In this document: one piece after another, positions 1-64,000 of the stretch
Layout: every line of letters begins with the position of its first letter
Numbering within the stretch: position 1 is the stretch's first letter
Assembly (NCBI RefSeq): GCF_020164495.1
Contig: NZ_JAIQYZ010000001.1
Coordinates: forward strand, 62,001 to 126,000
Direction: 5' to 3'
Source: Psychroflexus lacisalsi
GTDB taxonomy: Bacteria; Bacteroidota; Bacteroidia; Flavobacteriales; Flavobacteriaceae
DNA length: 64,000 nucleotides
Notes under the pieces: generated by a model
Databases searched by the model: none
Told to the model about the DNA's origin: nothing
The model's input: the letters and a program-made list of their open reading frames with translations, nothing else
Made by a program: the position numbers and the translations under genes

Positions 1-959
1 AAGCTTTTTTGCTCTTCGTATGGCAGGTGCACTATTTCTTGGCATTGCTCTGAGCAGCAACCGTCCATCTTTTTGGCGCAATCTTCACATTGGATAAAGA
101 GCAAGTGGCAACCGTCGTTGGCACAGTTCACGTGGGTATCGCAGGGCGTCCCGCATTGGTGGCATTTGGCGATGACATCGTCGGAAATCTTTTCGCTTCG
201 GCGGTCATCGAACACAAAGTTCTTTCCAAAAAACTTATTTTCCAAGTCTTTGTCTTTGACTTGTCGGGCATATTCTATAATTCCGCCTTCCAGTTGGTAG
301 ACTCTTTTGAAACCCTTGTGTTTGTAATAAGCGCTGGCTTTTTCACAACGAATGCCGCCGGTGCAATACATGACGAGGTCTTTGTCTTCTTTATGATCTT
401 TGAGGTCTTCTTCTATGATGTCTAAAGATTGACGAAAAGTGTCAACGTCCGGTGTCACCGCATTTTTGAAGTGACCAATTTCACTTTCGTAGTGGTTACG
501 CATATCGACCAAAACAGTGTTTGGGTTTTCGATGAGTTCATTGAACTTTTTGGCATCGACGTGAATCCCTTTGTTGGTGACATCGAAAGTGGCATCGTTG
601 AGCCCATCGTGGACAATTTTGGGTCTGACTTTTATTTTGAGTTTTAAGAAGGATTTATCGTAATGTTCGATGGCGATGTTGAGCCTTACATCCTTTAAGA
701 AGTCAATACTATCCAGGAATGTTTTGAACTCTTCAAACTTTTTGGCAGGCACAGAAAGTTGAGCGTTGATGCCTTCGTGAGCCACATTGATGCGGCCAAG
801 AACGTCGAGTTTGTTCCAGTTGAGGAACAAGTAATCTCTAAATTCTTTAGGATTCTTGAGTTGATGGTACTTGTAAAAAGAAAGGGTAAAGCGCTCTTCA
901 CCAGCTTGTTCTATAAGCTGTTCCCTTTCTTTTGAACTTAGTTTATTGTACAGTTGCAT
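1..959 (-). CDS. trhO: tRNA uridine-34 5-hydroxylase TrhO, rhodanese domain (partial)
   Basis: Reads leftwards from ATG at 959-957 and runs off the left edge after 319 codons, so the C-terminus is missing. An N-terminal acylphosphatase-like region is followed by a rhodanese domain with the active-site loop CTGGIRCEK; the catalytic Cys is about residue 199. A Cys-rich C-terminal part (CHQCG, CANDGCH, CEDCAKK, CCSEQC) fits a zinc-binding tail. This layout is that of the TrhO/YceA (UPF0176) family, known to hydroxylate U34 of some tRNAs using oxygen. The function is inferred from family membership. It appears to stand alone; the neighbouring gene is broken. Confidence 0.93.
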   Translation of the reverse strand, partial: MQLYNKLSSKEREQLIEQAGEERFTLSFYKYHQLKNPKEFRDYLFLNWNKLDVLGRINVAHEGINAQLSVPAKKFEEFKTFLDSIDFLKDVRLNIAIEHYDKSFLKLKIKVRPKIVHDGLNDATFDVTNKGIHVDAKKFNELIENPNTVLVDMRNHYESEIGHFKNAVTPDVDTFRQSLDIIEEDLKDHKEDKDLVMYCTGGIRCEKASAYYKHKGFKRVYQLEGGIIEYARQVKDKDLENKFFGKNFVFDDRRSEKISDDVIAKCHQCGTPCDTHVNCANDGCHLLFIQCEDCAKKMDGCCSEQCQEIVHLPYEEQKS

Positions 960-1068
960 GCTATACTAATATTTGAGTTAAAAGAAATGATTATTGAAGC
1001 GCAAAGATACGATTTGGAATTTACGATATCAGATTTAAGATTAAGAATTGGCAATCAGCAGTCCTCAA

Positions 1069-1440
1069 TTATAAATTATTTAATCGTTTTTTGATGGTTT
1101 TACTTGATGCCACAAAAATAGAAGTCAATTCATTTGCCTCTTTATGCAAGAATTTCAATTCTTTCTTTTCGTTTAAATCTTTGATGAGATCAAGCTCTTC
1201 TATCATTTCTAACCAAAATTGAGTTTCATCGGCTTCTTCTATTACGGTTCCCATTTTCGAAATAAAGTCTTTGTCACTTTTAGCTCTACAAACAGCTCTG
1301 TAGTTTGGTGCAACAGAAGTTGAAGAGCGTATGATTTAGTTGGTAATTGTCCAACAAGTTGGTTTATTTGGCAAGGTTTCAACCAACTTTATCACTCTGA
1401 TTGCAAATTGCCTAGTACGCTTTTTCAGTTCTTCTTTCAC
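1069..1440 (-). pseudogene. Four-helix bundle protein (TIGR02436 type), interrupted by an in-frame stop
   Basis: Reading leftwards from a GTG at 1440-1438, one frame encodes a near-complete four-helix bundle protein (the former 'S23 ribosomal protein' family): KRTRQFAIRVIKLVETLP at the start, then STSVAPNYRAVCRAKSDKDF, FISKMGTVIEEADETQFW and KEANELTSIFVAS. One TAA at 1338-1336 breaks it after TITN, where family members usually carry Gln, so a single CAA-to-TAA change explains it. The part after the stop can start at ATG 1254 and encode 61 residues, but that would lack the first helix. Family members are small proteins of unknown function, often near rRNA or scattered. It is either a pseudogene or a sequencing error. 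Confidence 0.8.
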
Positions 1441-1513
1441 ATCTCTTTGATTCAGAATTTAAAATTAGTTATTTAAATCAAAAATCTTTATTCTAAAATT
1501 TGCAATCAAATAA

Positions 1514-2692
1514 TCAGTCAGGAAACACAGCGACAAAGACTTTAGCCGATTGGGCTTCAAATTGATGTTTTAAATCTTTGATGGATAATTTTCCTATTTT
1601 ATATTCAAGTTGCTTTCGAGTCCCACAAACAATCTCGTTTTTAAATTTAAATGGCGTTAGATCTTTTTTATCGTAGGATGATATATAAACTTTTATCAAT
1701 TGGTCAGGATTAAACTTAGAACTATTAGCCTCAGCTTTTGAATACGAATAAGTGTAATCTTTCAATAGGGAAATCACATCTGAAAGCACTGCGCTTGCAG
1801 TGGGAATGCTTCCAGCTCCTTTGCCTTGTAGAAGTTGTTGCTGTGCAAATTCTGCATCGATTTGCACCGCGTTATTTTCGAATTCAATAGAGGTTAGTAA
1901 ATTATTGTTTTTGATAAACTGTGGCGCTACGAAAGCGTTTAGTCCATCGTCATTGAGTTCAGAATGTCCCAAAACTTTTATACTGAAGTTTTTTTCTTTG
2001 GCAAATTCAATATCCTCTGGTTTGATGTGTCGTATGCCCAAATTCAAAATATCTTCAGGTGTATTCAAAACTCCAAAAGCGTGATAATTGCTGATGATGA
2101 GTTTGAATTTGGAATCCCAGCTGTCGATGTCCAAAGTTGGATCCGATTCTGCGAAACCGTGTTTTTGAGCATCGGTGATGATTCTATCAAAAGGCTGTGG
2201 ATTTTGAAACAAACGCGTCAACACATAATTACAGGTTCCATTACTAATAGCTCTCAGCGATTTTATGGAGTCCTGACCAAAAGATTCTTCCAGTGTTCTT
2301 ATCACAGGAATGCTTCCACAAACCGATGCTTCGTAAAGTAAACTCACATTTTGCTTTTGGGCTAAAGCAGTGAGTTCCTGGAAATGCTCAGCGAGCATCT
2401 TTTTGTTGGCAGTAATGACATGCTTTCTTTTTTCTAAAGCTTTTTTCACAATTGAATAAGCAGCATCGGCGTCATCAATCAATTCCAAAACAACATTGAT
2501 ATCTTTGTCTTCCAATATATCTTTGGGTTGATAGCTAAAGTGTTTTGCATCTTTAGATCTTGGTTTATCAGGATTTTTGACAACAATAGTCTTAAGCTCA
2601 ATGTTTGGAATTGTTTTTTTCTTGAGTAAATGATAAATTCCAGAACCTACACTTCCAAATCCAAATAATCCAATAGTAAGGTGTTGTGGCAT
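1514..2692 (-). CDS. hom: Homoserine dehydrogenase
   Basis: 392 residues. Reduces aspartate semialdehyde to homoserine with NAD(P)H, the branch point to methionine and threonine. The N-terminal Rossmann fold shows GLFGFGSVGSG (residues 8-18); the homoserine-binding half has TRLFQNPQPFDRIITDAQKHGFAESDPTLD-like family sequence, and GKGAGSIPTASAV near residue 295 is the family signature. No aspartate kinase domain is fused, and no long ACT domain is present. It is the last gene of the riboswitch-led methionine operon, starting only 3 bases after metX ends, so homoserine is made next to the enzyme that acetylates it. Confidence 0.95.
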   Translation of the reverse strand: MPQHLTIGLFGFGSVGSGIYHLLKKKTIPNIELKTIVVKNPDKPRSKDAKHFSYQPKDILEDKDINVVLELIDDADAAYSIVKKALEKRKHVITANKKMLAEHFQELTALAQKQNVSLLYEASVCGSIPVIRTLEESFGQDSIKSLRAISNGTCNYVLTRLFQNPQPFDRIITDAQKHGFAESDPTLDIDSWDSKFKLIISNYHAFGVLNTPEDILNLGIRHIKPEDIEFAKEKNFSIKVLGHSELNDDGLNAFVAPQFIKNNNLLTSIEFENNAVQIDAEFAQQQLLQGKGAGSIPTASAVLSDVISLLKDYTYSYSKAEANSSKFNPDQLIKVYISSYDKKDLTPFKFKNEIVCGTRKQLEYKIGKLSIKDLKHQFEAQSAKVFVAVFPD

Positions 2693-2695
2693 TAG

Positions 2696-3706
2696 TTATA
2701 ATTTAAAATGTTTTCGTAATATTAATTTTATGGTTTCAACTTCAATCAAAAATCCGTCGTGTCCATAGGATGAATCGATGATTTCTAGTGCTGAATACCC
2801 TATACGTTCAGCTAAAAATTTTTGTTCTTCAACAGGGAAAAGCAAATCGCTTTGAATCCCAATGACCAAAGTTTTGGCTTTAACTTTTGCAAGTGCTTTT
2901 TTACAGTTGCCTCTATTTCTACCTACATTATGGCTATCCATGGCTTTGGACAAGTACCAATAGGATTTTGCATCAAAACGTTTGGAAAGTTTCTCTCCCT
3001 GGTATTTTTGATAGGAGGATGCTCTGAAGTCATCTACTGTATTTTTTTTATCTATTTGAGTGGATCGATAGGTGTTGTAGTTTCTATAACTCAACAGAGC
3101 AATAGCTCTTGCAGCTTCTAGTCCCTTTTTTCCAGCAGTTTTATTTTTCTCATAGAATGTAGAATCAGACTCAATCGCCATGCGTTGTGTCTCATTCAAA
3201 GCAATACCCCATGAAGAATGCTTTGCGCTGGTCGCGAGTAAAACCAAATTTTTGATTTTATCTGGTTTTTGAATTGCCCATTCCATAGCTTGCATACCTC
3301 CCATAGATCCGCCCATCAAATATTGGATTTCTGAGATTCCTAAATCTTTACTTAAGAGGTTTAAGGTTTTGGCAATGTCCCGAATGCTGAATTTTGGAAA
3401 GTTCAATCCATAAATTTCATTCGTTTCAGGGTTGATGCTTTGAGGAGAAGTGCTGCCATAACAAGATCCTAGGATATTTGCACACACTACAAAATATCTA
3501 TCCAGATCAATTTCATTTTTTTTGTCGAAAAGACCAGGCCACCATTCTTCAGGGTGAGCATTTGCTGTGAGGGCGTGACAAATCCAAATAACATTTGAAC
3601 CCTCTGCATTGAGTTGACCTAGAGTGTTATAAGTTAACTCAAACTCAGCTAAAGTCTGTCCGTTTTCAAGTTCGAAAGGATGTTGATATGAAAATACCTT
3701 AAGCAT
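2696..3706 (-). CDS. metX: Homoserine O-acetyltransferase
   Basis: 336 residues, alpha/beta-hydrolase fold. Transfers acetyl from acetyl-CoA to homoserine, giving O-acetylhomoserine for MetY. The nucleophile elbow is GGSMGG (Ser about residue 134); the catalytic Asp ([12 protein letters not shown], about 284) and His (YGHDGFL, about 316) are in the expected order. Acetyl rather than succinyl specificity is inferred from the MetX fold and from the O-acetylhomoserine enzyme in the operon. The start overlaps the end of the OsmC-like gene by 8 bases, which suggests translational coupling. Confidence 0.93.
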
Positions 3707-4163
3707 AGGCTTCTTCCTTGTAGGATGATTTTTTAATGTGATAATTTATCGCAGTTTCGTTACTCAAATTATCGTTGATAGGGCAGCGTTGTTTGACGCT
3801 TTTCAAAAGAAAATTGACACTTTCCTGAGTGGCATTGGTGACAAAATCAATGTCAACATCCAATGACTGAAACCCAGCCCTAACTTCTTCTGAAAGCCCT
3901 AAAAACTTGGAAGCATCAATATTGCCATTGATATTGATTTTCATATCGTAAATCTTGATGCCAAGATCTTTGGCCACCAGGTTGATCACTACATTAAGAC
4001 ATCCGGCGTAGCCAGCCAATAAATATTCTACAGGATTGGCAGCTAAATCTTTGCCGCCAAGTTCGTGAGGTTCATCCACCAAGAAATTGAATTGTCTTGA
4101 TTTTCCCTGATATAAGGTTGAATTGATACTCGATCCGTTTATTGAAAAGTTTGAAATACTCAT
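3699..4163 (-). CDS. OsmC family peroxidase-like protein
   Basis: 154 residues. OsmC/Ohr-fold protein with the two family cysteines: AGCLN at about residue 55 and RCPIND at about residue 126, consistent with a thiol peroxidase reducing organic hydroperoxides. It lies inside the methionine operon between metY and metX and overlaps metX by 8 bases. The position suggests a role connected with sulfur metabolism, perhaps protecting thiol intermediates, but that is inference; the substrate cannot be read from sequence. Confidence 0.88.
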
Positions 4164-4177
4164 ATATTTGATTTTTT

Positions 4178-5527
<1,350 letters not shown>

Positions 5528-5565
5528 TCAGGATTGAAAGCACTGAGCTTAATAAAGAAATGAGA

Positions 5566-5619
5566 AAGCCTATGCGCACATAGAAACAATGCACGGCATA
5601 GGCTTAAGCATTCGCATAG
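5566..5619 (-). promoter_or_regulatory. Competing hairpins in the metY leader (attenuator-like)
   Basis: On the minus strand the sequence GCGCATAGGCTT at the upstream ORF stop can pair in two ways. It pairs 10 of 10 with AAGCCTATGC (5605-5596 with 5575-5566, 20-base loop), or 7 of 7 with CTATGCG around the inner ATG (5619-5613 with 5576-5570). The two pairings share the same 3' arm and exclude each other. A loose T-rich stretch follows, but no clear terminator. The pairing is seen directly; a regulatory role is inferred. Confidence 0.45.
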
Positions 5620-5713
5620 AAAGCAAGCTTAAAAAATCTGATAAAATGCAATTTGAAGAACTATTCAAAATGAATAGAAAAGATAGAGTTGTTTTAAAAA
5701 AGGAGTAATTCAT
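5570..5713 (-). CDS. Candidate upstream ORF / Met-rich leader peptide of metY
   Basis: A 47-codon ORF starts at ATG 5713-5711, 8 bases after the riboswitch P1 stem, and ends at TAG 5572-5570, 87 bases before metY. Its last 15 codons, which could also start on their own at ATG 5617, read MRMLKPMPCIVSMCA: five Met and two Cys. The first 32 residues are hydrophobic and Ser/Phe/Leu rich. There is no recognisable Shine-Dalgarno, as is usual in this phylum. The Met/Cys enrichment directly upstream of a methionine gene is what a leader peptide would look like, but translation is not shown. It does not match any protein family I recognise. Confidence 0.5.
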   Translation of the reverse strand: MNYSFFKTTLSFLFILNSSSNCILSDFLSLLSMRMLKPMPCIVSMCA

Positions 5714-5721
5714 TTTTTCTA

Positions 5722-5820
5722 ATTTATATGTCCCTTATGGGGCAGGAATTAGCACCTTTCAACACTTTGTTGAGGTTGCCGAGGGTCGCGGAGCCTGTCT
5801 CTCGCCTCTTCTTTATAAAT
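5722..5820 (-). promoter_or_regulatory. SAM-I (S-box) riboswitch
   Basis: On the minus strand, conserved S-box blocks occur in order: a purine-rich AGAGGCGAGAGACAGGCTC, then CCTCGGCAACCTC, then GGTGCTAATTCCTGC. The closing P1 stem is formed by ATTTATA (5820-5814) and TATAAAT (5728-5722). It is the leader of metY-osmC-metX-hom. No strong terminator follows before metY, so control may act at translation, perhaps of the upstream ORF that starts 8 bases downstream. That mode is inferred. Confidence 0.9.
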
Positions 5821-5850
5821 CACACACCAGTAAAGTGGTAAATGATAGGA

Positions 5851-5858
5851 CAAATATA
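5851..5858 (-). promoter_or_regulatory. Promoter -7 element of the metY operon
   Basis: TATATTTG on the minus strand matches the Bacteroidota -7 element TAnnTTTG and lies about 30 bases before the riboswitch P1 stem, so transcription would start near 5845 and include the complete aptamer. Confidence 0.6.
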
Positions 5859-5943
5859 AAACAGGATTTTTATTTTACCTATTCAAAAAAAAGCCTAGTA
5901 TGTTAAAAATAAGTTAATAATATTATCTGGTTTTCTGAAATGA

Positions 5944-5970
5944 AAAAAGCCCTGAGTTACAGGGCTTTTT
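5944..5970. terminator. Bidirectional rho-independent terminator
   Basis: AAAAAGCCCTG, a 5-base loop, then CAGGGCTTTTT: a perfect 11-base inverted repeat with T-runs on both strands. On the minus strand no protein gene lies directly before it, so it may end the candidate small RNA to its right. Confidence 0.8.
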
Positions 5971-6057
5971 CAAAAATGTTGTCAAAAACAACAAGATTAG
6001 GCTAATTCGTTGTTATACATTTTTATAATAGTCAAAATATAACAACGTCAGCCCCCG
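5944..6057 (-). ncRNA. Candidate small structured RNA upstream of recA
   Basis: Read leftwards from about 6057, three hairpins follow each other. The first is a long one whose core is a perfect 10-base inverted repeat (6047-6038 with 6017-6008, 20-base loop), extended outside by GGCT/AGCC. The second is short, GTTGT-loop-ACAAC. The third is the terminator at 5970-5944. A protein-less stretch ending in a good terminator suggests an sRNA, but no consensus -7 element was found upstream and no Rfam family was recognised. On the plus strand the same hairpins could sit in the recA leader. Confidence 0.35.
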
Positions 6058-6244
6058 TCGATTTTACAGCTGGAAATAGTCGTAAACGAGACTGAAATCC
6101 CATGTGTATTGGTTATAGATGTTTTTTTAAGAAATTTCAAATAATAGTCTTTATGAATAGATACCAAATACTTGGAATGGTTGCGGAACTTAATTCCAAT
6201 ATTAAAAAGAAATACTATTTTTACAAAAAAGAATTCAATAAAAC

Positions 6245-7267
6245 ATGGCAAAAGAAAATAGCGAGAAAGATGCAAAGTTAAAAGCGCTTCAATTGACTTT
6301 GGATAAGCTAGACAAGACTTACGGAAAAGGTACTGTAATGAAAATGAGCGACCAGGCAGTACAAGATGTGGAGGCAATTTCTTCAGGTTCTTTGGGATTG
6401 GATTTAGCCTTAGGAGTTGGTGGTTACCCTAGAGGAAGAGTTGTAGAAATATACGGACCAGAATCTTCAGGTAAAACAACATTAACGCTTCATGCAATTG
6501 CTGAAGCACAAAAGGCTGGCGGGATTGCTGCTTTTATCGATGCTGAACATGCCTTTGATAGAGCCTATGCTAAAAACTTAAATATAGATATAGATAATCT
6601 CATTATATCACAACCAGATCATGGTGAGCAAGCATTAGAAATCACTGAAAACCTAATACGGTCTGGTGCGATTGATATTATTGTGATTGACTCTGTTGCA
6701 GCCTTAACTCCAAAAAGTGAAATTGAAGGCGAAATGGGAGATTCCAAAATGGGTCTCCACGCCAGACTGATGTCACAAGCCTTGAGAAAAATGACCTCTA
6801 CCATAAGTAAAACCAATTGTACAGTGATTTTCATTAACCAATTGAGAGAGAAAATTGGGGTGATGTTTGGAAATCCAGAAACTACAACCGGTGGTAACGC
6901 TTTGAAATTTTATGCTTCCGTAAGATTAGACATCAGAAGATCCACACAGATCAAAAACTCAAATAGTGACGTCATGGGTAATAAAACCCGTGTGAAAGTG
7001 GTGAAAAACAAAGTAGCACCTCCATTCAAAATGGCAGAGTTTGATATCATGTATGGAACAGGAATTTCCAAAATAGGTGAAATTATAGATATTGGTGTTG
7101 ATTATGAAATCATCAAAAAAGCTGGATCTTGGTTTAGTTACGAAGACACTAAACTTGGGCAAGGTAGAGATGCAGTAAAAACTCTACTTCTTGATAATCC
7201 TGAATTGATGGAAGAGCTGGAAGTAAAAATAGTTGACGCTATAAAGTTGGCTAAGTCTGAAGATTAA
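6245..7267 (+). CDS. recA: Recombinase RecA
   Basis: 340 residues, the usual RecA length. Binds single-stranded DNA and drives ATP-dependent strand exchange. Walker A is GPESSGKTT (residues 71-79); Walker B is in the [12 protein letters not shown] segment; the MAW motif region [23 protein letters not shown] and the loop 2 region [28 protein letters not shown] are intact. Monocistronic, with its own terminator. No SOS-box-like sequence was recognised upstream; the spacer instead holds hairpins. Clear assignment. Confidence 0.98.
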
Positions 7268-7290
7268 GCTAATTTATATACTACTTTCAT

Positions 7291-7317
7291 AACCGATGAT
7301 TAATCATCGGTTTTTTT
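7291..7317 (+). terminator. recA terminator
   Basis: AACCGATGATTAATCATCGG forms a hairpin with ACCGATGA/TCATCGGT arms followed by seven T, 23 bases after the recA stop. Confidence 0.9.
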
Positions 7318-7386
7318 ATGCTTTAATTTTTTAAACTGCGGCGCAACCTTTCTTCAATCCAGTCGTCTCTTAATAAACACTTCTTA

Positions 7387-7815
7387 ATGAAATATATCAG
7401 CAAACTATTTATTGTCTTTTTTATAGGTTCAATTGTTTTTGTCGGTTGCAGTGTTGATGATGACGAGAATTTATTTCAAACGTCTCAAGTATCCCCTATC
7501 TTAGATGCCAATGTTCCTGATACAATGGTTATGAGCGAAACCTACACTCTAGGAATTACCTATCAAAAAGATTCTGACTGTCATAGGTTTTCCAATTTTG
7601 ACGCTGTGAATCAAGGAGATAGTTTGTATTATGTCCGGGCAATAACTATATTTACTCAGGCTGCTAATTGTAATCAAGATACAGCAGGGGATCAAAAAGA
7701 AGTTGATTTCACCAATAACTTTGAGTCTAATTTTACTTTCAAGTTTTTGAATGGAAGAGACAGCTTAGGAGATTTTACTTATCTTGATAAAGATGTGATC
7801 GTGATAAAAGACTAA
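7387..7815 (+). CDS. Hypothetical lipoprotein upstream of an ECF sigma factor
   Basis: 142 residues. The N-terminus MKYISKLFIVFFIGSIVFVGC is a lipoprotein signal with Cys at position 21 followed by SVDDDE, an acidic run typical of surface-exposed lipoproteins in Bacteroidota. The remainder has two Cys (SDCHRF, ANCNQD) and no domain I recognise. The stop codon TAA directly abuts the ATG of the sigma factor gene, so the three genes 7387-9765 are one transcription unit and translationally linked. A role as periplasmic or surface partner of the sigma system is inference only. Confidence 0.75.
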   Translation: MKYISKLFIVFFIGSIVFVGCSVDDDENLFQTSQVSPILDANVPDTMVMSETYTLGITYQKDSDCHRFSNFDAVNQGDSLYYVRAITIFTQAANCNQDTAGDQKEVDFTNNFESNFTFKFLNGRDSLGDFTYLDKDVIVIKD

Positions 7816-8370
7816 ATGGAATTAAAGAATCTAATAAAGCGCTGTAAAAAGAATGACATAGCTTCTCAGAAGCTTTTGTACGATATTTTTGCTGATGTGC
7901 TTTTTAGTATTTCTTTAAAATATTCAAGAAATTATTCCGAAGCTGAAGACAATTTGCAAGATGCTTTTATTAAAATTTTTGAAAAAATCCATCAGTTTAA
8001 GCATAAAGGATCTTTTGAAGGTTGGCTGAAGCGAATCACTATTAATATCTGTCTACAGCGCTACAGAAAACAAAAGGTATTTGAGCTGGTAAACGAAGAA
8101 GCCCTAAAAGCTGAAGATGTCTACGTAGAAGATAACAGCTATTCTTTACAATTTCTTCTAGACTGTATCCAAAGCCTTCCGGATAGATATAGAATGGTAT
8201 TTAACCTTTATACACTCGACGGATTTTCTCATAAAGAAATCGCATTAAAACTTCAGATTACTGAAGGGACTTCAAAATCAAATCTTTCCAGAGCAAAAGA
8301 TATTTTACGTCGAAAAATTACTGAGTCCAATATTGATGAGGCCTATATCCGAAAAATTGATCATAATTAA
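7816..8370 (+). CDS. ECF-type RNA polymerase sigma factor
   Basis: 184 residues. Region 2 is seen at about residues 20-75 (YDIFADVLFSISLKYSRNYSEAEDNLQDAFIKIFEKI, then GWLKRITINICLQRYRK), and region 4 at about 120-170 (LPDRYRMVFNLYTLDGFSHKEIALKLQITEGTSKSNLSRAK). These are the -10 recognition and helix-turn-helix regions of sigma-70 family ECF factors. It begins immediately after the lipoprotein stop and ends immediately before the next ATG. The downstream membrane protein may act as its anti-sigma factor, but no classic anti-sigma domain is recognised. Confidence 0.9.
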   Translation: MELKNLIKRCKKNDIASQKLLYDIFADVLFSISLKYSRNYSEAEDNLQDAFIKIFEKIHQFKHKGSFEGWLKRITINICLQRYRKQKVFELVNEEALKAEDVYVEDNSYSLQFLLDCIQSLPDRYRMVFNLYTLDGFSHKEIALKLQITEGTSKSNLSRAKDILRRKITESNIDEAYIRKIDHN

Positions 8371-9765
8371 ATGAAATCTTCCAAACCCATAGAGCGATTA
8401 TTTCAGGAAGGTTTAAATGACCTTCAGACTTCACCTTCTCCAAAGGTTTGGAAAGGCATCGAAGAAAAATTGTCAGGGAGAAAAAAGAAAAAACGATTTG
8501 CAGCCTTTTGGTGGCAGGTTGCATCTGTAGCTGCGATTTTATTAATTTTTAGCTCTATTGGGGCTTTCTATTTTCAGAATGCAGAAACTAAATCATCTGT
8601 TTCATCAAAAGAAAATTCAGAAATTAAAAGGAATCTAAATTCAATAGTAGTTACTCCAGCTCAGTATAGATTTACTTCCGTAAGCACTGCACTTTCATCA
8701 TTTGAAAATGATATAGAAAATAGTTTGGCTTTTCAGCTTGAAGTTCCCAAATCCGTAATTGAATCTCCAAAGCTTGCTGATGCTGAAGGAGATGATGCTA
8801 TAAACCCTCAGGTTACTGGAATTTCATCGTCATACGTGAATCAACTGGTTAAGGCTGAGCTAAAGTACCTACAGAATTTAAGAATTGCTTCAAATCTTCT
8901 GAGCAATGAATTGAAAGAAGATTTGACCTTAGGCGATAATGTGGAGAAAAAATCCTTATTCGATGCTATAGAAGAAGAGCCTTTTTTGGTAGTTGAAGAT
9001 GATAAACAAATTTATAAGCCTTGGGAGCTAACACCAAATGTAGCTCCGGTTTTCATGAATTCCTTTAGTGGTGGTAATCCTATAGAAGCCAGCCTTCAAG
9101 GAAAGACAACCAGCAATCCCAATGTTTCATATGGGATTAATGTAGCCTACGCTATTAACAAAAAGATCAAAATAAGAACAGGAGTTAATCAGGTAGCAAT
9201 GGGTTATAATACTCAGGATGTTATTTTATCAACAACCTCGTCTTCTTTTAGTTCCGATAATTCTAATAATCCCAATATCAAAAATGATATTCTTACAGAG
9301 GTGACTTTGGTTTCTGCTACAAACAGAAGAGTTGGAGGCAGAAATGCTACAATGAGTGATCCTGGAAATTCATCTTTCTTAAGTTCAACATCAGAATATA
9401 ATTCTATTGGTTCATTAAATCATGAATTGGGATTTGTAGAGGTTCCTGTTGAAATTGAATATGCAATCATCGATAAAAAAATCGGCTTGCATGTGCTTGG
9501 AGGAGCGAGCACTTATTTACTGAATAACAACGAAATATTCTTTGAGGAAGGAGGACGTTCTTCCAGCATTGGTGAAGCAGAAAACCTTAATTCTTTCAGT
9601 TTTAGTGCCAATTTGGGTTTAGGTCTGGATTATAATTTTTCTGAAACTTTATCTTTAAATTTAGAACCCAAATTCTTGTACCAAATAAATACTTTTCAAG
9701 ATACGGATTCTAGCTTTCAGCCTTATTTCTTCGGAATATATTCAGGCATAAGATTCAAATTTTAG
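8371..9765 (+). CDS. Membrane-anchored protein with C-terminal beta-barrel-like region, possible anti-sigma factor
   Basis: 464 residues. The first ~48 residues are charged and would be cytoplasmic (KPIERLFQEGLNDLQTSPSPKVWKGIEEKLSGRKKKKR); one transmembrane helix follows at about residues 49-67 (WWQVASVAAILLIFSSIGAFYF). A long low-complexity Ser/Asn-rich region leads into a C-terminal part (about 240-464) with alternating beta-strand pattern, starting at SYGINVAYAINKKIKIRTGV and ending in a terminal aromatic strand (YFFGIYSGIRFKF), like outer-membrane barrel proteins. The N-terminus plus helix resembles single-pass anti-sigma factors. Location and role are inferred; the topology is odd because one helix and a barrel should not share one membrane. 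Confidence 0.7.
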   Translation: MKSSKPIERLFQEGLNDLQTSPSPKVWKGIEEKLSGRKKKKRFAAFWWQVASVAAILLIFSSIGAFYFQNAETKSSVSSKENSEIKRNLNSIVVTPAQYRFTSVSTALSSFENDIENSLAFQLEVPKSVIESPKLADAEGDDAINPQVTGISSSYVNQLVKAELKYLQNLRIASNLLSNELKEDLTLGDNVEKKSLFDAIEEEPFLVVEDDKQIYKPWELTPNVAPVFMNSFSGGNPIEASLQGKTTSNPNVSYGINVAYAINKKIKIRTGVNQVAMGYNTQDVILSTTSSSFSSDNSNNPNIKNDILTEVTLVSATNRRVGGRNATMSDPGNSSFLSSTSEYNSIGSLNHELGFVEVPVEIEYAIIDKKIGLHVLGGASTYLLNNNEIFFEEGGRSSSIGEAENLNSFSFSANLGLGLDYNFSETLSLNLEPKFLYQINTFQDTDSSFQPYFFGIYSGIRFKF

Positions 9766-9791
9766 AAATAATTTTTCAAAATAGAGTTAGC

Positions 9792-9824
9792 TTGTTGCTT
9801 ATGTAAGTAAAAAAATTAACTTTG
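9792..9824 (+). promoter_or_regulatory. Promoter with -33 and -7 elements, possibly leaderless
   Basis: TTGTTG (9792-9797) and TAACTTTG (9817-9824) are separated by 19 bases, matching the Bacteroidota promoter pattern. The ATG of the next gene is at 9830, so the predicted transcription start falls at or next to the start codon. Confidence 0.55.
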
Positions 9825-9829
9825 TTTTT

Positions 9830-10777
9830 ATGAGAGTAGAAGAGTATATTAAACAGTTATTATACAGGTATGATTGCGTTATCGTGCCTGACTTTGGAGC
9901 CTTTATTATCCAAAAAAACACTTCCCAATACTATTCTCATTTACATAAATTTACTCCTCCAACAAGAAAAATCACCTTCAATAAGTCCATCCGAAATCAT
10001 GACGGACTTTTAGCTGAGGCGATCGCCAAAGGTGAATCTATGGATTTTGAAAGTGCTAAACAAAAAATCCAACTGTTCGTAGACGATTTTGAATCTGCTA
10101 TAAAAGCAGACAAAGCAATAGAAATTCCTGCGCTTGGAAGGTTCAATCTTGATAAAGAGAATAAATTATCTTTTGAGCCGAATAATCAAGTAAACTTCTT
10201 CGTGGATTCATTTGGTTTAGGTGAGTTCACAATCGATAGAATTCCTGAGGAAAAAATTATAGAGGAGACTATTGTTGATGATAAAGTCAAGATCTTAAGT
10301 CCTGAAAAGGAAGTTACTGGCCAAGTTAAGCGTAAGCCTTATCTCAAATATGCTGCTGTAGGAATTATTGCTATTGGTATAGCTGGCTTTGCGGGTTTAT
10401 ATCAATACAATAATTATGTTATTTCCTATAATGATTCTGAATCTCAAAAAGCTGAATCACTCTTGCAGGAACGTATTCAAAGTGCTGAATTTAACTACAC
10501 CTTGACCGAGCTTCCTTTGAATGCTACTCAAATAGAAACGGTAAAACCAAAGTATCATGTTGTAGCTGGAGCTTTTAGAGTTGAGAGCAATGCTTACAAA
10601 AAAATAGAACTTCTTAAACAGAAAGGCTACGAGGCTTCAATGATTGGTAAAAACTCATACGGTCTACATCAAGTTGCCTTTGCAAGCTTTGTTGACAGAG
10701 GTAGAGCACTGGCTCAATTGAGGAAAATAAAAGCTTTAGAAAACCCAGAGGCCTGGCTTTTCGTCAAGCAACTTTAA
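9830..10777 (+). CDS. HU-CCDC81 and SPOR domain protein
   Basis: 315 residues. The N-terminal ~130 residues match the prokaryotic HU-like domain related to CCDC81 (EEYIKQLLYRYDCVIVPDFGAFI at the start, later ALGRFNLDKENKLSFEP). One transmembrane helix lies at about residues 177-195 (YAAVGIIAIGIAGFAGLYQ). The C-terminal ~75 residues are a SPOR domain (KYHVVAGAFRVESNAYKKIELLKQKGYEA), known to bind peptidoglycan stripped of stem peptides at division sites. The protein would therefore place an HU-like fold in the cytoplasm and a septal peptidoglycan binder in the periplasm. A role in division or envelope organisation is inferred. Confidence 0.9.
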   Translation: MRVEEYIKQLLYRYDCVIVPDFGAFIIQKNTSQYYSHLHKFTPPTRKITFNKSIRNHDGLLAEAIAKGESMDFESAKQKIQLFVDDFESAIKADKAIEIPALGRFNLDKENKLSFEPNNQVNFFVDSFGLGEFTIDRIPEEKIIEETIVDDKVKILSPEKEVTGQVKRKPYLKYAAVGIIAIGIAGFAGLYQYNNYVISYNDSESQKAESLLQERIQSAEFNYTLTELPLNATQIETVKPKYHVVAGAFRVESNAYKKIELLKQKGYEASMIGKNSYGLHQVAFASFVDRGRALAQLRKIKALENPEAWLFVKQL

Positions 10778-10779
10778 GC

Positions 10780-10808
10780 TTGGGTTAACACTACAAACCC
10801 TATATTTG
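10780..10808 (+). promoter_or_regulatory. Promoter of the thioesterase gene
   Basis: TTG (10780-10782) and TATATTTG (10801-10808) are 18 bases apart, directly after the stop of the preceding gene, so the thioesterase gene has its own promoter with a short leader. Confidence 0.6.
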
Positions 10809-10821
10809 CAAAAAATATTAC

Positions 10822-11340
10822 ATGGAAGTTAAGTACCCTGAAGATTCCAAAACCACACTCACAGATCTAGTTTTACCGAGTGAAACTAACCCTCTCAATA
10901 ATCTTTTTGGTGGGGAGCTTTTGGCTAGAATGGATCGAGCTGCAAGTATTGCGGCTAGACGGCATTCCAGGCGTATTGTTGTAACAGCATCTGTAAATCA
11001 TGTGGCTTTTAATAAAGCTATTCCTTTAGGTAGTGTAGTGACTGTGGAGGCCAAAGTATCCAGAAACTTTAAAACCTCTATGGAAATTTTTATAGATGTT
11101 TGGATAGAAGATAGAGAAAGCGGAAGGAGATCCAAAGCTAACGAAGCTATCTATACCTTTGTAGCTGTAGATGATATGGGTAATCCTGTTCCTGTTCCAA
11201 AATTGGAGCCACAAACCAAGCTTGAAATAGATAGATATGAAGCTGCCCTGAGACGTAAGCAGTTGAGTTTAGTCCTAGCAGGTAAAATGAAACCAGAAGA
11301 TGCCACAGAGCTTAAAGCTCTATTTGTAAATAATAAATAA
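10822..11340 (+). CDS. Acyl-CoA thioesterase, hotdog fold
   Basis: 172 residues. Hotdog-fold acyl-CoA hydrolase of the cytosolic YciA/BACH type. The family motif is seen at about residues 22-36 (NPLNNLFGGELLARMDRAA) with the catalytic Asp in LLARMD, followed by HSRRIVVTASVNHVAFNKAIPLGSVVTVEAKV. It would hydrolyse acyl-CoA to free acid and CoA in the cytoplasm. Chain-length preference cannot be told. Followed after 7 bases by a small membrane protein gene. Confidence 0.9.
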   Translation: MEVKYPEDSKTTLTDLVLPSETNPLNNLFGGELLARMDRAASIAARRHSRRIVVTASVNHVAFNKAIPLGSVVTVEAKVSRNFKTSMEIFIDVWIEDRESGRRSKANEAIYTFVAVDDMGNPVPVPKLEPQTKLEIDRYEAALRRKQLSLVLAGKMKPEDATELKALFVNNK

Positions 11341-11347
11341 AAATACT

Positions 11348-11785
11348 ATGTACGAAGTTATACAGATTGTTCACTCTTATTGGGCTTATTTAGTTCTGCT
11401 AATATTGACATTAGCAACTTTCAACGCCATCATTAAAACGCTTGGAAAAAAGTCATTTGGTCCTCAGGACTTTAGGATATCACTTTTTACACTTATTGTT
11501 TCACATTTACAATTGCTTATTGGTATTGTTCTTTATTTTGTAAGCCCTTATTTCAATGCTTTTTCTGAAGTAGGGATGAAAGGAGTTATGGGAGACTCTA
11601 CTTTGAGACTTTACTTAGTTGAGCATCCTTTAACTATGATAATCACAATAGTACTTATTACCGTAGGGTATAGCAAACACAAAAAGAAATTAGCTTCCAA
11701 TAAAAAATTTAGGACCATAGCCATTTTTTATGCTCTTGCCTTGCTGCTTATGCTTTCAAGAATTCCTTGGAATGCTTGGTTTTAA
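11348..11785 (+). CDS. Small four-helix membrane protein, cytochrome b-like in layout
   Basis: 145 residues with four hydrophobic segments (about 10-28, 44-66, 89-107 and 122-140). HSYWAYLVLLILTLATFNAI near the N-terminus and VEHPLTMIITIVLITVGYSKHKKK carry single His residues inside or next to membrane helices, which could bind haem, but the pattern is not decisive. Homologues in this family are commonly named cytochrome B or left hypothetical. It probably shares a transcript with the thioesterase gene, 7 bases upstream. Function not assigned. Confidence 0.7.
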   Translation: MYEVIQIVHSYWAYLVLLILTLATFNAIIKTLGKKSFGPQDFRISLFTLIVSHLQLLIGIVLYFVSPYFNAFSEVGMKGVMGDSTLRLYLVEHPLTMIITIVLITVGYSKHKKKLASNKKFRTIAIFYALALLLMLSRIPWNAWF

Positions 11786-11876
11786 AACATAAATCAAGTG
11801 AAAACTAAAATATTTTTCGGATAAACGGAATAAAGTAAAAGTGTTACTTAGTCCTCAGAAATATTTAAAACATAAA

Positions 11877-11908
11877 AAAGCCCATTGAAATTAATTTCAA
11901 TGGGCTTT
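11877..11908. terminator. Bidirectional terminator between convergent genes
   Basis: A perfect 32-base palindrome with arms AAAGCCCATTGAAATT and its complement lies between the membrane protein gene and rpmA and can serve both strands. Confidence 0.8.
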
Positions 11909-11930
11909 GTATTTAATAGAAGTTTATTGC

Positions 11931-12191
11931 TTAAGCTTCAAATGGAGTGACATAGACAAAAGATTTATCATCTTTAGTTCTTTTAAAATGTACTGTTCCA
12001 TCAACTTTAGCATGTAATGTATGATCTTTTCCTGCATAAACGTTGTCTCCAGGTTTGTGAGCAGTTCCTCTTTGTCTCACAATAATGTTACCAGCGACTG
12101 CAGCTTGTCCACCAAAAATCTTCACGCCAAGACGTTTTGATTCTGATTCTCTTCCGTTCTTTGAACTTCCAACACCTTTCTTATGTGCCAT
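11931..12191 (-). CDS. rpmA: 50S ribosomal protein L27
   Basis: 86 residues. The N-terminus [29 protein letters not shown] and the core [32 protein letters not shown] are the L27 family sequence; the N-terminal tail reaches the peptidyl-transferase centre. No N-terminal extension of the Firmicutes type needing proteolytic removal is present. Second gene of the rplU-rpmA pair, the usual bacterial order. Confidence 0.97.
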
Positions 12192-12213
12192 GATGTTTAG
12201 TTTTTATATTATG

Positions 12214-12726
12214 TTACTTACTTAATAATTCGATGAGTTCGGCTTTTTTCAAAGCAGAATATCCCTCTAGGCCTTTTTCTTTAGCCATTTCCTTAAGCTC
12301 AGCAACAGTATGCTTGCTCAAGTCTGTAGTTTCTGTTTCTTTACACTCTACTTTTTTCTCTTCTTTTGCTTCCTCTTTTTTCTTAGAAGCTGAAGCAGGT
12401 TTTGAAGATCCTCCTGAAACAGAAATATCTTCAATGTGGATTTGAGTAAGATATTGACGATGGCCATTTTTCTTACGGTATCCTTTTCTTCTTTTCTTTT
12501 TAAAGACAATGACTTTGTCTCCTTTCAGGTGCTTAACGACTTTTGCGCTAACAGTTGCACCATCTATAGCTGGGGCGCCTAGAGTAATGTTGTCTCCATC
12601 TGCATGTAAAAGAACTCTATCAAAAGATACATCAGTACCTTCTTCTTCTTTTAGACGGTGAACAAACACTTTCTGGTCTTTCGCAACTTTAAATTGCTGC
12701 CCTGCTATCTCTACAATTGCATACAT
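12214..12726 (-). CDS. rplU: 50S ribosomal protein L21 with C-terminal SAP/Rho-N-like extension
   Basis: 170 residues, against about 103 for a usual L21. Residues 1-103 are typical L21 (MYAIVEIAGQQFKVAKDQKVFVHRL, then KKKRRKGYRKKNGHRQYLTQIHI). A Lys/Glu/Ala-rich linker follows (about 105-132), then about 38 residues (LSKHTVAELKEMAKEKGLEG and YSALKKAELIELL) that resemble a SAP, HeH or Rho N-terminal helix-extended-loop-helix motif, which bind nucleic acid elsewhere. Such extensions occur in other Bacteroidota L21 proteins. What the extension does on the ribosome is unknown to me. Precedes rpmA by 22 bases. Confidence 0.95.
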   Translation of the reverse strand: MYAIVEIAGQQFKVAKDQKVFVHRLKEEEGTDVSFDRVLLHADGDNITLGAPAIDGATVSAKVVKHLKGDKVIVFKKKRRKGYRKKNGHRQYLTQIHIEDISVSGGSSKPASASKKKEEAKEEKKVECKETETTDLSKHTVAELKEMAKEKGLEGYSALKKAELIELLSK

Positions 12727-12761
12727 AGTGTTTAGTTATTTAATTTTTACTAAATAGTTTG

Positions 12762-12769
12762 CAAATATA
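12762..12769 (-). promoter_or_regulatory. rplU-rpmA promoter -7 element
   Basis: TATATTTG on the minus strand, 36 bases before the rplU ATG, matches TAnnTTTG. No L21-type autoregulatory hairpin was recognised in the short leader. Confidence 0.6.
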
Positions 12770-12813
12770 GTATTTTAAAAATAACTTCAATAAAATATTT
12801 TTTTTGAAATCAA

Positions 12814-13254
12814 TTACTCTTTCAATTTATGTTTAAAGAGCTGCATAAAGGAAAGAGTGAGGACTACAGCAGTAGCAAATCCTGAAAGTAATACTGTGAA
12901 ACCAAAAACTCCAACACCAATATCATAAGACTTTGAGAAGTTTTCAGCAATTTTGTTGATGAAGTCTGGATCAACTTCGGTAACGTAGACCGACATGAAG
13001 ACCGTAAATATTATTGTAGCCAAGAATCCAGTAACTATTCCAGCCTGAAACCCTTCTACATAATTATACTCTGATTTTAATTCAATTCTTTTGTATCGAA
13101 TAGCTTCATAAATGGCAAAACCAGTGATGACTCCATTAAATAAACTGAAAAAAGGATTGGTGTGAAATCCAAATAAGGATAACACCAAAAAGTATGCTAT
13201 TAATGAAGAAGCTAAGGCAATGCCAAATCTTACAGAAAGTACAAATCGACTCAT
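12814..13254 (-). CDS. DUF4199 family membrane protein
   Basis: 146 residues with four hydrophobic segments. The sequence matches the DUF4199 pattern found widely in Bacteroidota: a first helix pair FGIALASSLIAYFLVLSLFGF and FFSLFNGVITGFAIYEAIRY, then the conserved NYVEGFQAGIVTGFLATIIF, and a last helix near VGVFGFTVLLSGFATAVVLTL. No function is known for the family. It stands alone, divergent from the M16 peptidase operon. Confidence 0.85.
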   Translation of the reverse strand: MSRFVLSVRFGIALASSLIAYFLVLSLFGFHTNPFFSLFNGVITGFAIYEAIRYKRIELKSEYNYVEGFQAGIVTGFLATIIFTVFMSVYVTEVDPDFINKIAENFSKSYDIGVGVFGFTVLLSGFATAVVLTLSFMQLFKHKLKE

Positions 13255-13417
13255 GAGATAATTTTATTTGCTAATATATTAAATTTAAAGACGGATAAGA
13301 ATTTTCCATCAACATTAATAATGTCTTAAGGAATGCAAAAATATAAATTAGGTTATTAAATATTGTAACAAATGAATTATTTTTAGACTAATAAATTATA
13401 ACTAAAACAATTTAAAA

Positions 13418-14731
13418 ATGACTAAAACTATTATGTTATCCGTTTTTGTTTTTTTTATCACGCTGGCTAATGCCCAGAAGGTAGAATTTACAGAGTACGA
13501 TTTGGACAATGGTTTGCACGTGATCTTGCATCAAGATAATACGGCACCTGTTGTAATTACGTCTGTTATGTACGATGTGGGAGGAAAAGATGGTCCCCGC
13601 GATCGAACAGGATTTGCTCACTTTTTTGAACATTTATTATTTGAAGGTACAGAAAACATCGCTCGTGGAGAGTTTATGAAAATCATACCTGCAAACGGTG
13701 GTACTTTTAACGCCAACACCTCTCAGGATCGTACTTATTATTACGACATTTTCCCTTCTAATAAATTAGAATTAGGTTTATGGTTAGAGTCTGAGCGTAT
13801 GCTTCATCCTGTAATCGATGAAAAGGGAGTTGAAACTCAAAATGAAGTTGTTAAGGAGGAAAAGCGCCAAAGATATGATGCCCCTTATGGAAAATTATTG
13901 GAAGTTATAGGCGAAAACGTTTTTGAAGCTCACCCCTATAAAGATACTAACATTGGTGAAATGGAGCATCTAGATGCCGCCACATTGGAAGAGTTTAGTG
14001 CTTATTTCGATAAATATTATGGTCCAAATAATGCTGTGCTTGTTGTTGCCGGTGATATCGATAAGGATGAAACTATTAAAATGGTGAAAGATTACTTTGG
14101 AGAAGTGAAACCACGTCCAGAGGTAGTAAGAGACTTTCCTGAAGAAGAACCTATAACAGAGACTAAAAAAGTCACTGCTTATGATGCAAATATTCAGATC
14201 CCTGCTGTTATCGCAGCTTATAGACTTCCAGGTCAGGCCACTAGAGATGCGTTTGTATTAGACATGATTTCTGCTTATTTAAGTGGTGGCAAGAGCTCAG
14301 TGCTTTACAAAAAATTAGTTGATGAGCAGAAGCAAGCGCTACAGGTTCAAGCTGTAAATCTAGGACAGGTTGATTACAGTATCTTCGCACTTTTTGCACT
14401 TCCTCAAGGTGATGTGTCTTTGGACACTCTTCTAGAAGAAATGGATGAGGAGATTGCAAAAATTCAAAACGAATTAATTTCAAAACGTGATTATCAAAAG
14501 CTTCTGAATCAGTTTGAGAATCAATTTGTAAGTTCAAATTCAAGCGTTGCTGGTATTGCTAGCTCTTTAGCAACTTATTATATGTTATATGATGATGTAA
14601 ACCTGATAAACAATCAACTAGATTTATATCAGTCTATTACAAGAGAAGAAATTAGAGATGTGGCAAAAAAATATTTGAGCCCTAACCAAAGAGTTGAAAT
14701 CGAGTACTTACCAAAAAAAGATGATAATTAA
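13418..14731 (+). CDS. M16 family zinc metallopeptidase, catalytic subunit
   Basis: 437 residues with a signal peptide (MTKTIMLSVFVFFITLANAQ). The inverted zinc motif HxxEH is seen as HFFEHLLFEG at about residue 67, with the downstream Glu expected in NEVVKEEKRQ. The family region SKRDYQKLLNQFENQFVS is at the C-terminal half. It is the pitrilysin-type subunit carrying the metal; the next gene encodes the partner without the motif. Together they resemble the alpha/beta pairs of processing peptidases and would work in the periplasm. Substrate unknown. Confidence 0.92.
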   Translation: MTKTIMLSVFVFFITLANAQKVEFTEYDLDNGLHVILHQDNTAPVVITSVMYDVGGKDGPRDRTGFAHFFEHLLFEGTENIARGEFMKIIPANGGTFNANTSQDRTYYYDIFPSNKLELGLWLESERMLHPVIDEKGVETQNEVVKEEKRQRYDAPYGKLLEVIGENVFEAHPYKDTNIGEMEHLDAATLEEFSAYFDKYYGPNNAVLVVAGDIDKDETIKMVKDYFGEVKPRPEVVRDFPEEEPITETKKVTAYDANIQIPAVIAAYRLPGQATRDAFVLDMISAYLSGGKSSVLYKKLVDEQKQALQVQAVNLGQVDYSIFALFALPQGDVSLDTLLEEMDEEIAKIQNELISKRDYQKLLNQFENQFVSSNSSVAGIASSLATYYMLYDDVNLINNQLDLYQSITREEIRDVAKKYLSPNQRVEIEYLPKKDDN

Positions 14732-14732
14732 G

Positions 14733-16799
14733 ATGAAAACATTACAACAAAAATTAGTCGCTTTTATAGGTGTTGCTTTGATTACTTTTGGAGCAAGCGC
14801 CCAAATAGACAGGTCTCAGATGCCGGAGGCAGGACCTGAGCCAAGCATCAACTTAGAAGACCCAAAGGAATACAAATTGAAAAATGGTATCACTATAATG
14901 GTGGTAGAAAATAACAAACTACCACGTGTATCATACCAATTGAGTATAGATAATAAACCTTACAAAGAAGGTGAAAAAGCTGGTGTAGCTAGCCTTTTAT
15001 CCGCCATGCTTGGGAATGGAACCACAACAATTCCAAAAGATGAATTCAATGAAGAAGTTGACTTCTTAGGAGCAAATATCAATTTTGGTTCTAGCGGAGG
15101 TTTCGGTAGTGGATTGAAAAGGTATGCTGACCGTATCGTTGAATTGATGGCAGATGCAACTATAAATCCCTTATTGACTGAAGAAGAGTTTCAAAAAGAA
15201 AAAGATAAGCTTATTGAAAATCTAAAGACTCAGGAAAAAGATTTAAGTTCAGTTTCCAGCAGAGTTGTTAGTGCTTTAGCCTACGGAAAAGACCATGTAT
15301 ATGGTGAGTTCCTGACTGAAGAAACAGTAAACAATGTTACTTTTGAAGACGTTAAAGATTTTTATCGAGTACGCTTTGCTCCAAACGATGCCTATATTGT
15401 TGTTGTTGGTGACATCAAGCCAAAAGAAGCAAAAAAACAAATTAAAACTTATTTTGGAGGTTGGGAAAAACAAGACTTACCTGAAACCCCAGAACCTCAG
15501 TTAACTAAAAACGCTCCAACAACGGAAATTAATTTTATTGATTTACCAAATGCATCTCAATCTGAAATTTCAGTTACAAACACTGTGAGTTTAAAACAAA
15601 GTGATGAAGATTATTTTGCAGCATTGATGGCCAACAATATTCTTGGTGGAGGTGGAGAAGGTTATTTATTTAAAAATCTTCGGGAAGATAAAGGCTATAC
15701 TTATGGAGCTTACTCTAGTTTGGGCGCTAGCCGCTATGGTGTTTCCAGATTTAATGCAAGCGCGAAAGTTCGTAATGCAGTAGCGGATAGCGCTGTGGTT
15801 GAATTTGTAAAAGAAATAGACCGTATCCGAACTGAACCAGTAGACCCTGAAACATTGAAAGATGCCAAAGCGAAATATGTAGGAAATTTTGTTATGGCCT
15901 TGGAGCGTCCGCAAACTATAGCAAACTACGCGCTTAATATTAAACGCAATAATTTACCAAACGATTTTTATGCTTCTTATTTAGAAAACATAAACAATGT
16001 AACTGTTGAGGATGTTCAAAATGTTGCTAAGAAATACTTCAAGGTCGATAATGCCAAAATAATTATCGTAGGAAAAGGAAGTGAAGTTGTTGAGAACTTA
16101 GGCAGGTTAGACTATCCTATCAACTATTTCGATAAATATGCGAACCCAATTGATAAACCTGAATTTAAAAAACCTCTGCCAGAAGGTGTGTCTGTTGAAA
16201 CAGTATACAATGATTACATTCAAGCTATAGGAGGTAAAGAAGCTGTTTCTAAGCTAAATTCTATGGTCATGAAAGGTAATGCAAGTTTCCAGGGAATGTC
16301 GCTTTCTTTAACAAGAAAATCAACTACCGAAGGAAAACAATCTGAAGAAGTTGCTATGAACGGCAATACACTTAGTAAACAAGTTTTCAATGGAGATAGT
16401 GGATATTTAATGATGAGAGGTCAAAAAATTGATCTTAATGAGCAACAAATCAAGGATACAAAAGTCACTTCAGGATTGTTCCCGGAGCTAAACATCAATG
16501 AAGGTGCAGAGCTTGTGGCTATTGAAACTGTGAATGATGAGGAGGCTTATGTTATTCAATTGACTGATAATGTAAGAGAATTCTACAGCGTTGAAACAGG
16601 ACTTAAGCTGGCAACTGAAACTACTGCAGAACAAATGGGTCAAAAAATGACTTCAACTGTTTCTTATTTAGATTATGCTGAGAAAAACGGCGTGATGGTT
16701 CCAATGACTTTTAGTCAAAACTTAGGACCACAAACTGTAGATTTCAATATGGAAGAAGTTATGTTTAATAAAGATGTTAGTGAAGCTGATTTCGAGTAA
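14733..16799 (+). CDS. M16 family peptidase partner subunit (no zinc motif) with C-terminal extra domain
   Basis: 688 residues from the ATG at 14733, which follows the previous stop by one base and gives a good signal peptide (MKTLQQKLVAFIGVALITFGASAQ); an upstream ATG at 14694 would overlap the first gene and spoil the signal. HxxEH is absent at the expected place (ASLLSAMLGNGTT), while the partner-type glycine-rich GGGGEGYLFKNLREDKGYTYGAYSS and the R/Y-containing region are present. After the M16 part (about residue 480) there is a ~200-residue domain (NDYIQAIGGKEAVSKLNSMVMKG to the end) resembling periplasmic lipoprotein-carrier-like folds. Likely the regulatory half of a heterodimer with 13418-14731. 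Confidence 0.9.
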   Translation: MKTLQQKLVAFIGVALITFGASAQIDRSQMPEAGPEPSINLEDPKEYKLKNGITIMVVENNKLPRVSYQLSIDNKPYKEGEKAGVASLLSAMLGNGTTTIPKDEFNEEVDFLGANINFGSSGGFGSGLKRYADRIVELMADATINPLLTEEEFQKEKDKLIENLKTQEKDLSSVSSRVVSALAYGKDHVYGEFLTEETVNNVTFEDVKDFYRVRFAPNDAYIVVVGDIKPKEAKKQIKTYFGGWEKQDLPETPEPQLTKNAPTTEINFIDLPNASQSEISVTNTVSLKQSDEDYFAALMANNILGGGGEGYLFKNLREDKGYTYGAYSSLGASRYGVSRFNASAKVRNAVADSAVVEFVKEIDRIRTEPVDPETLKDAKAKYVGNFVMALERPQTIANYALNIKRNNLPNDFYASYLENINNVTVEDVQNVAKKYFKVDNAKIIIVGKGSEVVENLGRLDYPINYFDKYANPIDKPEFKKPLPEGVSVETVYNDYIQAIGGKEAVSKLNSMVMKGNASFQGMSLSLTRKSTTEGKQSEEVAMNGNTLSKQVFNGDSGYLMMRGQKIDLNEQQIKDTKVTSGLFPELNINEGAELVAIETVNDEEAYVIQLTDNVREFYSVETGLKLATETTAEQMGQKMTSTVSYLDYAEKNGVMVPMTFSQNLGPQTVDFNMEEVMFNKDVSEADFE

Positions 16800-16821
16800 A
16801 CTTCCTTTTATAAACTAAATT

Positions 16822-16848
16822 AAATCCCGCTATTCAGCGGGATTTTTT
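16822..16848. terminator. Terminator between the M16 operon and hemD
   Basis: AAATCCCGCT, a 4-base loop and AGCGGGATTT followed by TTT; the hairpin touches the hemD stop and probably serves the M16 operon, and hemD on the other strand. Confidence 0.85.
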
Positions 16849-17494
16849 ATTTTAAAAGTTTTACAGTCTTTACAATAACACTTTCTACGCTAGTTTTAGT
16901 CGAGACAAAAACAGATTCAGAATAGAGTTTTGCCTGTTGAGCAGTTGTAGACCCAATACAAATAATTTTAGCTCTTGTATCTCGATTTCCTTCAAAAAAG
17001 CTATCAACTCCGGACGGGCTAAAACACAAGACTGCATCAAAATCTCTTTGAAATGTTTTTGGTATTTTAATAGTATCGTAAACGAAAACCTCTGCCAGAG
17101 AAACGTTTGCTTTTTTGAGTGCTGAAGAAAGTTCTGGTCTCCGCTTTTTGCTTCCGAAAAAAGTAAAGGACAACTCAGAATAGTCCTGAATGATTTTTTT
17201 TCCTAATTCTATTCCACTTTCAGCAATTACCTCCACTTTAAATCCTAAGGATTTCAATTTCAAAGCTGTTTTCTCACCCACACAAAAGCAAGTCTCAATT
17301 TTAAAATCTTTGATGATTTCTACTGTAGTTTGGCTTGTAACAATTACATTCTGATACTTTTCTTCTGAAATAGAAGCAGGTATCTTCAATGCTTTAGTTT
17401 GTATTGCATTGTATTCAGTAAGACTTAAGTATGCATTTAGCAGCAAATTTTTTTGAGAGGGACTAAGTAGTTTTGTAGAAAGAACAGAAGGCAT
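16847..17494 (-). CDS. hemD: Uroporphyrinogen-III synthase
   Basis: 215 residues, somewhat short for the family (about 240-260). Closes and inverts ring D of hydroxymethylbilane to give uroporphyrinogen III. HemD proteins are poorly conserved; the typical two-lobe signature appears as FVYDTIKIPKTFQRDFDAVLCFSPSGVDSFFEGN and the later IICIGSTTAQQAK. The assignment rests on these and on its position directly after hemC (1-base gap) in the hem operon. No hemE follows; a terminator does. Confidence 0.9.
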   Translation of the reverse strand: MPSVLSTKLLSPSQKNLLLNAYLSLTEYNAIQTKALKIPASISEEKYQNVIVTSQTTVEIIKDFKIETCFCVGEKTALKLKSLGFKVEVIAESGIELGKKIIQDYSELSFTFFGSKKRRPELSSALKKANVSLAEVFVYDTIKIPKTFQRDFDAVLCFSPSGVDSFFEGNRDTRAKIICIGSTTAQQAKLYSESVFVSTKTSVESVIVKTVKLLK

Positions 17495-17495
17495 A

Positions 17496-18404
17496 TTACA
17501 ACACTTTGCGAAGTTCTTTCATTAATCGGTCACCACCCTGTTTTAATACAAGTTCAGCACAGCGTTTCCCAAAGCCTTCTACCTGCTCTAAATCCGTAGA
17601 TTCTTCAATTACATAGCATTCTTTTCCATCCAGACTAAATAATCCCGCTTTTAGGTTCAAAACACTATTCTCAAGGGTTGCTAAAGCACCAATCGGTGCT
17701 GTACAGCCGCCTTCCAGTGTTTTAAGGAACTCACGCTCAACTTTCACTGCCAAAGCCGTCTCAGCATGATTTATAGGCTTTAAAGCCGTTTTACAAGTGG
17801 GGTTTGACTCCATGGTGACCACTAGCATTGCTCCTTGAGCCGGCGCTGGAATCATCCAATCCAATTCGACGTGATTTTCCGGCTTTAAATTTATTCTTTC
17901 GAGACCAGCTGCTGCAAAAATGGCACCTGACCAATCATTATCTTCTAATTTTTGCAAACGTGTATTTACATTCCCCCTCAGGTTGACGACTTCATGATTT
18001 GGATATTTGCTCAACCACTGTGCTTTTCGTCTTAAGCTTCCTGTAGCAATAGTTTTTTCTGAAGAAAAATCATCCAAGCCTTTGTGAATAAAAATATCAC
18101 TTGTATTGGCGCGTGGAAGAACTGCCGCTTCCACAACACCTTTGGGTAAAGCCGTTGGTACGTCTTTCATGGAATGCACTGCAATATCAATTTCGCCTTT
18201 AATGAGCGCTACATCTAGTGTTTTAGTAAAAATCCCAGTAATTCCCATCTCGTAAAGCGGTTGATCCAAATTGAGATCTCCAGTCGATTTTACAGGTTTT
18301 AAAACAGGATTGTAACCTTCACGCTCAAGAAGTGATTTTACTTTATGAGCTTGCCACAAGGCTAGTTCACTATCACGAGTTCCTATTCGTATAGTTTTTG
18401 ACAT
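17496..18404 (-). CDS. hemC: Hydroxymethylbilane synthase (porphobilinogen deaminase)
   Basis: 302 residues. Polymerises four porphobilinogens to hydroxymethylbilane. Recognisable blocks: IRIGTRDSELALWQAHKVK at the N-terminus, HSMKDVPTALPKG (about 75), TGSLRRKAQWL, NTRLQKL, and the dipyrromethane-cofactor Cys in LEGGCTAPIGA at about residue 234. Middle gene of hemA-hemC-hemD; starts 30 bases after hemA and ends one base before hemD. Confidence 0.97.
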   Translation of the reverse strand: MSKTIRIGTRDSELALWQAHKVKSLLEREGYNPVLKPVKSTGDLNLDQPLYEMGITGIFTKTLDVALIKGEIDIAVHSMKDVPTALPKGVVEAAVLPRANTSDIFIHKGLDDFSSEKTIATGSLRRKAQWLSKYPNHEVVNLRGNVNTRLQKLEDNDWSGAIFAAAGLERINLKPENHVELDWMIPAPAQGAMLVVTMESNPTCKTALKPINHAETALAVKVEREFLKTLEGGCTAPIGALATLENSVLNLKAGLFSLDGKECYVIEESTDLEQVEGFGKRCAELVLKQGGDRLMKELRKVL

Positions 18405-18434
18405 ATAAAATTAATTTAGGAAGGGAAATTTAGA

Positions 18435-19691
18435 CTATTCGGATTCAGTTTCCAACTCAAACACCTTTTTGAGTAATGCAATACTGTCTTCAGTAGAGCC
18501 GTTGGCGCTTCTTAAGTGACTTGCAAAACTCCGAGTTATCTTGTGTATGACACGGTCACTGATAATTTCAGCTTGCTCTTTATCAAACTGATTGTTTTTT
18601 TTGCTTTGATAATCTAATTCTTCATCCTGAAAGATTTTAAATTTTTCTTTCAAAGCTTTTATGGTTGGTGCAAATTTTCTAGTGTCCAACCACTCATTGA
18701 ATTCAGTTTTAACGTCTTCAATAATAACTTCAGCATCAGGAATAAAAGCTTTTCTCTTAGCTAAAGTTTCGTCAGTAAGTTTTGATAAATAATCCAAGTG
18801 AAGCAGCTTCACATTAGTCATGCCTTCAACATCTTCAGCAACATTTTTCGGGATAGAGAGGTCAAGAATTAGAAGTTCTTTTTTTGGATAAATCAATTCC
18901 TTAGTAATGGTTGGAGATTGAGCTCCAGTAGCAACAATAAGTATATCTGTAGAACGAATCTCTGATTGTAGTTCGGAAAAATCTTTTACGATTAAATTGA
19001 ACTTTCCTGCGATTTCCTCAGCTTTATCTTTTGTTCTGTTAATTAATGTGATGTTTTTATTGCTGGTATGCTTCACCAAATTCTCACAAGTATTTCTACC
19101 TATTTTTCCAGTACCAAACAATAAGATTTTTCTATCCGATACATCTTGAATATGGTCTAAAATATATTGTACTGAAGCGAAAGATACAGAAGTAGCGCCT
19201 GATGAAATTCTAGTTTCATTCTTAATTCTACGGCTCGCCTGAATTACTGAATTGACCAATCTTTCCATGAAATGATTGATCATTCCTTTCTTCTTGGATA
19301 ATGTGAAAGCAGATTTGATCTGGCTTATAATTTCAAAGTCTCCAAGAATTTGACTGTCAAGTCCACCACCAACTCTAAACATATGATTAATGGCAGTTTC
19401 ATTTTCTAAAACATAACCACTTTCTGAGAATGTTGTTTGATCACCAATACTAAATTCGCACAGTAGATCTATGAGAACGTTATGGTCATTTGCAAAAGCG
19501 TAAATTTCTGTCCTGTTGCAAGTGGAAGAAGTTACTACAGAAGTAAGCCCAATGTACTTGGCCTTAACCAGTAAAGCTTTTCTTTGGTCAATATTTAAAT
19601 TGAATTTACCTCTAGTCTCTGCATCGGCTTTCTGATAGCTGATACCTATGACGTAGAAGTTTTTATGTTTAGAGACGTTGTATTTATGCAT
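18435..19691 (-). CDS. hemA: Glutamyl-tRNA reductase
   Basis: 418 residues. Reduces glutamyl-tRNA to glutamate-1-semialdehyde, the first committed step of the C5 haem pathway. The catalytic Cys is in TSSTCNRTE (Cys58); the substrate-binding GGLDSQILGDFEIISQIK and the NADPH-binding GTGKIGRNTCENL follow in the expected order. First gene of the hem operon, divergent from the AraC-type regulator at 19894. Confidence 0.97.
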   Translation of the reverse strand: MHKYNVSKHKNFYVIGISYQKADAETRGKFNLNIDQRKALLVKAKYIGLTSVVTSSTCNRTEIYAFANDHNVLIDLLCEFSIGDQTTFSESGYVLENETAINHMFRVGGGLDSQILGDFEIISQIKSAFTLSKKKGMINHFMERLVNSVIQASRRIKNETRISSGATSVSFASVQYILDHIQDVSDRKILLFGTGKIGRNTCENLVKHTSNKNITLINRTKDKAEEIAGKFNLIVKDFSELQSEIRSTDILIVATGAQSPTITKELIYPKKELLILDLSIPKNVAEDVEGMTNVKLLHLDYLSKLTDETLAKRKAFIPDAEVIIEDVKTEFNEWLDTRKFAPTIKALKEKFKIFQDEELDYQSKKNNQFDKEQAEIISDRVIHKITRSFASHLRSANGSTEDSIALLKKVFELETESE

Positions 19692-19717
19692 TCTTTGATT
19701 CCAAAAAATATAGATTA

Positions 19718-19725
19718 CAAAATTA
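19718..19725 (-). promoter_or_regulatory. hemA promoter -7 element
   Basis: TAATTTTG on the minus strand, 27 bases before the hemA ATG, matches TAnnTTTG. Confidence 0.5.
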
Positions 19726-19819
19726 GAGCATAAGCATAATTAAAAATAACGCTCAAAGTTCCTTTTTTGTCGTTTGACGTATTTTTATCTTAAATGTGAT
19801 AAATATCAGTTCAATTAGG

Positions 19820-19827
19820 TATTTTTG
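19820..19827 (+). promoter_or_regulatory. Promoter -7 element of the AraC-type regulator gene
   Basis: TATTTTTG, 67 bases before the ATG at 19894, matches TAnnTTTG. The hemA element lies about 95 bases away on the other strand, so one regulator could act on both. Confidence 0.5.
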
Positions 19828-19893
19828 TAACAATAATCACCAATTGAAGCCTTACTAATTAGAACCGTTCTAAACAAAATATAACAATATTCA

Positions 19894-20778
19894 ATGCTAC
19901 CATCAGAAAAAAATATCGCTAGAGGTTCGGAACAATTTATTGAAATTGAAGAAGGGATATCCATCTTGTCTGTAAAAAATGATTCTGAACATGAAGAATG
20001 CATCACCCATAATATAAGTGCTGATTTTATTCAGTTTCATTTCTGCGTGAAGGGTGAGATCAAATTCAATTTCAATGAAGGAAGTTATGCCTTAAATATA
20101 AAAGAGGATAGCTCATTATTACTTTATAATCCTGAAAGGGATTTGCCGATTAATCTTGAAGCATCTTCACAATCCTGGTCGGTGTCTATTTTGATTTCTA
20201 TCAAAAAACTTCATACTTTATTTTCAGCTGAAGCTAACTATATTGATTTCTTAACTGAAGATAATCGGGACAAGAAGTTTTATAAAGAAGTAGTTGTTAC
20301 TCCTGCAATGGCAGTCATTTTATCTCAAATACTGAATTTCAATTTACATCCTTCGGTAAGGAAAATATACCTTAAGGGGAAAGCTTATGAATTGATAGGA
20401 CTTTACTTTAACAGACCTGCAGAAGCGGATATTGAACAATGCCCGTTTCTGGATGATGAGGATAATGTGAAAAAAATAAAACTGGCAAAAACAATCATTC
20501 TTCAGCGTATGACAGAGCCTCCAACTTTGCAGGCACTTGCCGATGAGGTGGGTTTAAGTCTTAAAAAACTGAAAGAAGGTTTTAAAGAAATTTACGGCGA
20601 TACCGTATTTTCTTTTCTCTTCGATTATAAAATGGACTACGCCAGAAAGCTATTAGAAAAAGGACAGCACAATGTCAATGAGGTAGGACTGAGTATTGGT
20701 TACAGTACTGCAAGTCATTTTATATCCGCTTTCAAAAAGAAATTTGGGACCACTCCTAAAAAATATATTCAGGGTTAA
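19894..20778 (+). CDS. AraC family transcriptional regulator next to the hem operon
   Basis: 294 residues. The C-terminal ~100 residues hold two helix-turn-helix motifs of the AraC type (PPTLQALADEVGLSLKKLKEGFKEIYG and NVNEVGLSIGYSTASHFISAFKKKFGTTPKKYIQ). The N-terminal ~190 residues have a beta-rich sensor part and a linker with CPFLDDEDN; the Cys-Pro is at residue 183. It is divergent from hemA-hemC-hemD, suggesting it controls haem synthesis or iron/haem response. Cys-Pro pairs bind haem in some regulators, but one pair is weak evidence. Confidence 0.9.
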   Translation: MLPSEKNIARGSEQFIEIEEGISILSVKNDSEHEECITHNISADFIQFHFCVKGEIKFNFNEGSYALNIKEDSSLLLYNPERDLPINLEASSQSWSVSILISIKKLHTLFSAEANYIDFLTEDNRDKKFYKEVVVTPAMAVILSQILNFNLHPSVRKIYLKGKAYELIGLYFNRPAEADIEQCPFLDDEDNVKKIKLAKTIILQRMTEPPTLQALADEVGLSLKKLKEGFKEIYGDTVFSFLFDYKMDYARKLLEKGQHNVNEVGLSIGYSTASHFISAFKKKFGTTPKKYIQG

Positions 20779-20874
20779 TCTTTCTTTAGGCATATTAACC
20801 ACTCTGACATTTGGGGCATTTATCTAAAATAGTTTCCTGTGATTTTCGTTTGGTCTTATACTAAAACAATCGAT

Positions 20875-21537
20875 TTATTTTACAATAACTCTCTTATTAG
20901 TGACTTCGAATCCTGAAAGGACATCACGGCAAAACCTGTAGCCCTGAAGGTCGATAAAATAGGTTTCTACGACAGTTCCTTTTAAATCTTTTAAACTACC
21001 TAATAACAAAAAATGAACTGTTGGGGACGTATATAGTGGTTTTTCAGTTGATGTATTGATATTGATAAGAATATTGTAAGATTCATATCGATGAGCGAGA
21101 GTATCTTTTGGTTTAATCCGAATATGTTTTAACTTTTTATCATTTACAGTTGTATCCTTCACTTTATCAAGCTTGAAACCACTTCTCGCTTGTTTTATGG
21201 ATTCCGAAATGCTTGGAACTCCCATTTTGAAGCCCATCATAATATTATTTGCTCCCAAAAAATTATTTTTCACAAATTGATTGAATGCTGTGTAACTTCC
21301 ATAGTTGGTTAAGTCTACGTAAACAACTTCACTTTTCGAATTATTAAAATTTAAAAAGGAGCTGTTATCTGTGTTGTTACCAAAAAAAACTTTGTCATAA
21401 ATTACTGTACCTATGGGATGTTCACATTCTTGATGTTCAAAATAATGTATTCTATTAAAAAATAATTTGTTTTGGCTGTAGATAGTATTACTTAGCAAAA
21501 AAGTAAAAATAGTTACAAGGATGAGTTTTATTTTCAT
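20875..21537 (-). CDS. Hypothetical secreted protein
   Basis: 220 residues. An N-terminal signal peptide is visible (MKIKLILVTIFTFLLSNTIYSQ), then a mature part with no domain I recognise; it contains HYFEHQECEHPIGTVIYD near the N-terminus and many beta-strand-like stretches. Probably periplasmic or outer-membrane associated. It begins 6 bases after the stop of the glycosylase gene and may share its transcript. No function proposed. Confidence 0.7.
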   Translation of the reverse strand: MKIKLILVTIFTFLLSNTIYSQNKLFFNRIHYFEHQECEHPIGTVIYDKVFFGNNTDNSSFLNFNNSKSEVVYVDLTNYGSYTAFNQFVKNNFLGANNIMMGFKMGVPSISESIKQARSGFKLDKVKDTTVNDKKLKHIRIKPKDTLAHRYESYNILININTSTEKPLYTSPTVHFLLLGSLKDLKGTVVETYFIDLQGYRFCRDVLSGFEVTNKRVIVK

Positions 21538-21543
21538 AAGTAT

Positions 21544-22140
21544 TTATTTAACTGAAACAAATTTAGAATCTTTATCGTAAAATCTCCAGGGCAAGGCCGC
21601 GTCTTCTCCTGCATAGTCTATACCAATACGCGTTGTTTCTTTAATATTTGACGGGTTATGCCCAATATCTTCAATCCAGATATTTTCACTTGTTACGCTA
21701 AGTGAATTATAAGTTTTTGAAATCCCTAAAGCTTTTGAGATATTTCCAGGACCGGAAGTCAATGTTTTATCCACTTTAGATTTTCCACGACGTTCTTGCA
21801 TTATGTCTATACCAAGAGTAGGTTCAATAGCTCTTACCAGAATCGCGTCCGCATTTCCTTTAGTATTTGTAACAATATTGAAGAGGTGGTGGATGCCATA
21901 ACACAAGTAAACATAGGCAATTCCACCAGACTCGTACATTACTTTTGTGCGCTTGGTGAATCTGCCAAGATGCGCGTGACAAGCTTTATCTCCTTGACCA
22001 GCGTAAGCTTCAGTTTCAGTGATGACCCCAGAAGTGAGAACTCCATCAATACAAGTACTTAATTGTTTGCCTATCAAGTCTTTTGCAAGAAAAACTACAT
22101 TTTCATTTTCAAAATAAGTTTTAGAAAGTGGTTGAGGCAT
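21544..22140 (-). CDS. DNA-3-methyladenine glycosylase (AAG/MPG family)
   Basis: 198 residues from the ATG at 22140, which gives the family N-terminus MPQPLSKTYFENENVVFLAKDLIGKQL; an upstream ATG at 22230 would add 30 hydrophobic, non-homologous residues. Removes alkylated purines from DNA to start base excision repair. Family blocks: ITETEAYAGQGDKACHAHLGR (with the catalytic Glu), MYESGGIAYVYLCYGIHHLFNIV, AILVRAIEPTLG, TSGPGNISKALGI. Length is normal for the bacterial family. Confidence 0.93.
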   Translation of the reverse strand: MPQPLSKTYFENENVVFLAKDLIGKQLSTCIDGVLTSGVITETEAYAGQGDKACHAHLGRFTKRTKVMYESGGIAYVYLCYGIHHLFNIVTNTKGNADAILVRAIEPTLGIDIMQERRGKSKVDKTLTSGPGNISKALGISKTYNSLSVTSENIWIEDIGHNPSNIKETTRIGIDYAGEDAALPWRFYDKDSKFVSVK

Positions 22141-22195
22141 AAATCTGAATTTCAATATAAAATAAGTAAATTTAAAGATGAAAAAATGGATAACT

Positions 22196-22732
22196 ATGAA
22201 AACTTTAATGTTCTGTTTTATAATAACCACAGCTATGGCACAAGATTTTACTATTTATAACTTCAATTCAAGTCAAGATCTTAACGACTGGCAAATTGTG
22301 AATGATGGAGTCATGGGCGGGCTGTCTCAAAGTTCAATAAACCTTGATGAAGAAGGAAATGCGGTATTTAAGGGACAAATATCTTTGGAAAATAATGGAG
22401 GTTTTGCTTCTGTCAGGCATGAAACCGATATAACAGGCGTTCAAAAGTACTCATATATCAACCTCAAGGTGAAAGGTAAACCCTCTACTTACCAGTTTAG
22501 AATTAAGAAAAATGAAGGAGAGATTCATTCCTATATACAAGAATTTGAAGTGACTTCAGATTGGGAAACTGTTCAATTAAAACTTTCAAGCTTTTATCCT
22601 AGATATAGAGGGAGAAGTTTAAATTTGCCCAACTTTGAAGCCAATGTCATCCGAGAAGTAGCCATACTGATTGGAAATGGAAACAAAGAGGAGTTTAAAC
22701 TTGAAATTGATAAAATATATTTATCCAAATAA
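22196..22732 (+). CDS. CIA30-like (complex I intermediate-associated protein 30) family protein
   Basis: 178 residues from the ATG at 22196 (an in-frame ATG at 22178 would add six residues). An N-terminal signal MKTLMFCFIITTAMAQ is seen. The mature part reads as a CIA30/NDUFAF1-like jelly-roll domain: NDWQIVNDGVMGGLSQS, then GGFASVRHETDI, YQFRIKKNEGEIHSYIQEFEV and a terminal strand pair. In bacteria this domain is a putative carbohydrate- or ligand-binding fold; the mitochondrial name need not reflect function. Secreted to the periplasm by prediction. Followed after 6 bases by a small membrane protein. Confidence 0.85.
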   Translation: MKTLMFCFIITTAMAQDFTIYNFNSSQDLNDWQIVNDGVMGGLSQSSINLDEEGNAVFKGQISLENNGGFASVRHETDITGVQKYSYINLKVKGKPSTYQFRIKKNEGEIHSYIQEFEVTSDWETVQLKLSSFYPRYRGRSLNLPNFEANVIREVAILIGNGNKEEFKLEIDKIYLSK

Positions 22733-22738
22733 AAATTT

Positions 22739-23011
22739 ATGAACGAAGCCGATAAAAAATTTGTTGACAATTGGGAGAAAAACAAAAGTCAGGGCAAAGC
22801 AAAATATATCATCAAACACGGGGTTGGATTTGGAATTATAATATTTGCTGTTAACCTGGTGATTAATTATTGGGATAAGTGGGGGCAAATCAGCAACACA
22901 GATTTTTTTGTTCAATTGATGATTTCTATTGTAGTAGGAGGCGGGATTTATGGTTTCTTTTCCTGGCATCTGAACGACTATATCTATCGGAAAAAGATTA
23001 AAGATAATTAG
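22739..23011 (+). CDS. Hypothetical two-helix membrane protein
   Basis: 90 residues. Two hydrophobic segments (about 29-45, GVGFGIIIFAVNLVINYW, and 59-77, FVQLMISIVVGGGIYGFFSW) flanked by charged ends, giving a likely N-in, C-in topology. No domain recognised. Six bases after the CIA30-like gene and on the same strand, so probably cotranscribed. Confidence 0.65.
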   Translation: MNEADKKFVDNWEKNKSQGKAKYIIKHGVGFGIIIFAVNLVINYWDKWGQISNTDFFVQLMISIVVGGGIYGFFSWHLNDYIYRKKIKDN

Positions 23012-23077
23012 TGTTTTAAATATTTGCCTCTCGATGGCGCTTGAGGGTACATTTCATTAGTATAGACGTTTTTATCA

Positions 23078-23097
23078 GGTCGAGCGCAGTCGAGACC
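23078..23097. repeat. Short GTCGAG/CTCGAC inverted repeat in a spacer
   Basis: GGTCGAGCGCAGTCGAGACC is a GC-rich imperfect palindrome in an otherwise AT-rich 170-base spacer between convergent genes. From memory, similar palindromes are scattered in Flavobacteriaceae spacers; only one copy was found here. Confidence 0.45.
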
Positions 23098-23181
23098 TCA
23101 TATCAATCTTTATATTTAGAATGCGTTGCACTTCTATATTCTGAAAGTATTTGTAATAAGTCAAACTCACATCTTAATTCA

Positions 23182-24774
23182 CTAAGGAATCATCGCTTTC
23201 AAATCTTCCAAAGTATTGGCGTCTTCAATTTTTTTGTCTTGCCTCCAGCGTAATATCCTGGGGAATCTTGTCGCGATTCCGCTTTTGTGACGTTTGGATT
23301 CGGCGATGCCCTCAAAAGCGATCTCAAAAACATGTTCGTGTTCTACACTTCTCACAGGCCCAAAGCGTTCGATGGTATTTTTTTTGATCCATGCATCCAC
23401 TTTCTTAAATTCCTTATCGGTAAGCCCGGAGTAGGCTTTGGCAAAAGTGACCAATTCTGTCTTATCATCATTCCAAAGCGCAAAGGTGTAATCTGTAAAC
23501 AAATTACTTCGTCTGCCGTGTCCACGCATAGCGTAAGTTAGCACCGCATCGATACTAAAAGGATCTGACTTCCATTTCCACCAATCTCCTTTTTTACGAC
23601 CAACACCGTAACAGGAATCCGCCCGCTTTATCATGAGTCCTTCAGACTTGATATCTCTTGCTTTCTTTCGCTCTCTAGCCATTTCTTCCCAGGATGAAAA
23701 CCTCATGGTTTCTGAAAGGTGAAAAGGTTTTATTTTGGAAGAATACTCAGCAAAAAGCTTATCTAGAATTTTCCGACGCTTCTCAAAAGGGGTCGAACGA
23801 ATGTCTTCCCCATTATATTCTAGGATGTCGTAAGCCTTTAAAATGACTGGTAGCTTTTTCAGAAGCGCTTTGCTAACATTTTTACGACCTATCCTGGTTT
23901 GCAAATCTTTAAAATCCCCAATGTCATCTCCGGGATAAGGTAAAATCTCTCCATCGAGAACGGTACCATTGGGCAAAACTTCAGTAAAAGCTTCAAATTC
24001 TGGATACTTATCAGTTACCAACTCTTCACCACGACTCCACACAAAAAGCTGATTTTTCCTCACAATGAGTTGAGAGCGAATGCCATCCCACTTGTGTTCT
24101 GCAATCCACTCCGCTGGATTTCCAAGTTCGGAAGCATCGTCTTCAATAGCGTAAGCCAGGTAAAAAGGATAAGGTTTGGACAAATAATCCGCTTCATTCT
24201 CTTCCAAAATCAATTCAGAATAAGAGATTTTATTGGGATCCCAGTTACCCATGAGCTTGAAAGCCAAAATATCTTCATCGATTTCAGTTGCCTTGGAAAG
24301 TGCGCGGGTCATCAACTTCTGACTCACACCAATTCTAAATCCTCCTGTGATCAATTTGGTAAATACGAAACGCTCGTAATAAGTGAGTTGGCTCCAATTC
24401 TCTATAAGGTATTCCCTTTTCTCTTCTTCTGATTTTGGTTTAAGTCGAAGTATTTCCTGGAGATATTGACTCAAACTCTTTTCGGTGGTTTTAACTTTTT
24501 CCGGGACTACCAAAGCTATGGTTTCCGCAAGGTCGCCAACAATGTGATAGGATTCTTCAAAAAGCCACAAAGGAATATCCGCCAATTCTGAAGCGTAGCC
24601 TCTTATCAAAGTGCTGTTCACAGGTCTTGGAGGTCGTCTGTGGGATAAAATTGCGATGGTCCAGACTTTATCAGAGTCTGAAGCTTTCAGAAAGTATTCA
24701 CTCAAGGCTTCCACCTTTCTATTGGTTTTGTTTGTACTGTCTATCGTTTTTACCAATTGAGCAAAATCCTTCAT
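23182..24774 (-). CDS. ATP-dependent DNA ligase
   Basis: 530 residues. Seals nicks using ATP. The adenylation motif is EHKWDGIRSQ with the nucleophile Lys at about residue 228; downstream motifs DGEILPYP, GLMIKRADSCYGVGRKKGDWWKWK and the OB-fold end follow. An N-terminal ~200-residue helical domain as in the larger bacterial ATP ligases is present. In many bacteria this ligase sits with a beta-lactamase-fold exonuclease and an Lhr-type helicase, which are absent here; instead it follows ctpA by 6 bases. An NAD-dependent replicative ligase should exist elsewhere. Confidence 0.93.
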   Translation of the reverse strand: MKDFAQLVKTIDSTNKTNRKVEALSEYFLKASDSDKVWTIAILSHRRPPRPVNSTLIRGYASELADIPLWLFEESYHIVGDLAETIALVVPEKVKTTEKSLSQYLQEILRLKPKSEEEKREYLIENWSQLTYYERFVFTKLITGGFRIGVSQKLMTRALSKATEIDEDILAFKLMGNWDPNKISYSELILEENEADYLSKPYPFYLAYAIEDDASELGNPAEWIAEHKWDGIRSQLIVRKNQLFVWSRGEELVTDKYPEFEAFTEVLPNGTVLDGEILPYPGDDIGDFKDLQTRIGRKNVSKALLKKLPVILKAYDILEYNGEDIRSTPFEKRRKILDKLFAEYSSKIKPFHLSETMRFSSWEEMARERKKARDIKSEGLMIKRADSCYGVGRKKGDWWKWKSDPFSIDAVLTYAMRGHGRRSNLFTDYTFALWNDDKTELVTFAKAYSGLTDKEFKKVDAWIKKNTIERFGPVRSVEHEHVFEIAFEGIAESKRHKSGIATRFPRILRWRQDKKIEDANTLEDLKAMIP

Positions 24775-24780
24775 ACACCT

Positions 24781-26382
24781 TTAATCTGTCGCCTGGGTTT
24801 TTTCTGATTTTGATTTTAGAAGTCTATTGATGTAGGAGTCATTTTCGTTAGAAATTTTTTCAGCAAGATCACTTCCAAACAACTGTCTCGCCATGGTAGC
24901 TTTCAGATACTTTTCTAAGACATGACTTGTACTACCAAAATTGTAATTCATATTGTAGTCTCCTAGATACCGGGTGTATTGATCCAAAACCTCTTCAGTA
25001 ATAAGCGTTCTCTTTAAAAAGTCATCTTTAGAAAGTGAATTATAAAGCTTTCTGTTTTCATCCAGCAAATCGAATATGAACCTGTCCATGACTCCACCAT
25101 TATACATGAATTTTATGTCTTGTACAGCTTTAGAAGAATCTCTGGCCACAAAAATATCTGGGATGATTCCACCACCACCATAAACAACTTTGCCTTCTGG
25201 AGTTTCGTACCTCAGAGAGTCATCTGTAGTAATACTGTCCTTACTCATGAGTTCACCATTGGAGTATCGCTCCATGTACTTAGAATAATAGGCATCGCTA
25301 TTCCCGTTTTCGTAAGGCCTCTGGATGGAACGCCCTGTAGGGGTGTAATATCTTGCTACGGTTAACCTTACAGCGCTGCCATCACCAAGATTCATCTCCC
25401 TTTGGACAAGACCTTTGCCAAACGAGCGCCGACCTACAATAGTACCTCTGTCATTATCTTGTATCGCACCCGCAACTATTTCACTGGCCGAAGCGGACTT
25501 TTCGTCCATAAAAACAACCAGGTTTTGGTCTTCATAGTCTCCACGTTCAGTAGAAAATGTTTCCTTCAGGTCTCCGTTTTTGTTTTTGGTAAATAAAAGC
25601 AATTTCCCATCGGTGATAAATTCATCCAGAATCAGCGTAGCCTGTTTCAGAAATCCACCTCCATTACTTCTAAGGTCCAGAATCACGCTTTTCATTTCTG
25701 GGGTGGCGAATTGCTTCATTTTAGTTTTAAATTCAGAATAAGTAGATTCAGCAAAGCGATTAATTTTTATATAACCCAAAGTATCGTTTACCATGTATCC
25801 AGCATCGACGCTCGTTAAAGGAACCACACCTCTATTGATTTCAAAATCGAGAAGGTCGTTTTCACCGAGGCGTTTTACTTTTAAGTTAACCTTAGAGTTT
25901 TCTGGGCCTTTCAGGATTTTTGTGAGTGAATCATTATTCATCTCGTTACCAAACAAAGGCACAGCATCTGCATATAAAATTCTATCGCCAGCTTCCAGTC
26001 CAGCTTTTTCCCCAGGACCTTTTTCCAAAGTTCTTATAACGGCAATGGTGTCCTTGATGGTGTAAAAACTAATACCGATTCCAACAAAATCACCACGCAT
26101 ATTATCCTGAACATAGTCATAGTCTTGACTAGAGATGTAAGCAGAATGTGGATCTAGGTTTTCTAGAATAGAATTGACTGTAATATCTACAATACTATCT
26201 GTATTGACTTCATCCACATACTCTTTGTCGATAAAGTTGATAAGCCGGTTTATTTTTTGTCGCTTTGACGAAGAATTGGCAAGGGAATTGTCCTGGAAAT
26301 TCAATACATCTCCAAGTAATATCCCACCTACAAATACTACACAAATAAGTATGGGTAGCATTATTTTCATTCCTCTATTCAT
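24781..26382 (-). CDS. ctpA: Carboxy-terminal processing protease, S41 family
   Basis: 533 residues. N-terminal signal anchor (MLPILICVVFVGGILLGDVL), then a PDZ domain (about 90-180; FVGIGISFYTIKDTIAV and GPGEKAGLEAGDRILYADA) and the S41 catalytic domain with the Ser in EKSASASEIVAGAIQDNDRG (about residue 298) and the Lys in GRRSFGKGLVQ (about 324). Cleaves C-termini of envelope proteins. Its ATG overlaps the preceding deaminase stop by 4 bases (ATGA), so the two are translationally coupled. Confidence 0.94.
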   Translation of the reverse strand: MNRGMKIMLPILICVVFVGGILLGDVLNFQDNSLANSSSKRQKINRLINFIDKEYVDEVNTDSIVDITVNSILENLDPHSAYISSQDYDYVQDNMRGDFVGIGISFYTIKDTIAVIRTLEKGPGEKAGLEAGDRILYADAVPLFGNEMNNDSLTKILKGPENSKVNLKVKRLGENDLLDFEINRGVVPLTSVDAGYMVNDTLGYIKINRFAESTYSEFKTKMKQFATPEMKSVILDLRSNGGGFLKQATLILDEFITDGKLLLFTKNKNGDLKETFSTERGDYEDQNLVVFMDEKSASASEIVAGAIQDNDRGTIVGRRSFGKGLVQREMNLGDGSAVRLTVARYYTPTGRSIQRPYENGNSDAYYSKYMERYSNGELMSKDSITTDDSLRYETPEGKVVYGGGGIIPDIFVARDSSKAVQDIKFMYNGGVMDRFIFDLLDENRKLYNSLSKDDFLKRTLITEEVLDQYTRYLGDYNMNYNFGSTSHVLEKYLKATMARQLFGSDLAEKISNENDSYINRLLKSKSEKTQATD

Positions 26383-26810
26383 TCTTCAAGATCTTGTATA
26401 TGTTCTAGTTGTACTCCAGCCTTTTCCAAAAAATCCAGACCAGAGTTATCTTTATAAGCTTTTTGATAAACCACCCGAATTATACCAGCTTGATGAATCA
26501 GCTTGCTGCATTCTTTGCAAGGCGATAGCGTGATATATAAGGTTGAGTTTTTGGAAGATTGTGTAGAAGCTGACACTTTCAGGATAGCGTTTGCTTCTGC
26601 GTGCAATACATACCATTTTGTAATGTCTTCCTCGTCCTCGCAAGCATTATCAAATCCAGTTGGGGTACCGTTGAAGCCATCAGAAATGATCATTCGGTCT
26701 TTTACTATAATTGCTCCAACTTGTTTACGCTTACAATGAGATAACTTCCCCCACTCTCGAGCTATTCTCAAGTATGCTTTATCAAATTTCAGTTGTTTCT
26801 TTGTAGTCAT
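26379..26810 (-). CDS. Deoxycytidylate (dCMP) deaminase-like protein
   Basis: 143 residues. Zinc-dependent cytidine/deoxycytidylate deaminase fold: HAEANAI (zinc His70, catalytic Glu72) and SPCKEC (Cys98 and Cys101), with the dCMP-type N-terminal GFNGTPTGFDNACED. Would convert dCMP to dUMP for dTMP synthesis; ComE-operon protein 2 is a close relative, so the exact substrate is inferred. First gene of the deaminase-ctpA-ligase operon. Confidence 0.9.
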   Translation of the reverse strand: MTTKKQLKFDKAYLRIAREWGKLSHCKRKQVGAIIVKDRMIISDGFNGTPTGFDNACEDEEDITKWYVLHAEANAILKVSASTQSSKNSTLYITLSPCKECSKLIHQAGIIRVVYQKAYKDNSGLDFLEKAGVQLEHIQDLEE

Positions 26811-26907
26811 TTGGAAAATAATTACAAATCTAAAACTTATGCTTCTTTACAAGCGTTAAGAAGCTGCTTAAATTTACTTAAACTCTAATATATTGATTTT
26901 ATAGTGT

Positions 26908-27492
26908 TTATAAAATCCAATTATCAACAAGTATGGGTAAGGTTAACCCTAAAACAATGGATGAAATAACTAATATCCAGTCCCTCTTTGAAAATCTAAA
27001 AATAGTTTGAACAATGAAACTTAAAAGTAGAACCACAAAAACCACTAGAATTTGAGCGATTTCAATTCCTAAAGCAAACTCTACCAGCATAAGAAATAAA
27101 TTATCCGAGCTTTTTGCCAGCATATTGAAATAGGTAGAAAACCCAAAACCATGTACCAAACCAAAGAAAAAAGTCACGACATAAAGAAGATCGAATTTGC
27201 TTTTTCCTGTAGATTTTCCCGCGGTAAAAATATTGTAGATTCCTGTAAAAATAATACTCACAGGGATCAAAAATTCAATAATTGCACTGTTAATCCTTAA
27301 AATATCATAAGCCGAAATCGCTAAAGACAAGATATGACCAATGGTGAAAAGTGTGACCAGCCAAATGACTTTTTTGCTCTGCTTAAAAGAGTATGAGGCC
27401 ACCAGAACTGTAAGAAAAAGTACATGGTCATAAGCGTTCCAGTCTAAAACATGATCAAAACCCAGTTTGAGATATAGCCAAAAATCATCCAT
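26908..27492 (-). CDS. HupE/UreJ family membrane protein
   Basis: 194 residues with six to seven hydrophobic segments. The family motifs are the N-terminal LKLGFDHVLDWNAYDHVLFL and the central FFFGLVHGFGFSTYF, whose conserved His and Asp are thought to bind metal in HupE/UreJ nickel or cobalt permeases. No hydrogenase or urease gene is near, so the substrate is open. Monocistronic in appearance. Confidence 0.88.
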   Translation of the reverse strand: MDDFWLYLKLGFDHVLDWNAYDHVLFLTVLVASYSFKQSKKVIWLVTLFTIGHILSLAISAYDILRINSAIIEFLIPVSIIFTGIYNIFTAGKSTGKSKFDLLYVVTFFFGLVHGFGFSTYFNMLAKSSDNLFLMLVEFALGIEIAQILVVFVVLLLSFIVQTIFRFSKRDWILVISSIVLGLTLPILVDNWIL

Positions 27493-27597
27493 GATAAGTA
27501 GTTAAGTTTAGTTGGTAAAATTAATTAAAAATTGCTTCAGATGAGGATTCTAAGGGTTCAAACGTGAAAATAGTTGAGGTATGATTATGGTGCTTCT

Positions 27598-27615
27598 TAT
27601 TTTTGTTTATTTTTG
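27598..27615 (+). promoter_or_regulatory. tRNA-Ala promoter -7 elements
   Basis: Two overlapping-spaced TATTTTTG copies (27598-27605 and 27608-27615) match TAnnTTTG; the second ends 8 bases before the tRNA 5' end, which suits a transcript starting just upstream. Confidence 0.55.
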
Positions 27616-27622
27616 TAATCAA

Positions 27623-27696
27623 GGGGGATTAGCTCAGTTGGCTAGAGCGCCACGCTGGCAGCGTGGAGGCCATCGGTTCGAATCCGATATTCTCCA
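27623..27696 (+). tRNA. tRNA-Ala (anticodon GGC)
   Basis: 74 bases fold into a full cloverleaf: acceptor GGGGGAT/ATTCTCC with two G-T pairs, D arm GCTC/GAGC, anticodon stem CCACG/CGTGG with loop CTGGCAG (anticodon GGC, Ala), variable loop AGGCC, T arm ATCGG/CCGAT with loop TTCGAAT, discriminator A. CCA is not encoded and must be added after transcription. Confidence 0.97.
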
Positions 27697-27701
27697 CTTT
27701 T

Positions 27702-27727
27702 AACCACTTCTTTACGGAGTGGTTTTT
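27702..27727 (+). terminator. tRNA terminator
   Basis: AACCACT, a 9-base loop, AGTGGTT and a T-run, starting 5 bases after the tRNA. Confidence 0.85.
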
Positions 27728-27827
27728 ATTTTTAGAGGTGCGTGCGTTATCGGTTCTCCCGAAGCATAAGCCTGTTCTCATTCACTCTAAATTATAGACT
27801 TTTTTTTAAAACAACCTTTCTTTTGAT

Positions 27828-28739
27828 TTAATCGATATACATACCATTCAAATAGTCTTTTTCAATGGGTAATCTGTGAATTTCCATCTGTATGGGGATG
27901 CTATCATTTATTTTGCCAGTGATGAATTTATAGTCTTTAATTTGCGCATCAATATATTCGAGTTAATGATTTTTAGATGGTCGAAAATTCATCCGAAGAT
28001 GCTCCTCCTCTATTTCATACCACCCATAATGAATACTATCATTGACTGATAATACAACTAAATCATTTCTTTCAAAAAAAAGCATAGGTGTAGTACCGAT
28101 GCTTCCTTTGTCGAATGTAATGTTTCCGTTTTCAATTTGAGTATTTTTAATCTCATAGCTTCCAATAAGATTATAATCGAACATGGATATCACCACGAAG
28201 GAGAATATGAAATAGGCTACCGGAAAAAAGATCACATAAGCAATGCGAAGTTTTTTCCAAATTCCACTATTTGCTTTAATAACTTCTCCGTTTAGTTTAC
28301 CACCCAATCCTATAAAGAATTGATACAAATCCTTTCGGTATTCAATGAGCAAAATTAGAGTTAAGAATAAATCTATAGAAATGTGCCTTACAACTTCATA
28401 AATCATATCAAATTGAATATTTATTATAAAAATATTTAAGCACACCCCTAAAGAAATCAACAAGCCAATCAATCTAGTTCTTTTAAATATGATGAGAATG
28501 CCAATGGATAATTCTGTTAGCCCAATAAAAAGATTGTAGACATAGGACCTGCCAAAAAAAGACCACATATGAGTTGATTTTGGCAGTTCTGCGAGAGGAA
28601 TAAAAGCTTGGTAGTGATCAACTCTAAACTGCATTTCTAGCAGTTTTGGTATGGCGAGTGCAATCATGCCAATGGATAAGTAAAATATGGCTAAATACTT
28701 TGCGATTCTGATGATTTTTTTAAGAGAGACGTTTTTCAT
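27828..28739 (-). CDS. DoxX-like membrane protein; TAA stop at 27965-27963 followed by 44 open in-frame codons
   Basis: The reading frame from ATG 28739 gives 258 residues to TAA at 27965-27963, with about five hydrophobic segments of DoxX-like layout (LAIFYLSIGMIALAIPKLLEM; NLFIGLTELSIGILIIFKRTRLIGLLISLGVCLNIFIINIQFDMIY; FFPVAYFIFSFVVIS) and a hydrophilic end rich in beta-strand. The same frame stays open for 44 more codons with normal-looking composition (KDYKFITGKINDSIPIQM, LPIEKDYLNGMYID) to the next TAA at 27828. Either the ancestral protein was ~303 residues and one stop arose, or the tail is chance. It starts 13 bases after the S41 peptidase gene. Confidence 0.7.
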
Positions 28740-28752
28740 AAGAGTGGTTTAA

Positions 28753-30210
28753 TTATTCTTCTATATTAGCAATTTTTTCAAAAGCTTTTAGTAGCGCATC
28801 TTCGCTACTGGTTTTGATATTTGGTTTTACACCGTTCTGATCAATTTTATATCCATCTGATGCGTAATAATCAGCTGTAGGGATAGTTATTTTATAATCG
28901 CTATCTAAATCAAAAGTTTCACTACTAAGCATTGCTCCAGCTGTGGTTTCTCCTATAATTAGGGCTCTTTCTTGCTTTTTAAGTTCGTAAACAATGGGTT
29001 CACATGTACTTGCAGTATTTTTATTAACTAGAATATAAAGTTGACCTTTATAGGTTTTCTCTTTAGGAATAACTTTAAGGCATAATCCTTTTGTTTTATG
29101 AATACCTTCGAGAATCAAATCATTATTTGCTTCAGAGAAAAAAGCGAATTTGTTATAGTCTTCAATTTGGGGCAATCCTGAGTGATTATTGAACCATTTT
29201 TGAGTTAAAAATACACCACCATAACTCACCTTATCAATTACATTTGTTGCAAAAGTGATTCCTGCTTCTACATTCCCTCCGGAGTTATTCCGCAAGTCAA
29301 CAATTAAGTGACCATACTCCCTTTCATTTATAATTTTGAAAATGCTATCAACTTCCGTAGAAGTTCCATTGAAGGATAAGATTTTGAGATAAGCTGTATC
29401 AGAATTTTTTTGCTTTAAAGTTAAATACCCTTTTTTAGGTTTGGTAGGGTTTGATTTCTTGGTTGGCTTCAGAGTTTTAGTCAAAGAAAAATGCGAAAAT
29501 GGTAAATTTCTCGAATGGTAATAAAAAGCAAAAATCATATCCAAGTCATCCTGAAAGTTAGAAGCACTAGAGTTCATTTTTTCAGTAAAAACTTCCCATT
29601 CTTTGGTTTTTAATACGTCTTTATTGTAGATGTGTTTTTGTGTCAACACCTTGATATCATGAAAAAGGTTTTTGTAGTTGCTTAGGGGTAAATCTGGAAT
29701 TATTCGGTTTCCAGAAATATTTCCTGCTATATTACCATTATCATATTTCAAAGTAGATTGTAACTCATCTCCAACTACAAATCCATCTATATTGAGGTTG
29801 CCAATAGTTGAAATTAGTTTCCCTTTCAAATAAATTGTGTCATTCAACAATTGATAGTTACCGTTTTCAATTCTCAAAAGACTACCATTTTTGAAGTTTT
29901 TTGTAAAAGTCCTAGATAATAAAGAGGTCCAAAAGCCAAGAATGTCCCTATCTGCATTCTTTCTGGAATGTGCTTCAAATTCATCTTGGTTGGTTTCAAA
30001 ATCCATCAGAAATTGAGCATTCCCAACCGCGTTATGATGAAGATTTATGTTCCATTTACCTGATAATTTTTGATCACCTGAAATGGTTTGAGCCCAGCAA
30101 AAATTTGGGTTTAGTAATATGAGGTAAAATAAAACATAGATTAGAATGCAATTAAACTTCAAATGCCTAATTCCAAAAAGGTAGAGATTCATACTTAAAA
30201 CGATTTTCAT
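28753..30210 (-). CDS. S41 family peptidase (secreted)
   Basis: 485 residues with an N-terminal hydrophobic signal ending near AQTIS (about residue 42); ATG at 30192 is an alternative start. No PDZ domain is obvious. The S41 catalytic region is present: LIVDLRNNSGGNVEAGITFA, then NKNTASTCEPIVYELKKQ with the candidate nucleophile Ser near residue 403, and IIGETTAGAMLSSETFDL. The Lys of the CtpA Ser-Lys dyad is not at its usual spacing, so the group is the tricorn/interphotoreceptor-binding-like branch. It lies between a LytTR regulator and a DoxX-like gene. Confidence 0.85.
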   Translation of the reverse strand: MKIVLSMNLYLFGIRHLKFNCILIYVLFYLILLNPNFCWAQTISGDQKLSGKWNINLHHNAVGNAQFLMDFETNQDEFEAHSRKNADRDILGFWTSLLSRTFTKNFKNGSLLRIENGNYQLLNDTIYLKGKLISTIGNLNIDGFVVGDELQSTLKYDNGNIAGNISGNRIIPDLPLSNYKNLFHDIKVLTQKHIYNKDVLKTKEWEVFTEKMNSSASNFQDDLDMIFAFYYHSRNLPFSHFSLTKTLKPTKKSNPTKPKKGYLTLKQKNSDTAYLKILSFNGTSTEVDSIFKIINEREYGHLIVDLRNNSGGNVEAGITFATNVIDKVSYGGVFLTQKWFNNHSGLPQIEDYNKFAFFSEANNDLILEGIHKTKGLCLKVIPKEKTYKGQLYILVNKNTASTCEPIVYELKKQERALIIGETTAGAMLSSETFDLDSDYKITIPTADYYASDGYKIDQNGVKPNIKTSSEDALLKAFEKIANIEE

Positions 30211-30279
30211 TCAAAAATCGACTATAGTATCTTATGCTGTTGAATATTGTGATTAATGACAAGGATTTGTGATGAGCAA

Positions 30280-31116
30280 CTAGAACATCTGCTTATCTAT
30301 CTTCTCAATGTAAATTCTAGACACAGGGATTTTGTCTTTAACCTGAATTAAAGACAGTTTATACCCTTGAGAATTTCCAGTTTTATTTTGAATTTTATTG
30401 GCGTTCAAAATATAAGACCGGTGGCATCTGAAGATTGTTTCATCACAAATTTGCTCTTCAAGACTTTTCAAAGACAATCTCAATAATTTCCGCTGATTTG
30501 TTCCCTTGTCAAAATAATGCAAAAAGGAATAGTTGCCGTCCGATTTTGCGTAAAGAAAGTTTTCTTGTGAAAGTTTTATGCAATCCCCTACATCTGGTAT
30601 GATGACAAGTGGTGGGTTTTCAATATTTTCAATAGTGAAGTTTTGGCTTGAATTTTCAAATAAAACATTATTGTTTTTGAGAAAAACATATTTAGCCAAA
30701 ATATTAATAGCGCATATAGGTATTCCAATTACTAATGTGAACGCTACTAAATATAAAAACGCTGTCAGATTGAAGGGCGTTCGATGAATGACTGTGTTGA
30801 GGTATAGATAGCTGATAAAAGCACAAATCAAAAGAGCAGACATATTTTTATAAACTTCCTTTTTCCAGTTCCAATTGTCAAAGAACCTTTTTACAATGAG
30901 CTCACTAGAGAAGAAAAATGTAAAAGCAATTAAAGGATAAGCTAATAATATTACGTATTTATAAGTATGATGAAAATTATACGTTCCAAAGGGCTGGAAT
31001 ACAGCCAAGAAAAAATAAACCAATACAGAAATTACCAAAGCTGAGTAACACATTTCTTTGTTATTCCGCAACGTCGGGTACCTCGAAAGTAGTTTTTGTT
31101 GAAATGAATTCATCAT
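30280..31116 (-). CDS. LytTR-type DNA-binding regulator with membrane domain
   Basis: 278 residues. The first ~160 residues contain four hydrophobic segments (EMCYSALVISVLVYFFLAVF, YVILLAYPLIAFTFFFS, MSALLICAFISYLYLN, LTAFLYLVAFTLVIGIPICAINILA). A soluble C-terminal LytTR domain (about 175-278) follows: LSQENFLYAKSDGNYSFLHYF, LRLSLKSLEEQI and RCHRSYILNANKIQ, the family's DNA-binding beta fold. There is no receiver domain, so it is a membrane-tethered regulator rather than a two-component response regulator. Signal unknown. Located just upstream of the S41 peptidase on the same strand. Confidence 0.9.
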   Translation of the reverse strand: MMNSFQQKLLSRYPTLRNNKEMCYSALVISVLVYFFLAVFQPFGTYNFHHTYKYVILLAYPLIAFTFFFSSELIVKRFFDNWNWKKEVYKNMSALLICAFISYLYLNTVIHRTPFNLTAFLYLVAFTLVIGIPICAINILAKYVFLKNNNVLFENSSQNFTIENIENPPLVIIPDVGDCIKLSQENFLYAKSDGNYSFLHYFDKGTNQRKLLRLSLKSLEEQICDETIFRCHRSYILNANKIQNKTGNSQGYKLSLIQVKDKIPVSRIYIEKIDKQMF

Positions 31117-31297
31117 ATTAAGTTTAAAATTATCTTGAGCTTTAATTAACTTAAAATAGTGTCAAGTCTAATCAATTAAATTTTAGGAAGACCACATTTA
31201 ATAATTATAGCTCATGCAATTTCTTATTCTACATAAATTTATGAACAATTCTTTTAAACCCTAGAATTTAAAAACATTTTCGCAAATTATATTACTC

Positions 31298-31305
31298 TAC
31301 ATTTG
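31298..31305 (+). promoter_or_regulatory. Promoter -7 element of the DUF2914 gene
   Basis: TACATTTG, 18 bases before the ATG at 31323, matches TAnnTTTG. Confidence 0.5.
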
Positions 31306-31322
31306 ACACCTCTTAATCAGTT

Positions 31323-32438
31323 ATGAATAGAACTTTAGCGAGGTATAGAAACAGTGGTTTCGGAAAATTTGTGGTCAATAATCAGAAGTATACTCCAATT
31401 CTGTTTTTCATTGGTGGCTTTGTGTTTGACACCTTAACTCTTGGACGAATAGACCGCACCTATGATACAGCTGTACTTTGCCTTCACATGACTTCTTTAT
31501 CCCTCATGCTCTATTTGTACAATATAGCGGAGGATGAAAATTGGATAAGTCAATTTTTAGGAAAATATGCAGCATATATCCCTCTTGCTATACAGTTTTC
31601 TTTTGGAGGGCTTTCGAGTGCTTTTGTGATTTATTTCTTTAGAAGTGTGTCCATGTCAAAAACCATTTCCTTCTTTATTTTATTGGTTCTGCTTTTATTT
31701 GCTAATGAACTGCTGAAGAAGCGCATCTCTAATAAGTACCTTCTATTTAGCGTCTATTTTTTTATAAGCTTTACGTTTTTTGCTTTTATGATTCCAATGT
31801 TTATAAAGGAGATGAATACTTTTATTTTTTTTATTTCCGGATTGGTGAGTTTGGTGATTACTCTATCGCTTATAATTTTTATTTATAACTCAAGTCCAAG
31901 CATTAAAGCAGAGGTCAATTTGAAAAAAATGATCGCCATAATCGTGTCTATTTACATAGGATTCAATGTGTTTTATTATTTCAATCTCATTCCGCCTGTG
32001 CCGCTTGCTATGGAAACTGGATTGGTGGCACACCATGTCGAAAAAAGAAACGGTGATTATACAGTTATTTACGAAAAGGATGAATGGTACGTGTTTTGGC
32101 GTCCACACCACATCAACTTTCATCGAGTAGCAGAGGAGCCTGTTTACGTCTTCACCTCAATTTTTGCTCCTACCAACTTAACAAAATCAGTTTCCCACCG
32201 CTGGCAATGGTACAATCCAAAAACCGAAAGTTGGGAAGTTACAGAAGACATAAACTTTGAAATTGCTGGTGGACGTGGACGGGGTTTCCGCGGTTATACT
32301 TACAAAAGCAATTTGATGGAAGGACAATGGAAAGTAAAAGTAATTACAGAAGAAGAATTGGTCATTGGGATTGTGGATTTTGAAGTTATGAATGTATCAG
32401 ATTCCTATACCTCTAAAACTATTGAAAAATCATTTTAA
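31323..32438 (+). CDS. Membrane protein with C-terminal DUF2914 domain
   Basis: 371 residues. Six to seven hydrophobic segments fill the first ~225 residues; the C-terminal ~130 residues form a soluble DUF2914-type domain (VYVFTSIFAPTNLTKSVSHRWQWYNP, FEIAGGRGRGFRGYTYKSNLMEGQWKVKV), known as a putative periplasmic or extracytoplasmic module often in proteins of unknown role. Monocistronic with its own promoter. No function is proposed. Confidence 0.88.
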   Translation: MNRTLARYRNSGFGKFVVNNQKYTPILFFIGGFVFDTLTLGRIDRTYDTAVLCLHMTSLSLMLYLYNIAEDENWISQFLGKYAAYIPLAIQFSFGGLSSAFVIYFFRSVSMSKTISFFILLVLLLFANELLKKRISNKYLLFSVYFFISFTFFAFMIPMFIKEMNTFIFFISGLVSLVITLSLIIFIYNSSPSIKAEVNLKKMIAIIVSIYIGFNVFYYFNLIPPVPLAMETGLVAHHVEKRNGDYTVIYEKDEWYVFWRPHHINFHRVAEEPVYVFTSIFAPTNLTKSVSHRWQWYNPKTESWEVTEDINFEIAGGRGRGFRGYTYKSNLMEGQWKVKVITEEELVIGIVDFEVMNVSDSYTSKTIEKSF

Positions 32439-32477
32439 AACAACAGGTCTTGACTAACTTTTTGATCATTTCATCAA

Positions 32478-32948
32478 TCATAGATTGAACAGCATACCGA
32501 TAGAAAGTACAAATCGATTCAAATCTGATACTATGTATTTTCCTTCAGTAAATAACCTAAAATTATCTTTGGTAAACAGTTGAGCACCAAGTCCTAGATT
32601 CACCCCCAAATTGACATCTGCATCTCTGTTGAATCCCAAAAAACCACTTCTACTGCTTATGCTTCTGAGCGCTCCAAAGTGCAACCCACCCAATCCATAG
32701 AATTTTAGATTATTCCCCTGAGCCAGGTCCAGATGTAAGTCGGTGTTGACCGTTGCAAAACTAGCACTTCCAAAAAAGTAATTGATGTCTGGAGAGAATG
32801 ATAATGAGTTGGAAAGGCCAAATACGCCTTTGAAACCAATTCCAGCATTATCTCTGTCGGAGTCAAAAGAAACTTGAGCTCCTGCTAGGTTTTGTGCTTC
32901 TATTGATACAGTAAAAAAGATACAAATAGATAAAATGAAATACTTCAT
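32478..32948 (-). CDS. Hypothetical outer-membrane beta-barrel protein
   Basis: 156 residues with signal peptide (MKYFILSICIFFTVSIEAQ). The mature part has repeated amphipathic strands (GAQVSFDSDRDNAGIGFKGVFGL, NLGVNLGLGAQLFTKDNFRLFTEGKYIV) and ends in a strand ILSIGMLFNL, consistent with a small eight-stranded OmpA/OmpW-like barrel. No closer family recognised. Monocistronic. Confidence 0.75.
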   Translation of the reverse strand: MKYFILSICIFFTVSIEAQNLAGAQVSFDSDRDNAGIGFKGVFGLSNSLSFSPDINYFFGSASFATVNTDLHLDLAQGNNLKFYGLGGLHFGALRSISSRSGFLGFNRDADVNLGVNLGLGAQLFTKDNFRLFTEGKYIVSDLNRFVLSIGMLFNL

Positions 32949-33026
32949 AAATTAAATTATAATGACTCTAGGGTGTAAAACAATCTGTTTTGAGATTGTT
33001 TTTGGGAGCCAAATATAGCAGCATTC

Positions 33027-34366
33027 TTATTTTCTAGGCTTCAAGAACTGAATATTTTTATCTATAAACTCACCTACTAATTGCCCTTGCTTTTCCCCTT
33101 CATAAATGGCAGATTCATAATGGATCCCCCCATAAAACCTACTAATAACGGCTTCGTCTGCAGCAGCCCTGAAAGACTTAAATGATCTGGACGGTAGGCC
33201 GTAAGCCAATTCAGTAGAGTCTAAAAATTCAAAATCATTACCATAAATTGAGGTGAGAATTTCTGCAGAAGCATTAGAAACTACAGAATGTCCACTTGTA
33301 TATTCTGGGAACGGAGGTGTTTGTAATATTGGCAGCCACTCGGGATCGATATATTTATTGATAAGCGTTTCTGGTCTTACCAGATTACTCCGGTATTTTT
33401 CATCCCAACAGCTTATAAATGCATCAGCAATCGCAATAGAAGTTTTGGTTTGAGTAAAGACTGTTTTTTCAAAATCTGCGTCAGTAATTTCATTCGCGAT
33501 TTTACAAATGCCAATCCAATAGCTCCAGGTGTTATTTTTTTTTCGGCAAACATGAAGTGACCTTTATTAACGGAAACAAAGGGATTACAATCCCAAAAAC
33601 GAGCAATAGCAATTTCTTCGCTATCATTTCCTTTTTCTCTGATTTCATTATTCACTTTATAAACAGCCATGAGTTCATTATGAAATTGACTATCCGGTTC
33701 CAATGAAAACTGTGGATGCTTCTTAGGTTTAAATTGAGAAGCAGAGTCCAATACAAAGGGCCTTAATTTATTCCAATGTGGTTCAATCCCTTTCATATAA
33801 GCAGGTGGAGTAGGTTGCCATACCGAAGGATCATCTGAATAAATATTATAATCAGACATTGTTCGCGTTTCACTATATCCATCTTTATTCATCCAAGCGA
33901 TAATCTGATCTGAAATTTCTAAACCATAATTCTTGGCAATCTCAAACTCATTTGAGTTTCTGTCTTTCCAGGTGTTGTAAAGACTATCTCTGTAGACAGT
34001 CATCATTTCTTTGGAAAAAACTAATTCTTTAGAAACATTTAAATGAGCAATTAAAGCTGCAAGCTTTAAATTTACCTTGTCTGTTTCAGGTGAGTGAGTA
34101 AGAGTTTCTAAGCCATTCAATTGTGAAGCAAGTGATATGTAGTCTTCACTATTTTGATTGAGAGTTTCATAAGCTGCAATATTCGGATATACATACAGCC
34201 TACTAGCTACTGGTGGTGAAAATATATCGTGCACCATTATTTCTGTAAGCTTATCAACTGCATCGTGATAATCCTTTCTTTGAATAACAATAGCTTTGCT
34301 TTCCTTCTCACAAGAAGTAAGAAAGCAATTTATTATCAAAAAAAGGCTAAAGAGTTTTATCCTCAT
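33027..34366 (-). pseudogene. Vanadium-dependent haloperoxidase lipoprotein, frameshifted
   Basis: From ATG 34366 the frame encodes a lipoprotein signal (MRIKLFSLFLIINCFLTSC, Cys19) and the helical front half of a PAP2/haloperoxidase, then derails at TPGAIGLAF to stop at 33413. Restoring one G between 33520 and 33521 gives TPGAHWIGICKIANEI and a second open frame to 33027 that carries the vanadate-site residues: DEKYRSNLVRPE (Lys, Arg), YTSGHS (Ser, Gly, His) and AVISRFYGGIHYESA (Arg, His). All catalytic residues lie in the out-of-frame part, so the gene as written makes no active enzyme. A nine-A run lies 15 bases upstream. Confidence 0.88.
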
Positions 34367-34368
34367 TT

Positions 34369-37300
34369 TTATTTATATAAATAACATTCTATACTACTAT
34401 TATTAGGCACTACAATTAGTAATTTAGAATTCTTCATTTTCAGATTTTTAATTTCTTTTATTTGGTCGTTGAATGGTTCCATCCCTAAATCAGAAATAAA
34501 TTTGTAGTTGTCTATATCTTTCACCAAAAGACCTTTTAATGCTGTATAAGCACCATGATAAGTGTTAACTTTTAAGGAATTGCCTCCAACCAATAGCTGA
34601 TCTTCATCATTAAGTCCTAATATAGAAAAGCTTGTTATAGGCGCTAGTTGAAAGTCATTCGAAAAAGGAATAAATTCATCATACTTTCCATTTTTATTTA
34701 ATAGATAACCAGAAGCCAGGGTTTCAACTTTATATTTTTCTGCTTCTTTTAATGACCCACTAGTCATAACTTCCTCGATGTTTTTTCCAGCCATACTTTT
34801 ATGATCTAGAAACCTTTTGCTCATTATGTTCATTTGAGAAGCAAGCTCATCCTTAGTATTTAAAGGATAATATTCACCGTTGCTATTGTAAGCTAAAACA
34901 ACCTCATCTACTCCATTCTTGTCAAAGTCTGAGTGATACATTATTAAAGGGCCATCAAAATTGAGATTAAACTTTGTATTTAGTCCCCAGTTGCCAAGCA
35001 AAATATCTTCATTCCCGTCGCTATTGATATCATAAATTGTTACTGTTTGCCATAAGCCGTTCAGCTTATTAGGGAGCTCCATTTCTTTAAGCTTACCTCC
35101 GTTATTTATGAAGATGTAAGGACGGTCCCATTCAGTAGTGATAATCAGGTCTTTAATTTCGTCCCCATTTACATCATGCCATTTAGCGTCTGTCACTTTG
35201 GATTTTAGGTTGAAATTCTGATCTTTAATGAAATGCCCTGTCCCATCATTAATTAGGATGTAAGAATCTACCATTTCACCAAAATTTCCCAATTGAGAAT
35301 AGTTTCCAACAAATAAGTCTTGATCACCATCGCCATCATAATCATAAGCAATTATTGTTGAAGTAATAGAAGAATCATTTGGGATATGACCTGCCGACTT
35401 TGTAAAGCTGCCGTTATCATTTAAATACAAACGATCTTCTTTAAACTTAGAGTCCTCATTAGCGCCTGAGGCTACATATAAATCTAAATCTCCGTCATTA
35501 TCTACATCAACAAATATGGCAGAATTATCTTCAAAATTAGTATCTTTTAAAAATACGGGCTGATCTGAGTTTTCGAAATTCATGCCGTTATTTAGAAATA
35601 GTTGAGCAGGTCTTCCTGAAGCGTTTCCAATGAAAACATCCTCAAAGCCATTATTATCAACATCGCCTACGGTAATAGCAGGTCCTAGTGTAGATACTTT
35701 GTAAGGAATGAGTTTTTCTTCGGCAAAATCATTATAATTATCTTCTTTGTGGGTGAAATTTATAAGATCTACTTTTTTAAAAATGTCATTTTTTTCTTCG
35801 ACTTTAGAATACTCATAGAACTTTCCACTTTCCTGGTAGTCAACCTTTAGTGTTGTATTTAATTCAGGTTTTATAAGTGTCTGATATTCATTATTTGGCC
35901 AGATGACTTTTACAGAGTCAACTACCATAGTTTTACCAAGTCCAAAATACAATTTAGCTTCAATTGAGGATAAAAAACCTCTCGATTTAAATAACTGCTT
36001 GAGTTGAGTTTTACCATTACTATAAACCATGGCTTTAGCACCAATTGCTTCTTTATTTCCTGAGGTATAATTCAATTTTAAATTGAGGTAATTTGCGTTT
36101 TTATCAGTCGTGTTTTCAAGAATAGAGGCTTTCTGGTTAAAATTGTTTGTGACCAAGTCTAAGTCGCCATCCAGGTCTAGATCTACATAAATGGCACCAT
36201 TGGAAAGCTGTGGTTGATTTTTGATCCAGTTTCCAGTTCGATTTTTGAAAGTTTTAGAATTACCTTCAAAAATCTCATTGGCTACAATACCGCTCGGCAT
36301 TTTATCAATAGAATTGTAAAGCCACTTCAAGCCTTCGTCTTCATTTCTTCCTTTAAAAGCACTTGAGACATATTTTTTAAAATCCAAACTATTTGGTCTT
36401 CGTAAAATGCCGTTTGAAATAAATAAATCCTGATGTGTATCATTGTTGAAATCTGCAAACAAAGGGGCCCAGCTCCAATCAGTATCAGCGACTTCATGGA
36501 GTAGAGCAGTCTCTATGAAATAATCTCCATTTTGATTGAATTGAAGCATATTTCTTGAAAACTGATCTTTGTAGCCTAATTTTTTGAGATGTGCCTGCAT
36601 GTTGAACATTGCATCATCACCTTCGGTTTCTTTTAATAATCGCTCTTCTTTTGGGAGCATGTCCAAAGTCATTAAATCCTGATAACCATTGCCGTTAATA
36701 TCGGTAGCATCACTTCCCATAGAAAATCTACTGATGGTCGTAAAAGCTTTATCGAGACTTTCTGTGAATGTCCCATCTTGATTATTGATGTAGTAGTAGT
36801 CATCTTCATGAAAATCATTGCACACATAAATATCGTCCCAGCCATCATTATTAAAATCAGCAATGCTTGCGCTTAATCCATAACCATTAATCCCTCCAAA
36901 AATATTGGCAGATTCGCTTACGTCAACAAATTTGCCATTGTCGTTCCTTAGTAAAACATCACCAACATTCGGCACTCTCTCATTTCTTAATTCTGCTTTG
37001 CCATGTGACAAATTTGTGTGCACAGCATGATTCACGATATAAGCATCCAAATCCCCATCCTTGTCGTAATCGAAAAAGTAAGCTTGTGTGGAATAACCTT
37101 TAAAATCCAATCCATAGGATTTGGAATCTTCTGTAAAAGTGCCATCGCCATTATTGATGAAAAGCTCATTATGTCCAGCAAAGTCAAGTAATCCTGAAAC
37201 TGCACAAACATAAATGTCGAGTAAGCCATCATTGTTGATGTCTACCATGGTTACGCCTGTATTCCAGCTTGAGTTACCTTTAATGTTAGCCTGCTCGGAA

Positions 37301-37539
37301 ACATCTTCAAACTCTAGATTTCCCTTGTTGAGGTAAAGCTTATTTTCCCCTGTGTTAGCAACAAAAAATAAATCCGGTAATCCATTGCCATTTACATCAC
37401 CAGTGGCGACCCCACCTCCATTGTAGTAATAAATATAGTTGATGATACTGTGCTCAGCATCTTCAGTAACCATATTTTCAAAATCAACATTGCTTTTCTC
37501 TAAGGGAACTTCTTTGAATAAGAAATCTTTATTAGACAT
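34369..37539 (-). CDS. FG-GAP/VCBS repeat protein with ASPIC/UnbV domain, probable lipoprotein
   Basis: 1056 residues from ATG 37539. Many FG-GAP/VCBS repeats with DxNxDGxxD calcium-type loops (VATGDVNGNGLPDLF, VDINNDGLLDIYVC, FFDYDKDGDLDAYI, YDYDGDGDQDLFVG) form beta-propellers; an ASPIC/UnbV segment is at about 490-560 (GAKAMVYSNGKTQLKQLFKS, YFGLGK). Upstream of the ATG the frame continues for 23 codons and encodes a lipoprotein signal, KINSILLFSTIAFWSC with Cys at 37548-37546, but contains no ATG, GTG or TTG (only ATT/ATC at 37608-37600). So the true start may be ATT, or the signal is lost. Probably a surface lipoprotein; stops 2 bases before the haloperoxidase gene. Confidence 0.88.
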   Translation of the reverse strand: MSNKDFLFKEVPLEKSNVDFENMVTEDAEHSIINYIYYYNGGGVATGDVNGNGLPDLFFVANTGENKLYLNKGNLEFEDVSEQANIKGNSSWNTGVTMVDINNDGLLDIYVCAVSGLLDFAGHNELFINNGDGTFTEDSKSYGLDFKGYSTQAYFFDYDKDGDLDAYIVNHAVHTNLSHGKAELRNERVPNVGDVLLRNDNGKFVDVSESANIFGGINGYGLSASIADFNNDGWDDIYVCNDFHEDDYYYINNQDGTFTESLDKAFTTISRFSMGSDATDINGNGYQDLMTLDMLPKEERLLKETEGDDAMFNMQAHLKKLGYKDQFSRNMLQFNQNGDYFIETALLHEVADTDWSWAPLFADFNNDTHQDLFISNGILRRPNSLDFKKYVSSAFKGRNEDEGLKWLYNSIDKMPSGIVANEIFEGNSKTFKNRTGNWIKNQPQLSNGAIYVDLDLDGDLDLVTNNFNQKASILENTTDKNANYLNLKLNYTSGNKEAIGAKAMVYSNGKTQLKQLFKSRGFLSSIEAKLYFGLGKTMVVDSVKVIWPNNEYQTLIKPELNTTLKVDYQESGKFYEYSKVEEKNDIFKKVDLINFTHKEDNYNDFAEEKLIPYKVSTLGPAITVGDVDNNGFEDVFIGNASGRPAQLFLNNGMNFENSDQPVFLKDTNFEDNSAIFVDVDNDGDLDLYVASGANEDSKFKEDRLYLNDNGSFTKSAGHIPNDSSITSTIIAYDYDGDGDQDLFVGNYSQLGNFGEMVDSYILINDGTGHFIKDQNFNLKSKVTDAKWHDVNGDEIKDLIITTEWDRPYIFINNGGKLKEMELPNKLNGLWQTVTIYDINSDGNEDILLGNWGLNTKFNLNFDGPLIMYHSDFDKNGVDEVVLAYNSNGEYYPLNTKDELASQMNIMSKRFLDHKSMAGKNIEEVMTSGSLKEAEKYKVETLASGYLLNKNGKYDEFIPFSNDFQLAPITSFSILGLNDEDQLLVGGNSLKVNTYHGAYTALKGLLVKDIDNYKFISDLGMEPFNDQIKEIKNLKMKNSKLLIVVPNNSSIECYLYK

Positions 37540-37903
37540 ATTTGTGCAACTCCAAAATGCGATAGTGGAAAATAATAATATTGAATTAATTTTTGCCTTG
37601 ATAATAATTTAATTTTAAAACGAAATTATGAATAAATATCTTTAAAGCAAACGTTTTGGATTAATTACATGTTAATCAATTCAAAATAAATTAAAATCCC
37701 TTGTCTGATGATAAATTTTAAAATAAAAGATTAATTCTAGAATAAAATATTAATTTTCAACACTTTGTAATTGGTAATTACTTCTAATTGAATAAATATG
37801 ATGCCGAGGGTTTGTAATTTTTTAATAAGAAAAATAGCGGTGAGAAAATTTTAAAGCTTAAGAATTCAGAATTTTAGGATTAAATTTAAAACTAAATTAT
37901 ATC
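37540..37903. other. AT-rich spacer
   Basis: Apart from the signal-peptide-like codons at 37540-37608, this 364-base stretch holds no ORF, RNA or clear promoter. Small AT-only inverted repeats (for example GTAATTGGTAATTAC near 37767) look like composition effects. Confidence 0.5.
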
Positions 37904-38326
37904 TTAATTTTTTAAAGATTCTAAGGCATACCATAGCCTTTGCTGAGCTTGATTTTGAGAGCCAAAAATACTTCTAAAGATTTGTAATTCTTGATCCAAA
38001 ACAATCCAATGAGGAGTGCCCTCACACTGAAAGTGATTGTAAGTTTCTGCATTTGGATCTATGTAAATATTGAAAGGAGAGGTTTTAGTAGTGAAAATAT
38101 CGAGAATTTCATTTTCAGAAAAAGTTTGATTTCCAAAATTGGTGTGTATGACAATTAAATTTACCTCAGGGAAATCCTTGGTCAACTCATACGCAAACGG
38201 AATAGCCCTTCCAGTACAGCCCATACAATACGTATTATAAAAAAGGAGGAGATTCACTTTTTTCTTTTTCATTAAATTTTTTAAAGTGCGGATTTCGCCT
38301 TTTAGGGTTTTGAGTAGTATATCCAT
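37904..38326 (-). CDS. Thioredoxin-like protein
   Basis: 140 residues, no signal peptide. Thioredoxin-fold pattern with the redox motif NTYCMGCTGRAIPF (Cys34 and Cys37), VNLIVIHTNFG after the second strand, and a cis-Pro-like GTPHWIVLD. The CMGC motif differs from the CGPC of thioredoxin, and the protein appears cytoplasmic; a reductase or peroxide-related role is possible but not shown. It stands alone between the FG-GAP locus and pyc. Confidence 0.85.
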   Translation of the reverse strand: MDILLKTLKGEIRTLKNLMKKKKVNLLLFYNTYCMGCTGRAIPFAYELTKDFPEVNLIVIHTNFGNQTFSENEILDIFTTKTSPFNIYIDPNAETYNHFQCEGTPHWIVLDQELQIFRSIFGSQNQAQQRLWYALESLKN

Positions 38327-38443
38327 ATTTGTTTTAAGATCTATTTTTAATAAGCTTTAAAAACAATTCAAATTTACGAATTGACTAAATTATTTAATAA
38401 CTTTAAAGCCTACCACATTTAATTCAAAATAAACTCAATTATA

Positions 38444-41400
38444 ATGAACATCAAAAAAGTTTTAGTTGCCAATAGAGGAGAAATCGCTATCAGGATTTTC
38501 CGAGCTTGTACAGAAATAGGTATAAGAACTGTTGGTATTTACACTTACGAAGACCGATATTCTTTACATAGATATAAAGCAGACGAATCTTACCAGGTTG
38601 GTGATGATAAGGAGCCCTTAAAACCTTATTTGGACATCGATGAAATCATCCGTGTAGCCAAAGAAAACGGTGTGGATGCAATACATCCGGGTTATGGTTT
38701 TCTTTCCGAAAATGCAAAATTTGCTCAAGCTTGTGCAGATAATGATATAGTTTTTGTAGGTCCTAAAGTCGATGTTTTAAAATCTTTGGGAGATAAAGTG
38801 ACTGCGAAAAAAGTGGCTATTGCCAATGATGTTCCAATTATAGAAAGTAATAAAGAGGACTTAACCTCTTTGGAGATTGCTACAAAAGAAGCTGAGAGGA
38901 TAGGTTTTCCACTCATGCTAAAAGCAGCATCTGGCGGTGGTGGTCGTGGAATGCGAGTGCTTAGAAGCATGGACGAGTTGGAGAATGCTTACAGCGAATC
39001 TAGGCGAGAAGCCAAAAATGCCTTTGGAGATGAAACCGTTTTTCTTGAAAAATTTATAGAAAACCCCAAGCATATTGAAATCCAAATTGTCGCCGACAAT
39101 CATGGAAATATTCTTCACCTTTTTGAAAGGGATTGCTCGGTGCAACGCCGCTATCAAAAAGTGATTGAATTTGCACCATCTAAAGATTTAGATGAAACGG
39201 TAAAAAATAACCTTTATAAGTATGCTGTCAAAATATGTAAGGCAGTAAACTATAATAACATCGGTACTGTTGAATTTCTTGTGGACGATGATGGCAGTAT
39301 TTATTTTATTGAAGTGAATCCTCGAGTGCAGGTAGAGCATACCGTGACCGAAGTAGTGACGGGGATTGATCTAATAAAAACCCAACTTTACATAGCGGAT
39401 AATTTTAAGCTATCAGATGAAGAAATAAAACTTCCAAACCAAGAATCAGTGTCAGTAAATGGATATGCTGTACAATGTAGAATTACTACCGAAGACCCCA
39501 AAAATGATTTTAAACCAGACTACGGAATCATAACGACTTACAGAAGTGCTTCAGGGTTTGGAATACGTCTCGATGCGGGTAGCGTTTACCAGGGAGTGAA
39601 GATTTCCCCGTTTTTTGATTCTATGCTCGTGAAGGTTTCTGCCAGTAGCAGAACATTGGATGATGCGTGTAAAAAAATGCGTCGTGCTTTGGCAGAATTT
39701 AGGGTGCGTGGCGTTAAAACCAACATGGCCTTTCTCGATAATATCCTAAAGGATGCTACCTTTCGAGAAGGTCGGGTGACAGTAAATTATATTAAAAATA
39801 CACCTGAGCTTTTTGATATCAAAGAACCAAGAAACCGTGCAACCAAAATGGTTAACTTCCTTGGAGATGTGACCGTAAATGGAAATCCAGATGTAAAAAA
39901 TACTATCAAGAATCCGAAATTCTTAAAGCCTGAAGTTCCTAAAGTTTCAGCTCAAACGCCTTACCAAAAAGGAACGAAAGACCTGCTGACAGAATTGGGG
40001 CCAGAAGAATTTTCGAAATGGTTGACGAATGAAAAGAAAATTCATTTCACCGATACGACGATGCGCGACGGGCACCAGAGTCTGCTGGCTACAAGAATGA
40101 GGACGTATGATATGCAGAAAGTCGCAGAAAATTTTGCTAAATCTCATCCTGAGGTTTTCAGTATGGAAGTGTGGGGTGGAGCTACATTCGACGTTTGCAT
40201 GCGATTTTTGAAAGAAAACCCATGGGAACGACTCAAACTGTTGAGAAAAGCCATGCCAAATATTTTGCTACAAATGCTTCTAAGAGGCTCTAATGGAGTG
40301 GGGTATACGGCCTATCCAGATAATTTAATCGAACGTTTTGTTACTGAATCTTGGAATAGTGGTATCGATATTTTTAGAATTTTTGATTCTCAAAACTGGA
40401 TGAAATCTATTGCACCTTGCATAGAATATGTAAGAAAGAATACCGGTGGTTTGGCTGAGGCTTCCATGTGTTACACCGGAGATATAATGGATCCTAACCG
40501 AACCAAATACACCTTAAAATATTATACTCAGTTAGCTAAAGATCTGGAAAATGCTGGAGCTCATATTTTGGCTATCAAAGATATGGCTGGTTTGCTAAAG
40601 CCAAATGCAGCCAAAGAATTGGTGTCTGCCTTAAAGTCTGAAGTTAAGATTCCTATTCACTTGCACACCCACGACACTTCGTCAATGCAAGCGTCAACTT
40701 ACCTACATGCGATAGAAGCTGGAGTAGATGTTGTTGATGTCGCCCTTGGTGGATTGTCTGGATTGACGTCTCAACCCAATTTCAATTCTCTGGTTGAGAT
40801 TTTAAAATACCATCCAAGAGAAAATAAACTAGATATTGAAAAGCTGAACGAATATTCCATTTATTGGGAACAGGTGAGAACCTACTATTATCCGTTTGAG
40901 TCTGGTCTGAAGTCTGGAACAGGAGAGGTTTACAAACATGAAATTCCAGGAGGACAATATTCTAACTTAAAGCCACAGGCAGAATCATTGGGTCTAGCTG
41001 ATAGGTTTCATGAGATCACAGATATGTATGCTAAAGTGAATGAACTTTTTGGTGATATTATTAAGGTAACACCAAGTTCCAAGGTTGTTGGTGATATGGC
41101 ACAGTATCTTGTAAGTAATAATTTAAGCATTGAAGATGTTTTGAAAGACGGTGAAAACTTATCTTTCCCACAATCTGTGGTGAGTTTCTTCAAAGGCGAT
41201 TTGGGGCAGCCCGTTGGAGGTTTCCCGGAGAAAATACAGAAGATCATTTTGAAAGGAGAAAAGCCTTACACAGACAGACCCAATGCACATTTGGAACCTG
41301 TTGATTTTGAAAAGGAATTTAAAGAATTTCAAAATATGTTTTCTGAGGACATGGATAGAGTCTTGGAATTTACCGATTTCTTATCGTATAAATTGTATCC

Positions 41401-41896
41401 AAAAGTATTCACTGACGCTTACAACCATCACTTAAAATACGGAAGTGTTTTCAATATCCCTACTAAGAATTTTTTCTACGGTATGGATCCTGGTGAAGAA
41501 ATTGTTGTAGAACTTGATAGAGGAAAAACTCTATTGATTACATTGGTTTCCGTTGGTAGAACCGATGAGGATGGAATGGCTACGGTTTTCTTTAAAGTAA
41601 ACGGACAGACCCGAAATATTCAGGTGAGAAATGAAGGCGTAAAAGTTGAAAAAGTCTCTCATAAAAAAGCAGATAAGTCCGATGAGAAGCAGATTGGAGC
41701 GCCGCTTCAAGGTTCTTTAACGGATATTCTAGTGAAGAAAGGAGACAAGGTCAAGAAAAACCAGCCTTTATTTATTATCGAGGCCATGAAAATGGAAACG
41801 ACGGTTACTGCCAATGCTGAAGGGGAAGTCAGTAATATAGAGTTGAAACCAGGAATTATGGTCTATGCAGACGATTTGGTGGTTGAGCTGAAGTAA
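38444..41896 (+). CDS. pyc: Pyruvate carboxylase
   Basis: 1150 residues, full length for the single-chain enzyme. Carboxylates pyruvate to oxaloacetate with ATP and bicarbonate. Order: biotin carboxylase (about 1-450; KVLVANRGEIAIRIFRA, ASGGGGRGMRV), carboxyltransferase (about 530-830; TDTTMRDGHQSLLATR, HLHTHDTSS), allosteric/PC domain, and biotin carrier with the lysine in IEAMKMETTV at about residue 1115. Cytoplasmic, anaplerotic. Monocistronic, with a terminator. Confidence 0.97.
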   Translation: MNIKKVLVANRGEIAIRIFRACTEIGIRTVGIYTYEDRYSLHRYKADESYQVGDDKEPLKPYLDIDEIIRVAKENGVDAIHPGYGFLSENAKFAQACADNDIVFVGPKVDVLKSLGDKVTAKKVAIANDVPIIESNKEDLTSLEIATKEAERIGFPLMLKAASGGGGRGMRVLRSMDELENAYSESRREAKNAFGDETVFLEKFIENPKHIEIQIVADNHGNILHLFERDCSVQRRYQKVIEFAPSKDLDETVKNNLYKYAVKICKAVNYNNIGTVEFLVDDDGSIYFIEVNPRVQVEHTVTEVVTGIDLIKTQLYIADNFKLSDEEIKLPNQESVSVNGYAVQCRITTEDPKNDFKPDYGIITTYRSASGFGIRLDAGSVYQGVKISPFFDSMLVKVSASSRTLDDACKKMRRALAEFRVRGVKTNMAFLDNILKDATFREGRVTVNYIKNTPELFDIKEPRNRATKMVNFLGDVTVNGNPDVKNTIKNPKFLKPEVPKVSAQTPYQKGTKDLLTELGPEEFSKWLTNEKKIHFTDTTMRDGHQSLLATRMRTYDMQKVAENFAKSHPEVFSMEVWGGATFDVCMRFLKENPWERLKLLRKAMPNILLQMLLRGSNGVGYTAYPDNLIERFVTESWNSGIDIFRIFDSQNWMKSIAPCIEYVRKNTGGLAEASMCYTGDIMDPNRTKYTLKYYTQLAKDLENAGAHILAIKDMAGLLKPNAAKELVSALKSEVKIPIHLHTHDTSSMQASTYLHAIEAGVDVVDVALGGLSGLTSQPNFNSLVEILKYHPRENKLDIEKLNEYSIYWEQVRTYYYPFESGLKSGTGEVYKHEIPGGQYSNLKPQAESLGLADRFHEITDMYAKVNELFGDIIKVTPSSKVVGDMAQYLVSNNLSIEDVLKDGENLSFPQSVVSFFKGDLGQPVGGFPEKIQKIILKGEKPYTDRPNAHLEPVDFEKEFKEFQNMFSEDMDRVLEFTDFLSYKLYPKVFTDAYNHHLKYGSVFNIPTKNFFYGMDPGEEIVVELDRGKTLLITLVSVGRTDEDGMATVFFKVNGQTRNIQVRNEGVKVEKVSHKKADKSDEKQIGAPLQGSLTDILVKKGDKVKKNQPLFIIEAMKMETTVTANAEGEVSNIELKPGIMVYADDLVVELK

Positions 41897-41917
41897 TTAG
41901 TATAGAATAGTATTTAC

Positions 41918-41948
41918 AAAGCCCTTTTCAATTTGAAAGGGCTTTTGT
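41918..41948 (+). terminator. pyc terminator
   Basis: AAAGCCCTTTTCA and TGAAAGGGCTTT pair with one bulged T, 21 bases after the pyc stop; the 3' arm ends in TTTT. Confidence 0.8.
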
Positions 41949-42002
41949 GTTTTAGAAACATAAATACATTTAAGTTTTAATTTTTAAACATCTATCGTAA
42001 AG

Positions 42003-42114
42003 CTTTCAGTTGGGTCTTTATATAAAGCGAGAGGTTGAGGTGAACTTTTGGTTTCAAGTTAACTTGTTCTACATTTCAATTTATCGAAACTCAAAATCAG
42101 AAGAAATTTTAAAA
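42003..42114. repeat. Diverged dispersed repeat, copy 1
   Basis: This spacer stretch is similar to 49242-49354. The best part is a 30-base core at 42085-42114, 27 of 30 identical to 49325-49354 (it includes AAAATCAGAAGAAA); blocks CTTTCAGTTG / CCTTCAGTTG and TTTCAAGTTAACTT / TTTAAGCTAACTT are shared in the same order. It overlaps the last bases of the glycerol-locus outer-membrane gene. Confidence 0.5.
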
Positions 42115-42900
42115 CAAATTAATCGCCACCTGTAAAGCGCCATAATCTTGGAGGTTATTCCACATGGCTGTGGCAGAAACTGGAATTTCGTACTTGTCAA
42201 ATACCTTTAAGGTTTTGGAATAGGTAGCTCCGAAATTATTGAAGCCTGGCCTATCTCCATAAAAATGAGTCTCACTCTTGAAAGAAAAGGCAGCTCCAAC
42301 ATAGAGTCCGAGATTCCAGTCTCTTCCACTTGCAAGAACGTATGAAGCCTCTACATAATTGGTGAAGGCATTCCTCAAATCTCCGCTGGAGGTTATATAA
42401 GTGTCTCTTCCTTGAACGATGGTGCTCCATGAAGTTTGCAATGGAAATTCTTTAAAAGCATAAGTCACAGAGACATCAATAAAATGCGATGTTTCACTTC
42501 TGTCGTAATTGAAAATTTCAGCCTCCGGGAAATCTGTATAGTTGTTGATATCCCAGATGGCAAAGCTCCAGTTTTTAAAATCGTATGATATATAATAGTC
42601 AAACTCTGTGTAGTTACCAGCAAAACCTACGCCACCCCAAAGACCAGCTTTAAAATTTCCATCCTTGGAAACATAATACACATTGGCTGCGGTCATAGCT
42701 TCATCGGTCACTCGATATCCGCGCCACAAGTGCATATTTTTCACAGTAAGGTTGAATTCAAAAGGACGGTAGGTTTTTTTAGTTTGTAAACTGTCTTCCG
42801 GAAGTAGGTCTGGTATTGGTTGATAATCCCCTTGTCCAAACATAAAAGTAGAAGTGCACAGGAATAGAATCAGACCTGATATTCTGATTTTATAAAGCAT
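42109..42900 (-). CDS. Hypothetical outer-membrane protein of the glycerol operon
   Basis: 263 residues with a signal peptide (MLYKIRISGLILFLCTSTFMFGQ). The mature part is strand-rich with aromatic girdle-like ends (FEFNLTVKNMHLWRGYRVTD, FDYYISYDFKNWSFAIWDIN, VSATAMWNNLQDYGALQVAINLF) and a C-terminal Phe, as in barrel proteins; the GYRVTD-type start recalls TorF-type putative porins. It is 12 bases after glpF and last in the operon, suggesting an outer-membrane channel for glycerol or a related compound. That role is inference from position. Confidence 0.75.
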   Translation of the reverse strand: MLYKIRISGLILFLCTSTFMFGQGDYQPIPDLLPEDSLQTKKTYRPFEFNLTVKNMHLWRGYRVTDEAMTAANVYYVSKDGNFKAGLWGGVGFAGNYTEFDYYISYDFKNWSFAIWDINNYTDFPEAEIFNYDRSETSHFIDVSVTYAFKEFPLQTSWSTIVQGRDTYITSSGDLRNAFTNYVEASYVLASGRDWNLGLYVGAAFSFKSETHFYGDRPGFNNFGATYSKTLKVFDKYEIPVSATAMWNNLQDYGALQVAINLF

Positions 42901-42911
42901 AAGAATAGATT

Positions 42912-43643
42912 TTAGCTAAGTATTAAATGAAGAAAAGTGGCAAGGGTTGCACCTAGAAATGGTCCAAGGATAGGAATCCAGCTATACGACCAGTTACTGT
43001 GTGTTTTACCATTAATAGGTAAAAGAAAATGCATAATTCGTGGTCCTAAATCCCGAGCAGGATTGATGGCGTATCCTGTTAATCCTCCTAAAGAAAGACC
43101 AATCCCCCAAACTACAAAAGCAATGGGAAGTGCACCGATTGCACCAAGACCAACTGGGACGCCTTCTTCACTTTGAATTTCCGCACCTGTGATAAAAAAG
43201 ACAGCAATAATAAGAACGAATGTTCCTATAACTTCACTCATCAGGTTTCTGAATGTATTTGGAATTGCAGGATCTGTGCAAAAAATGGCGCGCTTCCCTT
43301 CAGGATTATTTGTAGCATCGAAGTGATCTTTAAAAAGTAAATAAACAGTCCCAGAACCAATCATGGCTCCAATCACCTGAGCTAGAAAATAAACAGGGAC
43401 TTCCTGCCAGGAAAAGCTTCCTTCTAGCGCTAATGCTAAGGTTACCGCAGGATTAATGTGCGCTCCACTGTATGGTGCAGAGACGAAAACGCCAACAAAA
43501 ACAGCAAATGCCCAACCCGTGGTGATGACCATCCAGCCAGAGCCACTACTTTTGGTATCCTTCAAAACACTGCTTGCGACAACTCCTCCTCCGAGGAGAA
43601 TAAGCAAAGCTGTACCTAATATTTCTGCTACAAATGGACTCAT
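42912..43643 (-). CDS. glpF: Glycerol uptake facilitator, MIP family
   Basis: 243 residues, six membrane helices and two half-helices. The two NPA boxes are GAHINPAVTLALA (about residue 63) and GYAINPARDLGPR (about 191); the Asp after the second NPAR box is typical of glycerol facilitators rather than water channels. Lets glycerol diffuse through the inner membrane. Ends 12 bases before the outer-membrane gene and starts 2 bases after glpK. Confidence 0.95.
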   Translation of the reverse strand: MSPFVAEILGTALLILLGGGVVASSVLKDTKSSGSGWMVITTGWAFAVFVGVFVSAPYSGAHINPAVTLALALEGSFSWQEVPVYFLAQVIGAMIGSGTVYLLFKDHFDATNNPEGKRAIFCTDPAIPNTFRNLMSEVIGTFVLIIAVFFITGAEIQSEEGVPVGLGAIGALPIAFVVWGIGLSLGGLTGYAINPARDLGPRIMHFLLPINGKTHSNWSYSWIPILGPFLGATLATFLHLILS

Positions 43644-43645
43644 AA

Positions 43646-45148
43646 TTATTGGTTTTTAGATTTACTCCAGTACTGTAATGCATCAATAGCCCTGTACCAT
43701 CCTTGAATGCCCTCTTTAATGCTTTCCTGATCTTTTGTAGGATAAAACTTCACATCCTCTTCCCAAATGTTTTGAATCTCTTCAATACTTTTCCAGAACC
43801 CAACGGCTAAACCTGCTAAATAAGCGGCACCAAGTGCGGTGGTCTCAATCGTTTTCGGTCTTATAGTTGTTGTATTTAGAACATCCGATTGAAATTGCAT
43901 TAGCATATCGTTAACGCTGGCACCACCATCGACCCGGAGTTCTTCTATATCGATTTCGGAATCGGATTGCATAGCTTTCAAAATATCCATGGTTTGATAT
44001 GCAATGGCATCCAAAGAGGCTCTTGCAATATGCGCATCGGTTGTACCTTGGGTAATGCCAAACATGCTACCTCTTGCGTTTTGATCCCAGTAAGGCGCTC
44101 CAAGTCCCGCAAAAGCCGGGATAAAATAGACCCCTTCCGAAGATTCAACCGAGTTAGCTACATATTCAACATCGCTAGATCGCCTTATGAGGCCAATACC
44201 ATCTCTAAGCCACTGCACAACAGCTCCACCTATGAATATACTGCCTTCCAAAGCGTAATTGGTTTTACCATTGATGCGCCAGGCTACAGTCGTTAATAGT
44301 TTATTGTTGGAGAGTATGGGTTTTTCGCCAATATTCATCAACATGAAACAACCTGTTCCGTAGGTGCTTTTTACCATGCCTTTTTTGGTACACATTTGAC
44401 CAAACAAAGCCGCCATTTGATCACCTCCAATTCCTGCAATAGGGACTTTGGATGCAAATATTGTGGTTTTGGTATGACCATAAACTTCGCTAGAATCTTT
44501 TACTTCTGGCAACATGCTTTTAGGAATATCAAACAATTCCAGCAACTCATCATCCCAATCTAGCGTATGGATATTGAAGAGCATGGTTCGTGAAGCATTA
44601 GTAACGTCGGTGACATGAAGTTCACCTTTTGTGAAATTCCAAATCAGCCAGGTGTCGATGGTTCCCAGCACAAGATCTCCAGCATTTGCTTTTTCTCTGG
44701 CGCCTTCTACATTTTCTAATATCCATTTGACTTTGGTACCTGAAAAATAAGAATCGATGACGAGTCCCGTTTTCTCCTGAATCATTTTTTCTTTGCCTTC
44801 GGCTTTCAATTGATCACAGTAATCTGAGGTTCTTTTGTCCTGCCATACGATGGCATTGTAAACAGGTTGCCCTGTATGTTTGTCCCACACTACTACAGTT
44901 TCTCTTTGGTTGGTGATTCCGATGGCAGCTATATTCTTCCCGTTTAATCCTTTTTTGGTTGTGGCTTCGGCGGCTACACCTGCTTGTTTAGACCATATTT
45001 CGGCAGGATCGTGCTCAACCCACCCTGGTTTTGGATAATGCTGTGCAAATTCCTGCTGAGCAACGGAGTGTATTTCTCCTCTTCTGTTGAATAAAATAGC
45101 TCTTGAACTTGTGGTACCTTGGTCTAAGGCCAAAATGTACTTTTCCAT
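43646..45148 (-). CDS. glpK: Glycerol kinase
   Basis: 500 residues. Phosphorylates glycerol with ATP to glycerol-3-phosphate. FGGY/actin-fold blocks: [20 protein letters not shown] at the N-terminus, [51 protein letters not shown], and [19 protein letters not shown] at about residue 405. Normal length. Middle of the glpD-glpK-glpF operon. Confidence 0.97.
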
Positions 45149-45200
45149 GCTTAGTGTTTTAAGTTATTGGTTGAGGTTGGTTTAAAAATTTTATCAGTCT

Positions 45201-46778
45201 TTAGATGATATATCCTTTTGCTAGGGTTGTGTAGTCTTGAATTTGTTTATCAATCCATTGCTGATCTTTGCTGAGTTCTTTGGCAAGAATTTCAGCAACT
45301 TTAGGAGCCATTTCAATAGAGCGCTTAGCATCTAGAAAGAGCACGCGAACTCGTCTTGCCAAAACATCTTCAACAGTTCTAGCCATTTCGTGGCGCGCTG
45401 CCCAAAGAACTTCGACGTTTAGGTAGTTTAAATCTGCGTGAATTTTTTCGCCTAAACTCTTTTCTTTTTCTATTAATTTCTGAAGGTGTTCTTGATCGCT
45501 TCCATAGACATAAAGATGATTATCTCTTTCTTCAGTCTTCATGGCTCCGTGGATAAAAAGATGTTCTGTTACACATTCTTTTTTTGGTAAATACCCTAGG
45601 CTAATGACTTTATTTAAAGTGTCTTCTGCCATTTTTCGATAAGTAGTCCACTTACCACCTGTGATAGAGATTAATCCACTATCTGATACTAATATTTTAT
45701 GCCCTCTGGAAATTTCTTTGGTTTTTCCAGTTTCATCTTCAGGAGCGGCGAGTGGTCTTAAACCTGCGTAAATACTTTTGATATCATCTCTTGTAGCCTT
45801 CTTTTCTATAAATCGATTGAAAGTCTCCAAAATAAAATCTACTTCCTTTTCTGTAGCATTGGGTTCGGTGGTGTGATTGTCTACCATCACATCAGTTGTT
45901 CCTACAATGACTTTATCGTGCCAAGGCACAGCAAATAGAACCCTGCCATCATCTGTTTTTGGGATCATGATAGCATCTTCACTCGGCAGAAATTTTTTAT
46001 CAAATACTAGATGTACACCTTGACTTGGCTGTATTCTTTTCTTAGAACCAGGTTTATCCATTTGTAGAATATCATCTGCAAATACCCCGGTTGCATTGAT
46101 AACTGCTTTACTTTTAAAAGTGAATTCTTTTCCGGTTTCTTGATCGATTGATACAACCCCGGAGACTTTGTCACTACCATCTTTTGTTAAGTTTTTGACT
46201 TTAAAATAATTGAGTAACACACCTCCTTTTTCTATGGCAGTTTGTGCAATATTTACAGCTAGCCTTGAATCGTCAAATTGTCCATCTTGGTAACTTACAC
46301 TACCTCTTAACTTATCTTTCTTAATTGTAGGTAACTTACGAATAGTTTCGTTTTTGCTGATATGTTTTGAGCTTCCTAAACTTAATTCTCCAGCTAAAAA
46401 ATCGTAAGCCTTTAAACCTAGAGTATAATAAGGACCTTCCCACCACGTGTAATTTGGAATTAAGAAGGTTTGATTTTTGACCAAATGCGGAGCATTTTGC
46501 TCTAATAGTCCACGTTCTTTGAGAGCTTCTCTAACCAAAGATATATTTGCTTGTGCGAGATACCTTACGCCACCATGAACAAGCTTTGTGCTTCGGCTTG
46601 AAGTTCCTTTGGCATAATCCAACTGTTCAAGAAGAAGTGTTTTATAGCCTCTAGTTGCACTATCCAAAGCAATACCAAGACCAGTGGATCCACCCCCAAT
46701 AATGATGTTATCCCATTCTTCAACTTGCTCTGCTTTATCTATAAGATGATCTCTATTAAATAATTGTTCTGAATTCAT
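45201..46778 (-). CDS. glpD: Glycerol-3-phosphate dehydrogenase (FAD, aerobic type)
   Basis: 525 residues. Oxidises glycerol-3-phosphate to dihydroxyacetone phosphate and feeds electrons to quinones. FAD-binding IIIGGGSTGLGIALDSATRG (about 26-45), the substrate-side RSTKLVHGGVRYLAQ, VIVGTTDVMVDNHTTEPNAT and GLRPLAAPED are the family signatures; a C-terminal DAO_C domain is present. First gene of the operon, divergent from the DeoR-type regulator. Confidence 0.96.
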   Translation of the reverse strand: MNSEQLFNRDHLIDKAEQVEEWDNIIIGGGSTGLGIALDSATRGYKTLLLEQLDYAKGTSSRSTKLVHGGVRYLAQANISLVREALKERGLLEQNAPHLVKNQTFLIPNYTWWEGPYYTLGLKAYDFLAGELSLGSSKHISKNETIRKLPTIKKDKLRGSVSYQDGQFDDSRLAVNIAQTAIEKGGVLLNYFKVKNLTKDGSDKVSGVVSIDQETGKEFTFKSKAVINATGVFADDILQMDKPGSKKRIQPSQGVHLVFDKKFLPSEDAIMIPKTDDGRVLFAVPWHDKVIVGTTDVMVDNHTTEPNATEKEVDFILETFNRFIEKKATRDDIKSIYAGLRPLAAPEDETGKTKEISRGHKILVSDSGLISITGGKWTTYRKMAEDTLNKVISLGYLPKKECVTEHLFIHGAMKTEERDNHLYVYGSDQEHLQKLIEKEKSLGEKIHADLNYLNVEVLWAARHEMARTVEDVLARRVRVLFLDAKRSIEMAPKVAEILAKELSKDQQWIDKQIQDYTTLAKGYII

Positions 46779-46801
46779 TACGTTTAATTTCGAATATAAT
46801 T

Positions 46802-46809
46802 CAAATGTA
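46802..46809 (-). promoter_or_regulatory. glpD promoter -7 element
   Basis: TACATTTG on the minus strand matches TAnnTTTG, 24 bases before the glpD ATG. Confidence 0.5.
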
Positions 46810-46821
46810 ACAAAATATTAT

Positions 46822-46860
46822 TAAAACGAAGTTAAAAGATTAAAATAATAATAAAACGAA
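46822..46860. promoter_or_regulatory. Direct repeats, candidate operator of the DeoR-type regulator
   Basis: TAAAACGAA occurs at 46822-46830 and again at 46852-46860, exactly 30 bases apart (about three helical turns), in the divergent glpD/regulator spacer; the first copy lies in the glpD promoter upstream region. Confidence 0.45.
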
Positions 46861-46921
46861 ACTTTTTGCATCTGTTTTTTCTAGATATTTACTCTTAATG
46901 AGTATTTCGCTACTTATCTCA

Positions 46922-46929
46922 TATATTTG
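46922..46929 (+). promoter_or_regulatory. Promoter -7 element of the DeoR-type regulator gene
   Basis: TATATTTG matches TAnnTTTG. A TTG that could be read as start (46927) lies inside it, so the start codon must be further downstream. Confidence 0.5.
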
Positions 46930-46947
46930 TGCAAAAGCGAAAGAAAA

Positions 46948-47700
46948 GTGAAACGTCATCAAGCCATTTTAGAACTTCTAGAAAAAGAAACTTACGTCAG
47001 TGTTGCTCATTTGTGTGATTTGTTTGAAGTCTCTGCCGTAACTATAAGAAAGGATCTAAAACTTTTAGAAGATAAAGGTTTATTATTTCGAACGCATGGA
47101 GGCGCTACCATTCAAAATCCTTATATCAACGACAGACACGTTAGTGAAAAGGAAAAGCTGAATGTGAAAGAAAAAGAAGCAATTGCCGAAGCCGCCATTC
47201 AATTGATCAAACCCAACGATTCCATCATGATTGCTTCTGGAACGACGATGCAAATGCTTGCTAAAGCTATCCACATAGAAGAACATCTTAACATCACAAC
47301 TTCGTCTTTGAATGTCGCTCTGGAATTAACGAATTCTCCATATTACGATATTTTACAACTCGGAGGAAATGTAAGACACAGCTCCTCTTCGGTGACAGGA
47401 CATTTTTCACATTCGCTGTTGGAAAATATTTCGTGTAATCTTTTATTTCTGGGTGTAGACGGAATTGATGTTGATCACGGATGTACAACTACAAGCCTTG
47501 AAGAAGCTATTCTGAATAAAAAAATGATAGAATCAGCTCAAAAGATTATTGTTTTGGCTGATTCTTCTAAATTTAATCGAAAAGGATTTGGTAAAATTTG
47601 TGCCATTTCAGACATCCATCATATTATTACCGATTCTGGAATCAGTAATACGGTTGCTAAGGAAATTAAAAGCATGGGGATTCATTTGACTGTGGTATGA
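46948..47700 (+). CDS. glpR: DeoR/GlpR family transcriptional regulator
   Basis: 250 residues from GTG 46948, chosen because an upstream TTG at 46927 lies within the promoter -7 element. The N-terminal DeoR helix-turn-helix reads KRHQAILELLEKETYVSVAHLCDLFEVSAVTIRKDLKLLEDKGLLFRTHGGA; the sugar-phosphate-binding part follows with IKPNDSIMIASGTTMQMLA and FLGVDGIDVDHGCTTTSLEEA. Sits divergent from glpD-glpK-glpF, so it very likely represses them and is released by glycerol-3-phosphate, by analogy with E. coli GlpR. Confidence 0.92.
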   Translation: MKRHQAILELLEKETYVSVAHLCDLFEVSAVTIRKDLKLLEDKGLLFRTHGGATIQNPYINDRHVSEKEKLNVKEKEAIAEAAIQLIKPNDSIMIASGTTMQMLAKAIHIEEHLNITTSSLNVALELTNSPYYDILQLGGNVRHSSSSVTGHFSHSLLENISCNLLFLGVDGIDVDHGCTTTSLEEAILNKKMIESAQKIIVLADSSKFNRKGFGKICAISDIHHIITDSGISNTVAKEIKSMGIHLTVV

Positions 47701-47716
47701 CTGCTTATTAAAATTT

Positions 47717-48142
47717 TCATGTCATTTTTTTCCCCACTCTCGAAAGAATCAAATGGGTGGTAGGCTCCCCAAAATTTACCAGCTTATCTATGAATTGTTG
47801 CAAGTGAAGCTGATCTTTTAAAGCCACCCGAATAAACAAGTTATGTTGCCCCGTTATCCTGTAGGCTTCCTTGACTTCCGGATAAGTTTCTATCTCTACC
47901 AAAGCAGGTTTTAATTTGCCGCTAAACATTTTAAGCATAATAAAAACTTCCAAGCTGTTTCCTAGCAGAGTTTGATTTACACGAAGACTGTAGCCTTTAA
48001 TGACTCCCGTGTCTTCCAACTTTTTTATCCGTTCTCTTACAGAAGAGGGTGAAAGAAATACCTGCTTGCCTATTTCAGCGTAAGACTGCCGTGAATTCAG
48101 TTTTAGTATATCAATTATTTTGCGATCTAAATCATTTACCAT
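47717..48142 (-). CDS. Lrp/AsnC family transcriptional regulator
   Basis: 141 residues from ATG 48142, which gives the family N-terminus MVNDLDRKIIDILKLNSRQSYAEIGKQVFLSPSSVRERIKKLEDTGVI (helix-turn-helix); longer upstream readings add low-complexity residues. The C-terminal RAM/Lrp domain (LRVNQTLLGNSLEVFIMLKMF to VGKKMT) would bind an amino acid and set the oligomer. It is divergent from a TauE/SafE-type exporter gene and probably controls it. Confidence 0.92.
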   Translation of the reverse strand: MVNDLDRKIIDILKLNSRQSYAEIGKQVFLSPSSVRERIKKLEDTGVIKGYSLRVNQTLLGNSLEVFIMLKMFSGKLKPALVEIETYPEVKEAYRITGQHNLFIRVALKDQLHLQQFIDKLVNFGEPTTHLILSRVGKKMT

Positions 48143-48162
48143 TAAAAATGAGGTTTTAAGCT

Positions 48163-48170
48163 CAAAAATA
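48163..48170 (-). promoter_or_regulatory. Lrp-family gene promoter -7 element
   Basis: TATTTTTG on the minus strand, 21 bases before the ATG, matches TAnnTTTG. Confidence 0.5.
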
Positions 48171-48235
48171 CTCTTTATTATTGTAAATGCACCTTTGAGC
48201 CATTGATTCCATTTTACAGAAAACGTGCTGAAACT

Positions 48236-48243
48236 TAAATTTG
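48236..48243 (+). promoter_or_regulatory. TauE/SafE gene promoter -7 element
   Basis: TAAATTTG matches TAnnTTTG; it lies downstream of the first possible start (GTG 48225), which supports the GTG at 48270 as the real start. Confidence 0.5.
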
Positions 48244-48269
48244 CACTTGTTTTAAAAAAAGAAAAAACT

Positions 48270-48986
48270 GTGGAGTTATATGTTTTGGTCATCCTAGCGA
48301 TTGCTATTTTTTGTGGTTTTTTTGTGCAGTCTTTAGTAGGTTTTGCTGGGTCTTTAGTGGCTTTGCCAATCCTTCTTTTTGCCGTCAAATTACCAGATGC
48401 TATAGCCTATGTTTCCATATTCTATTTGTTTTCCAGCAGCTATTTGGTGTATAAAGAATGGCGTAACATAGATAAAGACACCATTGTAAGACTTACACTG
48501 GCCTCGTTGATAGGCGTTGTGTTGGGAATCGTCGTCCTTACCTATTCCAAACCTGCGATCTTACAAACAGGACTAGGTGTTTTCATACTTTTATATGTTG
48601 GTTATGTCTTGCTGGGGAAGAAAGAATTGGCGCTTGGTAAAAAAGCCAACTGGACCTTTGGGGTGATGGGTGGTTTTTTCTCTGGTGTGTTTTCTACTGG
48701 AGGTCCCTTATATGTCATCAGTGTGAAAAATACGGTGAAGGAAGCTAAAACTTTTAGAGCCACTATGATTGGCGTGCTAGCTTTGATTACCCTCATCAGG
48801 ATTCCTGCCTTAAGCATTAGTGGTGCTTTGAATTTACAGCACTTCCAAATGAGTGTAATGGTTCTGCCAGTTTTCTTTTTAGCTCAATTTTTGGGCATTA
48901 AATTTTTTCCTAAAATCAATGAAGTTCAGTTCAAAAGAATACTTCTAGTTATACTATCGCTTTCTGGATTAGCTTTGATTTTTTAG
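48270..48986 (+). CDS. TauE/SafE family sulfite/organosulfonate exporter-like permease
   Basis: 238 residues from GTG 48270 (the promoter element at 48236 rules out the earlier GTG at 48225). About eight hydrophobic segments with the DUF81/TauE signature: FCGFFVQSLVGFAGSLVALPILLF and GVMGGFFSGVFSTGGPLYVISVK, two related halves each with a conserved Gly-rich turn. Members export sulfite, sulfonates or other small anions; the substrate here is unknown. The divergent Lrp-family regulator hints at an amino-acid-linked signal. Confidence 0.9.
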   Translation: MELYVLVILAIAIFCGFFVQSLVGFAGSLVALPILLFAVKLPDAIAYVSIFYLFSSSYLVYKEWRNIDKDTIVRLTLASLIGVVLGIVVLTYSKPAILQTGLGVFILLYVGYVLLGKKELALGKKANWTFGVMGGFFSGVFSTGGPLYVISVKNTVKEAKTFRATMIGVLALITLIRIPALSISGALNLQHFQMSVMVLPVFFLAQFLGIKFFPKINEVQFKRILLVILSLSGLALIF

Positions 48987-49013
48987 AGAGTTAAAATAAG
49001 CTTGTATGTGTTT

Positions 49014-49145
49014 AGACCTCACAGGTTTTTGAAACCTGTGAGGTCTTGTCAAATAGCTTTATAGCATGAGTAATTTTTTTCATAGTTCACGGTTTAAACC
49101 CTGGGCTATGTTGACGTCATCTAGACTTTAATGGTTTCAACCATT
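49014..49145. repeat. Cluster of palindromes (REP-like)
   Basis: First, a perfect 15-base inverted repeat AGACCTCACAGGTTT with a 3-base loop (49014-49046). Second, CATAG...GGTTTAAACC...CTATG with symmetric internal loops (49081-49110). Third, AATGGTT-TC-AACCATT (49130-49145). The first may also end the TauE transcript, though it lacks a T-run on that side. From memory, similar palindromes occur in many Bacteroidota spacers; no associated transposase is in the window. Confidence 0.6.
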
Positions 49146-49241
49146 TACAAGCAACATTTTTATTGAAGATTAGTTTTAGTTGAAGAAGCATAAACGACTA
49201 ACATTATTTAGTTCGCTTAAATAATTGTCAATTTCGTAAAA

Positions 49242-49354
49242 CCTTCAGTTGTAACTACCGTCCCGGCGAGGGGATTAAGTGAGTTATTGGCTTTAAGCTA
49301 ACTTCTTATAAAGCTAAAAGCTAACGAAACCCAAAATCAGAAGAAACCTTAAAA
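49242..49354. repeat. Diverged dispersed repeat, copy 2
   Basis: Partner of 42003-42114 in the same orientation; the 30-base core at 49325-49354 differs at three positions from copy 1. Confidence 0.5.
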
Positions 49355-49394
49355 ATCTTATTCGGGCATCTCTTTATAGCACCGTGAATTTGAG

Positions 49395-49415
49395 TAAATT
49401 TGCAACTTAACTTTG
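49395..49415 (+). promoter_or_regulatory. glnS promoter -7 elements
   Basis: TAAATTTG (49395-49402) and TAACTTTG (49408-49415) both match TAnnTTTG, ending 18 and 5 bases before the ATG at 49420; use of the second would give a leaderless mRNA. Confidence 0.45.
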
Positions 49416-49419
49416 AATT

Positions 49420-51093
49420 ATGTCTGAAGAAAAAAAATCTTTGAATTTCATTGAGCAGATCATTGAAGAGGATTTGAAAACCGACTATAAAGCGAGCGAC
49501 TTAAAATTTCGTTTTCCACCAGAACCTAATGGTTTTTTGCACATTGGACACGCGTCGTCTATTTGTTTGAATTTTGGATTGGGGCTCAAATACAATGCTC
49601 CGGTAAATCTTAGGTTTGATGATACCAATCCGTTGAAGGAAGAAACGGTTTATGTGGAGTCTATCAAAAGCGATGTGCAATGGCTTGGGTTTGAATGGGC
49701 GCAGGAATGTTACGCATCAGACTACTTTCAGCAGTTGTACGATTGGGCTGTGGAGTTGATCAAAGCTGGAGATGCCTATGTGGACAGCCAGTCGTCTGAA
49801 GAGATGGCTTCTCAAAAGGGTACTCCAACCCAGCCTGGAACAGCGAGTCCTTACAGAAAGCGTTCTGTGGAAGAAAACTTAGCGCTTTTTGAAGCCATGA
49901 AAAACGGTGAAACTGGCGAAAAAGCTCACGTGCTTAGAGCTAAAATTGATATGGCTTCGCCAAATATGATCATGCGGGATCCAGTGATGTACAGGTGTTT
50001 GCATAAAGCGCATCACCGCACAGGAAACGATTGGATGATTTATCCAATGTACGATTGGGCGCATGGTGAGTCTGACTTTATTGAGTCGGTGTCGCATTCG
50101 TTCTGTACGCTGGAGTTTTTACCTCATCGCGAACTTTACAATTGGTTTGTGAAGCGTGTGAGCAAAACTGGCGACTTGGTGCCTAAACAACGTGAATTTG
50201 CCAGACGTAATTTGAGCCACACTGTGGTAAGTAAACGAAAATTGGCTCAACTAGTGGAGCAAAGCATCGTCAATTCCTGGGATGATCCAAGAATGCCTAC
50301 GATTTCTGGTTTGAGAAGACGGGGATATACCCCAGAATCGATAAGAACTTTCGCAGAAAGTATCGGAATTGGTAAACGGGAAAACATGATAGATGTCGCT
50401 CACCTGGAGTTTTGTGTGAGAGATGATCTGAATAAAAAAGCGACTCGAGTAATGGGCGTGATGGATCCTTTGAAAGTTGTGATCACCAATTATCCTGAAG
50501 GAAAAGAGGAGTGGCTTAGCGCCGAAAATAACCCTGAAGATGAATCCGCAGGTGAACACGAAGTTCCTTTTTCCAGAGAAATGTATATCGAGCAGGAAGA
50601 CTTTAGAGAGGAAGCCAACCGAAAGTTTTTCCGTTTAAAATTGGGCAAGGAAGTAAGATTGAAAAACGCCTACATCATCAAAGCTGAAGATGTGGTGAAG
50701 GATGAAAACGGCACTATTCTGGAAGTTCACTGTACTTACGATTCCGAAAGTAAAAGCGGAAGTGGTACGGAAGCCTCTCAGCGAAAAGTAAAAGGAACTC
50801 TGCACTGGGTGTCAATCCCTCACGCTATTGAAGCTGAGGTGAGACTTTACGATAGATTATTTACAGTGGAAGATCCTACTGCGGACAAAGAGAAGGACTT
50901 TTTGGACTTTGTGAATCCAGAATCATTGGAAGTAGGTAAAGCGTATGTAGAGCCTTATTTAAAGTCAGCTAAAGCTGAAGATAAATTTCAATTTCAACGC
51001 ATAGGTTATTTTTGTGTGGACAGGGATTCCACATTAGATCATTTGGTCTTTAACAGGACAGTGACCTTGAGGGATAATTGGAAGAATAAGTAA
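49420..51093 (+). CDS. glnS: Glutaminyl-tRNA synthetase
   Basis: 557 residues, normal length. Charges tRNA-Gln directly. Class I signatures: FPPEPNGFLHIGHASSICLNF with HIGH at residues 41-44, and the KMSKS equivalent VVSKRKL at about residue 270; TPESIRTFAESIGIGKRENMIDV and the C-terminal anticodon-binding barrels follow. The GlnRS rather than GluRS assignment rests on the FLHIGHASS and REFARRNLSHTVVSKRKL blocks. Monocistronic with a terminator. Confidence 0.97.
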   Translation: MSEEKKSLNFIEQIIEEDLKTDYKASDLKFRFPPEPNGFLHIGHASSICLNFGLGLKYNAPVNLRFDDTNPLKEETVYVESIKSDVQWLGFEWAQECYASDYFQQLYDWAVELIKAGDAYVDSQSSEEMASQKGTPTQPGTASPYRKRSVEENLALFEAMKNGETGEKAHVLRAKIDMASPNMIMRDPVMYRCLHKAHHRTGNDWMIYPMYDWAHGESDFIESVSHSFCTLEFLPHRELYNWFVKRVSKTGDLVPKQREFARRNLSHTVVSKRKLAQLVEQSIVNSWDDPRMPTISGLRRRGYTPESIRTFAESIGIGKRENMIDVAHLEFCVRDDLNKKATRVMGVMDPLKVVITNYPEGKEEWLSAENNPEDESAGEHEVPFSREMYIEQEDFREEANRKFFRLKLGKEVRLKNAYIIKAEDVVKDENGTILEVHCTYDSESKSGSGTEASQRKVKGTLHWVSIPHAIEAEVRLYDRLFTVEDPTADKEKDFLDFVNPESLEVGKAYVEPYLKSAKAEDKFQFQRIGYFCVDRDSTLDHLVFNRTVTLRDNWKNK

Positions 51094-51122
51094 AAAAAGC
51101 GAGATATTTATCTCGCTTTTTT
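51093..51122. terminator. Terminator between glnS and the lipoprotein gene
   Basis: GCGAGATA, TT, TATCTCGC flanked by A-runs and T-runs; it overlaps the glnS stop on one side and the stop of the broken lipoprotein gene on the other. Confidence 0.88.
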
Positions 51123-51520
51123 AATGACCTACATTAATTTGAAATTTATACACTTTCGTTTCAAAAATTTGATTGCCATTTCGATCGGTTGGGGCTAAAA
51201 TCTCTACGTAATCTTCACCTACATAACCTTGTTTGGGGTTGATATAAGTAGATAATTTCTCCTGTGTCCTGGTTGAGTTCGATTCTACTGATTTGGTAAT
51301 GCTGTGCTTGTAATCTAAAGCTTGCACTTTGGTTAATATTAAAAGTGCCTAAGCTTGACTCCACAATATTATTACCACCCAGTGAGTTATTACCCACATT
51401 GATTTCAAAAAAAGTGACAGGTTCTCCAGTATCTGGATAATTGATATCATCGTCCAGAAATAGATCAACACACGATATCATACAAAAACAGATAAGAAAA
51501 AGAAGGATAAATTTTTTCAC
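51121..51520 (-). pseudogene. Hypothetical lipoprotein, frameshifted
   Basis: The frame from ATG 51520 gives a lipoprotein signal (MKKFILLFLICFCMISC, Cys17) and an acidic mature start, then hits a stop at 51215. Dropping one base (G at 51241 on the plus strand) joins it to a second frame ending at 51121: GEIIYLYNPKQGYVGEDYVEIL, which looks like a continuous Ig-like or cadherin-like strand pattern, for a total of about 132 residues. The extra base lies next to a four-C run on the coding strand. Either decay, or a base-calling error. No function is recognised. Confidence 0.7.
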
Positions 51521-51547
51521 AGCTTAATTTAATTATATAGCAAAGTA

Positions 51548-52561
51548 TTATTTTTTCACCAAGCTTCCATCAGCAAATAACGCAAATCGACCTTCATCAC
51601 CATGGGTAAACTCAGCTTTTGGCCAGGGCCATCCACCAAACTGTGTGCGCTGGTAATCGCTGATGATCTCACTCATCTCTTCACGCGAATTGGCAACAAA
51701 AGGCCCTTGTTGTACCACAGGTTCGTTGATGGGTTTGCCTTGTAATAATAGCAGCTCCGCTTTTTTATTACCATTCACCAATTTAAGCTCCTGAGACGAT
51801 TCCAAATCTAAGGAATGCCCTTCAGGAATTTCAAATCCTTCAGTTTTTAATTTTTCACCCTCGTAGAAAAACAATACCCGGTTACTTTTAGTTTCGCCGG
51901 CAGGAAGTGTAAACTCAGCTCCAGCTTCTAAAGTAATTCGCCACACCTGGATGTCATTCTTAGCTACAGCCGCCAGAGAATCTGGGGTTGGATCCAATGA
52001 CTTATTGGATTTATAGTGTCCTGCAATGACTTTGATCTTAGCAAGTTTTCCATTTTCGTCTTTCTCCTCAACGATGGGAATCTCTTCATGCCACAGCATC
52101 TTGTAGTGTGGCTCCACTTTTTTGGATCGCTTGGGTAAGTTCAACCAGATCTGAAATAAGAGCAGTGGATTCTCCTTATCCTGATTCACAAGCGGAAACA
52201 TTTCAGAATGTAACACCCCTTTTCCAGCCGTCATCCATTGTGCATCACCTTGTCCAAATCGGCCTTTGGCCCCCATAGAGTCAGAATGGTCGGCAAAACC
52301 TTGTTCTACTAGAGTAATGGTCTCAAAACCAGCGTGGGGATGGTATGGAAACCCAGGCACTTCCTGCCCGTGGTACATTCTCCAACCCTCTTTTTTCTGG
52401 AAATCATTACCGAGGAACCTACCCTTTAGAGCGTCTTTAGAGGGCCCTTTGTGGGCTTCTCCCTTGGGATAATTATCTTGATGAAAGGCACAAAACATAA
52501 ATGGATCTTTGGTTTCCCAGTGAAAACCAAGTTCTTTAACTTTTATAATAGGATTACTCAT
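51548..52561 (-). CDS. Pirin family protein
   Basis: 337 residues, bicupin. The pirin metal site is seen in the N-terminal cupin: FPYHPHAGFETITLVEQGFADHSDSMGAKGRFGQGDAQWMTAGKGVLHSEMF, with the His/His/His/Glu set at about residues 77-130. Bacterial pirins can act as quercetinases or bind regulatory proteins; which applies here is unknown. It is the last gene of a leftward cluster 54485-51548 with small gaps (12 bases to yraN). Confidence 0.92.
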   Translation of the reverse strand: MSNPIIKVKELGFHWETKDPFMFCAFHQDNYPKGEAHKGPSKDALKGRFLGNDFQKKEGWRMYHGQEVPGFPYHPHAGFETITLVEQGFADHSDSMGAKGRFGQGDAQWMTAGKGVLHSEMFPLVNQDKENPLLLFQIWLNLPKRSKKVEPHYKMLWHEEIPIVEEKDENGKLAKIKVIAGHYKSNKSLDPTPDSLAAVAKNDIQVWRITLEAGAEFTLPAGETKSNRVLFFYEGEKLKTEGFEIPEGHSLDLESSQELKLVNGNKKAELLLLQGKPINEPVVQQGPFVANSREEMSEIISDYQRTQFGGWPWPKAEFTHGDEGRFALFADGSLVKK

Positions 52562-52572
52562 GGCTTCAAATT

Positions 52573-52935
52573 TTATTCAAAGTAATAAAAAGCATCCTCA
52601 AGATGTTCTATACGTTTTCCTAATTTATTTTTAATAATAGCTACAATATCAAATCGCACTTCCAGGTTGAGATCCTTCTCATTAATGTAATAGTCTACTG
52701 CTTTAACCAGGCGTTTAATTTGAGCGGGTTTCACAAAATCCTGTGGATCACCAAAATCTGGCGTACTTCTGGTTTTTACTTCTACGACGATCAAAAACTC
52801 TCCACTTTTGGCAATAATATCTACCTCTGCTTTATCGTAAACAAAATTGGTTTCCAGGATTTCATAACCCTTAGCCCTTAAGAAATTGACGGCATCTTTT
52901 TCGCCGCTCTTGCCTAATTCATTATGCTGTGCCAT
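52573..52935 (-). CDS. YraN family (UPF0102) nuclease-like protein
   Basis: 120 residues, normal length. Restriction-endonuclease-like fold seen as LGKSGEKDAVNFLRAKGYEILETNFVYDKAEVDIIAKSGEFLIVVEVKTRST: the Glu early, the Asp in AEVDII and EVK form the PD-(D/E)xK core. Function in recombination or repair is suggested for the family but not proven. Two bases after the LD-carboxypeptidase gene. Confidence 0.92.
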   Translation of the reverse strand: MAQHNELGKSGEKDAVNFLRAKGYEILETNFVYDKAEVDIIAKSGEFLIVVEVKTRSTPDFGDPQDFVKPAQIKRLVKAVDYYINEKDLNLEVRFDIVAIIKNKLGKRIEHLEDAFYYFE

Positions 52936-52937
52936 GC

Positions 52938-53834
52938 TTAGTAGGTGAGTTGAACGCGTTCCGAAGTTACACTAAGATGAGCAGTTTCCCCAAATATTAA
53001 AGGCAAATTTGTCTCCAGGTGGCCCGCTGGGAAATGGAAAGCTACAGGAATGCTGAGGTCTTTTACAACTCCATAAATGATGTCTTCTGCTGTTTTGCCA
53101 AAAGGAGTCGAATTGTCGTTCATATCGGTCATCCCGCCAACAATTAACCCAGAGATCTTGCTTAATAGTCCACTGCGTTTTAAATTCTGCATCATCCTAT
53201 CGATATGATAGAGGTATTCGTCCAGGTCTTCAAGGAATAAAATTTTGTTTTCAAAATTCGGCAGGCTGTGGCTTCCTATTGCTGAATATAATACCGATAA
53301 GTTTCCACCGATGAGTTCTCCTTTCACCTCACCGGTTATCTGATTGGGGTGCTGGGAGGCATATTCAACCTGAAGTTTTTTGCCAAATAAAACATGTTTT
53401 AGTTCCTCTGAAGTTAACACCGACCGGGTTTCTATCGCCGAAGCCATTTGTGCATGAAGACTAGCGATGCCTAAGCTTTGTAAGTGCAGATGAATCGCTG
53501 TGACATCTGAATAGCCAATGAGCCATTTGGTTTGGGTTTTTAAACTCGAGAAATCCACCAGATCCAATATGCGTATAGACCCATAACCACCTTTGGCACA
53601 CCAAATCGCTTTGATTTTGCGGTCATTAATTTGATTTTGCAGATCTGTAGCGCGTTCCTTATCCGTTCCTGCAAATTGGTGTTCTTGTAAACCAATACTT
53701 TCACCTAAAACTGGGACCAGTCGCCAAGATTTCAAAAGTTGAATAGCGGGCTGTAAGTCGCCTTCAGCAATAGATCTTGCAGTGGCTATTATGGCGACTT
53801 GATCGCCTGGGTGAAGTGATGGAGGGAGGATCAT
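52938..53834 (-). CDS. LD-carboxypeptidase, S66 family
   Basis: 298 residues. Removes the terminal D-alanine from murein tetrapeptides for peptidoglycan recycling. The S66 fold shows HPGDQVAIIATARSI at the N-terminus, IWCAKGGYGSIRILD, the nucleophile Ser in LIGYSDVTAIHLH (about residue 109), and the Glu and His of the Ser-His-Glu triad in the C-terminal half (FLEDLDEYLYHIDRMMQNL; HFPAGHLETNLPL). No signal peptide, so cytoplasmic. Confidence 0.92.
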   Translation of the reverse strand: MILPPSLHPGDQVAIIATARSIAEGDLQPAIQLLKSWRLVPVLGESIGLQEHQFAGTDKERATDLQNQINDRKIKAIWCAKGGYGSIRILDLVDFSSLKTQTKWLIGYSDVTAIHLHLQSLGIASLHAQMASAIETRSVLTSEELKHVLFGKKLQVEYASQHPNQITGEVKGELIGGNLSVLYSAIGSHSLPNFENKILFLEDLDEYLYHIDRMMQNLKRSGLLSKISGLIVGGMTDMNDNSTPFGKTAEDIIYGVVKDLSIPVAFHFPAGHLETNLPLIFGETAHLSVTSERVQLTY

Positions 53835-53866
53835 GATTTAGTTTGTTTGACTAAAATACTTAATTC

Positions 53867-54481
53867 CTATAAATCCAACCCAATTCTTAAGTGAAGGTCA
53901 ACGGTGAAATCGCCACTCCGTTCATCTCTAAATGGGAAAAATCCAGTTCGTTCTGTATTATTTAAAAAGAAAGCATATCCAAAGCCAAATCCCGCTTCAT
54001 AAGAAATGTGCTTACCTAAACTTCGTCGAATTCCCCATTTAGGCACCAACCTTATCTGATCAAGACTTTCAATTCTATCGTTTGAGGTAAATGAAACACC
54101 TTCAAGATTTGCAGACGCTAAAAGTGCTATAAAGTTTCCACTATTCCTTTCAATAGTTTTCCCTTTTTTAAGTCTTTTCTCCAAATTATAATACCATCTG
54201 GGTTCAAGGCTTATATGGAGAATACCATAAAAATCATCATTAGGTCCAAACGATTCAAACTCTCTAAAGCCTTCAATTCTAAAGTCAAAACCCACCTGAC
54301 TTCGTAAAGCAAATTCATTAGAGAGGCGACTTTCGTTATACAGCCAGGTACCCAAAAATCCGGCTTGGATGCCATAAATCGATTTTTCAATACTTATTTT
54401 AGACGTGTCGTTTTGATTTTGAGCGGAAACTTGTAAGCTAAAGAAAAGGAGCAATGGTAAAATAGAAAATAGTTTCATCAT
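53867..54481 (-). CDS. Hypothetical outer-membrane protein
   Basis: 204 residues with a signal peptide (MMKLFSILPLLLFFSLQVSAQ). The mature chain has alternating strand patterns and ends in the strand FTVDLHLRIGLDL, consistent with a small barrel. No specific family is recognised. Four bases upstream lies a lipoprotein gene on the same strand, so both are likely cotranscribed. Confidence 0.75.
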   Translation of the reverse strand: MMKLFSILPLLLFFSLQVSAQNQNDTSKISIEKSIYGIQAGFLGTWLYNESRLSNEFALRSQVGFDFRIEGFREFESFGPNDDFYGILHISLEPRWYYNLEKRLKKGKTIERNSGNFIALLASANLEGVSFTSNDRIESLDQIRLVPKWGIRRSLGKHISYEAGFGFGYAFFLNNTERTGFFPFRDERSGDFTVDLHLRIGLDL

Positions 54482-54484
54482 GAT

Positions 54485-55024
54485 TTAATTAGGTATGAGT
54501 TCTAATTCACCTTGAAATCTAACTTCAATTTCGTTGTCTTCTTCATCTATGGCCGTCATTTCAAATTCATATGCTCCTTCATTTTCAATGACCTGAAGTC
54601 TGGCCACTTCAATTTCAACAAGTTCACCTGATGCGGTTTCAGCATTTCCTGAGATCGTAAACGCTTCAGTAATAGCATTAACTCCAGGATTTTCTTCTCC
54701 CGTAAAAAGGTATTCGCCTAGTTCAGGCTTGTCGCTATTGTCGATGTTTAATTGAAATGCAATCCCAGTGAATATTTCATCTTCTGGGATGGGTTCACCA
54801 TTTTCAATGGAGACCTCAGTATCGTATAAAATGACGCCAAAGGCAAAACGACCATTTTGAATTTCAGAGGTTTGGTAAAGCCCAGTTTTGAGTTCGAATT
54901 CCTGATTACCTATCTTAAGAACATTTTGATCTTGTTCAGGAGCAGGTTGGTCATCATTACTACTACAGGATAGGGTAAGGGTACATATGAATGCAAAAAG
55001 CATTGTTTTTAGGGTAAGTTTCAT
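54485..55024 (-). CDS. Hypothetical lipoprotein
   Basis: 179 residues from ATG 55024; longer upstream readings extend into the metG promoter region. Lipoprotein signal MKLTLKTMLFAFICTLTLSC (Cys20) followed by SSNDDQPAPEQDQ, an acidic surface-export-like start. The rest is strand-rich with many Glu/Asp and no domain I recognise. Divergent from metG; cotranscribed with the outer-membrane gene 3 bases downstream. Confidence 0.75.
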   Translation of the reverse strand: MKLTLKTMLFAFICTLTLSCSSNDDQPAPEQDQNVLKIGNQEFELKTGLYQTSEIQNGRFAFGVILYDTEVSIENGEPIPEDEIFTGIAFQLNIDNSDKPELGEYLFTGEENPGVNAITEAFTISGNAETASGELVEIEVARLQVIENEGAYEFEMTAIDEEDNEIEVRFQGELELIPN

Positions 55025-55045
55025 AAGAGATATTTTAGTTAGGCT

Positions 55046-55053
55046 CAAATATA
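55046..55053 (-). promoter_or_regulatory. Promoter -7 element of the lipoprotein gene
   Basis: TATATTTG on the minus strand, 22 bases before the ATG, inside a run of TA dinucleotides. Confidence 0.5.
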
Positions 55054-55135
55054 TATATATATATAAAGAAAATTTAAAGTTTTTCTGAATAGATATTATA
55101 CGATATCCTTTGTCTTTATATAAACTAGCGTTTAT

Positions 55136-55143
55136 TACATTTG
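55136..55143 (+). promoter_or_regulatory. metG promoter -7 element
   Basis: TACATTTG, 19 bases before the metG ATG, matches TAnnTTTG; TTTG at 55109-55112 may be the -33 element (23-base spacing). Confidence 0.5.
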
Positions 55144-55162
55144 TGTCCAAGAATTTTAGTCT

Positions 55163-57232
55163 ATGAAAAATCCAAAACGTTATACCATTACGGCAGCACT
55201 GCCTTATACCAATGGACCCATTCACATCGGCCATTTAGCAGGCGTTTACGTTCCCGCAGATATCTATACCCGCTACCTTAAGCTGAAAGGAGAAGATGTA
55301 GTCTTTGTTTGCGGTAGCGACGAACATGGCGTGCCTATAACCATTAAGGCTAAAAAAGAAGGTGTGAGCCCGCAAGACGTGGTCGACAAATACCATGCGA
55401 TCATCAAGCAATCCTTTCAGGAGTTTGGGATTCAGTTCGATAACTATTCCAGGACTTCTGCACAAGTGCATCATGAGACGGCAACAGAGTTTTTTCAAAA
55501 TATGTACGACAATGACAAATTCATTGAAGAAACTACCGAGCAGCTTTATGATGCAAAAGCCAACCAGTTTTTAGCAGATCGTTTTGTGACAGGAACCTGT
55601 CCTAAATGTGGAAATGAAGAAGCTTATGGGGATCAATGCGAAAAGTGTGGGTCTTCCCTTAATGCAACCGACCTGATTAATCCAAAATCAGCAATCACAG
55701 GAGATGTTCCTACTTTAAAATCTACTAAACACTGGTTTTTACCTCTGGATAGATACGACGGTTTTTTGAAAGATTGGATTCTCAAAGACCATAAAAAAGA
55801 CTGGAAGTCCAACGTCTATGGCCAGTGCAAATCATGGATCGACGAGGGCCTCCGTGCCAGAGCGGTCACCAGAGATCTGGATTGGGGAATTCCTGTTCCT
55901 GTAGAAGGAGGTGACGGTAAAGTTCTTTACGTCTGGTTTGATGCGCCAATAGGCTATATCTCTTCAACCAAGGAATGGGCAGATCGTGAAGGTAAAGAAT
56001 GGGAGCCGTATTGGAAAGATAAAGAGACCAAGTTGGTTCATTTCATTGGAAAAGATAACATTGTATTTCACTGTATCATCTTTCCGGTGATGCTTAAAGC
56101 TGAAGGCAGCTATATCTTACCAGACAATGTACCCGCTAATGAATTTTTAAACTTAGAAGGCAGAAAACTTTCTACTTCCAAAAACTGGGCGGTTTGGTTA
56201 CATGAATATTTAGAAGATTTTCCAGGAAAAGAAGATGTGCTGAGGTATGTCCTTACTGCCAATGCTCCTGAAACCAAGGATAATGATTTTACTTGGAAAG
56301 ATTTCCAAACCAGAAACAACTCTGAATTAGTAGCTATTTACGGTAACTTTATCAACAGAGTGGTGGTGTTATCTAATAAGTATTACGAAGGTATAGTGCC
56401 TCAAGCATCAAACTTCACAGAGACAGATTTGAAAGTCCTCGCAGATATTAAAACTTTTCCGCAAAGCATTGCAGATTCTATTGAAAAATACCGCTTCCGT
56501 GAAGCGCAGGGCGTGATGATGAATTTAGCCCGATTGGGTAATAAATACCTGGCAGATGAAGAACCGTGGAAACTTCAGAAAACCGATCCAGAACGTACTG
56601 CGACAATAATGTATGTGGCACTGCAAGTAGCAAGTGCCTTAGCTGTTATCAGTGAGCCATTCTTACCTTTTACGGCTGGAAAACTTAAGAAGATGCTTAA
56701 TTTTGAATCCTCTACGCATGTTATAACATGGATGGATATTTCAAAATTAGACGAGCTAATCCCTTCAGGCCATCAAATTCATTTAGCTGAATTTTTATTC
56801 AGCAAAATTGAAGATGAAGAAATTCAAAAACAAGTCGACAAGCTGGAAGCTTCCAAGGTGTCTAATTCCGAAGAAGGATCTAAAGTAGAACCACAAAAGG
56901 ATGAAGCTACGTTTGAAGATTTCTCAAAGCTCGATATAAGGGTCGGAACGATTATAGCTGCAGAGAAAAAGCCTAAAACAAAAAAACTAATGGTTTTGAA
57001 AGTCGATACAGGGCTAGACGAGAGAACTATCGTTTCTGGAATTGCAGAACATTACAAAGCTGAAGAATTGATAGGAAGAAGAGTGAGTGTAGTTGTGAAC
57101 CTTAAACCAATTAAACTGAAAGGGACCTTAAGTGAAGGCATGATTTTAATGACAGAAGATGCCGAAGGTAAGCTGACTTTCCTAAACCCTGATAATGATA
57201 ATTTCGTTGATAATGGAACATCAATAAATTAA
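55163..57232 (+). CDS. metG: Methionyl-tRNA synthetase
   Basis: 689 residues. Charges initiator and elongator tRNA-Met. HIGH motif in [10 protein letters not shown] (residues 21-24), KMSKS equivalent KLSTSKNW at about residue 336, and a zinc-knuckle [18 protein letters not shown] at about residue 148-166 of the MetRS1/2-Zn type. A C-terminal tRNA-binding domain (about 580-689; [42 protein letters not shown]) dimerises MetRS. Normal length for this group. Confidence 0.97.
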
Positions 57233-57237
57233 TATTA

Positions 57238-57245
57238 TATATTTG
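57238..57245 (+). promoter_or_regulatory. Promoter -7 element of the mscS gene
   Basis: TATATTTG, 25 bases before the ATG at 57271, matches TAnnTTTG. Confidence 0.5.
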
Positions 57246-57270
57246 TTAATTAATAATTAAATTTTAAACT

Positions 57271-58113
57271 ATGGAAGATATTTCAATGAATGGCATTGGC
57301 GAACTAGTCAGTGTTTTTTTAGATAAGGTTATTTCTTATTTGCCAAGCATCATAGCTGCTTTAGTTATTCTTATTCTTGGGCTATGGGTCATTAAATTGA
57401 TTATAGGACGATTGAGAAAAGTAATGGAGAAACGTGAAGTGGATCCTGGCGTAAGAGGATTTGCATTAAGTATTCTAGGGGTAGTGCTTAAAATTTTACT
57501 TTTTATCGTAATCATTACAAAGCTTGGAGTAGAAACCACATCTTTTGCCGCTATTTTGGCAGCTGCTGGTTTAGCTATAGGTTTGGCATTACAAGGGTCA
57601 CTCTCTAATTTTGCCGGAGGGGTATTGATCATTATTTTAAAGCCCTATAGAGTTGGTGACTTTATTGAAGCTCAAGGAGAATCTGGGTCCGTTACAGAAA
57701 TCAGTATCTTTTACACCATTTTAACCACACCCAACAATCAACGTATCGTTATACCCAATGGGCAATTAAGTAACAATAAGGTGACCAATTACTCCTATGA
57801 ACCTACTCGAAGAAACGTGATGACTGTAGGGATATCTTACGACAGTGATATAAAAAAGTCAAGAGAGGTCTTACTTAAAATTGTTAATTCTGACGAACGT
57901 ACTTTAAAAGATCCAGCTCCAGTAGTTTTTGTAGGAGGATTAGGTGACAACTCGGTTGATCTTTCCTTACGATTCTGGGCTAATCAAGCCGACTATTGGG
58001 GATTACATTTCGATACTATTGAAAAGCTTAAAACAGAACTGGAAGATGCAGGTGTATCTTTTCCATTTCCACAACGAGATGTGCATTTATACGATATGAG
58101 TAAAGAAAAGTAA
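57271..58113 (+). CDS. mscS: Small-conductance mechanosensitive channel
   Basis: 280 residues, MscS type. Three membrane helices: TM1 (SIIAALVILILGLWVIKLI), TM2 (LSILGVVLKILLFIVIITKLG) and the pore-lining TM3 (FAAILAAAGLAIGLALQGSLSNFAGGVLIIILKPYRVGD) with the Gly/Ala packing and the GLALQGSLSNFAGG signature at about residues 100-115, then the cytoplasmic beta-domain. Opens under membrane tension to release solutes. Monocistronic. Confidence 0.95.
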   Translation: MEDISMNGIGELVSVFLDKVISYLPSIIAALVILILGLWVIKLIIGRLRKVMEKREVDPGVRGFALSILGVVLKILLFIVIITKLGVETTSFAAILAAAGLAIGLALQGSLSNFAGGVLIIILKPYRVGDFIEAQGESGSVTEISIFYTILTTPNNQRIVIPNGQLSNNKVTNYSYEPTRRNVMTVGISYDSDIKKSREVLLKIVNSDERTLKDPAPVVFVGGLGDNSVDLSLRFWANQADYWGLHFDTIEKLKTELEDAGVSFPFPQRDVHLYDMSKEK

Positions 58114-58117
58114 GAGT

Positions 58118-58777
58118 TCAATTACTCACAAAATCTTTGAGGTAAAAAGGCTCAAAATAAGCCACATCTTCAAAGTCATTATCTTCAAACTTCCGTTTTG
58201 CTATAAAGAATTGTTCTTTAGCAGACGGGAGTTTTTTATTGTGAAAAATCGCGTTTGGATGATTGCAGATGGCATTAAATTTCTCTACGCCAGTTCCTAT
58301 AAAATGAACTTGTCCTTGATTTAGTTCTGTTTTAAAAGAACTTTCATCCAGAATTTCAGCTTTGATTTCTCTTTTGGAATTGTAGTTTGCATCAAAAACT
58401 TCAGAATAGACTTCCATTCTTCTGGCATCCAACATAGGCACAATTAACCCTTCATTTATATTCACTTGCTTAGCTAAACAAAGTAAGGTAGAGACTGAAA
58501 TTAGAGGAATATCTAAAGCATAGGCTAATCCTTTAGCTGCAGAAACACCAATTCTAAGTCCTGTATAGGAACCTGGTCCTTTACTGACGGAAATAGCATC
58601 TAGGTCTTTAGGAATTAAACTTTCTTGCTTCAAAAGTTCGTCAATAAAGCTGTGTAGCTGTTCAGAATGTGAGAAATTTTTGCTGTTTATTTCTTTATGG
58701 GCTATAATAAAATCTCCATCACCAATACTCACTGAGCAATTGGTGGTGGAGGTTTCTAAACAAAGTATAATACTCAA
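58118..58777 (-). CDS. tsaB: tRNA threonylcarbamoyladenosine biosynthesis protein TsaB
   Basis: 219 residues. Scaffold and partner of TsaD in forming t6A37 on tRNAs reading ANN codons. ASKHA fold: ILCLETSTTNCSVSIGDG at the N-terminus, LDAISVSKGPGSYTGLRIGVSAAKGLAYALDIPLI at about 60-95, and PMLDARRMEVYSEVFD. It follows the TolC gene by 11 bases and may be cotranscribed with the export operon. Confidence 0.93.
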   Translation of the reverse strand: MSIILCLETSTTNCSVSIGDGDFIIAHKEINSKNFSHSEQLHSFIDELLKQESLIPKDLDAISVSKGPGSYTGLRIGVSAAKGLAYALDIPLISVSTLLCLAKQVNINEGLIVPMLDARRMEVYSEVFDANYNSKREIKAEILDESSFKTELNQGQVHFIGTGVEKFNAICNHPNAIFHNKKLPSAKEQFFIAKRKFEDNDFEDVAYFEPFYLKDFVSN

Positions 58778-58788
58778 AGTAACTAGTT

Positions 58789-60138
58789 TTAGTATTCAAC
58801 GACTCTTATACCAAAAAACAATTCTAAGACTTTTATATTGAATATGAAGTCATATTTAGCATTGATTAATCGGTTCTCAGCATTGGTCAATCTAAATTTA
58901 GACTGACTCAACTCAAAAGCATTAGAAACACCCACGTTAAAACGTTCCTGAGCATATTCAAAGGCTAGCTGCTGAGACTCTACAGCCTTTTGTGCAGCTT
59001 CATATGATTTAGAAGCTCCTTGAGCATCTACATATGCTTGATATACATTTGCTTCTAAATCAAGCTCAGCTTGTTCCAATTGAAATTCAGCACGTTTTAC
59101 ATTGACTTCAGCCCTCTTGACTGAGTTTCTTGTTGCAAACCCATTAAAGATAGGGATGTTGAGCTGTACACCGTAAGCCAAACCATCATTTCTCCACAGC
59201 TGTTCGACAAAGCCTAATGGACCAAGACCTGCTCCTCTAGCTCTGTCTGTTTCACGTGTGTTGTAGTTGACGAAACCATTTAATGAAGGGTAAAATTCAC
59301 TTCTAGTAATTTCTACATCTTTTCCAGCTAGTTCTACCTGCTGTTTCGCAACTTGAACTTCATAACGTTCTTGCTTTGACTTTTCTATAATTTCTTCAGG
59401 TGTTTTAGACATAATGTCGGTAACAGGAACATCGTACTCATCGTCAGCAATGTCAAAATTTTGATAATCTTTAATGAGTAGTGTTTGAGCAAGACTTATT
59501 TTAGAAATTCTTAAATTATTTTCTGCAACAATAATTTGTTGTTGTTCGTCCGCATTGGTAGCTTGAATTTCAAGCAAATCTCCTTCAGGTGCAGTTCCGA
59601 CTTCAACAGTTTTTTGTGTTAATTCTAACTGTTCTTTGGTCACTTCATTTTGTTCTACTAAAAGCTCTAGCTGTTGTTTATTGACCAGAATTTCCAAATA
59701 CGCATTAGCCACAAATAAAGCAATATCGTCTTTCATCATTTGGAGTGAATATTGGCTTGCCAATTGCTCTAGCTTGGCTCGTTGAAAAGTTTTAAGATTC
59801 CTGAGTCCGTCAAAAAGGGTTACCCCCGCTGTTGCATTAAGAGAAAAGTTTCTAACTACTTGGTTTTCTAGAACTCCTGTGGTTACATTCTGTGTTAAAC
59901 CCGAGTTCCAGCTATTACTTGCGTTTGCATTGAGCGAAGGTAAGTAATTTCCAATGGCTTCACTCTCACTAATGTCAGCACTTTCTTGATCGAGCATAGA
60001 CTGCTTAATGGATATATTATTATCCATGGCGTAGCTCACACAAGCTTCCAAAGTCCATCGGGCTGGTGTGTCTTGAGCTGTTACAGTTAGGATAGCTGAA
60101 AAGAATAAGCAGCTAAATATGTATAGGGTAAATTTCAT
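58789..60138 (-). CDS. tolC: TolC family outer-membrane efflux protein
   Basis: 449 residues with a signal peptide (MKFTLYIFSCLFFSAILTVTAQ). Two TolC-type repeats with long coiled-coil alpha segments (WTLEACVSYAMDNNISIKQSMLDQESADISESEAIGNYLPSLNANAS and KQQVELAGKDVEITRSEFYPSLNGF), the GLAYGVQLNIPIFNGF barrel strand and the ERFNVGVSNAFELSQSKFRL region are seen. It should form the outer-membrane tunnel of the export system encoded upstream. Confidence 0.93.
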   Translation of the reverse strand: MKFTLYIFSCLFFSAILTVTAQDTPARWTLEACVSYAMDNNISIKQSMLDQESADISESEAIGNYLPSLNANASNSWNSGLTQNVTTGVLENQVVRNFSLNATAGVTLFDGLRNLKTFQRAKLEQLASQYSLQMMKDDIALFVANAYLEILVNKQQLELLVEQNEVTKEQLELTQKTVEVGTAPEGDLLEIQATNADEQQQIIVAENNLRISKISLAQTLLIKDYQNFDIADDEYDVPVTDIMSKTPEEIIEKSKQERYEVQVAKQQVELAGKDVEITRSEFYPSLNGFVNYNTRETDRARGAGLGPLGFVEQLWRNDGLAYGVQLNIPIFNGFATRNSVKRAEVNVKRAEFQLEQAELDLEANVYQAYVDAQGASKSYEAAQKAVESQQLAFEYAQERFNVGVSNAFELSQSKFRLTNAENRLINAKYDFIFNIKVLELFFGIRVVEY

Positions 60139-60153
60139 ATTTGTTATCTTAAA

Positions 60154-61278
60154 TTATCTTCTTCTAGGATTATCGGCAACAGGTGCTTCGACTCTATTCC
60201 AAACTTTGATTTTATCTCCTTTGCTCACACCTGACTTTACTTCTACGTTTATACCGTCGCTTAGCCCTAATTCCACCATTCTTTTCTCGAATTTTTGATC
60301 TCCAATTTCTATTTCTACGAACGGCTCTTTGGTTTCTTTTTCAAACTGTACCAGAGATTCGCTAATGGCCAAAACATCTTGAGACCTCTCTAAAATGATA
60401 GAGGCATTTGCACTAAGTCCTGCTCTTATAAAAATACTGTCATTAAGCTTCAAGCTGCCTTCAATATCAAATTGTACAGCACCATTTTCTTCGGTTCCTT
60501 TAGGAGAAATATAATCTAATGTAGCATTGAATGTTTTATCTTCAATAGCTCCAACGGTTATTTCCAGAGGCAAGCCTTCTTTTATTTTTCCAACTTCAGA
60601 TTCGTCTACTTTACCTTTAAAGATCATATCATCGGTCTTCGCAATCATGGCAATAGTTGTACCTTCATTGAAGTTATTGGCTTCAATCACCTGGTTACCC
60701 ACTTCTATAGGAACGTCCAATATCATTCCAGAAATTCTAGCTTTTATTTCTGTAGTAGCAGCATTTCCAGCATCTTGAGTGGTTCCTGTTTCAATAATCT
60801 CTAGATTTTCTTCAGCAGCCTTTACATTTTGTAAAGCATTATCGTAAGCGTTTTTAGCTAGATCAAAGTCATTCTCAGATATCACACCCTTTCCATAGAG
60901 TTCTTTCTGTCTGGCGAATATTTTTTTCTCGTTATTCAAGTTAATTTTAGATTGTCTGACCTGGTTTTTCGCAGAGTTTAAGCTGGTAATATTTGGTACA
61001 ACTTTAAGTTGTGCGATCATGTCGCCAATCTCTACGTTATCTCCGGGCTTAACGAATAACTTATCTACAACACCAGAGATATTGGGTTTTACTTCAACTT
61101 CTTCTCTTGGAATTAATGTTCCCGTGGCCATCGTTTTCTTTACGATGGTTTCAGTAGTAGGTTCTTCTGTTTTAAAGACCTCAGGGCTTTCTTGATTTTT
61201 CTGATAAAGGTAAAATAAGGATCCTCCAAACAAGACGACGATGAGGAGCAATACAATGATGGTAATAACTTTTTTCAT
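60154..61278 (-). CDS. macA: MacA-like periplasmic adaptor (membrane fusion protein)
   Basis: 374 residues. One N-terminal membrane anchor (ITIIVLLLIVVLFGGSLFYLYQK), then barrel-sandwich hybrid and alpha-hairpin region (VEVKPNISGVVDKLFVKPGDNVEIGDMIAQL; SLNSAKNQVRQSKINLNNEKKIFARQKELYGKGVISENDFDLAKNAYDNAL). Links the inner-membrane permeases to TolC. The ABC-type partner genes in the operon favour the MacA branch over RND adaptors. Confidence 0.92.
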   Translation of the reverse strand: MKKVITIIVLLLIVVLFGGSLFYLYQKNQESPEVFKTEEPTTETIVKKTMATGTLIPREEVEVKPNISGVVDKLFVKPGDNVEIGDMIAQLKVVPNITSLNSAKNQVRQSKINLNNEKKIFARQKELYGKGVISENDFDLAKNAYDNALQNVKAAEENLEIIETGTTQDAGNAATTEIKARISGMILDVPIEVGNQVIEANNFNEGTTIAMIAKTDDMIFKGKVDESEVGKIKEGLPLEITVGAIEDKTFNATLDYISPKGTEENGAVQFDIEGSLKLNDSIFIRAGLSANASIILERSQDVLAISESLVQFEKETKEPFVEIEIGDQKFEKRMVELGLSDGINVEVKSGVSKGDKIKVWNRVEAPVADNPRRR

Positions 61279-61306
61279 GGTTTTATTTCTATTAGTAAGG
61301 TTGTTT

Positions 61307-62566
61307 TTAATCGGTTCTTAAAGCGTCTACAGGCTTTACACGTATAGCATTTTGAGCAGGAATAAAGCCTGCAAAAAGACCAGAGACAATTAGTATCAAT
61401 AATGCAATTATGACGGTAACCAAATCTACGCTCGGGTTAGTAAAAGGCATATCAGAATCTTTTGGTAATAAACCATTGATGATCGCCAATATCCCGGTTG
61501 CAAAAATAATACCTGCCATTCCTGAGATAATAGTTAAGAAGACTGACTCAAAAAGGATCTGCCCTCGTATTTGCCAGGGTGTAGCCCCCAAAGCTCTTCG
61601 CACCCCTATTTCATTAGTCCGTTCTTTTACGACGATGAGCATAATGTTACTAATTCCGATTACTCCGGAAAATAATATCAATATACCAACAAAATAAGCG
61701 ACAGCATTCAGAGCTATAAAAAGGCCCGAAATTTTTGAAAATTGCTCGTAAAGGTCAAAATTTCCAATAGCACGGTCATCATCTGGAGCTATGCTATGAT
61801 TTTTCTTTATGATATCAAAGACCTCTGTTTTAAGCTCTGTAATGGAGTTGTTATCGTCTGCTGTTATAGCCATCCATCCTACCGTTTGCCCCATGTTAAA
61901 GGCTTGAGAATAGGCAGTAAATGGAACATAAATCTGCTTTTGCTCTTCTTCAGCATTACCTCCGCCAAAGCCTCGCTTTTTATAAATCCCGATGACCATA
62001 AAGTTGACCCCTTGTACTTTAATATAGGTTCCAATGGGGTCTTCATCAAAATCATATAATCCTTTTATGACGCCTTCCCCAATGACAGCTACTTTACGCT
62101 TATCTTCAATATCGTTCTGGTTTAAGAAGCGTCCTCTCAAGACTTTCATTGGCTCTTGAAACTGTATGTCTGGATAATCACCGTACACATTGAAGGCTCC
62201 GCTTTTAAGTCCTCTTACCACATTATTATCACCGCCAAAACCTCCCAATTGATTTCTAGGAGAAACGTATTTTAACCCTTTAACTTCTTTTTTAATTTCG
62301 GCAACATCCTGTAATTCGAAATTGTAGCGTCGACCTTTAGGCAAACCATCATAGGATTTGGAAACGGTCTGGGACCACATAAACATGGAGTTGGAAGAAA
62401 TTCCATCGAAGAGTTGCTTTACGCCATTTTCAAAACCATTTCCTGCAGCCAGAAGAATTACCAGAATAAAAATTCCCCAAAAAACACCAAAAGCCGTCAA
62501 AATTGTTCTAAACAAGTTGGATGTCAACGACTCAATAACCTCATTCCATTTATCTCTGCTAAACAT
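61307..62566 (-). CDS. MacB-type ABC transporter permease
   Basis: 419 residues, FtsX/MacB fold: one N-terminal membrane helix (TILTAFGVFWGIFILVILLAAG), a ~200-residue periplasmic MacB_PCD domain, and three C-terminal helices (FIALNAVAYFVGILILFSGVIGISNIMLIVVKERTNEIGVRRALGATPWQI, FLTIISGMAGIIFATGIL, and LVTVIIALLILIVSGLFAGFIPAQNAIRVKPVDAL). The KERTNEIGVRRALGA motif contacts the ATPase. Starts one base after the second permease gene. Confidence 0.93.
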   Translation of the reverse strand: MFSRDKWNEVIESLTSNLFRTILTAFGVFWGIFILVILLAAGNGFENGVKQLFDGISSNSMFMWSQTVSKSYDGLPKGRRYNFELQDVAEIKKEVKGLKYVSPRNQLGGFGGDNNVVRGLKSGAFNVYGDYPDIQFQEPMKVLRGRFLNQNDIEDKRKVAVIGEGVIKGLYDFDEDPIGTYIKVQGVNFMVIGIYKKRGFGGGNAEEEQKQIYVPFTAYSQAFNMGQTVGWMAITADDNNSITELKTEVFDIIKKNHSIAPDDDRAIGNFDLYEQFSKISGLFIALNAVAYFVGILILFSGVIGISNIMLIVVKERTNEIGVRRALGATPWQIRGQILFESVFLTIISGMAGIIFATGILAIINGLLPKDSDMPFTNPSVDLVTVIIALLILIVSGLFAGFIPAQNAIRVKPVDALRTD

Positions 62567-62567
62567 T

Positions 62568-63812
62568 TTATTCGTCTCTTAAAGCATCTATAGGCTTAAT
62601 TTTGGCTCCTCTCCAAGCGGGGAAGAAACCAGCTATTGCGCCAGCTGCGATTAATAATACCAAAGTGGAAACAGCAATATTAAAGTTGACACTTGGGTTT
62701 CTAATAAAATCCAATTCAATATAAGGCCCTACTACTTCTAGTAAGATTAGACCAAAAATTAGACCTAGCAATCCAGAAATGGCAGTTACGAAAATGGACT
62801 CGTGTAATATCATAGCCACGATGGATAAGGGTTCTGCACCTAAGGCTTTTCTAATTCCTATCTCCTTGGTACGCTCTTTCACAATAATAAGCATGATATT
62901 GCTTACCCCTATAATTCCTGCTAGTAAAGTGGCAATTCCTACCCCCCAAAAGAAGACTCTCATCGCACTTATAAGGAGATAAATTTCTTTTGTGTTTTCT
63001 ATATTGTTACTAATGTTGATGGCGCTTTCATCTAATGGAGCGATTTGTAATTTTTTCTTGAGCAATTGTTCAATTTTTGCAGCAAAAGCAGAGGACTCTT
63101 TTAAGGCCAAATCATAATTGTCCTCTTTTGGAAGTGTGAAACCCATAGACCTGATATCTGTTCCAGCTCCAAACACAATTTGTGCAGTAGACAAAGGGAC
63201 GTATACACGCCCTTCTTCTCTATCACCTCCAGGATCTGTATACACTCCAATGACCTTAAAGTTTAATCCTGAAATCTTGATTTGTTTGCCGATAGGCGAG
63301 CCGTTTTTAAATAAATCTTTCTTAACCCGGTTTCCTATGACGACATACTTTTCGCTAACTTTAAGATCATTAGCGTTGATAAACCGGCCTTCGATGATAT
63401 CTGCTTTTTCGAGAAATTGGTAATCTGGCATAACGCCTTCAACACGGTAACTACCCGATTCATTTTTATAGGTAATCAATCCTGCAAAAATTTGATACAT
63501 AGAAGAACTAAACTCGATTTCATTTGAAATTCCTTTGGTAATCAAGTCAAAATCATCATTTTTGAGTTGTATCCTTCTACCTTCATTAAATCCCTGATAT
63601 TCTATACTAGTTTCTCCAGGATAAATATTGATAATGTTCTCTGCATCGCCTTGGAATTGATTTTCAATTCCGTTTTGAAACCCAACGCTTACGCCCAATA
63701 AAATAACCAGTATAAAAATTCCTGAGCCTACAGAAAAACCGGTGAGGAAGGTCCTCAACTTGTTCTTTGAGATGGTCTCAAAAATCTCCTGCCAGCGTTC
63801 TAGACTAAACAT
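62568..63812 (-). CDS. MacB-type ABC transporter permease
   Basis: 414 residues, a paralogue of the next gene with the same FtsX/MacB layout: N-terminal helix (LRTFLTGFSVGSGIFILVILLGVSVGFQ), periplasmic domain, and a C-terminal trio with VSNIMLIIVKERTKEIGIRKALGAEPLSI and the terminal IPID-type AGFFPAWRGAKIKPIDALRDE. Two different permeases suggest a heterodimer served by the ATPase upstream. The start overlaps the ATPase stop by 8 bases. Confidence 0.93.
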   Translation of the reverse strand: MFSLERWQEIFETISKNKLRTFLTGFSVGSGIFILVILLGVSVGFQNGIENQFQGDAENIINIYPGETSIEYQGFNEGRRIQLKNDDFDLITKGISNEIEFSSSMYQIFAGLITYKNESGSYRVEGVMPDYQFLEKADIIEGRFINANDLKVSEKYVVIGNRVKKDLFKNGSPIGKQIKISGLNFKVIGVYTDPGGDREEGRVYVPLSTAQIVFGAGTDIRSMGFTLPKEDNYDLALKESSAFAAKIEQLLKKKLQIAPLDESAINISNNIENTKEIYLLISAMRVFFWGVGIATLLAGIIGVSNIMLIIVKERTKEIGIRKALGAEPLSIVAMILHESIFVTAISGLLGLIFGLILLEVVGPYIELDFIRNPSVNFNIAVSTLVLLIAAGAIAGFFPAWRGAKIKPIDALRDE

Positions 63813-64000
63813 TTTGTATAGCTCTTACTTGGTTTACAAATTTATCATCAATGATCACTCCGTCTTTTAGGTTTACGATACGTTTGGTCATATGTGCTAT
63901 ATCTTCTTCGTGAGTTACCACTAATATAGTTCTACCCTCGTCGTTGATTTGCTGAATCAAATCCATGATCTCATAAGAGGTAGTAGAGTCCAAAGCACCT
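63805..64000 (-). CDS. ABC transporter ATP-binding protein (partial)
   Basis: Only the C-terminal ~64 residues are in the window; the gene runs off the right edge. Visible: ALDSTTSYEIMDLIQQINDEGRTILVVTHEEDIAHMTKRIVNLKDG, that is the D-loop and the switch His of a MacB/LolD-type ATPase. It belongs to the export operon and powers the two permeases downstream. Confidence 0.92.
   Translation of the reverse strand, partial: GALDSTTSYEIMDLIQQINDEGRTILVVTHEEDIAHMTKRIVNLKDGVIIDDKFVNQVRAIQNV

Follow-up and report, generated by a model that had tools for sequence, protein, structure and literature searches.

In enterobacteria, the trp, his and leu operons are governed by ribosome-mediated leader-peptide attenuators. 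The tna operon, in turn, is subject to a Rho-dependent attenuation in which the ribosome translating TnaC stalls beside the stop codon.

Leaders closer to the one described here have been reported from several bacterial groups, and we refer to these reports as far as their accessible sections go. A Met/Cys-rich leader peptide, MetL, precedes metNIQ in Streptomyces lividans and lacks a typical Rho-independent terminator (PMC8079986); on the accessible text, it is the nearest peptide precedent for the present locus. In Mycobacterium tuberculosis, riboswitch and translated upstream open reading frame (uORF) share one leader in the Mbox-uORF (PMC12810186) and B12 riboswitch-uORF (PMC11260477) cases, with Rho-dependent termination for the former (PMC12810186), and mycobacterial leaderless short ORFs encoding polycysteine are reported to act as cysteine-responsive attenuators (Canestrari et al. 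2020). Furthermore, "strong clues" for leader-peptide attenuation were reported upstream of amino-acid operons in F. psychrophilum (PMC9723704), and leader-peptide-like sORFs in Bacteroides (PMC7366714). Our full-text searches of the open-access literature found neither a SAM-I/leader-peptide tandem nor a metY leader peptide. The parts of the arrangement described below are of known kinds; their combination, the swapping of their order and their spread in Bacteroidota appear to be new.

The locus lies within 64,000 nucleotides of Psychroflexus lacisalsi DNA (the window) and comprises the following features:

5721..5821, minus strand: SAM-I riboswitch aptamer (S box), RF00162 at 71.2 bits (gathering threshold 44.4)
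5570..5713, minus strand: uORF of 47 codons plus TAG, MNYSFFKTTLSFLFILNSSSNCILSDFLSLLSMRMLKPMPCIVSMCA, with its ATG 7 nt after the aptamer; kept in the genus
5570..5617, minus strand: last 15 codons of the uORF plus TAG, with 4 Met and 2 Cys, the proposed control codons
5568..5603, minus strand: hairpin A, 12 pairs, with the last codons inside and the stop in its 3' arm
5515..5548, minus strand: hairpin C, two stacked stems between uORF and metY, with changes on both sides of pairs
5507..5573, minus strand: possible alternative pairing B, 5559-5573 with 5507-5521, which would exclude A and C
5483..5569, minus strand: untranslated spacer from the uORF stop to the metY start, 87 nt with 18 C and 10 G
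4178..5482, minus strand: metY, O-acetylhomoserine/O-acetylserine sulfhydrylase, TIGR01326 at 664.2 bits (cut-off 495.1)
3699..4163, minus strand: OsmC-like protein, PF02566; NF041052 at 77.8 bits, under its cut-off of 95
2696..3706, minus strand: metX-like homoserine acyltransferase, NF001209 at 334.6 bits (cut-off 331); TIGR01392 at 353.8 bits, under its cut-off of 500
1514..2692, minus strand: homoserine dehydrogenase, NF004976 at 330.2 bits (cut-off 205)

The original prediction had placed a SAM-I aptamer upstream of metY and a 47-codon ORF directly behind it, and both were borne out. The aptamer, well above the gathering threshold, spans the full RF00162 covariance model (positions 1-108) and is the only RF00162 match found in a search of the whole genome; the ORF runs from 5713 to 5570, and its distance of 7 nt is counted from the end of the Rfam aptamer. 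The order on the minus strand is thus SAM-I, uORF, metY, osmC, metX and homoserine dehydrogenase, with recA divergent. From sequence comparison, we consider it likely, and with good confidence, that the uORF encodes a leader peptide in which the ribosome reads the supply of charged tRNA-Met and tRNA-Cys at the last codons and sets the expression of metY-osmC-metX-hom.

As in the trp, his and leu attenuators, a short ORF rich in codons for the product stands upstream of a biosynthetic operon, and 15 relatives have a terminator, which in 10 of them is accompanied by a supported competing antiterminator; unlike in those operons, the window leader itself is terminator-less, its control codons sit right at the stop and its uORF lies behind a SAM-I aptamer. 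The stall site beside the stop recalls TnaC, and in either case the stalled ribosome could keep Rho from its loading region. The signal here, however, would be a shortage of charged tRNA instead of free tryptophan acting with the nascent peptide, and Rho dependence is putative. MetL likewise carries Met and Cys near its C-terminus (ending ARCMCRRMCAF before the stop) and no typical terminator, whereas it belongs to Actinobacteria, to a methionine importer and to a leaderless transcript, and the SAM riboswitches of that genome stand at other genes, according to the accessible part of PMC8079986. The M. tuberculosis riboswitch-uORF leaders differ in ligand and phylum, and the accessible text describes no amino-acid control codons in them; the mycobacterial polycysteine short ORFs differ in being leaderless, and the accessible text on F. 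psychrophilum names neither a SAM riboswitch tandem nor a Met/Cys peptide.

The tail of the window uORF, MRMLKPMPCIVSMCA, holds 4 Met and 2 Cys (6/15), one Met fewer than the five Met and two Cys originally counted. The window contains 695 ORFs of 20-70 aa, and in every other one the last 15 codons include no more than 4 Met/Cys. When the 238-nt leader was dinucleotide-shuffled 40,000 times, six were reached once and more than six never. The uORF is hence enriched in codons for the product of its operon, as expected of a leader-peptide attenuator, and one residue (Ala) separates the last Cys from the stop. The last codons and the stop also lie within a strong hairpin with the arms CCTATGC/GCATAGG, so that some of the ATG and TGC triplets could stem from RNA pairing; relatives are therefore needed to separate selection on the peptide from selection on the RNA.

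The nearest named relatives belong to Psychroflexus. SAM-I is present in 19 of 27 genomes of this genus, at 20 sites, of which 18 precede this metY, one a metH-like gene (L036) and one another sulfhydrylase-like gene (L050). The 8 genomes without SAM-I (G003, G009, G012, G015, G016, G018, G019 and G020) are also without this metY: five have no metY match at E 1e-40, and three have one at 42-43% identity over about half of the protein. In all 18 SAM-I metY leaders of the genus, a uORF starts 1-13 nt past the Rfam aptamer end and has three or more Met/Cys in its final 12 codons, and Met plus Cys account for 100 of 216 tail codons against 29 of 506 in the rest. Ten core leaders encode variants of MN......T....MRM..PMSC...MCA followed by the stop, with the reading frame maintained across length differences of 12 and 3 nt, and other uORFs of the genus terminate, directly before the stop, in MRMCMCC, MRMCC, MQMCC, MRMRMSC, MCCCQNMCC or an MMMSM..MRMQ-like sequence. 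The +1 frame of the Psychroflexus tails is Cys-rich as well (44 Cys codons of 198), because the hairpin CCTATGC...GCATAGG repeats ATGC. Two duplicates were left in some counts: L039, nearly the same as the window sequence, and L229, a Psychroflexus MAG identical to L042.

A synonymous-substitution pattern, which a coding leader had been expected to show, appeared in part: pS exceeds pN about 1.5-3-fold over whole uORFs in most Psychroflexus pairs, a mild excess with weak amino-acid constraint outside the tail, whereas in most Algoriphagus uORF pairs pS roughly equals pN or falls below it. The support from this pattern is weak, too slight to be decisive.

Beyond the genus, 72 loci (L171-L242, including the Psychroflexus MAG) were chosen by metY similarity only; a mechanical rule assigned a uORF in 57 of them, and the other 15 were left out of the tail counts. 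The first ATG follows the P1 pattern by 10-11 nt in 53 of 65 sequences that have the aptamer core and this pattern (8 Psychroflexus included). Of 32 uORFs outside Psychroflexus and the Algoriphagus group, 25 have three or more Met/Cys codons among their final 12. Retention of the peptide's Met codons in relatives, on which the original prediction had made its case depend, therefore held in most uORFs of these other genera, as it did in all 18 Psychroflexus leaders. In these 32 uORFs, Met and Cys make up 126 of 384 tail codons and 22 of 824 in the rest; the in-frame tail count of 88 Cys plus 38 Met compares with 40/352 in the +1 and 11/352 in the +2 frame. Tails are often poly-Cys, for instance CCCCCMCC, MCCCCCNS and MCMCCCMCN directly before the stop, and Cys is no less prominent than Met, with poly-Cys in many genera. 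By eye, peptides of different genera have little in common except Met/Cys close to the stop. The Algoriphagus group (in the tail count, 24 Algoriphagus loci plus L173 from Cyclobacteriaceae) has its uORF at the same place, and only 2 of 25 are Met/Cys-rich.

As a separate observation, the uORFs of the Algoriphagus leaders within L173-L213 start mostly 10-11 nt behind the SAM-I P1 pattern, show no Met/Cys enrichment and end nearer to metY. The uORF of this group may serve SAM gating alone.

At the level of the phylum, metY was detected at E 1e-100 in 226 of 296 Bacteroidota genomes, from which we took 68 upstream regions, namely 28 of the 30 best-match loci (the other two being Psychroflexus) and 40 hand-picked for genus spread among the matches listed. 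A strict criterion, at least 5 Met/Cys in 8 consecutive codons of an ATG ORF of 15-75 aa, identified a uORF in 25 of the 68 and none in the remaining 43; reverse strands gave 0/68 and shuffles 0/1360. The same test yielded 14 among the 72 loci (shuffles 0/1440) and 10/18 in Psychroflexus (shuffles 0/360), with no hit on the reverse strands of either set. Lowering the level to 4 of 8 raised the counts to 29/68, 22/72 and 17/18, again with none on reverse strands, and shuffles reached this level in 16/1360, 9/1440 and 0/360, respectively. The 8-codon test still misses L046, though its uORF ends in MRMRMSC before the stop. According to Rfam, SAM-I precedes the uORF in 11 of the 25 strict leaders and follows it in 8, and the searched stretch has no SAM-I match in 6, one of which (L305) looks accidental. 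The arrangement is not confined to Flavobacteriaceae; either order is found, and some leaders have the uORF with no SAM-I match.

An Rfam SAM-I match was present in 19 of 20 loci that had been chosen mostly for Met/Cys-rich ORFs. Conversely, SAM-I sites of other genera or other genes in Flavobacteriales numbered 112 (111 distinct, as L162 repeats L012); 5 of these have an ORF of 15-70 aa starting within 14 nt, none of them Met/Cys-rich. One of the 112 (L016) passes the strict 8-codon test and 3 pass the looser level, two of which (L002 and L125) start inside the downstream gene. In L016 itself, a metX leader of family f15, SAM-I and an adjacent terminator-like hairpin are followed by a uORF that ends in SMPMCCCCC before metX; its relatives L023, L025 and L027 show only weak remnants of this peptide.

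A scan of the window leader found no intrinsic terminator, and hence no terminator with a competing antiterminator. Hairpin C has no U-tract and therefore makes no obvious one. Hairpin A is paired in 99.1% of cells (12 pairs, 9 core Psychroflexus leaders), and hairpin C has changes on both sides at 3 of 9 pairs, or 4 of 10 in the consensus fold. Taken together, A and C are paired in 98.9% of cells, with 3 of 21 pairs changed on both sides, all in C; three such pairs were reached by 35 of 500 shuffles and the covariation score by none, so that covariation is modest. Pairing B is 80% complementary over 15 nt in the window. Its 5-bp core is paired in only 84.4% in relatives, with no compensatory change, and B is therefore not established. 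Since the pairing needed to couple hairpin A to hairpin C is poorly kept, a readout purely by RNA switching is less favoured.

Pairing of the last codons with RNA further downstream, as the basis of a general switch, found no support across 49 terminator-less leaders, where the mean z was -0.14 and 7 of 49 lay at or below 5 of 100 shuffles.

Different from the window leader, some relatives do possess terminators. We scanned the 68 leaders with at least 4 Met/Cys in 8 codons, drawn from the phylum sample, the 72 loci and Psychroflexus. Terminator-like hairpins follow the control codons in 18 of these 68 against 28 of 680 shuffled stretches, and hairpins of -11.5 kcal/mol or better in 16/68 against 11/680. 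Three hairpins (L171, L236 and L305) were judged unconvincing, and the 15 accepted terminators, two of them in Psychroflexus (L040 and L043), start 15-36 nt after the uORF stop. A competing antiterminator is well supported in 10 of the 15, where the pairing of the uORF end with the 5' arm of the terminator was matched by no more than 3 of 60 shuffles; for the five others, 5-13 of 60 shuffles pair as well. For instance, the codons after the control run of L269, GTGAGAATG, pair with the terminator 5' arm CATTCTCAC, and in L040 CAGTAGGCT, which includes the TAG stop, pairs with AGCCTACTG. Judged by their predicted pairings, leaders with a terminator and a competing antiterminator are built like classical attenuators. 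L040 and L043 have the same SAM-I, uORF, metY order as the window; the minimum-energy fold is the terminator in L040 and the antiterminator in L043. The view of the leader peptide as a second sulfur-amino-acid input beside SAM is accordingly supported by the Met/Cys tail kept in relatives and by terminator and antiterminator in several of them.

The terminator-less leaders, 49 after setting aside L272, L276, L303 and L305, whose clusters look accidental, have a different layout. In 42 of 49, no residue or a single one separates the last Met/Cys codon from the stop, as opposed to 2 of 15 in the terminator class. The spacer has a C/G ratio of 1.89, with C exceeding G in 47 of 49, compared with 0.94 (8 of 15) in the terminator class, 1.14 (9 of 20) upstream of window genes and 1.19 (53 of 70) in SAM-I leaders that lack a uORF of this type. 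C-richness does not track the Met/Cys codons, however, since Algoriphagus-group spacers are also C-rich (2.66, C exceeding G in 20 of 20). The spacer is longer in Met/Cys-rich leaders (median 94 nt, n=27, with the Met/Cys-rich Algoriphagus loci L223 and L224 placed in this set) than in the Algoriphagus group (57 nt, n=23), at p 3e-8 in a comparison that ignores relatedness. The genome encodes Rho (643.9 bits), and the window leader accordingly combines the sequence features of a Rho-dependent tna-like leader, that is, a stop-adjacent stall site, a C-rich and G-poor spacer and a rho gene.

We propose that in the window leader the peptide would sense in series with the SAM-I riboswitch, as the second of two sensors. 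Once the aptamer has bound SAM, its P1 helix, which ends 7 nt before the ATG, would hinder initiation at the uORF and leave the leader open to Rho, and in the absence of SAM the uORF would be translated. When Met- or Cys-tRNA runs short, the ribosome would stall on the last codons beside the stop and cover the start of the C-rich spacer. The Rho loading region would thereby be masked, and RNA polymerase would read through into metY. With charged tRNA at hand, or with the uORF untranslated, the spacer would lie bare and Rho would end transcription. Expression of metY would thus require low SAM together with low charged Met/Cys-tRNA, two signals that point the same way. We infer that this tnaC-like reading is the simplest one that uses all features of the terminator-less leaders. 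Taken singly, the SAM gating of the uORF in the window leader may or may not operate, with the balance about even, and the putative Rho-dependent, tnaC-like readout has about the same even chance. L040 and L043 do not fit simple SAM gating, as an untranslated uORF would favour the antiterminator there; SAM must therefore act in these leaders in some other way. The wider model, in which SAM gates ribosome entry, the tail reads Met/Cys-tRNA and Rho gives the output of an AND of two signals, with the sensors as interchangeable modules across Bacteroidota (SAM-I before, after or absent; intrinsic terminator or Rho-type), is tentative, and we hold it to be somewhat less likely than not.

Could the uORF instead be just a translated spacer? 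Much as in the Mbox-uORF leader, its translation under SAM-I control would then shield the leader as part of a translational or Rho-dependent SAM-I switch, and its codons would carry no signal. The near-constant distance of the ATG behind P1 speaks for this, as do the precedent itself, as far as the accessible text of PMC12810186 describes it, and the Algoriphagus group, whose retained uORF is Met/Cys-rich in only 2 of 25 and stands before C-rich and short spacers. A signal-free ORF, on the other hand, does not readily account for a Met/Cys tail that recurs in dissimilar peptides (25/68 against 0/1360 shuffles), that is found also without a SAM-I match and together with terminator and antiterminator, and that is followed by a longer spacer (94 against 57 nt); we regard this explanation as unlikely.

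Far less probable still is that the ORF arose by chance, with ATG and TGC as by-products of the hairpin CCTATGC...GCATAGG and the RNA alone under selection. Hairpin A does cover the Met/Cys codons and is almost fully paired in the nine core leaders, and TGC is frequent in the +1 frame of Psychroflexus, too. The frame nevertheless survives the 12- and 3-nt length differences, the Met/Cys excess of other genera is in frame (126/384 against 40/352 and 11/352), and leaders without these arms (L045-L049, L171, L231 and others) end in in-frame Met/Cys, on which ground we rejected a hairpin-only origin. Just as improbable is a functional Cys/Met-rich small protein acting in trans, for instance by binding metals or thiols. 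Cys clusters can bind metals, and the ORF is conserved; the peptide, however, has no match in NCBIfam or Pfam, little beyond Met/Cys near the stop is shared across genera by eye, at most one residue follows the last Met/Cys codon in 42 of 49 leaders, and attenuator RNA structure lies downstream of some uORFs. The leader peptide that reads charged tRNA-Met and tRNA-Cys thus stays our preferred explanation.

If true, sulfur amino acid synthesis in a phylum with few described systems of this kind would turn out to be under a widespread leader-peptide regulator. The finding would also provide a natural series of leaders in which riboswitch and leader peptide are joined in varied orders and readouts, and with which it becomes testable how metabolite sensing by RNA is joined to the sensing of tRNA charge by the ribosome. 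Such leaders would have a bearing on translation in Bacteroidota and could serve as a two-input genetic control part.

Some metY leaders of the phylum sample deserve mention for their individual layouts. In L268, L270, L274, L280, L286, L287, L288 and L291, the order is reversed, with SAM-I standing behind a Met/Cys leader peptide that has an intrinsic terminator of its own. By eye, a second terminator-like hairpin follows the aptamer in L268, L270, L280, L288 and L291, making two attenuators in series. L262, L265 and L269 encode leader peptides with MCMMMCC runs, together with terminator and antiterminator, and have no SAM-I match upstream of metY. Finally, the metY leader of L304 contains SAM-I/IV (RF01725) in place of RF00162.
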